Assembly: GCA_031270845.1 (NCBI GenBank)
Contig: JAISXF010000067.1
Location: 1-35,320, forward strand
Origin: Prevotellaceae bacterium
GTDB lineage: Bacteria; Bacteroidota; Bacteroidia; Bacteroidales; UBA932
Direction: 5' to 3'
Length of the DNA stretch: 35,320 nt
Of the stretch, positions 1 through 35,320 are shown in pieces; position 1 is the first letter of the stretch; each line of letters starts with the position of its first letter. The translations under genes and the position numbers were made by a program. Under the pieces are notes generated by a model. It did not search any database, had not been told where the DNA came from, and worked only from the letters and a program-made list of their open reading frames with translations.

Positions 1-1
1 A

Positions 2-1201
2 CTATCTCGCGTGGGAGGTCTCAACCATTCTCAAACAGCAAACCACCGGGGAGGACTGCTTGGGAAAATAGATGCCTCACTTAACCAAAAACTGCAAAAG
101 GTTAAGTGGGGCGAGTTTACAATAGGCAGTTTGTTTGAAGTCGTGGGAACAAAATCGTTAGATAGTAATGCTATTACTTTTACAAAAAAGGGAATAAATT
201 TTGTTGGTAGAACATTTGAAAACAATGGAATTCAAGGAAAAATTGAAAAGCAAGATTTTGAACCTAATAAGCCATTTTCCATTACAGCAACAGTTATTGG
301 CAATTATAAATATGTAAAATATCAAAAAGAGCATTATTATTGTTCTCAAAATATCAACAAATTAACTCCAAAATTTGAAATGAGTGAAAATGTTGCTTAT
401 TTTATGATAACGAATATTTATAAATTTGTTTCTCAATATAACGGACAACAAGGTGGTTATAAATTAGAAGATATGAAAAAATTTAAAATCCACCTTCCCG
501 TTGACCAAAACAACCAAATAAATTTTGCTTTTATGGAATCATTTGTCGCTGAACTGGAAGTTCAGCGTGTCGCTGAACTGGAAGCCTACTTAAACGCTAC
601 TGGATTGACCGATTACACGTTGACCGAAGACGAACAAAAGGCGTTGGAAAGGTTTGAAAAAGGGGAAGTGGAGTTTGAGGAAGTGAATATTATTGATTAT
701 TTTACAATTAAAAATTCAGGCAACATTTTAGCAAAGGACATTGTAGAAAACAGTGGCAATATTCCGTATTTGTCTGCTTCAAAAGAAAATAACGCAGTAA
801 GTTCTTATATTTTATATAACGAAAAATTTATTGATAAAGGAAATTGTGTGTTTATAGGTGGAAAAACTTTTGTTGTAAGTTATCAAGAGAAAGATTTTTT
901 CTCGAATGACAGCCATAATTTATCTTTATATTTGATTGAAAGAGAAAAACAAAACAGATTTACAAATTTATGTTTTGCAACTTGCATAAACAAATCATTA
1001 AGTCCTTTGTATTCTTGGGATAATTCAATCAGCAAAGCAAAAATCAAAAAAGACAAAATTTCATTACCTACCACCGCCACCCACCCCGATTACGCTTTTA
1101 TGCAGACCTTAATTTCGGCGGTTCAGAAGTTGGTAATCGCCGATGTAGTGCGGTATGCCGACAGAAAGATAGCGACGACGAAGAGCCTTTTAGACGTTTA
1201 G
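2..1201 (+). CDS. hsdS: Type I restriction-modification specificity subunit (HsdS-like), probably 5'-partial
   Basis: This protein would supply DNA target recognition to a type I (or type I-like) restriction-modification complex. The frame is open to the left edge; a GTG at 11 is the first possible start seen, but residues before about 33 do not look like a normal HsdS start, so the gene may begin outside the window. Two target-recognition halves are visible, roughly residues 33-190 and 233-370, each followed by a helical conserved stretch. The central linker carries a repeated VAEL motif about 8 residues apart. The C-terminus looks complete. The hsdM and hsdR partners are not in the window and would be expected to the left. 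The gene is much richer in AT than its neighbours, which suggests horizontal acquisition. Family assignment is fairly secure; the target sequence cannot be told. Confidence 0.78.
   Translation, partial: LSRVGGLNHSQTANHRGGLLGKIDASLNQKLQKVKWGEFTIGSLFEVVGTKSLDSNAITFTKKGINFVGRTFENNGIQGKIEKQDFEPNKPFSITATVIGNYKYVKYQKEHYYCSQNINKLTPKFEMSENVAYFMITNIYKFVSQYNGQQGGYKLEDMKKFKIHLPVDQNNQINFAFMESFVAELEVQRVAELEAYLNATGLTDYTLTEDEQKALERFEKGEVEFEEVNIIDYFTIKNSGNILAKDIVENSGNIPYLSASKENNAVSSYILYNEKFIDKGNCVFIGGKTFVVSYQEKDFFSNDSHNLSLYLIEREKQNRFTNLCFATCINKSLSPLYSWDNSISKAKIKKDKISLPTTATHPDYAFMQTLISAVQKLVIADVVRYADRKIATTKSLLDV
545..584 (+). repeat. 16-bp direct repeat in the central linker of hsdS
   Basis: The 16-mer GTCGCTGAACTGGAAG occurs at 545-560 and again at 569-584, a period of 24 bp (8 codons, VAELEVQR). 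It lies between the two target-recognition domains. In EcoR124-type enzymes the number of such linker repeats (TAEL) sets the spacing of the two half-sites, so this repeat could change specificity by slippage or recombination. Confidence 0.7.
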
Positions 1202-1273
1202 ACATTAGACTTTGAGACATTAAACAACGTCTCAAAATCTCTCATCTCCTCGTTTGCTTACGACAGCATCCGG

Positions 1274-1533
1274 ATTGTCGAAGACAGAAACTCAATTGTC
1301 GAAGACAGAAACTCAATTGGCGAAGACAGAAACTTGATTGGCGAAGACAGAAACTTGATTGGCGAAGACAGAAACTTGATTGGCGAAGACAGAAACTTGA
1401 TTGGCGAAGACAGAAACTTGATTGTCGAAGACAGAAACTTGATTGTCGAAGACAGAAACTTGATTGGCGAAGACAGAAACTTGATTGGCGAAGACAGAAA
1501 CTTGATTGGCGAAGACAGAAACTTGATTGTCGA
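1274..1533. repeat. Array A: 12 tandem 21-bp units
   Basis: Twelve units of exactly 21 bp run from 1274 to 1525, followed by a partial unit to 1533. Each unit is three heptads: ATTGGCG (or ATTGTCG), AAGACAG, AAACTTG. The first two units end in AAACTCA. Variation is limited to a few positions. Because 21 is a multiple of 3, long repetitive reading frames exist on both strands (7-residue periods), but there is no sign that they are translated. The array ends 15 bp before the -33 element of the LysE-family promoter. It fills the gap between hsdS and that gene, together with the heptad-like words (AGAC every 7-8 bp) that straddle the hsdS stop codon. Confidence 0.95.
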
Positions 1534-1548
1534 CTACCGTCGGGAGTA

Positions 1549-1580
1549 TTTGCATTTTTTATCTAAAATCTATACCTTTG
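1549..1580 (+). promoter_or_regulatory. Bacteroidetes promoter for the LysE-family gene
   Basis: TTTG at 1549-1552 and TACCTTTG at 1573-1580 are separated by 20 bp, matching the Bacteroidetes consensus TTTG-N19-21-TAnnTTTG. The ATG at 1590 lies only about ten bases beyond the -7 element, so the transcript would be nearly leaderless. Confidence 0.75.
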
Positions 1581-1589
1581 CACACGATT

Positions 1590-2234
1590 ATGGATACAGG
1601 ATTTTTTAAAGGAATATTAGTGGGACTGGGTGCGTCCATTCCCTTAGGCCCGATAGGCGTTTTGGTCGTACAGCGAACTATCAGCAAGGGGCGTAATTCG
1701 GGCTTTATTTCCGGTCTCGGCGCCGCTACGGCCGATACTATTTTTGCTGCTTTGGCCGTACTCAGCCTGGCCTTTGTACAACGCATCTTCGATGCGAACG
1801 AAGCGTATTTTCTTCTCTTTGGCGGATTGCTGGTGGCGGCCATCGGGCTGTCGGTTTACCTGACCAATCCTATCAAACAGCTTCGGCGCAAAAGAGGCGC
1901 CACGCATTCGTTTGAAGACTATATTTCGGTCTTCCTGCTTACGCTTTCCAACCCCGGCGCTACGTTTCTGATGCTGGCGCTCTTTGCGCTGGTTGGGGTA
2001 GATGTCGATAAGCAGTCGGGGGCATTGAATATTGTGATTGTCTTATGGGGCGTGGTAATAGGCGCGGCGGCGTGGTGGTTTTTGCTGAGCTGGCTGATCA
2101 GTCATTTTCGCGATCGCTTCCGCATCCGGCAATTGTGGTATATCAACCGGATTGCAGGCATTGTGATTATGGTACTCGGCATCATTTCCGTTTTCGGCGG
2201 GCTGGAACGTCTGCTGCTGCCGTTGCTGCATTAA
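1590..2234 (+). CDS. LysE-family amino-acid exporter
   Basis: A 214-residue polytopic inner-membrane protein of the LysE/RhtB exporter superfamily, expected to export an amino acid or related small molecule. The N-terminal helix carries the typical pattern PLGPIGVLV, followed by about five further hydrophobic segments and the conserved NPG in the fourth (near residue 124). The ATG at 1590 is chosen because the promoter -7 element is at 1573-1580, so the longer frame beginning at 1527 would start inside untranscribed DNA and array A. The gene stands alone: hsdS and array A precede it and it converges on rng over a shared terminator. The substrate cannot be predicted. Confidence 0.85.
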   Translation: MDTGFFKGILVGLGASIPLGPIGVLVVQRTISKGRNSGFISGLGAATADTIFAALAVLSLAFVQRIFDANEAYFLLFGGLLVAAIGLSVYLTNPIKQLRRKRGATHSFEDYISVFLLTLSNPGATFLMLALFALVGVDVDKQSGALNIVIVLWGVVIGAAAWWFLLSWLISHFRDRFRIRQLWYINRIAGIVIMVLGIISVFGGLERLLLPLLH

Positions 2235-2236
2235 AA

Positions 2237-2262
2237 AACGGGAGCTACTTCCAGCTCCCGTT
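2237..2262. terminator. Bidirectional terminator between the LysE-family gene and rng
   Basis: A perfect 10-bp stem (AACGGGAGCT / AGCTCCCGTT) encloses a 6-base loop. On the minus strand it is followed by a T run, so it should end rng; on the plus strand it follows the LysE stop codon directly. Confidence 0.85.
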
Positions 2263-2294
2263 ATCATTCAATTGCCCATCATCGTTCGACGTTG

Positions 2295-3839
2295 TTAGAC
2301 GATAATTTTATCCCCGTTTTTATCAAACCATTGATGCTCCAGTAGCGCGTAGGAGTTTATGGCTTTTATCCGCAGGCGGCAGTTGTTTTTCCATGCCCAC
2401 CGGCGGCGGCGTGAAATAAGGCCGCTCTTCAGGTATATTGCCATATAAGGATGCAACTTCAGCGTCAAATCTTTGATTTTCTTTTCCTGCGTCAGATAAA
2501 CCAGCTGGTTTTGCAGCATCTCGTCGAAGAGGATAGACGGCACTATCTTCCCTGTTCCCCGACAGGCCGGGCATTGCTCGTTGTTATTGATTTGCGTTGC
2601 CGGCCGCACACGCTGGCGGGTCATCTGCATCAATCCGAACTTCGACAAAGGCAGGATATTATGCCTCGACCGGTCGTTTTCCATCAACGAGCGCATGTGG
2701 ACAAACAGTTTATTACGGTTATCCGGCTTATCCAGATCAATAAAATCGACAACGATGATGCCGCCGATGTCACGCAAACGCAATTGCCGTACCACTTCGG
2801 TCGCCGCTGCTATATTGACTTCCAGCGCCTGTTCTTCCTGCGTTTTATCGCCGCGCGTCCGGCCGCTGTTGACATCTATCACATGCAACGCTTCGGTCTG
2901 CTCCATAATCATATAGGCGCCATTCCGCAACGATACGTATTTCCCAAACGAACTGCGAATTTGTCTCGATACATTAAAACGCTCGAATATAGGGTCGCGA
3001 CCGGTATAAAGTTTCACGATTTTTTCCTGCTCCGGCGCAATCGATCCGACGTATTCCTTTATTTCTTCGTACAGCGAGTTATCGTTGACATGTATATTAT
3101 TATAGGTAACATTCAGCATATCGCGCAGGATTGCCGATGTGCGGTTAATTTCACTAACTAATAACTGCGGCGGGCGCGAGGTACGAATTTTATCGGCGCA
3201 CGATTCCCAGCGTTTAATCAACGCATTGAGTTCCGGCGCCAGCGTCGCCGTCTTTTTCCCTTCGGCCACCGTGCGTACAATCACGCCGAACCCCGGCGGG
3301 ATAATGCTGCGCACAAGCCGCTCCATCCGTTTACGCTCTTCGCGCTGTTCGATTTTTTGGGAAATGGATATTTTATCGGAAAACGGGAGAAGCACCAGGT
3401 TACGACCGGCGATTGAAATCTCCGCCGTCAAGCGCGGGCCTTTGGTCGATATGGATTCTTTAACAATCTGTACCAAAATGGCCTGTCCCTGTGTAAGAAC
3501 ATCGGTAATTTTACCTCCTTTCGGCAGAACTTGGTCACTAGATTTCGGCGCGGTTACAGTCGGGCGTTGGTTAAGCTGCGCTTTTTTCACATAACCGTTC
3601 AAGACATTGAAGTGAAGCCCCAAATCGAAATAATGCAGGAACGCATCCTTCTCGTCGCCCACGTCAACAAATGCAGCATTCAAGGAAGGCAGAATCCGTT
3701 TGACCTTCCCTAAATATATATCGCCCACCGAATAATTACTGGATGTATTTTCTTTTGTAAGCTCAACTAATCGCCTGTCTTCCAGTAATGCTATAGCTAT
3801 TTCCGACGTTGTAACGTCTATAATCAGCTCTCTTTCCAT
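2295..3839 (-). CDS. rng: Ribonuclease E/G family protein (RNase G)
   Basis: A 514-residue endoribonuclease of the RNase E/G family, acting in 5'-end-dependent cleavage of mRNA and in rRNA maturation in the cytoplasm. An S1 RNA-binding domain lies at about 37-130. The catalytic core contains the DVNSGR and VDFIDLD motifs that supply the magnesium-binding aspartates (roughly residues 320-370). The zinc-link CPACRGTG begins at residue 423. The length fits RNase G without the long RNase E scaffold tail. The ATG at 3839 gives the expected start (MERELIIDV). In related Bacteroidetes rng lies downstream of HU, as here. A terminator-like hairpin at 3892-3919 and a promoter-like sequence at 3855-3888 suggest partly independent transcription. 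Confidence 0.93.
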   Translation of the reverse strand: MERELIIDVTTSEIAIALLEDRRLVELTKENTSSNYSVGDIYLGKVKRILPSLNAAFVDVGDEKDAFLHYFDLGLHFNVLNGYVKKAQLNQRPTVTAPKSSDQVLPKGGKITDVLTQGQAILVQIVKESISTKGPRLTAEISIAGRNLVLLPFSDKISISQKIEQREERKRMERLVRSIIPPGFGVIVRTVAEGKKTATLAPELNALIKRWESCADKIRTSRPPQLLVSEINRTSAILRDMLNVTYNNIHVNDNSLYEEIKEYVGSIAPEQEKIVKLYTGRDPIFERFNVSRQIRSSFGKYVSLRNGAYMIMEQTEALHVIDVNSGRTRGDKTQEEQALEVNIAAATEVVRQLRLRDIGGIIVVDFIDLDKPDNRNKLFVHMRSLMENDRSRHNILPLSKFGLMQMTRQRVRPATQINNNEQCPACRGTGKIVPSILFDEMLQNQLVYLTQEKKIKDLTLKLHPYMAIYLKSGLISRRRRWAWKNNCRLRIKAINSYALLEHQWFDKNGDKIIV

Positions 3840-3854
3840 TCAATAGTAAATGCA

Positions 3855-3888
3855 CAAATTTTACGCACAATAAACACATTATAACAAA
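3855..3888 (-). promoter_or_regulatory. Possible promoter for rng
   Basis: On the minus strand TTTTG lies 21 bp before a TAAAATTTG sequence, a near match to TTTG-N-TAnnTTTG with one extra base in the -7 box. It would start transcription just before the rng ATG at 3839. Confidence 0.35.
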
Positions 3889-3891
3889 ACC

Positions 3892-3919
3892 AACCCGATA
3901 GAAACAAATTCATCGGGTT
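3892..3919. terminator. Hairpin between the COX24-like gene and rng
   Basis: An 8-bp stem (AACCCGAT / ATCGGGTT) encloses a 12-base loop. T-rich sequence follows on both strands (GTTTTTG on plus, GGTTTTG on minus). On the minus strand it would end, or attenuate, the HU to COX24-like transcript before rng. Confidence 0.6.
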
Positions 3920-3953
3920 GTTTTTGCTAACCACACATATTACGTCTTATGCG

Positions 3954-4046
3954 TTATCTTTTCTTTTTATGACGATTCTTACGAAGACGTTTTTTGCGTT
4001 TATGCGTAGACATTTTATGTCTTTTTCTTTTTTTTCCGCTCGGCAT
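3954..4046 (-). CDS. 30-residue highly basic protein, AURKAIP1/COX24-domain type
   Basis: Translating the minus strand from the ATG at 4046 to the TAA at 3954 gives 30 residues, 20 of them Lys, Arg or His. It begins MPSGKKRKRHKMSTHKRKKR and ends with a cluster of basic residues. This matches the short COX24/AURKAIP1-like proteins that Bacteroidetes encode beside HU, as recalled. The family is related to mitochondrial mS38 and actinobacterial bS22, so a role as a small ribosome-associated protein is likely by homology but not shown by the sequence. It lies 20 bp downstream of the HU stop codon, so the two are probably cotranscribed. It is too short for most gene finders. Confidence rests on the unusual composition and the context. 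Confidence 0.85.
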   Translation of the reverse strand: MPSGKKRKRHKMSTHKRKKRLRKNRHKKKR

Positions 4047-4066
4047 AAATCTGTGTGTTCAATTAA

Positions 4067-4357
4067 TTATTTTACTTTCACATTTGTTTTCACCCGATTA
4101 CTAAACACTTTCGCCGGTTTGAACGCCGGGATGTTATGTTCGGGGATCACCAATGTCGTGTTTTTGGAAATATTGCGAGCTGTTTTCTTCGCACGCTTTT
4201 TCACAATAAAACTTCCGAAGCCGCGCAAATATACATTCTTGTTGCTCGACAACGAATTTTTTACTACTTCCATAAACGTTTCTACCGTCCTTTGGACGTT
4301 TACTTTTTCAATGCCAGTACTTTTGGCAATTTCATTAACAATGTCTGCTTTTGTCAT
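4067..4357 (-). CDS. HU/IHF-family nucleoid protein
   Basis: A 96-residue histone-like DNA-binding protein of the HU/IHF family, which bends and compacts DNA as a dimer. The N-terminal helices begin MTKADIVNEIAKSTGI, and the RGFGSF hinge and the basic arm with the PAF-type tip (NIPAFKPAK) are present and in order. The length is normal. It is first in a minus-strand unit with the COX24-like gene and has its own promoter at 4404-4433, giving a leader of about 40 bases that is rich in A and T, as usual in this phylum. Confidence 0.95.
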   Translation of the reverse strand: MTKADIVNEIAKSTGIEKVNVQRTVETFMEVVKNSLSSNKNVYLRGFGSFIVKKRAKKTARNISKNTTLVIPEHNIPAFKPAKVFSNRVKTNVKVK

Positions 4358-4403
4358 AATTTTTTAATTTTAATTAGTTTCTTTATTTTAACAAATTTGA
4401 ATG

Positions 4404-4433
4404 CAAAAGTACAATAATTTTTTGACATACAAA
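4404..4433 (-). promoter_or_regulatory. Promoter of the HU gene
   Basis: On the minus strand TTTG (4433-4430) is followed after 18 bp by TACTTTTG (4411-4404), which fits TAnnTTTG. The spacer is one base shorter than the usual 19-21. Confidence 0.65.
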
Positions 4434-5034
4434 AAAATATTTGCCAAAAAACAAAATATTTTTCAACATTTTTTATTTTGCCTGTTTATTTCATCTTTTT
4501 ATACTGGGGTATCCGGCCATACACCTATTATATATATGGTGTAATTTTCGTTCTTTCATCAAATCTAAAAATAACAAATGTAAATATATTAATATACAAA
4601 TGTAATAATTATTGGTAATAATCCTTTCGGTTTACAAATGTAGCAATCCGCGTCTGACAAGATTTTTATTACATTTGTAAATCGTCCATAATTATACAAA
4701 TAATATACTTAAAATCAGTGATTTTAAAATTTTACTTATTCTGCTGTTTGCAATAAATTCTGCACAGTTAGCCTTCTTACCCCTAACGGATTGATAAAAT
4801 ACTTTTTCTAAAAGCAAAAACACTTAAAACCCACTACTTTTTGCATATTTATATGAAGGATAGCTATCATTTATGGCTTCCTATAGTTAATGCGTTTTTT
4901 TACGGTTATATTCAATCGAATAATGATTAGTTTGCCGGATTAGGCATTTGCAGGTATTACAAATGTAAATTATACGCTGATTACAAATGTAAACTAAATT
5001 ATGCTTACATTTGTATCTTTAAAAGTTTACAAAT
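4434..5034. promoter_or_regulatory. AT-rich control region with repeated TTACA-WW-TGTAA palindromes
   Basis: This 600-bp stretch holds no convincing gene. The 12-bp palindrome TTACA-AA-TGTAA (or its complement with TT) occurs perfectly at 4669-4680, 4957-4968 and 4981-4992, and with one mismatch at 4572-4583, 4594-4605, 4632-4643 and 5005-5016. A half-site at 5027-5038 overlaps the start codon of the XRE gene. The three promoter-proximal sites (4957, 4981, 5005) are spaced exactly 24 bp. One strand of every site contains TACATTTG, a good -7 element, so a bound repressor would cover the promoter. A separate inverted repeat TACACC/GGTGTA is at 4520-4543. The likeliest reading is an operator cluster for the adjacent regulator. 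Confidence 0.75.
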
Positions 5035-5472
5035 ATGACAGAGCGATTATCTCAATTTTTAAAGGCAGAGCAACTCACTGCTGCTAATTTTGCCGACCAG
5101 ATAGGCGTACAGCGTGCCGGCGTATCACATATCCTGTCGGGGCGCAATAAGCCCGGCTGTGATTTTCTGGAGAAATTTATTAAGCGGTTTCCGGCAGTAA
5201 ATATCGAGTGGTTTATTACCGGCAAGGGGAAAATGTACAAGGAGCAAGTCATGCCCGAATTGTTTGGGACGCCGGCAGACATTCAGCCCCGCCTTTCGGG
5301 TACGTCCGAAGAGCCGGAACCGCCTGTGGCGACAACTCCTCTCCCGCCCTATTGCACGAAAGCCGCCACGCAGCTACCGGATGAGGCAATGGAAAAAAAT
5401 ATAGAGAAAGTAATTATTCTTTATTCGGACAATACGTTTAGCGCGTACTCGCCAAACCCGTCCTCCTTATAG
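5035..5472 (+). CDS. XRE-family helix-turn-helix regulator
   Basis: A 145-residue protein with an N-terminal XRE/Cro-type helix-turn-helix at about 6-60 (recognition region [20 protein letters not shown]). A proline-rich, probably disordered linker (about 85-115) follows, then a short C-terminal beta segment ([16 protein letters not shown]), a tail I recall from other Bacteroidetes XRE proteins. It should bind DNA as a dimer. The repeated TTACA-WW-TGTAA palindromes upstream, one touching the start codon, point to autoregulation; that link is inference. The gene converges on aspS, and the two coding regions overlap tail to tail by 6 bp (5467-5472). The ATG at 5035 is preferred because the HTH starts directly after it. 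Confidence 0.85.
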
Positions 5473-7224
5473 CGCGCTCTTTAAATACAGCTCTTTCATT
5501 TGCACCTCGTCGATTTTTGAGGGGGCGTCGAGCATGACGTCGCGGCCGGTGTTGTTTTTGGGAAATGCAATGTAATCGCGGATGGTTTCCTGCCCGCCGA
5601 AGAGGGCGCACCAGCGGTCGAAGCCAAAGGCTATGCCTCCGTGCGGCGGGGCGCCATACCGAAAGGCATTGATAATAAACCCGAATTTGTAGTTCGCTTC
5701 TTCCTCGCTAAAGCCTAATACTTCAAACATGCGCCGCTGCACGTTCGAATCATGGATGCGAATAGAGCCGCCGCCGATTTCGACACCGTTCAGCACAAAG
5801 TCGTAGGCATTGGCATTCACTTGGGCGATGGCGTGGCGGTCGGCAGCATAGAATTTCGGTAAATCTTCGGGTTTGGGCGACGTAAAGGGGTGGTGCATGG
5901 CATAGAAACGCTGCGTTTCGTCGTCCCATTCAAGCAGGGGGAAGTCATATACCCAGAGCGGCGCAAAGACATTGTTCGGGCGCAGGCCCAAGCGGTTGCC
6001 CATCTCAATACGCAGGGCGCCCAACATTTCCTGTGTTTTCTTTTTATCGCCCGACAGGAGCAAAATCAAATCGCCTTGCGAGGCGCGGCATTGGTCGGCT
6101 ATGGCGGCTAAGTGGTCGGGGGTATAGAATTTATCGATGCTCGATTTTATTCCGTCGGTTGTCCGGCGAATATAAACCATGCCTTTGGCTCCGATTTGCG
6201 GGCGTTTGACCCATTCGGTCAATTCGTCGAGCTGCTTGCGCGTATAGTCGGCGCAGGCCGGTACACAAATGCCGCCGATGTACGGGGCGCTGTCGAATAC
6301 TGCGAAGTTTTTTCCTTTCACGGCATCGGTGAGGTCGCTGATGCGCATGTCGAAGCGGATGTCGGGCTTGTCGGAGCCATAGTAGTTGATGGCGTCGGCG
6401 TAGCTCATACGCGGAAAGGCCGTGGTCCATTCCATTCCCAATACGGATTTGAAAAGGTGCTTCGCCAGCCCTTCAAAGGTTTGTAGAATGTCTTCGCGTT
6501 CGACAAAAGCCATTTCGCAGTCGATTTGGGTAAATTCCGGCTGGCGGTCGGCGCGCAGGTCTTCGTCGCGGAAGCAGCGGACGATTTGGAAATAGCGGTC
6601 GTAGCCGGCGACCATTAATAATTGTTTAAATGTTTGGGGGCTTTGCGGGAGGGCGTAAAATTCGCCGGGGTTCATGCGCGAAGGCACCACAAAATCGCGG
6701 GCGCCTTCGGGGGTCGATTTGATTAAAAACGGAGTTTCTATTTCCAAAAACTGCTGGCTGTCTAAATAGCTGCGTACTTCCTGAGCCATTCGGTGGCGTA
6801 GCCGGATGGCTTGTTGCAGAGGCGCACGGCGCAGGTCGAGGTAGCGGAAGCGGGCTCGCAGTTCTTCGCCGCCGTCGCTGTCGTCTTCGATGGTGAATGG
6901 CGGCGTGTCGGCGGGGTTCAGGACGGCAATGGCGGCAGTAGCTATTTCGATGTCGCCGGTAGCGATTTTCGGGTTTTTGTTGCTTCGTTCGACGACCGCG
7001 CCGGTTACTTGCAGAACAAATTCACGCCCCAGCGCGGCGGCGGTTTCGCGTACAGCGGCCGGCGACTCGTCATTGACCGTTAATTGCGTAATTCCGTAGC
7101 GGTCGCGCAGGTCGATAAATGTCATGCCGCCAAAGTTGCGGATACGCTGCACCCATCCGGCCAGCGTTACTTGTTGTCCTTTGTGTTGCAGGCGGAGTTC
7201 GCCGCAGGAGTGTGTTCTATACAT
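5467..7224 (-). CDS. aspS: Aspartyl-tRNA synthetase
   Basis: A 585-residue class II aminoacyl-tRNA synthetase that charges tRNA-Asp in the cytoplasm. The N-terminal OB-fold anticodon domain (about 1-105) begins [11 protein letters not shown]. Motif 2 ([18 protein letters not shown]) and motif 3 ([15 protein letters not shown]) are present, and the bacterial GAD insertion lies between them. The length is typical of bacterial AspRS. The frame stays open well upstream, but the ATG at 7224 is chosen because the OB-fold starts there and a TACCTTTG promoter element lies at 7251-7258. The last codons overlap the XRE gene on the other strand. Confidence 0.96.
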
Positions 7225-7250
7225 CGGTATGCTTTTTTTAAAATTAGCCG

Positions 7251-7258
7251 CAAAGGTA
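7251..7258 (-). promoter_or_regulatory. -7 promoter element of aspS
   Basis: TACCTTTG on the minus strand lies 27 bases before the aspS ATG. No clear TTTG is found at the usual -33 distance. Confidence 0.55.
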
Positions 7259-7280
7259 GTCATTTTTGATTTACGGGCTG

Positions 7281-7865
7281 TCAGCAAATCCGCATTTTCA
7301 ACATTTCCGTCCCGTTGAGCGAAGCGCGCAGCTCGTCGCCGGCGTGGAGGGTGGCGGTAGCAAGGGAGGTCTGCAGGAAAAGGTAATCGCCCATGCGGAA
7401 GGTGAGGAACTGCGAGACGTGGGCAATGGCCTCTTCGACGGAATGCCGGAAGCAGGACGCATCGGCGCAGCGAAGTTCGCCGTTGAGCGATAACCCGAAG
7501 CGGCATTGCCCGATGGCGCCGAGGCCGGCAAGGGGGATAAATTCCGCACCCAGAGGGGCGGCAAAGTCGAACGCACGGGCGCAATCCTGCGGCAATCCCT
7601 GCCTCGCGCACTGCGCGAGGAGGTCGTGCGCCGTCATCGACAGACCGAGGCCGACGGCATCGAAATAGCGGGCGGCAAACGCAGCCCGAATGCTGCGTCC
7701 CAGGCGGCTTATGCGAAACACCAGCGCCAGCCCGGCGCGCAGGTCATGCGTAAAATCGGGATGAAAAAACGGATGTCCGCTCCGCAGCAAGGCCGTATCG
7801 GGCTTAAGGTAGAATACGGGCGCCGGTACCGGTTTTTCCGAATGGGCTATAAAAATCAATTTCAT
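7281..7865 (-). CDS. Fumarylacetoacetate hydrolase-family protein lacking metal ligands
   Basis: A 194-residue FAH-fold protein. Family landmarks are clear: [14 protein letters not shown] (21-34), RISRLGRSI (51-59), [15 protein letters not shown] (96-110) and a C-terminal barrel. FAH enzymes hydrolyse or decarboxylate acylpyruvate-like substrates using a divalent metal held by an ExE pair and a later Asp. Aligned from memory, the ExE pair corresponds to Gly45 and Ala47 here and the Asp of the DFTARD-like motif to Ser76, so all three ligands are missing. The protein may be a pseudoenzyme or have a changed function. It lies just upstream of aspS, its stop codon 57 bp from the aspS ATG, with its own promoter at 7896-7903. 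Confidence 0.75.
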
Positions 7866-8061
7866 TAGACGTTAGACTTTTTATTTTTCCAGCTGCAAAG
7901 GTATGCTTTTTAATTAGGAATTGTTTCTCTTTCTGCCGGTGCTGCTCGAGAGCCCGGACGTGCGTTTCATCGTCTTCATGCGCGTTACGCTGCTCTTTGA
8001 TGTTCCGCGTCCATGCGATATAATTCGCATCCTTTACCGGCTGTATGCTACCCATAGTCAA
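7804..8061 (-). CDS. Doubtful small hydrophilic ORF
   Basis: An 85-codon minus-strand frame starting at 8061 (alternative ATG at 8055). Its first 55 codons have G/C-rich third positions like neighbouring genes and encode a charged, helix-prone peptide (for example IAWTRNIKEQRNAHEDDE). Its end runs over the promoter at 7896-7903 and into the start of the FAH-family gene. It could be a real small protein, or a gene remnant whose end was replaced. No family was recognised. Confidence 0.3.
   Translation of the reverse strand: MTMGSIQPVKDANYIAWTRNIKEQRNAHEDDETHVRALEQHRQKEKQFLIKKHTFAAGKIKSLTSNEIDFYSPFGKTGTGARILP
7896..7903 (-). promoter_or_regulatory. -7 promoter element of the FAH-family gene
   Basis: TACCTTTG (followed by CAGC) on the minus strand, 31 bases before the ATG at 7865. 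The TTAGAC-type heptads ATTAGAC and GTTAGAC lie between promoter and start codon and overlap the start. Confidence 0.55.
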
Positions 8062-8121
8062 TTGGTTTTAAAATTAATACTTTTGTTTACAAGATGCCCG
8101 TGATGAACCAAAAGACACGTA

Positions 8122-8163
8122 CCTTCCGTTATCCTTAACGAGCCTTCCGTTATCCTTAACGAG
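8122..8163. repeat. Two copies of the 21-bp unit also found in array C
   Basis: Two identical 21-bp units (heptads CCTTCCG, TTATCCT, TAACGAG) at 8122-8142 and 8143-8163. The same unit builds part of the 12-copy array at 18704-18955, so it is dispersed as well as tandem. Each unit contains the dyad CGTTA-TCCT-TAACG. Confidence 0.92.
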
Positions 8164-8171
8164 CGGCTCGC

Positions 8172-8273
8172 TGAAAGTTGAAAGTTGAGAGTTGAAAGTT
8201 GCCTGCGGCAGGTACAATAAATATGGTTACTCGCCTGTCGCCATTTTCAACTCTCAACTCTCAACTCTCAACT
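8172..8273. repeat. Inverted runs of 7-bp repeats (GTTGAAA / CAACTCT)
   Basis: GTTGAAA/GTTGAGA heptads near 8172-8200 face CAACTCT heptads near 8246-8273. The two runs are nearly complementary over about 26 bases and could form a long imperfect stem. No gene is seen in this gap. Confidence 0.75.
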
Positions 8274-8280
8274 AAAAAAA

Positions 8281-8302
8281 GGGCGAACACACCGGTTCGC
8301 CC
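8281..8302. terminator. Bidirectional terminator downstream of the SusE/F-like gene
   Basis: An 8-bp stem GGGCGAAC / GTTCGCCC with a 6-base loop, flanked by an A run on the left and a T run on the right. It should end the sus operon on the minus strand. The same hairpin occurs downstream of the sirtuin gene at 18969-18990, inside a shared module of about 75 bp. Confidence 0.85.
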
Positions 8303-8348
8303 TTTTTGTCTTTACGTCTATTGTCTAAAAGTCTATGTTCTTTCGTAA

Positions 8349-10142
8349 TTATTGCGCCGTGAAGCTAAGGGAAAACTTTTGTCCGCTTTTGGGCGTAACG
8401 GTGTAGTAGTAGCCGTAACGCGGCGCGTCCTTGTTTACATCAAAGCCGCTCTTCAGGTTTACGGTTACTTTGTGGTATCCTTCTACGACCGGCAGTATAA
8501 TATTCGCAACCCCGACGCCGTAGGCGATGGAGGGGTCGTCAAAATCTTCGGCAAAGAAAAGCGTCTTGTCGCCTTCTTCCGTAGATGGCGGATAGGCATA
8601 CAGTTGGACATCGCCGCCCCAGGGGTAGATGTAGAAGGTGGCTTCAAAGGTATTGTCTGTCCCTGCCTTTTTGTAGAGGGTCAGGGCGGTGTTGACATCC
8701 CATACGCTACGCGGGTCGGCGGGGTATTTGAGCCAGCTCCAGCCGTTGAGGTAAATGGCATTGGGGTAGCCGGTGTTTTCGCGGATGTATATGTGGCCGG
8801 AGAAGGCATCGACAGAGACATAGTACGCCCCGGTTGACTGCACAAATTGCCACGAGGTATTACCGCCACCGACGAATACATCGGGGTCGGAAAAGGCGGT
8901 CGCGAGATTGACGCCGGTGGCCGACACGGTTTGGTCTTTGGTCAGGTTGAGCGTGCCTTCATAGACAAAATAATTGCCGGCTTTCAGGGCGAGGGGCGCT
9001 TCGGCAAATACGATGCTGTTTGAGCGTTCGATGCCGTTCACTAAGATTTTCCCGTTCTGGTATTCGAGCGATCGGGTGGCGTCGTAGAGGCGGACGGAGG
9101 TAATGCCCGTAGCATCGGCCATGACGCGGATACTGATGGTGCCGCCGGTGGTAACGACAAAGCTGTTGGCTTTGTTATCGGCGGCGGTGATGATATTCGT
9201 TCCGTTAAACAGAATATACAGCTCCTGTCCGGCTTTTTTGAAGCGGAACTGTCCGGCTACGATATTGCCCCACATATCGTCTTCGGCATTGCCGGTGCCG
9301 GAGCTTGGGGGCGTCCAGTCCCAGCGTTTGAGCGCCCCCGACGAGTAGCCGGTCATGCGCATTTTAGTGCGTTCGGTTGTGATTTCGCCGTCGGCCCAAT
9401 GCCCCGAAATGGTGCCTAATATATACAGCACATCGGTGTCCATCGGCTGCCACTGCTGGGAGTTGCCCAGGGTGAGGTTGAACGACACAGGGTCGAAGGT
9501 AATTTTGAAAAATGCGTCCTCGCTTTTGCCGAAGACGATGTCGCCCTCGGCCATAGCTTTGATGGCCTCGCCTTCGCGCCCCCAATAAAGCCCGGTGCGG
9601 TCTTGGGAGGTGTATATTTTGCCGGTGGCGCCGGCGGGCACGAAGTCTTCAAATTCAAATACGCTGCCGGTTTGGGTCATCGAATAAATCGTGTTGTTGA
9701 TGACGATGTAGAGGTCGGCAAATACCGGCACGGTTACGTTCGACAGCCGCGTATCGGCGCTGGTGAGCTGGTTTGCGCTGTTGCGGACGGTGAGCGACAC
9801 GGTTACGTCGCCCGCGGTGGCATTCGGCGGGAGCGGGATGGCAAACTGTTCGCTGACGCTGAATGTTTTTCCGGTAAGCATATTTGTTTTTTCGTACAAA
9901 TCGCCCCCGGCATTGCTGATTTTAACGGTGTAGGAGCGCAGTCCCGCGTCGTCGGACAGGTCGGCGGTGAGGGTTATCGCATCGCCGTATTTGAGATTGT
10001 CCGTCGGCGATACGGATACATTGTCGATGCGTGCTTTGCCGGCGCTGTCATCGCCCGGCTCGTCTTTGCTACATGCGGCTACTGCCGCCGTCATTATTAC
10101 TGCAAGTAAGAATGACCATTTAAGTTGGTGTACTTTTTTCAT
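8349..10142 (-). CDS. SusE/SusF-like surface lipoprotein of the glycan locus
   Basis: A 597-residue predicted lipoprotein: a signal peptide ends in a lipobox with Cys24 (TAAVAAC). After it come an immunoglobulin-like N-terminal region (about 35-135) and repeated beta-rich segments with SusE/F-like elements such as LYILGTISGHWADG (near 240). The C-terminal region resembles the DUF5121/DUF5125-type domains seen in Bacteroidetes sus loci. The likely role is binding glycan at the cell surface for the SusC/SusD pair. It is the last gene of the operon, 65 bp after the DUF4874/DUF4832 gene. The exact domain family is uncertain and the glycan is unknown. Its stop codon lies 7 bp from the start of the shared terminator module. 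Confidence 0.72.
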   Translation of the reverse strand: MKKVHQLKWSFLLAVIMTAAVAACSKDEPGDDSAGKARIDNVSVSPTDNLKYGDAITLTADLSDDAGLRSYTVKISNAGGDLYEKTNMLTGKTFSVSEQFAIPLPPNATAGDVTVSLTVRNSANQLTSADTRLSNVTVPVFADLYIVINNTIYSMTQTGSVFEFEDFVPAGATGKIYTSQDRTGLYWGREGEAIKAMAEGDIVFGKSEDAFFKITFDPVSFNLTLGNSQQWQPMDTDVLYILGTISGHWADGEITTERTKMRMTGYSSGALKRWDWTPPSSGTGNAEDDMWGNIVAGQFRFKKAGQELYILFNGTNIITAADNKANSFVVTTGGTISIRVMADATGITSVRLYDATRSLEYQNGKILVNGIERSNSIVFAEAPLALKAGNYFVYEGTLNLTKDQTVSATGVNLATAFSDPDVFVGGGNTSWQFVQSTGAYYVSVDAFSGHIYIRENTGYPNAIYLNGWSWLKYPADPRSVWDVNTALTLYKKAGTDNTFEATFYIYPWGGDVQLYAYPPSTEEGDKTLFFAEDFDDPSIAYGVGVANIILPVVEGYHKVTVNLKSGFDVNKDAPRYGYYYTVTPKSGQKFSLSFTAQ

Positions 10143-10191
10143 GATTGTTTTAATTTTAGATATTGTTCTTTGGATTTTAATGCTTGCCGTT

Positions 10192-10226
10192 ATTCATCGT
10201 TCATCGTTCATAGTTCATAGTTCATA
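10192..10226. repeat. Five heptads (GTTCATM) over a gene end
   Basis: ATTCATC, GTTCATC, then GTTCATA three times, without gaps. The stop codon of the DUF4874/DUF4832 gene (10208-10210) and its last codons (MNYEL) lie inside the run. The same words recur at 30736-30763. Confidence 0.85.
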
Positions 10227-11557
10227 AATAGGTTATTGTATCCGGTCTCGGCTTCCCAGACGCTCTCGTTGGCCAGGCGGATGGAATAGTCGGGGTTGCC
10301 GTAGAGCGTTTCGACGGCGTCGGGCAGGTGGAGGTAGAGGACGTACTCGCCGGCAGGCATGTTGGCGGGGAGGGTGGCCGAGACATTGATTTCGCGTTCC
10401 GCGTTGGGAACCCAGCGGCGGGGGTCGGCGTCGGTGGGCAGGATGATGCGCTCACCCGACACGGTGTGCTTCAGTATCAGCTCTGCCTTCCGGGCGTTGT
10501 ACGGGGGTGCGAAGCCGACATTACGAAGGGTGATGCGTGCGGCGATAGTTCCGCCCGGTACGATGCCGGTGCTGTATTCGCCGCGGATAAGTACAAGGCG
10601 GTAGCCCATTTCCCGGATGATTTTATCCATGTACCCGCCGGCGACCCAGCCGTCGTTGACGCCGCGGTAATAGTCTTCGTTGAGGAACGAAAATCGGAGG
10701 CGCCTCATCTCGTCGCAGGCACGGGGGCCATCGGCGGGGTCGATACCCGAAGGCGGGCATGTTTCGCCGCCAATAGGCACAAAGAGGCACTCTCGGCTGA
10801 GGTAAGTTTTGTCGGCTTCGACGTCGATGTATGTTCCGTAGTCGTTGGCGCTGGCTAAGAAGCAGTCGTTATGGTGGGCGATGCGGGCTACGGGCTGTCC
10901 GCTGAAGGCTTCTTCCTGCGTGAGGGGGGTTGTGCGCTGGCAAAATTCCTGCTTGTAGGCCGGTGTGCGCACCTGCACCGTCCTGCTTGCGGGCAGGGCT
11001 TCGAGGAGGCTGCTGAGCACCTGGTGCCGCGCGCTGGCGGTATTGAGGCCGTTCGACGAGAAATGCCATTCGCCCCAGGCGCCGATAAATCCGGCCTGGA
11101 CAACGGCAATCACATCGGCATTCTTTTCAAACAGCGGTTTGAGCTGACCGATATGCTGAACGACGACGGAAAGCGGGGCATCAGGCTCGTCGGCCGCGCT
11201 ACTGTAGGCAAAGCGAACAATGCACTTGGCGCCGCCGCGCCGGACAACAGCCATATCGTTGTCGAATGCCGTCAGTGCCTGCGCCGAGAGCGGGGCGTTG
11301 CGGAAATTCTTCAGGTAGAAAGAACGGAGCAGCAGCGTGATGTTGCGTTCGCGGTGCTGCCTCAGGGTGGCTTCGGAGAGCGACGGGCCGAAGCCCATCT
11401 GACATTCGGAATGTTTGTAAAAGCCCCGTTCGGGATTGGGGAACAGGTCGTTGCTTGCGATATAATCGACCGTCGTGCGCACCTCAGAGGGGTCAACAGG
11501 CGTGGAGCACATCGTCAGGCCAAAGAGCGCAATAAGGATTATGGGAAACTGTTTCAT
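10208..11557 (-). CDS. DUF4874/DUF4832-type lipoprotein of the glycan locus
   Basis: A 449-residue protein with a signal peptide and lipobox at Cys17 (FGLTMC), so it is probably anchored at the outer membrane. The DUF4874 signature NPERGFYKH is near residue 42. A barrel-like domain with a GAWGEWH motif (near 162) follows, and a beta-rich C-terminal DUF4832 region (about 330-440). GEWH-type motifs resemble the acidic sites of glycoside hydrolase barrels, so a hydrolase-like or sugar-binding role is plausible but not established. It follows susD by 36 bp. Its final residues and stop codon come from a heptad repeat. Confidence 0.8.
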   Translation of the reverse strand: MKQFPIILIALFGLTMCSTPVDPSEVRTTVDYIASNDLFPNPERGFYKHSECQMGFGPSLSEATLRQHRERNITLLLRSFYLKNFRNAPLSAQALTAFDNDMAVVRRGGAKCIVRFAYSSAADEPDAPLSVVVQHIGQLKPLFEKNADVIAVVQAGFIGAWGEWHFSSNGLNTASARHQVLSSLLEALPASRTVQVRTPAYKQEFCQRTTPLTQEEAFSGQPVARIAHHNDCFLASANDYGTYIDVEADKTYLSRECLFVPIGGETCPPSGIDPADGPRACDEMRRLRFSFLNEDYYRGVNDGWVAGGYMDKIIREMGYRLVLIRGEYSTGIVPGGTIAARITLRNVGFAPPYNARKAELILKHTVSGERIILPTDADPRRWVPNAEREINVSATLPANMPAGEYVLYLHLPDAVETLYGNPDYSIRLANESVWEAETGYNNLFMNYEL

Positions 11558-11561
11558 TCTG

Positions 11562-11596
11562 GATTTTTGATTTTTGATAATGGATTATTGATTCTA
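11562..11596. repeat. Five heptads (GATNNNN) between the DUF4832 and susD genes
   Basis: GATTTTT, GATTTTT, GATAATG, GATTATT, GATTCTA run without gaps. The last one contains the susD stop codon (11594-11596). This is another case of a 7-bp repeat at a gene end. Confidence 0.7.
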
Positions 11597-13129
11597 CTGC
11601 GCATATCCGGGGTTCTGCTTCACCATTCCTTTTCCATCGACGATTACGGAGAGGGGCAACGGGTAGAGGTATTTGTATTTTGCGGCGTAGGGAGCGACGT
11701 TGTTGTTGAGTTCCATGACGCGGTCGTAGAGGAGGTCGAAGCGGATAAGGTCGGCGCGGTACTGTCCGCTTTCGCACCAAAATTCGTGGCTTCGTTCGGT
11801 GAGCAGCTGGGAGATAAAGGCGTCTTTGGAGGGGAAGTCGGCGAGGGATTTAGGCGTCAGGCGGGCGCGGAGCCGCACGTCGTTCATCCGGTCGACGGCT
11901 TCCTGCGTAACGCCGCCGCCGGGTTTCATCACGATGGCTTCGGCCAGCGAGAGCAGGATTTCGGGGTATCGGAAGATGACAATATCGAGGTTACTTACCC
12001 CGCTGCTGACTGGGACGGCTGGGTCGATTTCGTATTTCTGCGGGATAGGTCCGAGGTCGATATATGCGCTCGGGTTCGCGCGGTTGTAGGTTTGTCCCTC
12101 ATAGGTATATTCGGCGAGAAGGTATGTTTTGCGGGTGTCGCTGGGTTCAAAGGAATCGTAGAACCACCAGGTGCTTTGCGAGGTTGCCCAGCCCTTGATA
12201 ATAAAATCGGATTCGGGCGGCAGCACCATCATGTGCCACTGCCCGACGTTCGGGCCTGCGACCGATGTAGGGATAATGAAGATATACTCCGGGTTGCTGG
12301 TGTTCATACCGGCAAACTCGAACAGCGAGGGATAGTGATCGACTAACGAATACCAGCGGGCGTCGATAATTTCGCGCGCCAGCGTTTCTATTTTATTATA
12401 GTATGCTTTGTCGTGCACCGTTTCGTGCAGGTAGAGGCGGATGAGGAGGGTTTTGGCCAGTCCCTTGCTGAATCGTCCGTAAACGGCATCGGGGGGCGCG
12501 GGCAGGTATTGGGCGGCAAAGAGCAGGTCTTCTTCGATGAACCGCACCATGTCGTCGTTCGAGAGCCGGGGGAGGGATACTTCGGTGAGGGGGTCGCCCA
12601 GGACTTCGATGGGAGCAATAATCAGCGGGCCGAACATGTCGAAGAGGATATAGGAAAGATACCCGCGTGCACAGCGGACTTCAGCAAGGTAGCGGTCTTT
12701 GAGCGCCCGACTGACGCTGCTTTTTTCGATGGCATCCATCACGATGGTACAGCGGCTGATTTTGTTATGAAATCCGTCGGAACCGCTCCACGCGCCGGGG
12801 CGCACGTAGAAGAAGCTCGTTACGTCGATGTGGGTTTCGTTGTACGATAATTCGGAACACATTTTTTGCGCGCCGTATTTGCCGGTTAAAATCTCCGTGC
12901 AGCAGTCGTTGACAAGCATCTGCCCGCGTTCGGAGTTGGTGTTGATGCCGTCCCACCAGCTGCCGCGCAGCGGGTAATAGCACGACATGACAAGCGCTTC
13001 GAGGTCGGCTTCGGTTTTGGGAAATACCGACGGGTTGATTTCGGAATAATTGAGCGGTTCGAGGTCGCCGCAACTGCCGGCGGCCGATAGCAGCAGGATA
13101 AGGATGATGGTATGAAATGTTGTTTTCAT
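11594..13129 (-). CDS. RagB/SusD-family glycan-binding lipoprotein
   Basis: A 511-residue outer-membrane lipoprotein that forms the lid of a SusC transporter and binds glycan or peptide. The signal peptide ends at Cys20 (AAGSC). The SusD fold is supported by the N-terminal segment around YYPLRG, the TPR-like helices and the C-terminal RagB/SusD motif LLTERSHEFWCESGQYRAD (near 445). It begins 12 bp after the SusC stop codon, the usual pairing. The substrate cannot be inferred from sequence. Confidence 0.93.
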   Translation of the reverse strand: MKTTFHTIILILLLSAAGSCGDLEPLNYSEINPSVFPKTEADLEALVMSCYYPLRGSWWDGINTNSERGQMLVNDCCTEILTGKYGAQKMCSELSYNETHIDVTSFFYVRPGAWSGSDGFHNKISRCTIVMDAIEKSSVSRALKDRYLAEVRCARGYLSYILFDMFGPLIIAPIEVLGDPLTEVSLPRLSNDDMVRFIEEDLLFAAQYLPAPPDAVYGRFSKGLAKTLLIRLYLHETVHDKAYYNKIETLAREIIDARWYSLVDHYPSLFEFAGMNTSNPEYIFIIPTSVAGPNVGQWHMMVLPPESDFIIKGWATSQSTWWFYDSFEPSDTRKTYLLAEYTYEGQTYNRANPSAYIDLGPIPQKYEIDPAVPVSSGVSNLDIVIFRYPEILLSLAEAIVMKPGGGVTQEAVDRMNDVRLRARLTPKSLADFPSKDAFISQLLTERSHEFWCESGQYRADLIRFDLLYDRVMELNNNVAPYAAKYKYLYPLPLSVIVDGKGMVKQNPGYAQ

Positions 13130-13141
13130 TCTTTTATTTTT

Positions 13142-16100
13142 TTAAAATTTAATATCAAGTCCAAAGGTAAATGTACGGGCGTTGGGGTAGGCTGCGGCAT
13201 AGACGTCGGTCTCGGGGTCAAGCCCCGTGTAGGGCGTGAGGATAAACAGGTTGTTGGCATCGGCATAGAGGCGGATGACGGGCGCGAATTTTCCCAGCAC
13301 CGTAATCTTCGGCAGCGTATAGCCGATAGCGATGCTTTGCAGGCGGAGAAACCAGGCGTTCTGGAGGAACCAGTCGCCCCGGCCGTATTGCGACCAGCCG
13401 TAGAACGAGCTTGGCCGCGTGGTCGAGGGCTTATCGGGCATCCAGCGGTCGCGCAGTGTCCGCAGGCCATTGTATCCATACTGGGCGATGCCGTCGGCCG
13501 AGGAGCCTAAGACAATAAACGTCAGGTCTTCCATTGACCGCCCGAAGAGGCCGTTTATATCAAAGCTGAAGTCGATGTTTTTCCACCGGAAGCGGTTCGA
13601 GAAGCCGATGATGCACGACGGGTCGGTGGAACCCATCAGGCGCGTATCGGCATCGTCGATGATGCCGTCGGGGGCGCCGGTGAGGAGAAACATGCCGTTT
13701 TCGACTATCGGGTCGCCGTACTCGTCGCGCCGGTAGCCGTTGATGTCGCGGATGACTAACTGTCCGGGCTTGAGGTCGGGCTGCGACGCCGGGGGCGCCT
13801 CGCCTACCTGCAGGATATGGTCGGCCACGCGCGAATACCGGGCGCGTATCGGGTCATCGACCTGTTCGTACACCGCCGGCTTCCATTCGGCCGTCCGTTC
13901 GAGCCAGCGGTCGCGGTAGGTCGAGAAGGTAAAATCGGTTGACCACGCAAAGTTGTCGGTGTCGATATTCTTTGTATTGACGGTAATCTCCAGTCCGCGG
14001 CTTTGCGTCCGTCCGATATTGGCTATCACGCGGCTGATGTCATGGTAAATATTCAGCGACTTGTAATTTAGCAGGTCGGATACGATGCGGTTGTAAAATT
14101 CGACCGACATCGAAAACCGGCCGCCGTAGAGCGCCACATCCAACCCGACATTAAACTCGGTGGTTGTTTCCCATTTCAGGTTAGGGTTCTCGAGGCGGCT
14201 TTGGAATACGCCGACGATTTGCGCGTCATCAATCGTATTCCAGGCCGGCGAGGCCGTGTAGGCGGCAAAGGCGTTTTCGACGATGGCGGAGTTGCCTGTC
14301 TGCCCGTAGCTGCCGCGCAGCTTGAGCATCGAGAGTGTCGAGCGGAGGCTTTCCATAAACGGCTCTTCGGAGATATTCCATGCCAGCGCAATGGAAGGGA
14401 AATAGCCCCACTTGTGGTTCCGGGCGAATACGCTGGCGCCGTCGGCGCGGAATGTGGCCGTGAGCAGGTAGCGGTCGAGCAGCGTATAGTTGATACGGGT
14501 AAAGAGCGATTTCATCTTATTTTCGTTGCCCCAGGACCAGAGTTGCTTCACGCCGACGCCCGCCCCCATGTTGTTATAGCCAAAGCCGTCGATAATAAAA
14601 TCGTTATTGCGCATGTCATGACCGTTACCAACTAAGCTTTCGAAGGATGCGCCGGCGAGGGCGCTGAAGCGGTGGATGTCGTTCCATGTTGCCGTATAGT
14701 TCACCGTGCCTTCGAGCAGGAACTGCTCGTTGAGGGTTTGATTGATGGTGGCGGTGCCGTTCGAGAGGCCTCCGTGGAGGGTCGATTTCGGCATGTAAGT
14801 CTTCCGGCTCTGGTAGGCGATGTCGGCGCCGGCAGCCAGTTTAATGCGCAATCCCTTCATCGGCTCTATCACCAGGTCGGTATTGGCGAGCAGGCGATCC
14901 ATCCGACCGTTGTCCTGCACATTGAGCAGCGAGTAAGCGTTCGGCTGGGTCGGCAGTTCGGGGTTAATCGGATAGTTGCCGGCCTCGTCGATAGCCTGAA
15001 TATGCGGCCCCATTTGCACGGCGGCACGCAGCAGCCCGGACTGTTCATTCCCTTTGTCGCCCAGTGCCCGGTTGTCGTTGTCGAGCCGCGTAGCGACGAT
15101 ATTGACCCCTAATTTTACATAATCATTAATAGCGTGGTCGAGATTGACCTTGCCGGTGTAGCGCGTAATGCTCGAATTTTTAATAATTCCGTCGTGGTCG
15201 AAATAATTAAACGAAACCAGATACTTTGTCCGCGTGCTGCCGCCCTGTATATTCACATTATGCTGCTGGATGCTGCCCAGCCGCGTTATCAGGCCGACCC
15301 AGTCGGTGCCTTCGCCGGCGGAAGCAATTTCGGTATCGGTATAGGGCAGCTTATATCTCACGCCGTTCTTGGGGAAATTCATCGCGTCTTGCAGCGACCG
15401 GTTGCCGTAGGGGGTAACGTCGTTGTCGAACATCCAGTAATCCCAGCTGGCGGTGTTTTTCTCGACCATCCATTCCTGCAGGTTATATAAATCAAAAATA
15501 TTGGAATGCTGCTGCACGCCGTACGACACGCCGTAATTAACCGTCGTTTGGCCTTCGGCGCCCCGTTTGGTTGTAACAAGCACCACGCCGTTGGCCGCAC
15601 GCGCGCCGTAGATGGCCGTAGCCGAGGCATCTTTCAGCACTTCGATGGAGGCAATATCGTTCGGATTTAAAAAATTCAACACGCTTTGCGTACCGCCGTC
15701 CAGGAGGATATTACCGCTGCCGGGCAGCCCGAGCTGGGCAATGGGAAAACCATCGACCACATACAGCGGCTGGTTGCTGGCATTTACCGACCCCGCGCCG
15801 CGGACAAGGATATTGAGTCCGCCACCGGGCTGGGCGCTGTTCTGGATAATCGACAGCCCGGCGGCCTTTCCTTTCAGCGCATGGCCTATCGACGCCGACG
15901 CCGTCATATTCACATCCGCCGCTTTGATAGACGACACCGCCCCGGTCATGTCGCGCTTGCGCACCGACCCGTAGCCAATCACGACTAACTCGTCGAGCTG
16001 CGTCGCCCCTTCCCGGAGCGTTACGTCGATGCGGGCACGGAGGTCGATTGCTTCAATCAGGTCGGCAAAGCCGATGTAGGAGAACTGCAACTGGGTGACG

Positions 16101-16585
16101 CCCTCGGGCAGCGTAATACGGTACGAGCCATCAATGCCGGTGAGCGCCGACTGCGTATGGCCGACAGCCGATACCGTAACCCCGACCAGCGGCTCGGCGT
16201 TGCCGTCGGTTACCATGCCGGTAATAGTGGTTTTCGGCCGTGGCGCTGCCGGCGCATTTTTCAACAGTATCGAAACCTGGTTCTCCTTAATTTCGTACGT
16301 TAAATTAGTAGCGGCAAAAATCCGCTCAAGCACCGCCGAAAGCGGCTCGGCATTGACCTCGATGCTGGCGGTCTTCAACAGCTCCGCCGGCACTTTGTCC
16401 GAATAAAAAAATACATAATTGCTCGTATTCTCAATACGCTGAAGAATACTCTTGATGGTTTGATCCTGAACTTTCAGGGTAATTTTTGTCTGCTGAGACA
16501 GCGCCGGTGCACTCACCAGGGCAAACAGCAATAAAAGCACGCAGCGCGCTTTTTTCAAAGAAAAGGGAATGGTTGTTTTGTTCAT
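13142..16585 (-). CDS. SusC/RagA-family TonB-dependent transporter with an STN domain
   Basis: A 1147-residue outer-membrane transporter. A signal peptide (1-30) is followed by a secretin/TonB short N-terminal (STN) domain (about 34-108), a carboxypeptidase-regulatory-like domain (119-200), a TonB-box region with DELVVIGYG, a plug domain (about 215-330) and a large beta-barrel ending in FTFGLDIKF. The STN domain marks it as a signalling transporter: on ligand binding it contacts the FecR anti-sigma factor in the periplasm. The FecR gene lies 6 bp upstream, so sigma, FecR and transporter form one circuit. The length is normal for the family. Confidence 0.95.
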   Translation of the reverse strand: MNKTTIPFSLKKARCVLLLLFALVSAPALSQQTKITLKVQDQTIKSILQRIENTSNYVFFYSDKVPAELLKTASIEVNAEPLSAVLERIFAATNLTYEIKENQVSILLKNAPAAPRPKTTITGMVTDGNAEPLVGVTVSAVGHTQSALTGIDGSYRITLPEGVTQLQFSYIGFADLIEAIDLRARIDVTLREGATQLDELVVIGYGSVRKRDMTGAVSSIKAADVNMTASASIGHALKGKAAGLSIIQNSAQPGGGLNILVRGAGSVNASNQPLYVVDGFPIAQLGLPGSGNILLDGGTQSVLNFLNPNDIASIEVLKDASATAIYGARAANGVVLVTTKRGAEGQTTVNYGVSYGVQQHSNIFDLYNLQEWMVEKNTASWDYWMFDNDVTPYGNRSLQDAMNFPKNGVRYKLPYTDTEIASAGEGTDWVGLITRLGSIQQHNVNIQGGSTRTKYLVSFNYFDHDGIIKNSSITRYTGKVNLDHAINDYVKLGVNIVATRLDNDNRALGDKGNEQSGLLRAAVQMGPHIQAIDEAGNYPINPELPTQPNAYSLLNVQDNGRMDRLLANTDLVIEPMKGLRIKLAAGADIAYQSRKTYMPKSTLHGGLSNGTATINQTLNEQFLLEGTVNYTATWNDIHRFSALAGASFESLVGNGHDMRNNDFIIDGFGYNNMGAGVGVKQLWSWGNENKMKSLFTRINYTLLDRYLLTATFRADGASVFARNHKWGYFPSIALAWNISEEPFMESLRSTLSMLKLRGSYGQTGNSAIVENAFAAYTASPAWNTIDDAQIVGVFQSRLENPNLKWETTTEFNVGLDVALYGGRFSMSVEFYNRIVSDLLNYKSLNIYHDISRVIANIGRTQSRGLEITVNTKNIDTDNFAWSTDFTFSTYRDRWLERTAEWKPAVYEQVDDPIRARYSRVADHILQVGEAPPASQPDLKPGQLVIRDINGYRRDEYGDPIVENGMFLLTGAPDGIIDDADTRLMGSTDPSCIIGFSNRFRWKNIDFSFDINGLFGRSMEDLTFIVLGSSADGIAQYGYNGLRTLRDRWMPDKPSTTRPSSFYGWSQYGRGDWFLQNAWFLRLQSIAIGYTLPKITVLGKFAPVIRLYADANNLFILTPYTGLDPETDVYAAAYPNARTFTFGLDIKF

Positions 16586-16591
16586 ATACAG

Positions 16592-17803
16592 TTATTTTTT
16601 AGGATATAATATAATTGTTTTTGTATTCTTGTAACGATATTCAATGTTCATGTTTTTGGAAATGGTATGCAGTACCTTGTCGGGGTCGTCGAAGAGGACG
16701 AGCTTGCCGAAGCATTTTAAATGCGCCACCCGCGCGTCGCAGACAATCTCCCGGTCGTAATAGCGCGACAGGCGCGTGGCTAATTCTTCCAGCGACGTCG
16801 TATTGGTTTGAATCCAGCCATGCCGCCAGCAGGTATAATCCGTTACGTCCACATTATCGACCTGGTTGCCGCCGGCGCCGCCCGTCGAAAAACGCTGGTT
16901 CGGAAGCAGCCGCATCTTCTGCCGGCCGGCCGCCACAGCAACCGACCCCTCGACCAGCACCACCGCCTGCTCTATATCCGACGAATACGCAGAGACATTA
17001 AAGGCCGTGCCCAATACTTCGATAGTGAGCGCCGAGGATTTGACAACAAACGGCCGCGCCGGGTCTTTTTCCACTTCGATATAAATTTCCCCATCGACAT
17101 AAATTTCCCGTCTCTGCTCGAAGGAGGCCGGGAATATCAGTGTCGTCCCCGAATTGAGCCATACATGCGTGTTATCGGCCAGTATAATCGACGAGCGCCG
17201 GCCTTTTGGTACAATTAATTTATTTTGCTTCGTCTCGACAATCGGTTCCCGAATAAGCGCCCCGGCCACGCCGGCATCCTCGGTACGCACCGCAATAGCT
17301 CCCGACGCCATATAAGAAACCTGCGCATTGTTCGACAACACCATTGCCGAACGATCGACTATCAGCGTCACCTCACTGCTTTCCGGGAACGACGCTTCGT
17401 GGGCTACCGGCGCTTCTGCCGCCGGAGGATTGTCGTCCGGCGCGGGGGGAAGTAGCAGCGTGGCGCTCACAATAAGCCCCGCAACCGCCGCCGCCGCCCC
17501 CGAAACCCATAACGCCACACGCCGCCGACGCCGACGCGCCTTCTCCGCCCGGATTTGCCCCTGCAACAGCACCAGCCGCTCCATGATTTCATACGGCGGC
17601 AGGCGATAATCGTTGAGCTTGACATACCGCTTATAGAGCGCCACCGCTTCCCGCAGCGCCGGCTCTATCGCCGGCGAGTCGGCCACAACCGTCTGCCGGT
17701 ACGCCCCGTCGGAGTCCTCACCGAACATCTGCCACGTGAGGAACCCTTCGTCTTTTAAAAAATCAATCGCTGAAAAATGGCTGTATTTTGAACCCTGCAT
17801 CAT
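16592..17803 (-). CDS. FecR-family anti-sigma factor
   Basis: A 403-residue single-pass inner-membrane protein. The cytoplasmic N-terminal part (1-90) would bind the sigma factor. An Arg-rich stop (residues 90-95) precedes a transmembrane helix at 96-118. The periplasmic FecR domain (about 195-290) contains VPKGRRSSIILADNTHVWLN, and a C-terminal DUF4974-like domain (about 330-400) would receive the signal from the SusC STN domain. It lies between the sigma gene and susC, the standard order. The start is one of two adjacent ATGs (17803 or 17800). Confidence 0.93.
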   Translation of the reverse strand: MMQGSKYSHFSAIDFLKDEGFLTWQMFGEDSDGAYRQTVVADSPAIEPALREAVALYKRYVKLNDYRLPPYEIMERLVLLQGQIRAEKARRRRRRVALWVSGAAAAVAGLIVSATLLLPPAPDDNPPAAEAPVAHEASFPESSEVTLIVDRSAMVLSNNAQVSYMASGAIAVRTEDAGVAGALIREPIVETKQNKLIVPKGRRSSIILADNTHVWLNSGTTLIFPASFEQRREIYVDGEIYIEVEKDPARPFVVKSSALTIEVLGTAFNVSAYSSDIEQAVVLVEGSVAVAAGRQKMRLLPNQRFSTGGAGGNQVDNVDVTDYTCWRHGWIQTNTTSLEELATRLSRYYDREIVCDARVAHLKCFGKLVLFDDPDKVLHTISKNMNIEYRYKNTKTIILYPKK

Positions 17804-17919
17804 TTATTTTTTTAATATAACAGATATACGAACGAGAATTCGTAATATACCCATCCTATTAAAAAAAATGCAAAATAAAAATGGAACGCGGCTACAAGTG
17901 CCTGACGGCGACAGCCCGT

Positions 17920-18513
17920 TCAATCCACAGAATACAGCAGGAATAAATAGATAAACAGCGGCAGCTGGTCATCCTTTAGCCGCTTGAGGGAGCGGGAGAC
18001 CAATTTCCGCGCCGAGGTTACGTTCATCCCCAGCAATTCGGCTATCTGGGCATAATCCATTTCCTCGATAAACCGGAGATAAATCACTTCCCGCTGCCGG
18101 GCGGTAAGTTTTGAAAGCAGGGCGTCGATTTTTTGTTTAATAATTTGCTTGTCATCGGCTCCTATCATCTCATCGAGCACGGTAGCGGAGAGCATGAAAT
18201 CCAACCCCGTACCGACAAGCGGAGTGGTCGCAGAAAACGACTTGGATTTATATAAATCGTACAATTTATTTTTAATCGACTTCAGCAAAAAATATTTGAA
18301 ATGAGCCAGCGACTCATATTCCTTTTCCATAAAATAGACCTTCAGGAACACATCCTGGACACAATCCTTCACCCATTCGCTCTCCGCACACAGGCCGCGA
18401 CCGTATGCGTACAAATCGTTGATGAACAACTGGTAAAAAAACGAAAATGCGTCGTCATCCCCTTCTTTGAATTTGCGAAAAAGCGTTTCCTGTTCCGGTG
18501 TAAATTTTAACAT
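17920..18513 (-). CDS. ECF RNA polymerase sigma factor of the glycan locus
   Basis: A 197-residue ECF sigma-70 factor. Region 2 spans about 15-90 and contains CVQDVFLKVYF; region 4 spans about 130-185 with LTARQREVIYLRF and the helix-turn-helix YAQIAELLGMNVTSARKLV. The C-terminal tail is unusually hydrophobic (LFIYLFLLYSV). The ATG at 18513 is preferred to a TTG four codons upstream. It should be held by the FecR protein encoded 116 bp downstream and activate the SusC operon. A TACCTTTG element lies at 18543-18550, and a long repeat region lies just upstream of that. Confidence 0.92.
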   Translation of the reverse strand: MLKFTPEQETLFRKFKEGDDDAFSFFYQLFINDLYAYGRGLCAESEWVKDCVQDVFLKVYFMEKEYESLAHFKYFLLKSIKNKLYDLYKSKSFSATTPLVGTGLDFMLSATVLDEMIGADDKQIIKQKIDALLSKLTARQREVIYLRFIEEMDYAQIAELLGMNVTSARKLVSRSLKRLKDDQLPLFIYLFLLYSVD

Positions 18514-18542
18514 ATACAATAGCAAGTTTGGTTAATCCGCTG

Positions 18543-18550
18543 CAAAGGTA
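18543..18550 (-). promoter_or_regulatory. -7 promoter element of the ECF sigma gene
   Basis: TACCTTTG (followed by CAGC) on the minus strand, 30 bases before the ATG. The position expected for the -33 element falls inside the heptad run that begins at 18559, so repeat changes could affect promoter strength. Confidence 0.6.
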
Positions 18551-18558
18551 AAAATTAA

Positions 18559-18678
18559 ATTACGAATTACGAATTACGAATGACGAGAACATGGACAATA
18601 GAACATGGACAATAGAACATGGACAATAGAACATGGACAATAGAACATGGACAATAGAACATAGACAATAGACAATAG
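18559..18678. repeat. Heptads and six 14-bp repeats upstream of the sigma promoter
   Basis: ATTACGA three times and ATGACGA once (18559-18586) are followed by six 14-bp units (AACATGG + ACAATAG) at 18588-18671 and a final ACAATAG heptad. Both periods are multiples of 7. No gene is seen here. Confidence 0.9.
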
Positions 18679-18703
18679 TGAGCCGCTCGCTGACCTTAAC
18701 GAG

Positions 18704-18955
18704 TCTTCCGTTATCCTTAACGAGTCTTCCGTTATCCTTAACGAGTCTTCCGTTATCCTTAACGAGCCTTCCGTTATCCTTAACGAGTCTTCCGTTATCC
18801 TTAACGCGCCTTCCGTTGAACTCAACGAGCCTTCCGTTGAACTCCACGCGCCTTCCGTTGAACTCCACGCGCCTTCCGTTGAACTCCACGCGCCTTCCGT
18901 TGAACTCCACGAGCCTTCCGTTGAACTCAACGAGCCTTCCGTTGAACTCAACTTT
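18704..18955. repeat. Array C: 12 tandem 21-bp units
   Basis: Twelve units of exactly 21 bp, 252 bp in total, each starting YCTTCCGTT. The first five carry the dyad CGTTA-TCCT-TAACG (the fifth ends TAACGCG). The other seven carry CGTTGA-AC-TCAACG or a one-mismatch version ending TCCACG. The two forms differ on both arms but keep the dyad. The first form is identical to the two units at 8122-8163. Frames are open through the array on both strands, with 7-residue periods such as SSTEGSL, but nothing indicates translation. The array lies between the sirtuin terminator and the 14-bp repeats upstream of the sigma promoter. Confidence 0.95.
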
Positions 18956-18968
18956 CAACTAAAAAAAA

Positions 18969-18990
18969 GGGCGAACACATCGGTTCGCCC
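18969..18990 (-). terminator. Terminator of the sirtuin / hydrogenase-sensor operon
   Basis: Stem GGGCGAAC / GTTCGCCC with a 6-base loop, followed on the minus strand by eight Ts. It is nearly identical to the hairpin at 8281-8302 and sits in the same duplicated module (18955-19029). Confidence 0.88.
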
Positions 18991-19012
18991 CTACTGTCTT
19001 TACGTCTATTGT

Positions 19013-19720
19013 CTAAAAGTCTATGTTCTCAAAGTCCATGTTCTTTAGTTCATCGACTAATTTTTTCAGCCCGACAGTGGCCGGTTCTTTGATGTAGCGG
19101 ACATTTGGCACGCCGACCGGTACATCGTTCGGATCGACGATATACTTCGGCGTGCGCTTCGGGACATAATGAATAAGCCCCGCCGCCGGATACACCGCCA
19201 TCGAAGTGCCAACGACAATATAAATGTCGGCCTGTCCGCTAAGCTCGGCGGCGCGATCGATCATCGGCACCGCCTCGCCGAACCATACGATATGCGGACG
19301 CAGCTGCGCGCCCTGCGGGTCGGTCATACCTTCGGTCAGTTCCCAGCCGTCGATTTCGACGATATAATTTGGATCGATCGTGCTGCGGGCTTTTCGGAGT
19401 TCGCCGTGCAGGTGCAGCACGCTGGAAGAGCCGGCGCGCTCGTGCAGGTCGTCCACATTCTGGGTGATAATATGCACGTCGAAGGCTTGCTCGAGCCGAA
19501 CCAGCTCCCGGTGTCCGGCGTTTGGCTCTGCGGTTAGCAGCTGCTTGCGCCGCCGGTTATAGAAATCAAGCACGAATTTTCGGTTTTTGAGCCATCCTTC
19601 GTACGTGGCGACGTCTTCGATGCGGTGCTGTTCCCAGAGGCCTCCGCTATCGCGGAATGTATTGATGCCGCTTTCAGCGCTCATTCCTGCGCCCGATAAT
19701 ACTACCACTTTTTTTTTCAT
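19013..19720 (-). CDS. Sir2-family NAD-dependent protein deacylase without zinc cysteines
   Basis: A 235-residue sirtuin that would remove acyl groups from lysines using NAD. The GAGMSAESGI motif (10-19), TQNVDDLHERAG (86-97), the catalytic His105 in HLHGEL and the VGTSMAVYPA segment are all present. Tyr54 and Arg57 (YNRR) match the YxxR pair of SIRT5/CobB-type desuccinylases. The protein contains no cysteine at all, so the zinc ribbon is absent, as I recall for other Bacteroidetes sirtuins. It follows the hydrogenase-like gene by 31 bp and is probably the last gene of that operon. Its last codons (NIDF and stop) come from the duplicated terminator module. Confidence 0.93.
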   Translation of the reverse strand: MKKKVVVLSGAGMSAESGINTFRDSGGLWEQHRIEDVATYEGWLKNRKFVLDFYNRRRKQLLTAEPNAGHRELVRLEQAFDVHIITQNVDDLHERAGSSSVLHLHGELRKARSTIDPNYIVEIDGWELTEGMTDPQGAQLRPHIVWFGEAVPMIDRAAELSGQADIYIVVGTSMAVYPAAGLIHYVPKRTPKYIVDPNDVPVGVPNVRYIKEPATVGLKKLVDELKNMDFENIDF

Positions 19721-19751
19721 ATATCCTGTTTATTTTGATGATGCCTTATGT

Positions 19752-21059
19752 TCACCGGTTCCATATTTTTTCCATGATTTGGAGGCTTTGTTCCGGCGTG
19801 AGCAGACCCTGTTTTTCGTGGCTGTTCTGGATAAAGATACAGTGTTCGATGGCGGCCTGACCGCGGACGATGTCTTCGGCGAGGGCATCGCAGCTTGGCG
19901 CACCGCAGGCGCCGCAGTCGATACCGGGCAGGGCGTTTTTCAGGGCGCGGGCTTTTTCCATTTTCTGCAGGGCTTTCGTAATATCCAAATCATACTTAAC
20001 CATCGACCGCGGGCGGATTTCGCCGACGTCGATTTGGCCGGCGAGGTATTGCCGGTAGTCGTCAACGGCGTCGTTTTCGCCGGTCTGGTCGCGGGCGTTG
20101 AGGCGGATACATTCGGCGGCCAGGAACCGGTTGTAGGGGGTGAGGATGCCGCCGGCGCAGCTCTCGTCGCAGGCGCGCAGTTCGAGGTAATCGACGCCGG
20201 CGATTTCGTCGTTTTCGAGCCGCTCCAGAAATTCCACCACGTTTTCAATTCCGTCGATGGCCAGCCCTTTGCCGTTGATGTGCCGGACTTCGCCGCCGGT
20301 GAGCGACCAGGTCATACCGCGCGCCGAGACCTGTGTTTCGCGCGTCGCGGGGCGTTCTTTCCCGCGTTGCCGGTACTCCTGCAGGACGCGGTTATACATA
20401 TAATGCATATTGATGACGCCGTCGATAGGCGACGCATAGCCGCCCACCGGCGCTTTGATGGAGGCGATTTTGGCGGCGCAGGGGGTCAGGTAGAAAAGGC
20501 CTATCTCGGCGGGGTCGATGCCTTGTCGGGCATACCGCTGGCGGAAATATTCGGTGGTTATTTCGAGCGGTTGTTTGAGCCGCAGCAGATGATTGACCAG
20601 CGCCGGAAATCGGATTTGTATCAGCCGTGTTACGGCGGGGCAGAACGAGGAAATCACCGGCCTGTCGTGCGTTTGGACGTAGCGGTTGATTTCGTCGATT
20701 AAAAAATCGACCCCGTGTTCCGCTTCGCGCACATCGGTAAAGCCGAGGTTGAGCAGGATGTCGATAATCTCCTGCCGCGATACGCCGGCGCCAAACTGCC
20801 CGATAAATATCGAGGGGATTAATAAAATGCGGCGCCGGTAATGGAAGATTTTCGTAAAATCGTCGTCCTCCACGACAATGGCGCGTGTCGGGCAGGCGCG
20901 GTGGCATTCGCCGCAGTCGATACACCATGCGGGATACAGCAGCGCTTTGCCGCCGTGGACGCGCAGGGCTTCCGTCGGGCACACTTTCATGCAGTGCGAG
21001 CAGCCGGTACATACGTCGTGCCGTATTTTCAGGGCATGGTGAAAGGCTTGCTGTTCCAT
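19752..21059 (-). CDS. [FeFe]-hydrogenase-like iron-sulfur protein, probable redox or H2 sensor
   Basis: A 435-residue iron-sulfur protein. Two [4Fe-4S] ferredoxin motifs lie at Cys17/20/23/27 and Cys46/49/52/56. The four H-cluster-type cysteines are Cys140 (SSFCP), Cys194 (TPCAAK), Cys297 and Cys301 (RACDESC). The proton-relay cysteine that normally precedes the first ligand is Phe139. A C-terminal Fes-type motif (CGACGAPSC, 382-390, with Cys407) completes it. The altered relay residue and the neighbouring HATPase and DRTGG genes match sensory (group C-like) [FeFe] hydrogenases rather than catalytic ones. It would be cytoplasmic and probably reports redox state or H2 to the HATPase protein; that is inference. 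Confidence 0.85.
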   Translation of the reverse strand: MEQQAFHHALKIRHDVCTGCSHCMKVCPTEALRVHGGKALLYPAWCIDCGECHRACPTRAIVVEDDDFTKIFHYRRRILLIPSIFIGQFGAGVSRQEIIDILLNLGFTDVREAEHGVDFLIDEINRYVQTHDRPVISSFCPAVTRLIQIRFPALVNHLLRLKQPLEITTEYFRQRYARQGIDPAEIGLFYLTPCAAKIASIKAPVGGYASPIDGVINMHYMYNRVLQEYRQRGKERPATRETQVSARGMTWSLTGGEVRHINGKGLAIDGIENVVEFLERLENDEIAGVDYLELRACDESCAGGILTPYNRFLAAECIRLNARDQTGENDAVDDYRQYLAGQIDVGEIRPRSMVKYDLDITKALQKMEKARALKNALPGIDCGACGAPSCDALAEDIVRGQAAIEHCIFIQNSHEKQGLLTPEQSLQIMEKIWNR

Positions 21060-21070
21060 ACTTTTACGGG

Positions 21071-21484
21071 TTATTGCAGGGCGACGGTAATGGTGAGCGT
21101 TGTGCCTTTCCCGACGACGGAGTCGATATCAAGCCGGTCGGCATTTTCGAGGATATTGGGCAGTCCCATGCCGGCGCCGAAGCCCATTTCGCGCACTTTG
21201 GGCGAGGCGGTCGAGAACCCCCGCTGCATGGCCTGTTCAATATCGGCGATTCCCGGTCCTTCGTCTTCGAGCCGCAGCCGTATCTGCTCCGGGTCGATGT
21301 CGGCGGTAATAACGCCGCGGCAGGCATGGGCTACGATATTGACTTCCGCCTCGTACAGCGCCACGACTACCCGTTTGGTAATGCCGGGGTCGATATTGAG
21401 CAGCTTCAGCGTTTTCTTTACCTGGCTCGCGGCATCGCCGGCGCGGGTAAAATCGCCTCCCTGTACGTGAAAAGTCAGTTGCAT
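21071..21484 (-). CDS. HATPase_c (RsbW-like) ATP-binding protein
   Basis: A 137-residue GHKL-type ATPase related to anti-sigma kinases of the RsbW/SpoIIAB type. The N box (YEAEVNIVAHA), G1 box (LEDEGPGI) and G2 box (GFGAGMGLP) are present in order. No sensor or receiver domain is attached. It lies 11 bp upstream of the hydrogenase-like gene and 18 bp downstream of the DRTGG gene, an order also known from hydrogenase-associated loci in anaerobes. It probably relays the state of the iron-sulfur sensor; its partner is unknown. Confidence 0.88.
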   Translation of the reverse strand: MQLTFHVQGGDFTRAGDAASQVKKTLKLLNIDPGITKRVVVALYEAEVNIVAHACRGVITADIDPEQIRLRLEDEGPGIADIEQAMQRGFSTASPKVREMGFGAGMGLPNILENADRLDIDSVVGKGTTLTITVALQ

Positions 21485-21502
21485 CGTTGATTTCCGTTAG
21501 GG

Positions 21503-21847
21503 TTAATAAACCGGTTTTAATCCGGCGGAGTAAAGGATTCCGGCGGCTTTGAACATCGAAAAGGGGCTTTGGATAAGCGTCATGTCGTTATCGGCAGCCA
21601 GCTTCAGCATGTCGGGCGTCGCTTTTTTACGGCGGACAAAGAGGATGTATTGGGCGTCGGATATTTCGGCGGTGCGGATGGTCTGGATATTGGCGAGGCC
21701 GGTAATCAGTAAAAAGTTCGAGCGTTTTTGTGTCAGCACATCGCTCATCAGGTCGGAAGCAAAGCCGTATTCGATGACCTCCTGCGCCCGCTCTGCACCG
21801 CAGACAATCTCTCCGTCCACCAATCGGGCTATCTCTTGCAGCGTCAT
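21503..21847 (-). CDS. DRTGG-domain protein
   Basis: A 114-residue stand-alone DRTGG-like domain. Visible features are the N-terminal MTLQEIARLVDGEIVCG, the central FASDLMSDVL and NFLLITGLANIQTIRTAE, and a C-terminal IQSPFSMFKAAGILYSAG. Such domains occur with the HATPase and hydrogenase genes of sensory [FeFe]-hydrogenase loci; their biochemical role is not settled. It is the first gene of the tightly spaced group and starts 48 bp after the TonB-like gene ends, with no TAnnTTTG promoter seen between them. Confidence 0.82.
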   Translation of the reverse strand: MTLQEIARLVDGEIVCGAERAQEVIEYGFASDLMSDVLTQKRSNFLLITGLANIQTIRTAEISDAQYILFVRRKKATPDMLKLAADNDMTLIQSPFSMFKAAGILYSAGLKPVY

Positions 21848-21895
21848 AACGGGGTTAGATGTGTTGCGGGGTTAAACATACGGTTTCGCCGGCTT

Positions 21896-22666
21896 TTACT
21901 GCGCAAAAAAGCGGTATATGATATAGCCCGCCTGCCGGTTTGGCGCAGCGACATCGACTTCAAAGCGCGACAGCCTCGCCATCGTCAGGGCGGCTTCCTG
22001 CAGGCAGCGGTCGTTCGACGAGGCGGCGGCGTCTGTCTTGGCCGATTTCACATACCCGCGCCTGTCGGCTTCGATAAGTACCTTTACATCGCCGCCGTTC
22101 TGGCACTGGTAGGCCGGCACGGGCAGCGAGAACGCTTTCCGGTTGCCGAGCTCGTACCGGATAACCGACGGCCCCTGATAAACGGCGGCAGTCGTCGCTG
22201 CCGGCCTGTTCGACGGGCGGGCGACATCGTCGGCGCCCTGCCTGTCGATCAACTGTTGCCGCGAGGCATTGAGCCTCTCCTGCACCGCCCGGGCTTCTTC
22301 GTTCAGCGCGTTGATGTTCGTATTGCGGTCGTCGCGCAGGGGCTGGTTGCGCAATGCGGCCACATTGACGGCCACGTTGCGCACTTCGGCGGCGCTGCGG
22401 GTACTGCGCGACGCGTCGATTTGCCGGTTTAAGGCGTTCTTCACCGCGAGGCGTTGCTGTTCCTGTCGCTGTTGGATTTCTTCGATGTCCGGCTCTGTAA
22501 AATCGAGCATAATGGACAATTCTTTAGTGCTGATGGAATATAATTTTGCAGAAAAGAGGATTATCAGTATCCCTAAATGAAATAATACCGTGCCGTAGCA
22601 GCCCGTACTGTGTTCACGGAAAAAACCGTGAAGCGTAAATTTCCGTTGCAATACCTTTAGCATCAT
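21896..22666 (-). CDS. TonB-like envelope protein
   Basis: A 256-residue protein with a short cytoplasmic N-terminus, one transmembrane helix (about 24-44, YGTVLFHLGILIILFSA), a charged coiled-coil-like periplasmic stretch (about 60-150) and a C-terminal TonB-like domain (about 170-256, with DVKVLIEADRRGYVKSA). It resembles the short TonB-family energy transducers of Bacteroidales. The frame is open far upstream, but the real start must be one of the adjacent ATGs at 22666 or 22663, since the tRNA-Lys gene ends at 22672. Only 5 bases separate the tRNA and this gene, so both probably come from one transcript. Confidence 0.75.
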   Translation of the reverse strand: MMLKVLQRKFTLHGFFREHSTGCYGTVLFHLGILIILFSAKLYSISTKELSIMLDFTEPDIEEIQQRQEQQRLAVKNALNRQIDASRSTRSAAEVRNVAVNVAALRNQPLRDDRNTNINALNEEARAVQERLNASRQQLIDRQGADDVARPSNRPAATTAAVYQGPSVIRYELGNRKAFSLPVPAYQCQNGGDVKVLIEADRRGYVKSAKTDAAASSNDRCLQEAALTMARLSRFEVDVAAPNRQAGYIIYRFFAQ

Positions 22667-22671
22667 TTCAG

Positions 22672-22744
22672 TGACCCCGGTGGGGGTCGAACCCACGACC
22701 CACAGATTAAGAGTCTGTTGCTCTACCAACTGAGCTACGGAGTC
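22672..22744 (-). tRNA. tRNA-Lys (anticodon CTT)
   Basis: A 73-base cloverleaf. The acceptor stem is GACTCCG / CGGGGTC, the D arm AGCTCAGTTGGTAGAGC, the anticodon stem CAGA / TCTG enclosing CTCTTAA, and the T arm contains GGTTCGACC. The anticodon CTT reads AAG codons. The 3' CCA is not encoded. Confidence 0.96.
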
Positions 22745-22756
22745 TGAATGGAGGGA

Positions 22757-22764
22757 CAAAGGTA
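22757..22764 (-). promoter_or_regulatory. -7 promoter element of tRNA-Lys and possibly its operon
   Basis: TACCTTTG on the minus strand, 12 bases before the tRNA. A TTTG lies 23 bp further upstream (22791-22788), slightly beyond normal spacing. No other good promoter is seen before the sirtuin terminator at 18969, so this may drive tRNA-Lys and the five genes after it. Confidence 0.6.
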
Positions 22765-22846
22765 CATAAAATTTCTTTGTAAAATACCAAACAGCGATAA
22801 AGAAATTGCCTGCGGGGATGAAAATGGATGAAAAGGGGCAAAGGAC

Positions 22847-22860
22847 TCCCCTGTCGGGGA
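22847..22860 (-). terminator. Weak hairpin after the zinc-finger anti-sigma gene
   Basis: TCCCC-TGTC-GGGGA forms a 5-bp stem. On the minus strand it is followed after a few bases by CTTTGCCCCTTTTC. It is only suggestive of a terminator. Confidence 0.3.
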
Positions 22861-22881
22861 ATGGCCTGCCTGCCGCAGCTC

Positions 22882-23430
22882 CTAATTCCTGATGGAGTCC
22901 CCCGTGGCGTACCGGGGCGGTGGGGCCGACATGGTAGGGGAGAGGGTATGCGCCGGGCTGTGGTTGTCGGTTTCGGGGGGCAGGGTGTCGCCGGACGGTT
23001 TGAGGTCGGGTTCGGGGGTTTCCTGTTTTATTTCTTGCGCCGGCAGATGGTCGGCGTGCAGCGGTTCGGGCGGCTTTGCGGGGGGGATTTGATCGGGGGG
23101 GGACGGGGCGCTGTCGGGCGCACCGGCGGTTATTTCCGGCAGGGGCATTCCGGCGGGCGCCCGGTACCGGAGGTATAACAGCGTGCCGGAGGCCAGCAAT
23201 ACGGCTATGGCGGCGGCCATGAGTGTTCTCCACATTATCCGGTGCGTTTTTCGCGCCTGCTGTTCGGGTTCCAGGGCTTCCGCCAGCCTGCGGATGGCGT
23301 CGAGCTGCGCCCGGCAGTCGGGGCACGATAACAGATGCGCCTGAAAAACGGCTTCCTGCTCGTCGTTCATCCGGTTCATGAGGTAGTCCCGAATCTGTTC
23401 CCTTTCCGGATGGTTGCTGTGGTTAATCAT
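22882..23430 (-). CDS. Zinc-finger (HC2) anti-sigma-like membrane protein
   Basis: A 182-residue protein with the zinc anti-sigma motif His32-x3-Cys36-x2-Cys39 (HLLSCPDC) at the N-terminus, one transmembrane helix at 69-88, and a Pro/Glu-rich, probably disordered periplasmic tail (about 90-182). The ATG at 23430 overlaps the stop codon of the upstream sigma-like gene (ATGA), so the start is fixed by coupling; the frame further upstream is not used. The arrangement indicates that it binds and inhibits the sigma-like protein encoded just before it. Confidence 0.85.
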   Translation of the reverse strand: MINHSNHPEREQIRDYLMNRMNDEQEAVFQAHLLSCPDCRAQLDAIRRLAEALEPEQQARKTHRIMWRTLMAAAIAVLLASGTLLYLRYRAPAGMPLPEITAGAPDSAPSPPDQIPPAKPPEPLHADHLPAQEIKQETPEPDLKPSGDTLPPETDNHSPAHTLSPTMSAPPPRYATGDSIRN

Positions 23431-24557
23431 CGTTGCTGAAGGATTGTTTTTAATTGTTTTACAATATTCTTTTTTATTCTTGTACATTCCTGCCTGAGGT
23501 TTTCGTTCAGGCGTTTTCGCTCGGCGTCCGAAAGCGCCGCGCCGTTATAACGTTCTTCAATAATTTCGTCGTACGAAAGGCCATTGACCGCTACGTCTAT
23601 CAACAGGAGTACTTTGTCGTGCCGTCCTTCGACCAAGCGCCGGTGGAGCGGATGGCGGGTGTCGAGCAGTATGAGGGCGGCCAGACGTGCCATTTCGTAT
23701 TCGTTTTCCACATCGCAGTCGATTGGCGCCGGGGCAGCGTCGTCGATATTTTCATCGGCAAACCGGAAGGCTCCGGCATCCAATTCGTCCGTCGCTTCGT
23801 TTTTTTTGTTTCGCCGGCAATATTCGTGCATTTTATTGACGCATATTCTGTACGCATAGTGGCGAAAGTGAACGGCGTCGTTAAACGCGACTTCCTGCAT
23901 CCGCACTTTTCGATTCAGCTCGACATAACTTTCGGTCGTTACCTCGTCTTTTGCGATGTCTCTATAGGTAGATGACCAGATTTTCGCTTTTGTGACATGG
24001 GATGCCAGTTTATTTAACAGTTCGCATACGCAATTCCAAAAATCGCTGTCGTTACGGCGCAGCTGTACAATGAACTGTTCGAACCGGAGCGGGTATATTT
24101 TCAGTGCCTCGTTCCAGAAGTAGCCTTTGAGTTCGTCGGGCGTAAAGAACGTCTTTGTTGAATGGTAAAATGGTTGGAAGAGGTCTTCGAGAAGCAGGGC
24201 GGTAAGGTAGAAGGGCAGGCTTTGCCGGGTTTTTATCACGGCATCCCAGTCGGATGCAGCCGACTGCTGCCGGAGGGTGTCGAGTTGCCGCTGGAGCCAT
24301 GTGCGGACAGTCCGTGCGAAAGGATTTTCAACGCCTTTTTCCTTTTGCCGCTCCACAAAACGGGCATACCCGATACGGGCATACAGGAGCGGGACGAGCT
24401 CCTTGCGAAGCCCTCGGATATTGCTTGCCGCGCTGTGCATCTGCGGTGTGAGGTCGGCAATAACCGTTTGCCGGAACGAAGGAGAAAAGCCAAGATACGA
24501 GAGTTCCTGTTTTTCCCATTCTTTCACTATAATTTCCGTTGCTGCCTGAGTAACCAT
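23427..24557 (-). CDS. Divergent sigma-70-like protein with long N-terminal extension
   Basis: A 376-residue protein. Residues from about 235 on resemble an ECF sigma factor: a region-2-like helix (HFRHYAYRICVNKMHEYCRR), an acidic linker and a region-4-like end (VNGLSYDEIIEERYNGAALS with RLNENLRQECTRIKKNIVK). The first 230 residues are helical and match nothing I recognise. The immediately following, overlapping zinc-finger anti-sigma gene supports a sigma role. The ATG at 24557 shares a base with the stop codon of the kinase gene (TAATG), which favours it over the ATG at 24575. Sigma function is inference from weak similarity and context. Confidence 0.6.
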   Translation of the reverse strand: MVTQAATEIIVKEWEKQELSYLGFSPSFRQTVIADLTPQMHSAASNIRGLRKELVPLLYARIGYARFVERQKEKGVENPFARTVRTWLQRQLDTLRQQSAASDWDAVIKTRQSLPFYLTALLLEDLFQPFYHSTKTFFTPDELKGYFWNEALKIYPLRFEQFIVQLRRNDSDFWNCVCELLNKLASHVTKAKIWSSTYRDIAKDEVTTESYVELNRKVRMQEVAFNDAVHFRHYAYRICVNKMHEYCRRNKKNEATDELDAGAFRFADENIDDAAPAPIDCDVENEYEMARLAALILLDTRHPLHRRLVEGRHDKVLLLIDVAVNGLSYDEIIEERYNGAALSDAERKRLNENLRQECTRIKKNIVKQLKTILQQR

Positions 24558-25513
24558 TACCGTAATGTTGCCCATGTTTCTTTGTCAATGCGGCTGCCGA
24601 TTATTTCTACTACTTTGGCCGCTACGGTCGATGCCATCAGGCCGCATTGCGGCAGGGGACGGCCGGAGGCGTGCGCATACAGAAAGCCGGCGGCATATAA
24701 ATCGCCGGCGCCGGTAGCGTCGATAGCCTGAGCGGGGCAGGCAGGGATGGTGTGCAGCGCCTCGCCGCACTGTATGAGCGATCCCTGTTCGCCGATTTTG
24801 ACGGCTGCAATCCGACAATACCGGCTCATTTCCTGTGCCGCTTCGAGGGGGTTCCGACCGGTAAAGGCCGCCGCTTCGGCTTCGTTGGCAAATACAATAT
24901 CGACGTAGTCTTGAATGATCTCTGAGAGGAAGTCTTTATGCGCCTCTACGACGTTGTAGCTCGCCAAATCGAGCGAGATAATCAGGCCTTTGGATTTGGC
25001 GAGACCGACCGCCCGCCGCACCAAATCGAGGTTTTGCACTAAATAGCCTTCGATATGAAAATAATCATACCCGTCGAACATTGCGGGGTTCAGGTCGTCG
25101 GGCACAAGTTCGATAGCGGCGCCCAGGTAAGTGGCCATTGTGCGTTCCGTGTCGGGCGTGATAAATACCGTGCAGCGGCCTGTGGCCTGCGGACTGTGTA
25201 ATAAGATCGATTGCAGGCCGTGCGCCCGCTGGTCGTCGGCAAACAGGCGCCCGAGCTCGTCGTTCCCTGTTTTCCCGATAAACGTACTTGGCATGCCGAG
25301 TTCTGCCGTACCGTTTAGCGTATTGGAGGTCGAGCCGCCGGCCACAATTTGCACTTCGCGCGTCCGGATTTCATTCCAGATATGGCTGCTGACAGTCTCA
25401 TCCACATGCTGCATACTGCCTTTCGGCAGGTTGAATTGCCGGAGTAATTCGTCACTCTCAAGCGGGGCTAAAATATCGACTAATGCATTGCCGATGCCTA
25501 TGATAGATTTCAT
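24557..25513 (-). CDS. PfkB-family kinase, probable adenosine kinase
   Basis: A 318-residue ribokinase-fold kinase that phosphorylates a sugar or nucleoside. The N-terminal MKSIIGIGNALVDIL, the GG motif region AGGSTSNT, and the C-terminal PfkB signature with DATGAGD (catalytic Asp) are present. The N-terminal pattern GNALVDI resembles adenosine kinases of Bacteroidetes, so adenosine is the best guess. It is first of three genes with overlapping ends and starts: its TAA shares a base with the ATG of the sigma-like gene. The promoter is at 25558-25565, back to back with that of tRNA-Pro. Confidence 0.88.
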   Translation of the reverse strand: MKSIIGIGNALVDILAPLESDELLRQFNLPKGSMQHVDETVSSHIWNEIRTREVQIVAGGSTSNTLNGTAELGMPSTFIGKTGNDELGRLFADDQRAHGLQSILLHSPQATGRCTVFITPDTERTMATYLGAAIELVPDDLNPAMFDGYDYFHIEGYLVQNLDLVRRAVGLAKSKGLIISLDLASYNVVEAHKDFLSEIIQDYVDIVFANEAEAAAFTGRNPLEAAQEMSRYCRIAAVKIGEQGSLIQCGEALHTIPACPAQAIDATGAGDLYAAGFLYAHASGRPLPQCGLMASTVAAKVVEIIGSRIDKETWATLR

Positions 25514-25557
25514 CTTCCTGTTTTTCTATTTTTTGATTATCCTTTCGTAATTTTCCA

Positions 25558-25565
25558 CAAAAGTA
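25558..25565 (-). promoter_or_regulatory. -7 promoter element of the PfkB kinase operon
   Basis: TACTTTTG on the minus strand, fitting TAnnTTTG, about 45 bases before the ATG at 25513. It lies within 10 bp of the -33 element of the divergent tRNA-Pro promoter, so the two may compete. Confidence 0.55.
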
Positions 25566-25574
25566 GGAAACATT

Positions 25575-25605
25575 TTTGATATACGCTAAAAGAATTGTAC
25601 CTTTG
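25575..25605 (+). promoter_or_regulatory. Promoter of tRNA-Pro and rdgB
   Basis: TTTG at 25575-25578, 19 bp, TACCTTTG at 25598-25605: a full match to the Bacteroidetes consensus. The tRNA begins 30 bases later. Confidence 0.8.
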
Positions 25606-25634
25606 CAGCCCCGCGTACGTAGCGATGGATATTG

Positions 25635-25711
25635 CGGAGTGTAGCGCAGTTGGCTAGCGCAGATGCTTTGGGAGCATCAGGTCGCAGGTTCGAGTCCTGT
25701 CACTCCGACCA
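25635..25711 (+). tRNA. tRNA-Pro (anticodon TGG)
   Basis: A 77-base cloverleaf. The acceptor stem is CGGAGTG / CACTCCG, the anticodon stem GATGC / GCATC encloses TTTGGGA, and the T arm contains GGTTCGAGTCC. The CCA end is encoded (25709-25711). The anticodon TGG reads CCA and related proline codons. Confidence 0.97.
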
Positions 25712-25725
25712 ATCATTTAGTATAT

Positions 25726-26304
25726 ATGAAAATGCTTTTTGCTACGGCCAATCAACACAAGGTCGATGAAGTGCAGCGCCTGCTGGGCGCCGCATTTGAG
25801 GTCGTCACACCGGCACAAACCGGCTATGCCGACGACATCCCCGAAACCGGCGACACACTGGAGCAGAACGCGCGGCAGAAAGCGCGTTTTATCTTTGAAA
25901 AATTCGGACAGCCGTGCTTTGCCGATGATACCGGATTGGAAATTGATGCCCTCAACGGCGCGCCGGGCGTATATTCCGCCCGCTATGCCGGCGACGAAAA
26001 GGATTCGGTGGCCAATATGCAGTTGGTTTTACAAAAACTGCACGGCGTAACCAACCGCGCCGCCCGCTTCCGCTGTGTGATTGTCCTGATTTTAGACGGG
26101 CGCGAATATGCCTTTGAAGGCCGCGTCGAGGGCGAAATCCTTACAGAATTACACGGCACGCAAGGCTTCGGCTACGACCCGATATTCCGTCCCGATGGCT
26201 ACCCGTGTACCTTTGCCGAAATGCCGGTAGAAGAAAAAAACCGCCTCTCGCACCGGGGCAAAGCCGTCGAACAATTAGTCAAATTTCTGGGAAATTACGC
26301 ATGA
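25726..26304 (+). CDS. rdgB: XTP/dITP diphosphatase (Ham1/RdgB)
   Basis: A 192-residue pyrophosphatase that hydrolyses non-canonical purine nucleotides (dITP, XTP) and keeps them out of DNA. The nucleotide motif ATANQHKVDEV, the DDTGLEIDALNGAPGVYSAR segment, GFGYDPIF and the C-terminal KNRLSHRGKA are all present. The length is normal. The ATG at 25726 is chosen over the frame running back through the tRNA; an ATG at 25732 is also possible. The gene begins 14 bp after tRNA-Pro and has no promoter of its own in the gap, so the two are probably cotranscribed. Confidence 0.96.
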   Translation: MKMLFATANQHKVDEVQRLLGAAFEVVTPAQTGYADDIPETGDTLEQNARQKARFIFEKFGQPCFADDTGLEIDALNGAPGVYSARYAGDEKDSVANMQLVLQKLHGVTNRAARFRCVIVLILDGREYAFEGRVEGEILTELHGTQGFGYDPIFRPDGYPCTFAEMPVEEKNRLSHRGKAVEQLVKFLGNYA

Positions 26305-26340
26305 TGTATCGAAATAATTATCAAAGGGCGTGCAGGACGA

Positions 26341-26610
26341 GAAAATCAACTGATTTTCTTTCGCCGCACCGAGCAGGACGAGAAAATCAACTGATTTTCT
26401 TTCCCCGCTCCGAGCGAGACGAGAAAATCAACTGATTTTCTTTCGCCGCACCGAGCGAGACGAGAAAATCAACTGATTTTCTTTCGCCGCTCCGAGCGAG
26501 ACGAGAAAATCAACTGATTTTCTTTCCCCGCTCCGAGCGAGACGAGAAAATCAACTGATTTTCTTTCCCCGCTCCGAGCGAGACGAGAAAATCAGGTGAT
26601 TTTCTGATGC
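26341..26610. repeat. Array D: seven 41-bp units with an 18-bp palindrome
   Basis: Units start at 26341, 26382, 26423, 26464, 26505, 26546 and 26587, a constant period of 41 bp. Each unit holds the perfect palindrome GAAAATCA-AC-TGATTTTC (GG at the centre in the last copy). A GC-rich spacer follows, which in several copies contains the second dyad CGCTC-C-GAGCG. Since 41 is not a multiple of 3, no continuous reading frame spans the array. It ends about 20 bp before the -33 element of the PorE-like gene and fills the gap after rdgB. Confidence 0.95.
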
Positions 26611-26629
26611 GATAGCCCTGAAAAAAAAA

Positions 26630-26661
26630 TTTGGCATTCTTCTTTTATCTTGTTACCTTTG
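26630..26661 (+). promoter_or_regulatory. Promoter of the PorE-like gene
   Basis: TTTG at 26630-26633, 20 bp, TACCTTTG at 26654-26661: a full consensus match. It rules out start codons before about 26668 for the gene downstream. Confidence 0.82.
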
Positions 26662-26682
26662 CGGTCTGTTAGAAAATTTAGG

Positions 26683-28683
26683 TTGAAAAAAAATACGTTA
26701 TATTTATTATGCATAGGGCTTCTGCTGACCTCCTGCAGCGTGGTAAGCCGCCTCAATAAGGCCGACCGGCTTTTTGAAGAAGGCGGCTATGCCAAAGCAG
26801 CCGGGATATACAAAAAGGCAGTACGGTCGAAAAAAGTACCGCCGGCGCGGGTCGAACCGGCCTATTTTAATTATACCGAATGCTACCGCCGGACAGGCAA
26901 ACCGCGCGACGCCGAGATGGCCTACAGTATATTTTTCCGCCGGCATAAAACGGCCGGCAATCCCGAACTGTACCTGCGCTACGGCCAGGCGCTGATGTCA
27001 AGCGAAAAATACGAACAGGCCAGGGAGCAGTTCGAACGCTATAAACAGGAACGCCCCGACGACCCGCAGGCCGACCTGGCGCTGGCATCGCTCGAATGGA
27101 TTGAAAACTATCCGGCCGACTCCCTCACATACGCCATCGAACCTGTACCGGCGCTGAACCAGACAGCCAACGATTTTGCCCCGGCCTTTGGCGCCGACGA
27201 CTACGAAACGATACTGTTTTCTTCCACACGCAAAACCGACAACACCGGCAAAAAAACCTATGACGTTACAGGCACATTGTACTCCGATATTTACTTCACC
27301 CGCCTTGCCCGCAGCGGACAATGGGATAAGCCGCGCAACCTGGGAAAAGAAATCAATACAAAGTTCGACGACGGAGCCGTGGCTTTCAACAGCGGCTATT
27401 CCACCTTATTTTTTACACGCTGCCTGAAAGTGAGACGCGAAAAAACGGGATGCCAAATTTATACCGCCCAGCGAAAAGCCGACGAATGGAGCGAACCGGA
27501 AAACCTTAGACTCGTACCCGACAGCATTACCGCGGCGCATCCGACCCTCTCGGCCGACGATTTGACCCTCTACTTCGTCTCGGATTTAGCCGGAGGCATG
27601 GGGCAAATGGACATCTGGAAAGTAACGCGCAACGGGCCTTCCGACGATTGGGGAGAACCGATTAACGCCGGCGCACAGATAAACACACAGGGCAATGAAA
27701 TGTACCCCTTTGCCCACTCCAACGGCACGCTGTACTTCGCCTCCGACGGGCATCCGGGATTCGGCGGGCTTGATATTTTCCGTGCGCTCCCCGACAGCCT
27801 CGCCGGGTGGAACATCGAAAACGTCGGTCGGCCGCTCAATTCATCAGCCGACGATTTTGCCATTATTTTTGAACGCGACAACGAGCGCGGGTATTTCTCC
27901 TCGCGCCGTACAATTCGAGGAAAAACACGCGGTGGCGACGACATATTCCGCTTTGCCCGCGATGTCAAACCGGTAGAATATTTCTTTGAAGGCGTAGTTC
28001 GGAACGGGCGCACGGGCAGCGTGCTGGGAAACGCCGAGATCCGCTTAATCGGAAGCAACGGCGCCATTTTGCGCAAACGTACCGAAGCCGACGGAATCGT
28101 CCGTTTTCGCGTAAATGCCGGATTGGATTATATCGCCATCGCATCGCTCCAGGGCTTCCTGAACGGCAAATTACGCTTCTCAAGCAAAGAATGGGAAAAC
28201 GGCCACACACACCGCGACACCTTCAACCTCACATCAACCGACCGTCCCATCGAAATCCCCAATATCTTTTTCGATTTCGGCAAGGCCACGCTGAGCGATG
28301 CCTCGCGCACCTCGCTCGATTCGCTGGTTTCTATTATGAAGGACAACGAACGGATTATCGTCGAACTGCGCGCCCATACCGACAACCGCGGCAGCGATGC
28401 CGCCAATATGGACTTGTCGCAACGCCGGGCGCAGTCGGTTGTTGATTATTTGATACAAAACGGCATCGACGAGGGGCGTCTGGAAGCCGTCGGCTTCGGA
28501 GAATCGGAACCCAAAACGGTTGATGAAGCCTTAGTCCGGCAACATTCGTTCCTGCGTGCCGGCCAGAAGTTGGACGAAAAATTTATTAACTCCATCAGTA
28601 ACGAAGCACAGCAGGAAATTTGCCACGCATTGAACCGCCGTACGGAAATGCAAGTTATCCGCAACGATTATGTAGCGGAATGA
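26683..28683 (+). CDS. porE: PorE-like OmpA/beta-propeller/TPR lipoprotein
   Basis: A 666-residue predicted outer-membrane lipoprotein. A TTG start at 26683 gives an ideal signal peptide with lipobox LLLTSC (Cys18); starts further upstream would lie in the promoter. TPR-like helices (about 20-140) are followed by a WD40/PD40 beta-propeller (about 155-425, repeats such as FSSTRK and YFASDGHPGFGGLDIF), a carboxypeptidase-regulatory-like domain (about 430-520) and a C-terminal OmpA peptidoglycan-binding domain (about 530-650, FFDFGKATLSDASR and LRAHTDNRGSD). This domain order matches PorE, a type IX secretion component thought to tie the machinery to peptidoglycan. Other OmpA/PD40 lipoproteins share it, so the PorE name is likely, not certain. 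Confidence 0.75.
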   Translation: MKKNTLYLLCIGLLLTSCSVVSRLNKADRLFEEGGYAKAAGIYKKAVRSKKVPPARVEPAYFNYTECYRRTGKPRDAEMAYSIFFRRHKTAGNPELYLRYGQALMSSEKYEQAREQFERYKQERPDDPQADLALASLEWIENYPADSLTYAIEPVPALNQTANDFAPAFGADDYETILFSSTRKTDNTGKKTYDVTGTLYSDIYFTRLARSGQWDKPRNLGKEINTKFDDGAVAFNSGYSTLFFTRCLKVRREKTGCQIYTAQRKADEWSEPENLRLVPDSITAAHPTLSADDLTLYFVSDLAGGMGQMDIWKVTRNGPSDDWGEPINAGAQINTQGNEMYPFAHSNGTLYFASDGHPGFGGLDIFRALPDSLAGWNIENVGRPLNSSADDFAIIFERDNERGYFSSRRTIRGKTRGGDDIFRFARDVKPVEYFFEGVVRNGRTGSVLGNAEIRLIGSNGAILRKRTEADGIVRFRVNAGLDYIAIASLQGFLNGKLRFSSKEWENGHTHRDTFNLTSTDRPIEIPNIFFDFGKATLSDASRTSLDSLVSIMKDNERIIVELRAHTDNRGSDAANMDLSQRRAQSVVDYLIQNGIDEGRLEAVGFGESEPKTVDEALVRQHSFLRAGQKLDEKFINSISNEAQQEICHALNRRTEMQVIRNDYVAE

Positions 28684-28690
28684 AAGGATG

Positions 28691-28722
28691 AAAAAAGGCG
28701 CTGCGCGCGTAGCGCTTTTTTT
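28691..28722. terminator. Bidirectional terminator between the PorE-like gene and radA
   Basis: A GCGCT / AGCGC stem is flanked by A and T runs, which extend the stem and supply a U tract in both directions. The radA stop codon is at its right edge. Confidence 0.85.
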
Positions 28723-30094
28723 ATCCTTTTTCATTTCGGAATACGGCGCGCAGCAGTTCGTCCATTTTGGATACCGCTATTATTTCCATGCTTTTTGTGG
28801 GGGGCAAGCCTTTTTGATTGTAGCGGGAAATAAATATCCGCTCGAATCCTGTTTTTTCCGCTTCGGCAATCCGCTGGTCAATGCGGGCGACGGGGCGGAT
28901 TTCGCCACTCAGTCCGACTTCCGCCGCAAAGCAATAGCGCGACGGTATCGGGATGTCGAAGTTCGACGAGAGGATGGCCGTTACCACCGCCAAATCGACT
29001 GCCGGATCGACCACTTTCAGGCCGCCGGCCATGTTCAGGAATACGTCTTTGATTGCTAACTTAAAACCCGCGCGCTTCTCCAGTACGGCCAGCAGCATAT
29101 TCATCCGGCGGACGTCGAACCCTGTCGCCGACCGCTGGGGCGTCCCGTAGGCGGCGCTGCTGACCAGCGCCTGGGTTTCTATCAGCAGCGGACGGATACC
29201 GTCGAGCGTTGCCGCTACGGCTATACCGCTCAGGGCGCTGTCGTGTTGCGTAATGAGTATTTCCGACGGGTTGCTTACTTCGCGCAGTCCGCTGCCCAGC
29301 ATTTCAAAGATGCCGATTTCGGCCGTTGAGCCAAAGCGGTTTTTGATACTGCGAAGCAGCCGGTAGGCATGATGCCCGTCGCCCTCGAACTGCAATACGA
29401 CATCGACAATATGCTCGAGCACCTTCGGGCCGGCGATGCTGCCGTCTTTCGTAATATGCCCGATAATAAAAATCGGGATGCCCGTCTGCTTGGCAAATTT
29501 GAGCAACTGCGCCGCGCATTCGCGGATTTGCGAAATGCTGCCTGCCGACGACTCCACCCGTTCGGAAAACAGCGTCTGGATGGAGTCGATGACCATAAAG
29601 CGGGGCTGTAGCTGCTGCGCCTGTGCCAGGATGTTCTCTAAGCAGGTCTCGCCTAAAATATAACAGTTACGGCCGTCGCCGCGAAGCCTGTCGGCACGCA
29701 GTTTGATTTGCTGCGCGCTCTCTTCGCCGGCCACGTACAGTGTTTTCAGCGACGGCGCATGCAAGGCTAATTGCAGGCTCAGCGTCGATTTGCCGATGCC
29801 CGGCTCGCCGCCGATAAGCACCAGCGACCCTGTTACCAGTCCGCCGCCCAATAGCCGGTTGACTTCCCCGTTTTCGATATTTAAGCGCGGCTGCTGCTCG
29901 AAGCTGATTTCATCGACCCGTTGCGCGACCGCTTTTCCCGACGAAAAAACATCGCCGTACGCTGCGCCGCCGCCCTTACTTACGACCTCTTCTACAAACG
30001 TATTCCATTCGCCGCACGACGGGCAGCGCCCTAACCATTTCGCCGACTCAAAGCCGCACTGCTGGCAGAAATACACGGTTTTTGTTTTTGCCAT
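28721..30094 (-). CDS. radA: DNA repair protein RadA (Sms)
   Basis: A 457-residue RecA-like ATPase that drives branch migration in recombinational repair. The N-terminal zinc finger is Cys10/Cys13/Cys24/Cys27. Walker A GGEPGIGKST lies at 95-104, the RadA-specific KNRFG motif follows (near 255), and a C-terminal Lon-protease-like domain spans about 290-450. The length is standard. It is monocistronic, converges on the PorE-like gene, and has a promoter element at 30135-30142. Confidence 0.97.
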   Translation of the reverse strand: MAKTKTVYFCQQCGFESAKWLGRCPSCGEWNTFVEEVVSKGGGAAYGDVFSSGKAVAQRVDEISFEQQPRLNIENGEVNRLLGGGLVTGSLVLIGGEPGIGKSTLSLQLALHAPSLKTLYVAGEESAQQIKLRADRLRGDGRNCYILGETCLENILAQAQQLQPRFMVIDSIQTLFSERVESSAGSISQIRECAAQLLKFAKQTGIPIFIIGHITKDGSIAGPKVLEHIVDVVLQFEGDGHHAYRLLRSIKNRFGSTAEIGIFEMLGSGLREVSNPSEILITQHDSALSGIAVAATLDGIRPLLIETQALVSSAAYGTPQRSATGFDVRRMNMLLAVLEKRAGFKLAIKDVFLNMAGGLKVVDPAVDLAVVTAILSSNFDIPIPSRYCFAAEVGLSGEIRPVARIDQRIAEAEKTGFERIFISRYNQKGLPPTKSMEIIAVSKMDELLRAVFRNEKG

Positions 30095-30134
30095 GTTATT
30101 TGTTTTTTGTTATTCCATATATTATTTAAAGATG

Positions 30135-30142
30135 CAAAGCTA
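30135..30142 (-). promoter_or_regulatory. -7 promoter element of radA
   Basis: TAGCTTTG on the minus strand fits TAnnTTTG, 40 bases before the radA ATG. The left heptad run of array E begins about 20 bp upstream of it. Confidence 0.55.
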
Positions 30143-30162
30143 CGAAAATACAGGCACATTAG

Positions 30163-30218
30163 GAACGATGAACGATGAACGATGAAGTATGAAGTATGAA
30201 GTATGAAGTATGAAGGAT
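30163..30218. repeat. Left heptad run flanking array E
   Basis: Eight gap-free 7-bp repeats: GAACGAT three times, GAAGTAT four times, GAAGGAT once. They are complementary in type to the run at 30736-30798. Confidence 0.92.
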
Positions 30219-30234
30219 GAACTCGTTATTCGGG

Positions 30235-30690
30235 GAAAGTCTCTCCACGTCGTCGAGCGACTTTTTTTCCATAGGGGGAAAGTCTCTCCACGACGTGGAG
30301 CAACTTTCTCCCTATGGGGGAAAGTCTCTCCACGACGTGGAACGACTTTCTGCCTATGGGGGAAAGTCTCTCCACGTCGTGGAGCGACTTTCCCCCTATG
30401 GAAAAAAATTTCTCAGCGAAAAATTTCTCCGCATTGCTGAGACACTTTTTACATATGGTAGAAAGTCTCTCGACGTCGTCGAGCAACTTTTTACATATGG
30501 TAGAAAGTCTCTCGACGTCGTCAAGCGACTTTTTACATATGGTAGAAAGTCTCTCGACGTCGTCAAGCGACTTTTTACATATGGTAGAAAGTCTCTCGAC
30601 GTCGTCAAGCGACTTTCTACCTATTGCGAAAAATTTCTCAGCGAAAAATTTCTCAGCATTGCGGAGACACTTTCTACCTATTGCGAAAAA
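30235..30690. repeat. Array E: about eleven 42-bp hairpin units
   Basis: Units starting GAAAGT occur at 30235, 30278, 30320, 30362, 30461, 30503, 30545 and 30587, mostly 42 bp apart, with variant GAAAAATTT units at 30401-30460 and 30628-30690. A typical unit is a hairpin: outer arms GAAAGT / ACTTTC, inner palindrome CTCCACG-A-CGTGGAG (for example 30286-30300). From 30461 the inner palindrome becomes CTCGACG-T-CGTCGAG (30469-30483), a paired change on both arms. Later copies have CGTCAAG on the right arm, a mismatch on plus but G-U on minus. Several frames on both strands are open through the array, with 14-residue periods. It fills the gap between the radA and tryptophanase-like promoters; no ordinary gene is seen. 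Confidence 0.93.
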
Positions 30691-30735
30691 TCTCACAGCC
30701 GTTCCGCTTAACCGCCTAACATAATCCCGATGCCG

Positions 30736-30798
30736 GTTCATAGTTCATCGTTCATCGTTCATACCTCATACTTCATACTTCATACTTCATACTTCATA
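30736..30798. repeat. Right heptad run flanking array E
   Basis: Nine gap-free 7-bp repeats: GTTCATA, GTTCATC twice, GTTCATA, CCTCATA and CTTCATA four times. They are inverted copies of the words at 30163-30218 and also match 10192-10226. The run ends 10 bp before the -7 element at 30809 and covers the expected -33 position. Confidence 0.92.
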
Positions 30799-30808
30799 AT
30801 TAATTTAG

Positions 30809-30816
30809 TACCTTTG
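30809..30816 (+). promoter_or_regulatory. -7 promoter element of the tryptophanase-like gene
   Basis: TACCTTTG followed by CGGCC, 22 bases before the ATG at 30839. The -33 position (about 30785-30788) lies in the CTTCATA heptads and does not read TTTG. Confidence 0.6.
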
Positions 30817-30838
30817 CGGCCTTTTCTACCAAACAAGA

Positions 30839-32311
30839 ATGAAGATGAATAAAGAGAACACCGTTAAAATCAAATTTTACAATGGCGAGACCATCCCGCT
30901 GGAATTGCACAAGGCGCGGGTGGTTCAGAAATTAAACCTTGTGCCTGTCGAGCGCCGGCTGGAAGCGCTGCACGAAGGCGGCTTCAATACGTTCCGGCTC
31001 ACCACGCAGGACGTGTTCCTCGACATGCTCACCGATAGCGGCACCAACGCCATGAGCGACCGGCAGCTTGCGGCCATGATGCACGCCGATGACGCCTACG
31101 CCGGCTCGCAAAGCTTCTTCCGCCTCCAGCAGGCGGTCGAAGAGGTGCTGAAGAAAAAGTATTTCCTGCCGGTTCATCAGGGGCGTGCGGCCGAAAACGT
31201 GCTGGCGAAAGCCTATATTACGAAAAACGCCGGTCTGATTCCGATGAACTATCATTTCACCACCGCGCTCGCGCACATTACCCAATACGGCGGCCGGATT
31301 GTCGAGTTGCTTTACGACGAAGCGTACTGCATCGCCTCGGCGCATCCGTTTAAAGGCAATATGCACATCGAAAAGCTCGAAGCCGTCATCCGTGAACACG
31401 GGCGCGAGACGATACCGTTCATCCGCATGGAGGCCTCGACCAACCTGATAGGCGGGCAGCCGTTCTCGGTTCAAAACCTGCGCGAGGTGCGGCAAATCGC
31501 CGACCGCTACGGGCTGCGGGTCGTTCTCGATGCCAGTTTGCTCGGCGAAAACGCATGGCTGGTTATCCGGCGTGAGCCGGAGTTCGCGAATGCCACGATG
31601 GCCGAAGTCATTGCCGAAATAACGGGGCTCTCCGATATTGTATATTTCTCGGCGCGCAAGCTCAGCTCGTCGCGCGGCGGCGGCATCTGTACCAACGACC
31701 TGACGATATACCGCGAGCTCGAAGCGCTCATCCCCCTCTTTGAAGGCTTTTTGACCTACGGCGGCATGTCGGTGCGCGAAATTGAGGCGATGGCCGTCGG
31801 GCTGTACGAAACGCTCGACGAAACGATGATTTGCCAAAGCCCGCAGTTTATCGCCTGGTTGGTCGATTCGCTTACGGCCAAAGGCGTGCCGATGGTTACG
31901 CCGCCGGGCGTCCTCGGCGCGCATGTCGATGCGATGACAATGTGCGCGCATATCCCGCAAACACAATATCCGGCCGGTGCGCTCGCGGCGGCGTTCTACC
32001 TGATTTCCGGCGTCCGTGGCATGGAGCGCGGGTCGGTATCGAGCCAGCGCGACGCCAGCGGAAACGAAACCTATGCCGATATGGAACTGTTGCGGCTGGC
32101 CGTACCCCGGCGGGTTTTCACGCTCTCGCAACTCAAATATGTAGAAGACCGCTTGGTGTGGCTCCACGAAAACCGGCGCCTCATAGGCGGCTTAAAGTTT
32201 GTGTATGAACCGCCGGTACTGCGCTTTTTCATGGGCGGATTAGCCCCCGTTTCGGACTGGCCTGAACAGTTGATCGCCAAATTTAAGGCCGACTTCGGCG
32301 ATAGCCTGTGA
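30839..32311 (+). CDS. Tryptophanase/tyrosine phenol-lyase family PLP enzyme
   Basis: A 490-residue PLP-dependent beta-eliminating lyase, cytoplasmic. Family motifs are clear: LTDSGTNAMSDRQ (64-76), HQGRAAENVL (113-122), TNLIGGQPFS (201-210), the PLP-pyridine Asp231, the probable Schiff-base Lys274 in SARKLSSSRGGG, YGGMSVRE and the C-terminal RLAVPRRVFT. Compared from memory with classical TnaA and TPL, Lys256 (TPL numbering) is Arg273 and the Arg of the DATR motif is Leu234. It belongs to a longer Bacteroidetes subgroup usually annotated as tryptophanase; its true substrate (Trp, Tyr, Cys or another amino acid) is uncertain. It has its own promoter and lies 48 bp before the epimerase gene. 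Confidence 0.82.
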   Translation: MKMNKENTVKIKFYNGETIPLELHKARVVQKLNLVPVERRLEALHEGGFNTFRLTTQDVFLDMLTDSGTNAMSDRQLAAMMHADDAYAGSQSFFRLQQAVEEVLKKKYFLPVHQGRAAENVLAKAYITKNAGLIPMNYHFTTALAHITQYGGRIVELLYDEAYCIASAHPFKGNMHIEKLEAVIREHGRETIPFIRMEASTNLIGGQPFSVQNLREVRQIADRYGLRVVLDASLLGENAWLVIRREPEFANATMAEVIAEITGLSDIVYFSARKLSSSRGGGICTNDLTIYRELEALIPLFEGFLTYGGMSVREIEAMAVGLYETLDETMICQSPQFIAWLVDSLTAKGVPMVTPPGVLGAHVDAMTMCAHIPQTQYPAGALAAAFYLISGVRGMERGSVSSQRDASGNETYADMELLRLAVPRRVFTLSQLKYVEDRLVWLHENRRLIGGLKFVYEPPVLRFFMGGLAPVSDWPEQLIAKFKADFGDSL

Positions 32312-32359
32312 TGAATGGTTAATGATAATTCAAATGTATAACTCCAAAAATAAAAAAGT

Positions 32360-33532
32360 ATGCAACCAACGCTTTATTCTTTCGTTTTAATAGCCGGGGC
32401 GCTGCTCTCGGCATGTGTACCGGGTGGCCGGACGGAGGTGCAACGGCTCGACAGGGCTGCCTTCGACACCACCGTCGCCGGCAAGCCGGTATCGCTCTAC
32501 ACCCTCGAGTCGGGCAACGGGCTGACCATGCAGGTTACCAATTTCGGGCTGCGGGTAGTATCGCTGTGGACGGCCGACAGGTACGGAAAGTACGACGATA
32601 TTGCCGTAGGATACGAGTGTATCGAACGGTATATTCACAACGACGGCGAACGGTTCCTTGGACCGGTGGTCGGGCGGTATGCCAACCGGATTGCCGGCGG
32701 GCGCTTCACGCTCGACGGGGTCGAATACCGTCTGCCGCAGAACAACAACGGCCAAACCCTGCACGGCGGCCTTAAAGGGCTTGATATGGTGGTCTGGGAT
32801 GTCGATAGCGTATCGACCAACGCCATCCGCTTTTCCTGTGTCTCGCCCGACGGCGACGACGGCTTCCCCGGCGCCCTGCGCATCACCGTAAACTACGCCC
32901 TCACCGCCGACAATGCGTTCGTGATAACCTACCGCGCCCAAACCGACAGGCCGACGGTGGTAAACCTCTCGAACCACGCCTTCTTCAACCTGAAAGGCGA
33001 AGGCAACGGCCCTGTTACCGACCATCTGCTGACGATTTACTCCGCCGCCATCACCCCGGTCGATAGCCTGCTGATACCTACCGGCGAAGTCATGCCGGTC
33101 GAGAACACGCCCTTCGATTTCCTTACGCCTGTCCGCATTGGCGACCGGATAGACAACAACCATCCGCAGTTGAAAAACGGGCGGGGCTACGACCATAACT
33201 GGATTCTCGGCCACGCCATTGATGCCGACGGACGCTGGCGGCGCGACGGGCAGCCCCTGCTCTCGGCGACCCTTTACGAACCGCTCAGCGGGCGGACGCT
33301 CGAGGTCTATACCGACCAGCCCGGCCTGCAGTTCTACAGCGGGAACTTTTTCGACGGCAAAACCGCCGGCAAATACGGCAAGCCAATCCGCTTCCGCGAA
33401 GCGCTGGCGCTCGAAACGCAGCATTTCCCCGACAGCCCCAACCATCCGCAGTTTCCTTCGACGCGCCTCAACCCGGGCGACGTGTACCGGCATGTGTGCG
33501 TGTATAAGTTCGGCATACGGCAGGAAGAATAA
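32360..33532 (+). CDS. Aldose 1-epimerase (galactose mutarotase), lipoprotein form
   Basis: A 390-residue GalM-family mutarotase interconverting alpha and beta anomers of aldoses. A signal peptide with lipobox LLSAC (Cys19) predicts a lipid-anchored envelope form rather than the cytoplasmic one. The conserved GRYANRIAGGRF, the substrate His in QTLHGG, the catalytic His in NLSNHAFFNL, DHNW, and the catalytic Glu in ALETQHFPDSPN are all present. The length is slightly above the cytoplasmic enzymes because of the leader. It lies 11 bp before the LuxE-like gene, so the two are likely cotranscribed, although their functions have no obvious link. Confidence 0.92.
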   Translation: MQPTLYSFVLIAGALLSACVPGGRTEVQRLDRAAFDTTVAGKPVSLYTLESGNGLTMQVTNFGLRVVSLWTADRYGKYDDIAVGYECIERYIHNDGERFLGPVVGRYANRIAGGRFTLDGVEYRLPQNNNGQTLHGGLKGLDMVVWDVDSVSTNAIRFSCVSPDGDDGFPGALRITVNYALTADNAFVITYRAQTDRPTVVNLSNHAFFNLKGEGNGPVTDHLLTIYSAAITPVDSLLIPTGEVMPVENTPFDFLTPVRIGDRIDNNHPQLKNGRGYDHNWILGHAIDADGRWRRDGQPLLSATLYEPLSGRTLEVYTDQPGLQFYSGNFFDGKTAGKYGKPIRFREALALETQHFPDSPNHPQFPSTRLNPGDVYRHVCVYKFGIRQEE

Positions 33533-33543
33533 CAGGGAATAAA

Positions 33544-34545
33544 ATGCACCGCGAGGAATTCGACGAACTGTTTGCCATCCGCACGGCCGACGACTTCGAG
33601 CAGCGCTGCATGGACGTGTTCCGCCGGCAGGCCGAACAGTGTGCGGTGTATCGCACCTACATGGATTTGCTCGGCCTGCACCCCTCACACGTGCACGCCA
33701 GCGCCGGGATACCCTTCCTCCCCGTTTCGCTTTTTAAAACGCAACCCGTCGTATGCGGTGCGGCGGGCGCGGTGCAGGCGGTGTTTACCAGCAGCGGCAC
33801 CACCGGGGCGCAGCCCTCGCAGCATCATCTGCTCGACCTGCGGCTCTACGAACGCAGCTTTACCGCCGCTTTTACCCTCTTCTACGGAGCGCCGGCCGAT
33901 TATACGATACTGGCGCTGCTGCCGTCGTACCTCGAGCGGCAAGGCTCGTCGCTGGTTTATATGGTCGAGCAGCTGATGCGGCAAAGCCGGCGCCCCGACA
34001 GCGGTTTTTTTATGCACGACTTCGACGCGCTGCACCGGCAGTTGCAAACGCTCCGGCAGCGCCGCCGGCGTGTACTGCTTATCGGCGTAACCTACGCGCT
34101 GCTCGACTTTGCCGAACACTATCCGGTCGATTTCCCGACGCTGATTGTGATGGAAACCGGCGGTATGAAAGGACAACGCGCCGAGCTGCCGCGCGCCGAA
34201 CTGCACCGGCGGCTGTGCAAAGGCTTCGGCGTGCCTGAAATTCATTCGGAATACGGGATGACCGAGCTGCTTTCGCAGGCTTATTCGTCCGGTGGCGGCC
34301 TTTTTCGCACCCCGCCGTGGATGCAGGTACGTATCCGCGACCGCGCGGACCCGTTCGCCTCTGCACCCGATGGCGCCACCGGCGGCGTCAATATCGTCGA
34401 TTTAGCCAATATCTACTCCTGCGCCTTTATCGAAACGCAGGATTTGGGCAGGCGCCATGCCGACGGCGCCTTTGAAATTACCGGCCGCTTCGAGCAAAGC
34501 GACATCCGCGGCTGCAGCCTGATGTACGAAGGAGTTGTGCGTTGA
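33544..34545 (+). CDS. LuxE-like acyl-protein synthetase / adenylating enzyme
   Basis: A 333-residue member of the LuxE/PaaK-like adenylate-forming group. It has the P-loop-like VFTSSGTTGAQPSQHH (about 80-95), the VMETGGMKGQR segment (about 201-211), SEYGMTELLSQAY (about 237-249) and a C-terminal DLANIYSCAFIETQDLG. LuxE-like proteins activate fatty acids as acyl-AMP or transfer them to a protein thiol. The members found in Bacteroidetes are not linked to light production, and some occur with surface-polysaccharide or acylation genes. It follows the epimerase gene by 11 bp. The natural substrate is unknown. Confidence 0.82.
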   Translation: MHREEFDELFAIRTADDFEQRCMDVFRRQAEQCAVYRTYMDLLGLHPSHVHASAGIPFLPVSLFKTQPVVCGAAGAVQAVFTSSGTTGAQPSQHHLLDLRLYERSFTAAFTLFYGAPADYTILALLPSYLERQGSSLVYMVEQLMRQSRRPDSGFFMHDFDALHRQLQTLRQRRRRVLLIGVTYALLDFAEHYPVDFPTLIVMETGGMKGQRAELPRAELHRRLCKGFGVPEIHSEYGMTELLSQAYSSGGGLFRTPPWMQVRIRDRADPFASAPDGATGGVNIVDLANIYSCAFIETQDLGRRHADGAFEITGRFEQSDIRGCSLMYEGVVR

Positions 34546-34672
34546 GAGTTGCCCGCTTGTCGTAACTTTCCACGCTCCACTAAAAAGCAGTATCTCTCGC
34601 GGGATGCACAGATGCGACAAATTAAAATACGTCCATTTGTTAATATTTATTTCATAGTTGAAAAAGATTTTT

Positions 34673-34680
34673 TACCTTTG
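34673..34680 (+). promoter_or_regulatory. -7 promoter element upstream of the CAGCA-tract ORF
   Basis: TACCTTTG followed by CG, 31 bases before the ATG at 34712. No TTTG at the right -33 distance. Nothing else was recognised between 34546 and 34672. This is also the only promoter seen upstream of the gene at 35214. Confidence 0.55.
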
Positions 34681-34711
34681 CGTAATATTTGACTAAATCA
34701 ACAAGCCCACG

Positions 34712-34870
34712 ATGACTGTGTATAACTTTTTTACAACATTCTATGAAGGCCCTTGCGCCGTAAGCAGAATTTCCGTAGCTTTGTGCTGCGCTGACGCATT
34801 CAGCACAGCACAGCACAGCACAGCACAGCACAGCACAGCACAGCACAGCACACCCTATTCTCAATTATAA
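34712..34870 (+). CDS. Possible 52-codon ORF containing a pentanucleotide tract
   Basis: The frame from the ATG at 34712 reads MTVYNFFTTFYEG and continues through the CAGCA tract (a repeating STAQH pattern) to TAA at 34868-34870. It has a TACCTTTG promoter element at a normal distance. It matches no family I know and has no signal peptide. With one more CAGCA unit, or two fewer, the frame would continue into the ORF of array F and end at 35150. It may instead be untranslated leader of the gene at 35214. Confidence 0.35.
   Translation: MTVYNFFTTFYEGPCAVSRISVALCCADAFSTAQHSTAQHSTAQHSTPYSQL
34801..34852. repeat. Pentanucleotide simple sequence repeat (CAGCA)10
   Basis: Ten perfect CAGCA units followed by CA. 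Perfect pentanucleotide tracts of this length are prone to slipped-strand changes, and 5 bp shifts the reading frame. Confidence 0.97.
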
Positions 34871-34880
34871 GGTAGCGCAC

Positions 34881-35150
34881 ATGTGTAGCCGGTCTCCCGG
34901 AGCTTCCGGGGGAGCAGCGCACATGTGTAGCCGGTCTCCCGGAAGCTCTGGGGAAGCAGCTGCCTATGTCAGCTGGTCTCCCGGAAGCTCTGGGGAAGCG
35001 GCTGCCTATGTCAGCTGGTCTCCCGGAAGCTCTGGGGAAGCGGCTGCCTATGTCAGCCGGTCTCCCGGAAGCTCTGGGGAAGCGGCTGCCTATGTCAGCC
35101 GGTCTCCCAGAAGCTCCGGGAAAGCGGTCCCCTATGTCAGCCGGCCATAA
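34881..35150 (+). CDS. Possible 14-residue-repeat ORF over array F
   Basis: An 89-codon frame from an ATG at 34881 to TAA at 35148-35150. It consists of 14-residue repeats of the pattern SPGSSGEAAAYVSW. There is no close promoter or obvious ribosome-binding signal at the ATG. It is open leftward to the CAGCA tract and could be the second part of a slippage-controlled ORF. It could equally be a by-product of a 42-bp repeat, since another frame (34966-35163) is also open. Confidence 0.25.
   Translation: MCSRSPGASGGAAHMCSRSPGSSGEAAAYVSWSPGSSGEAAAYVSWSPGSSGEAAAYVSRSPGSSGEAAAYVSRSPRSSGKAVPYVSRP
34891..35142. repeat. Array F: six tandem 42-bp units
   Basis: GGTCTCC begins a unit at 34891, 34933, 34975, 35017, 35059 and 35101, a constant 42-bp period and 252 bp in total. 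The first copy holds a clear dyad (TCCCGGA-GCT-TCCGGG); later copies keep TCCC..GGGA around a central AGCT with mismatches. It lies between the CAGCA tract and the gene at 35214. Confidence 0.95.
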
Positions 35151-35213
35151 AAAACTAAAATAAACACAATATATTTAGCAATTTAACAGTTTAACAATTT
35201 AAAAAAAACAATC

Positions 35214-35320
35214 ATGAAAAAATTACTTAGTCTTTATTTCAAACTGCTGCCTTTTGCAGCACATTTTGATTTTTTTACAAAACTTTCAGGGCTTCTGTCG
35301 GCAGCCGGAGCTGACCTCAA
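35214..35320 (+). CDS. Start of a hypothetical protein, possibly DUF6261-like (3'-partial)
   Basis: The ATG at 35214 opens a frame that runs off the window after 35 codons: MKKLLSLYFKLLPFAAHFDF and onward. The opening, with a short basic start and an HFDF-type motif near residue 17, resembles what I recall of DUF6261 proteins in Bacteroidetes, but too little is visible for a firm call. The preceding 60 bases are AT-rich with a direct repeat (ATTTAACAGTTTAACA). No TAnnTTTG promoter is seen nearer than 34673, so the transcript would carry the CAGCA tract and array F in its leader. Confidence 0.65.
   Translation, partial: MKKLLSLYFKLLPFAAHFDFFTKLSGLLSAAGADL

Follow-up and report, generated by a model that had tools for sequence, protein, structure and literature searches.

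Do three genes joined by overlapping codons form one regulatory system? This question is raised by the minus strand of the stretch analysed here, a 35,320-nucleotide contig that we call the window, in which the gene for a PfkB-family kinase (24557..25513) is followed by that for a sigma-like protein of 376 aa, SIG (23427..24557), and that for a zinc anti-sigma protein of 182 aa, ANTI (22882..23430). The initial annotation had linked all three genes into a regulatory system that includes the metabolic kinase. Comparison of pair conservation, ECF homology, kinase conservation, motif placement and co-occurrence, all at the level of sequence, led us to a different picture: probably, an ECF-type SIG/ANTI pair controls an envelope regulon through TGTCACA promoters, and the kinase is a bystander. 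Elsewhere in the window, genes for FecI-like ECF sigma (17920-18525), FecR-like anti-sigma (16592-17803), SusC-like (13142-16585) and SusD-like (11594-13129) proteins were recognised by eye, by appearance an ordinary ECF-controlled glycan utilisation locus. The window also holds tandem 42-base units (30163-30798), which have a higher-order period of 225 bases and are open in both strands, and similar arrays at 26336-26605, 34887-35144, 1273-1533 and 18691-18952.

SIG is about twice the usual ECF length, as noted earlier, and its sigma matches as a single sequence are indeed weak. The NCBIfam sigma70-ECF model matched residues 201-294 at 0.0018, a Pfam search with SIG itself gave no match, and SIG scored 17.9 bits against the general ECF model, below the curated cut-off of 42.9, which is an annotation threshold and not a defining feature. 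We compared a 22-member alignment of the SIG family with one built from ordinary ECF factors of the same order. Residues ~155-376 matched over 188 columns (probability 97%, E 5e-11), and regions 2 and 4 (residues 156-376; 23430..24092) were both aligned in the order of ECF factors, which have no region 3. The sigma70-ECF model was matched below E 1 by 10 of the 22 family members, the best at 1.7e-6, and a search of the family profile against PDB sequences returned no sigma match. In the 22-member alignment, region 4 holds a larger loop. Since SIG lies below the curated cut-off, it was filed as ECF-type and placed in no named ECF group.

The N-terminal region had been described as unrecognised and 230 residues long. 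The first part of this description stood: the profile search proposed for the region found no relative among ECF factors, in Pfam or among PDB sequences. Its length did not, because the ECF match starts at ~155, which leaves an extension of ~155 residues (residues 1-155; 24093..24557). The idea of a duplicated sigma domain was rejected, as the region gave no match to the ECF alignment. AlphaFold predicted the extension to be helical, at low confidence. The models of full-length SIG and of its C-terminal part, with two homologues as input, had a mean pLDDT of 48, with about 72-88 for the region 4 part and low values for the remainder, and a fold search with the low-confidence model gave no significant match. 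Because only two homologues were used, the models were of low confidence, and the sigma fold therefore rests on sequence profiles. On the best reading, SIG is an ECF-type sigma factor with an extra N-terminal domain of ~155 residues.

The identity of ANTI as a zinc anti-sigma protein was borne out by a Pfam zf-HC2 match above the cut-off (27.4 bits against 22.2; E 3.6e-6). ANTI carries H-x3-C-x2-C, with H32, C36 and C39 invariant, one likely membrane helix at about residues 67-88, judged by eye, and a short, proline-rich tail. Seven of eight ANTI relatives were also above the Pfam cut-off for zf-HC2. The ANTI gene adjoins SIG on its downstream side, which is the gene order of class I zf-HC2 anti-sigma factors, and the SIG stop and ANTI start overlap in ATGA (23427..23430). 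A zf-HC2 protein directly follows nearly every SIG, usually with the same 4-base overlap; at four loci (L058, L059, L069 and L071), the pair was left unresolved by simple ORF calling.

SIG is present in about 23 genomes, which belong to one GTDB family except for one distant Bacteroidales genome (G403). Relatives of the same length occur in 22 other genomes, and one more (in G227) is split over two contigs. The orthologue in a congener, G004, is 71-72% identical to the window SIG, and the relatives from further genera of this GTDB family, chiefly g7 with some from g13 and g19, are about 20% identical. Among 396 sampled genomes of the phylum, only the window genome and G403 passed E 1e-10, and searches of viral contigs and plasmids found no SIG relatives. 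Weak matches of the SIG profile at positions 335-378 in G112, G274 and G023 were rejected as relatives; they are imidazolonepropionase genes, matched through a GLSYEEI-like string and, in G274, in a reverse frame. By sequence comparison, SIG and ANTI are a genuine, conserved sigma/anti-sigma pair, and that divergent relatives repeat both the pairing and the ATGA overlap is more than chance. ANTI would then be expected to bind SIG.

The kinase has a Pfam PfkB match of 4e-39 and is adenosine-kinase-like by resemblance. Its stop TAA (24559-24557) and the SIG start ATG (24557-24555) share a base in TAATG (24555-24559), just as first described. The TAATG and ATGA junctions on a single strand would suit a functional unit of all three genes, in which the kinase or its substrate signals to SIG through translational coupling. 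The distribution of the genes speaks strongly against such a unit. Five congeners have the kinase and no SIG or ANTI beside it (in one of them, G008, the contig ends soon after the kinase), and in none of the other genomes examined does a kinase stand beside SIG. In G004, SIG is located elsewhere with no adjoining kinase, and in genus g7 the place of the kinase is mostly taken by galE, a few bases before SIG. The TAATG junction was seen only in the window genome among the genomes examined. Moreover, the C-terminus of the window kinase is 6-8 residues shorter than in its orthologues and ends exactly at the SIG start, suggesting that SIG-ANTI came to lie behind the kinase secondarily in the window lineage. 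We thus regard a three-gene unit as highly improbable; the part of the earlier proposal that gave a metabolic kinase a regulatory role had to be abandoned, and of the gene order only the SIG-ANTI pair is kept across relatives. An assembly artefact at the kinase-SIG junction is another explanation for a unique junction in a metagenome-assembled contig, at which the kinase end is shortened exactly. However, the junction lies in the middle of the 35-kb contig and both frames are intact across it, making an artefact quite unlikely.

These comparisons indicate that the kinase link is not conserved and that the kinase is a bystander of the SIG-ANTI pair. Four-base gene overlaps are ordinary in bacterial operons, and a tight overlap with a metabolic enzyme gene need not mean a common function. 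The Bacteroidetes housekeeping -7 consensus is TAnnTTTG, and a candidate element of this type, TACTTTTG, lies upstream of the kinase (25558..25565, minus strand); it would also drive read-through from the kinase into SIG-ANTI. In congeners, repetitive low-complexity frames were seen near the kinase (L089, L090).

The genes that follow the pair in two other genomes provided candidate targets. In G004, SIG-ANTI is followed by genes for a small lipoprotein, a DUF4384 protein and a transglutaminase-like protein, and after this operon by WG-repeat and FGE-sulfatase genes. In G403, the pair is followed by genes for a DUF4384 protein, a transglutaminase-like protein and a caspase-domain protein. On the opposite strand near that pair (L073:9521-12610), G403 encodes a tubulin-like GTPase of 1029 aa (GGTGGKVLKAIR), and small genes come after it. 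In the window genome (G000), the lipoprotein/DUF4384/transglutaminase-like operon is on contig C106, apart from SIG-ANTI on C40. The name transglutaminase-like comes from a C...H...D pattern in the G004 protein, read by eye, with no match in a Pfam search. Within the genus, the operon was found in 2/2 SIG-positive and 0/7 SIG-negative genomes. The transglutaminase-like protein was found in 23 of 24 SIG-positive genomes versus 4 of 30 SIG-negative ones (Fisher p 7e-10, with kinship ignored). The four SIG-negative genomes with this protein are G015, G017, G027 and G033 (loci L115, L114, L122 and L113). In many g7 genomes (L117-L129), the lipoprotein/transglutaminase-like operon lies between fructose-bisphosphate-aldolase-like and grpE/dnaJ-like genes, with TGTCACA upstream. 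To our knowledge, no regulator of these lipoprotein, DUF4384, WG-repeat, caspase-like and transglutaminase-like genes is known.

A promoter motif was derived by comparing two operon upstream regions and was afterwards tested genome-wide by pattern search. The upstream regions in G000 and G004 have TGTCACAAAC-N-GTCATTA in common. In the 2.0-Mb window genome, TGTCACAAA-N12-GTCAT occurs three times. The looser pattern TGTCAC-N15-GTC likewise gave 3 matches, all of the form TGTCACAAA...GTCA, against 11 for the reversed control pattern. One site (C106:18732; L096:6733) lies 57 bases before the lipoprotein gene of the candidate operon, another (C10:5302; L100:3803) lies 45 bases before a secreted WG-repeat and caspase gene, and the third is within SIG, upstream of ANTI. 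G004 has four sites, all with TGTCACAAA: one at its own operon, one at the homologous place in SIG, and two that precede further operons, namely an LPP20-domain and PEGA operon and an HU-HIG and putative lipoprotein operon. In the seven SIG-negative congeners, TGTCAC-N15-GTC matched 2 times in all, and 0 times with TGTCACAAA.

The -35 part of the motif was also found outside the window genus. In g7 and g13, where SIG is ~20% identical, the orthologous operon is preceded by an invariant TGTCACA in 10/10 genomes with differing flanks. The pattern TGTCACA-N14-YTATTT was present in all 10 of the g7 genomes that were searched, at one site in nine of them and at two in G092; of 10 SIG-negative genomes, 1 had it. 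The -10 part varies from genus to genus, the GTCAT form being that of the window genus. In the stretches scanned for G403 and genus g19, no TGTCACA was found before the operon. We infer that SIG recognises the TGTCACA motif, and the rarity of the motif suggests that SIG turns on a small set of envelope genes elsewhere on the chromosome.

The site inside SIG, TGTCACAAAAGCGAAAATCTGGTCAT (23972..23997, minus strand), is a candidate SIG-type promoter ~540 bases before ANTI. Its motif codons are identical in G000 and G004, two spacer codons differ, and GTC-ACA is kept at the homologous place in the G403 SIG, a partial conservation; a search of the g7 SIG genes did not find the motif. The site would fit a SIG-dependent promoter for ANTI and hence negative feedback. 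It could also be partly fixed by protein coding, or be there by chance.

Two further explanations concern the role of SIG itself. The motif might be read by a different ECF factor or DNA-binding protein that is co-inherited with SIG, the targets of SIG being others. The genomes encode several ECF factors, ECF41 likewise has TGTCACA as its -35 element, and the transglutaminase-like protein is retained in four SIG-negative genomes, all in keeping with another reader. Such a reader is unlikely, however, given that the seven SIG-negative congeners lack the TGTCACAAA form, that SIG-ANTI adjoins the target operon in two lineages, and that one site lies within SIG itself. It is a little less likely still that SIG is degenerate and, having ceased to bind promoters, has another role, for instance that of a decoy or adaptor to which ANTI binds. 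Full-length frames kept in ~23 genomes, the conserved pairing with ANTI and a promoter-like motif that tracks the presence of SIG argue against degeneration, whereas the weak family scores, the larger region 4 loop and the long extra domain would be explained by it.

On our preferred reading, a SIG/ANTI pair with an envelope regulon, ANTI would be anchored in the membrane and bind SIG in the cytoplasm. A signal from the envelope would cause ANTI to free SIG; the likeliest guess is stress on the envelope, detected through the extracytoplasmic tail of ANTI. The freed SIG would direct RNA polymerase to a TGTCACA -35 element, combined in the window genus with a GTCAT -10 element. The predicted targets are the lipoprotein/DUF4384/transglutaminase-like operon on C106 and the secreted WG-repeat caspase-like protein on C10. 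The internal SIG site would raise transcription of ANTI and so limit the response, and the N-terminal domain of SIG may add a second control. The kinase would contribute no more than read-through from a housekeeping promoter; that it overlaps SIG would be an accident of the pair's present position. A broader proposal, which we put forward tentatively, is that these proteins form a new Bacteroidales ECF group. In this group, a membrane zf-HC2 anti-sigma factor and a fused N-terminal domain would both control one sigma factor, and a sigma-dependent promoter within the sigma gene would add to the supply of anti-sigma. The regulon, made up of lipoprotein, transglutaminase-like and caspase-like genes of the envelope, would have held on to its -35 element as the sigma gene changed its place on the chromosome. 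For the unstudied class of long Bacteroidales sigma factors, the analysis offers a promoter that can be tested and a set of defined targets; ECF factors from uncultured bacteria seldom come with such predictions.

We compared the SIG system with known ones. It resembles ECF factors with class I zf-HC2 anti-sigma factors in that a sigma gene, encoding regions 2 and 4, is followed by a gene for a membrane zf-HC2 protein with H-x3-C-x2-C. Unlike the general pair of an ECF factor and an anti-sigma domain (ASD), SIG has the ~155-residue N-terminal extension and the larger region 4 loop, falls below the curated ECF cut-off and has a narrow range of one family and one further genome. The ECF41 promoter, TGTCACA-n16-CGTC (PMC3426412), shares with the SIG motif the TGTCACA -35 element and a GTC-containing -10 element, but its spacer is n16 and that of the SIG motif, TGTCACA-N14-GTC, is about 3 bases shorter. 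The ECF41 extension is C-terminal and SnoaL-like, whereas that of SIG is N-terminal, and no SnoaL family was among the Pfam matches of the 22 SIG members. ECF41 targets COE genes; the SIG system has an anti-sigma factor and predicted envelope targets. The Bacteroidota factor ECF21 and its anti-sigma factor Dma form a pair with an effect on the envelope, in which the anti-sigma factor crosses the inner membrane (PMC13088901), and in these respects the pair is like SIG-ANTI. In Dma the tether is long and the C-terminus forms a beta-barrel (PMC13088901), whereas ANTI has a zf-HC2 domain and a short proline-rich tail, and the two are set apart by this description. Extended ECF factors, with N- or C-terminal domains, share with SIG an extra domain fused to the ECF core; they are mostly described as lacking an anti-sigma factor (PMC8999054), whereas the SIG family has both extension and anti-sigma. 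SIG-ANTI is best read as a conserved ECF-type system of narrow distribution, marked by an unusual extension and predicted to control an envelope regulon.
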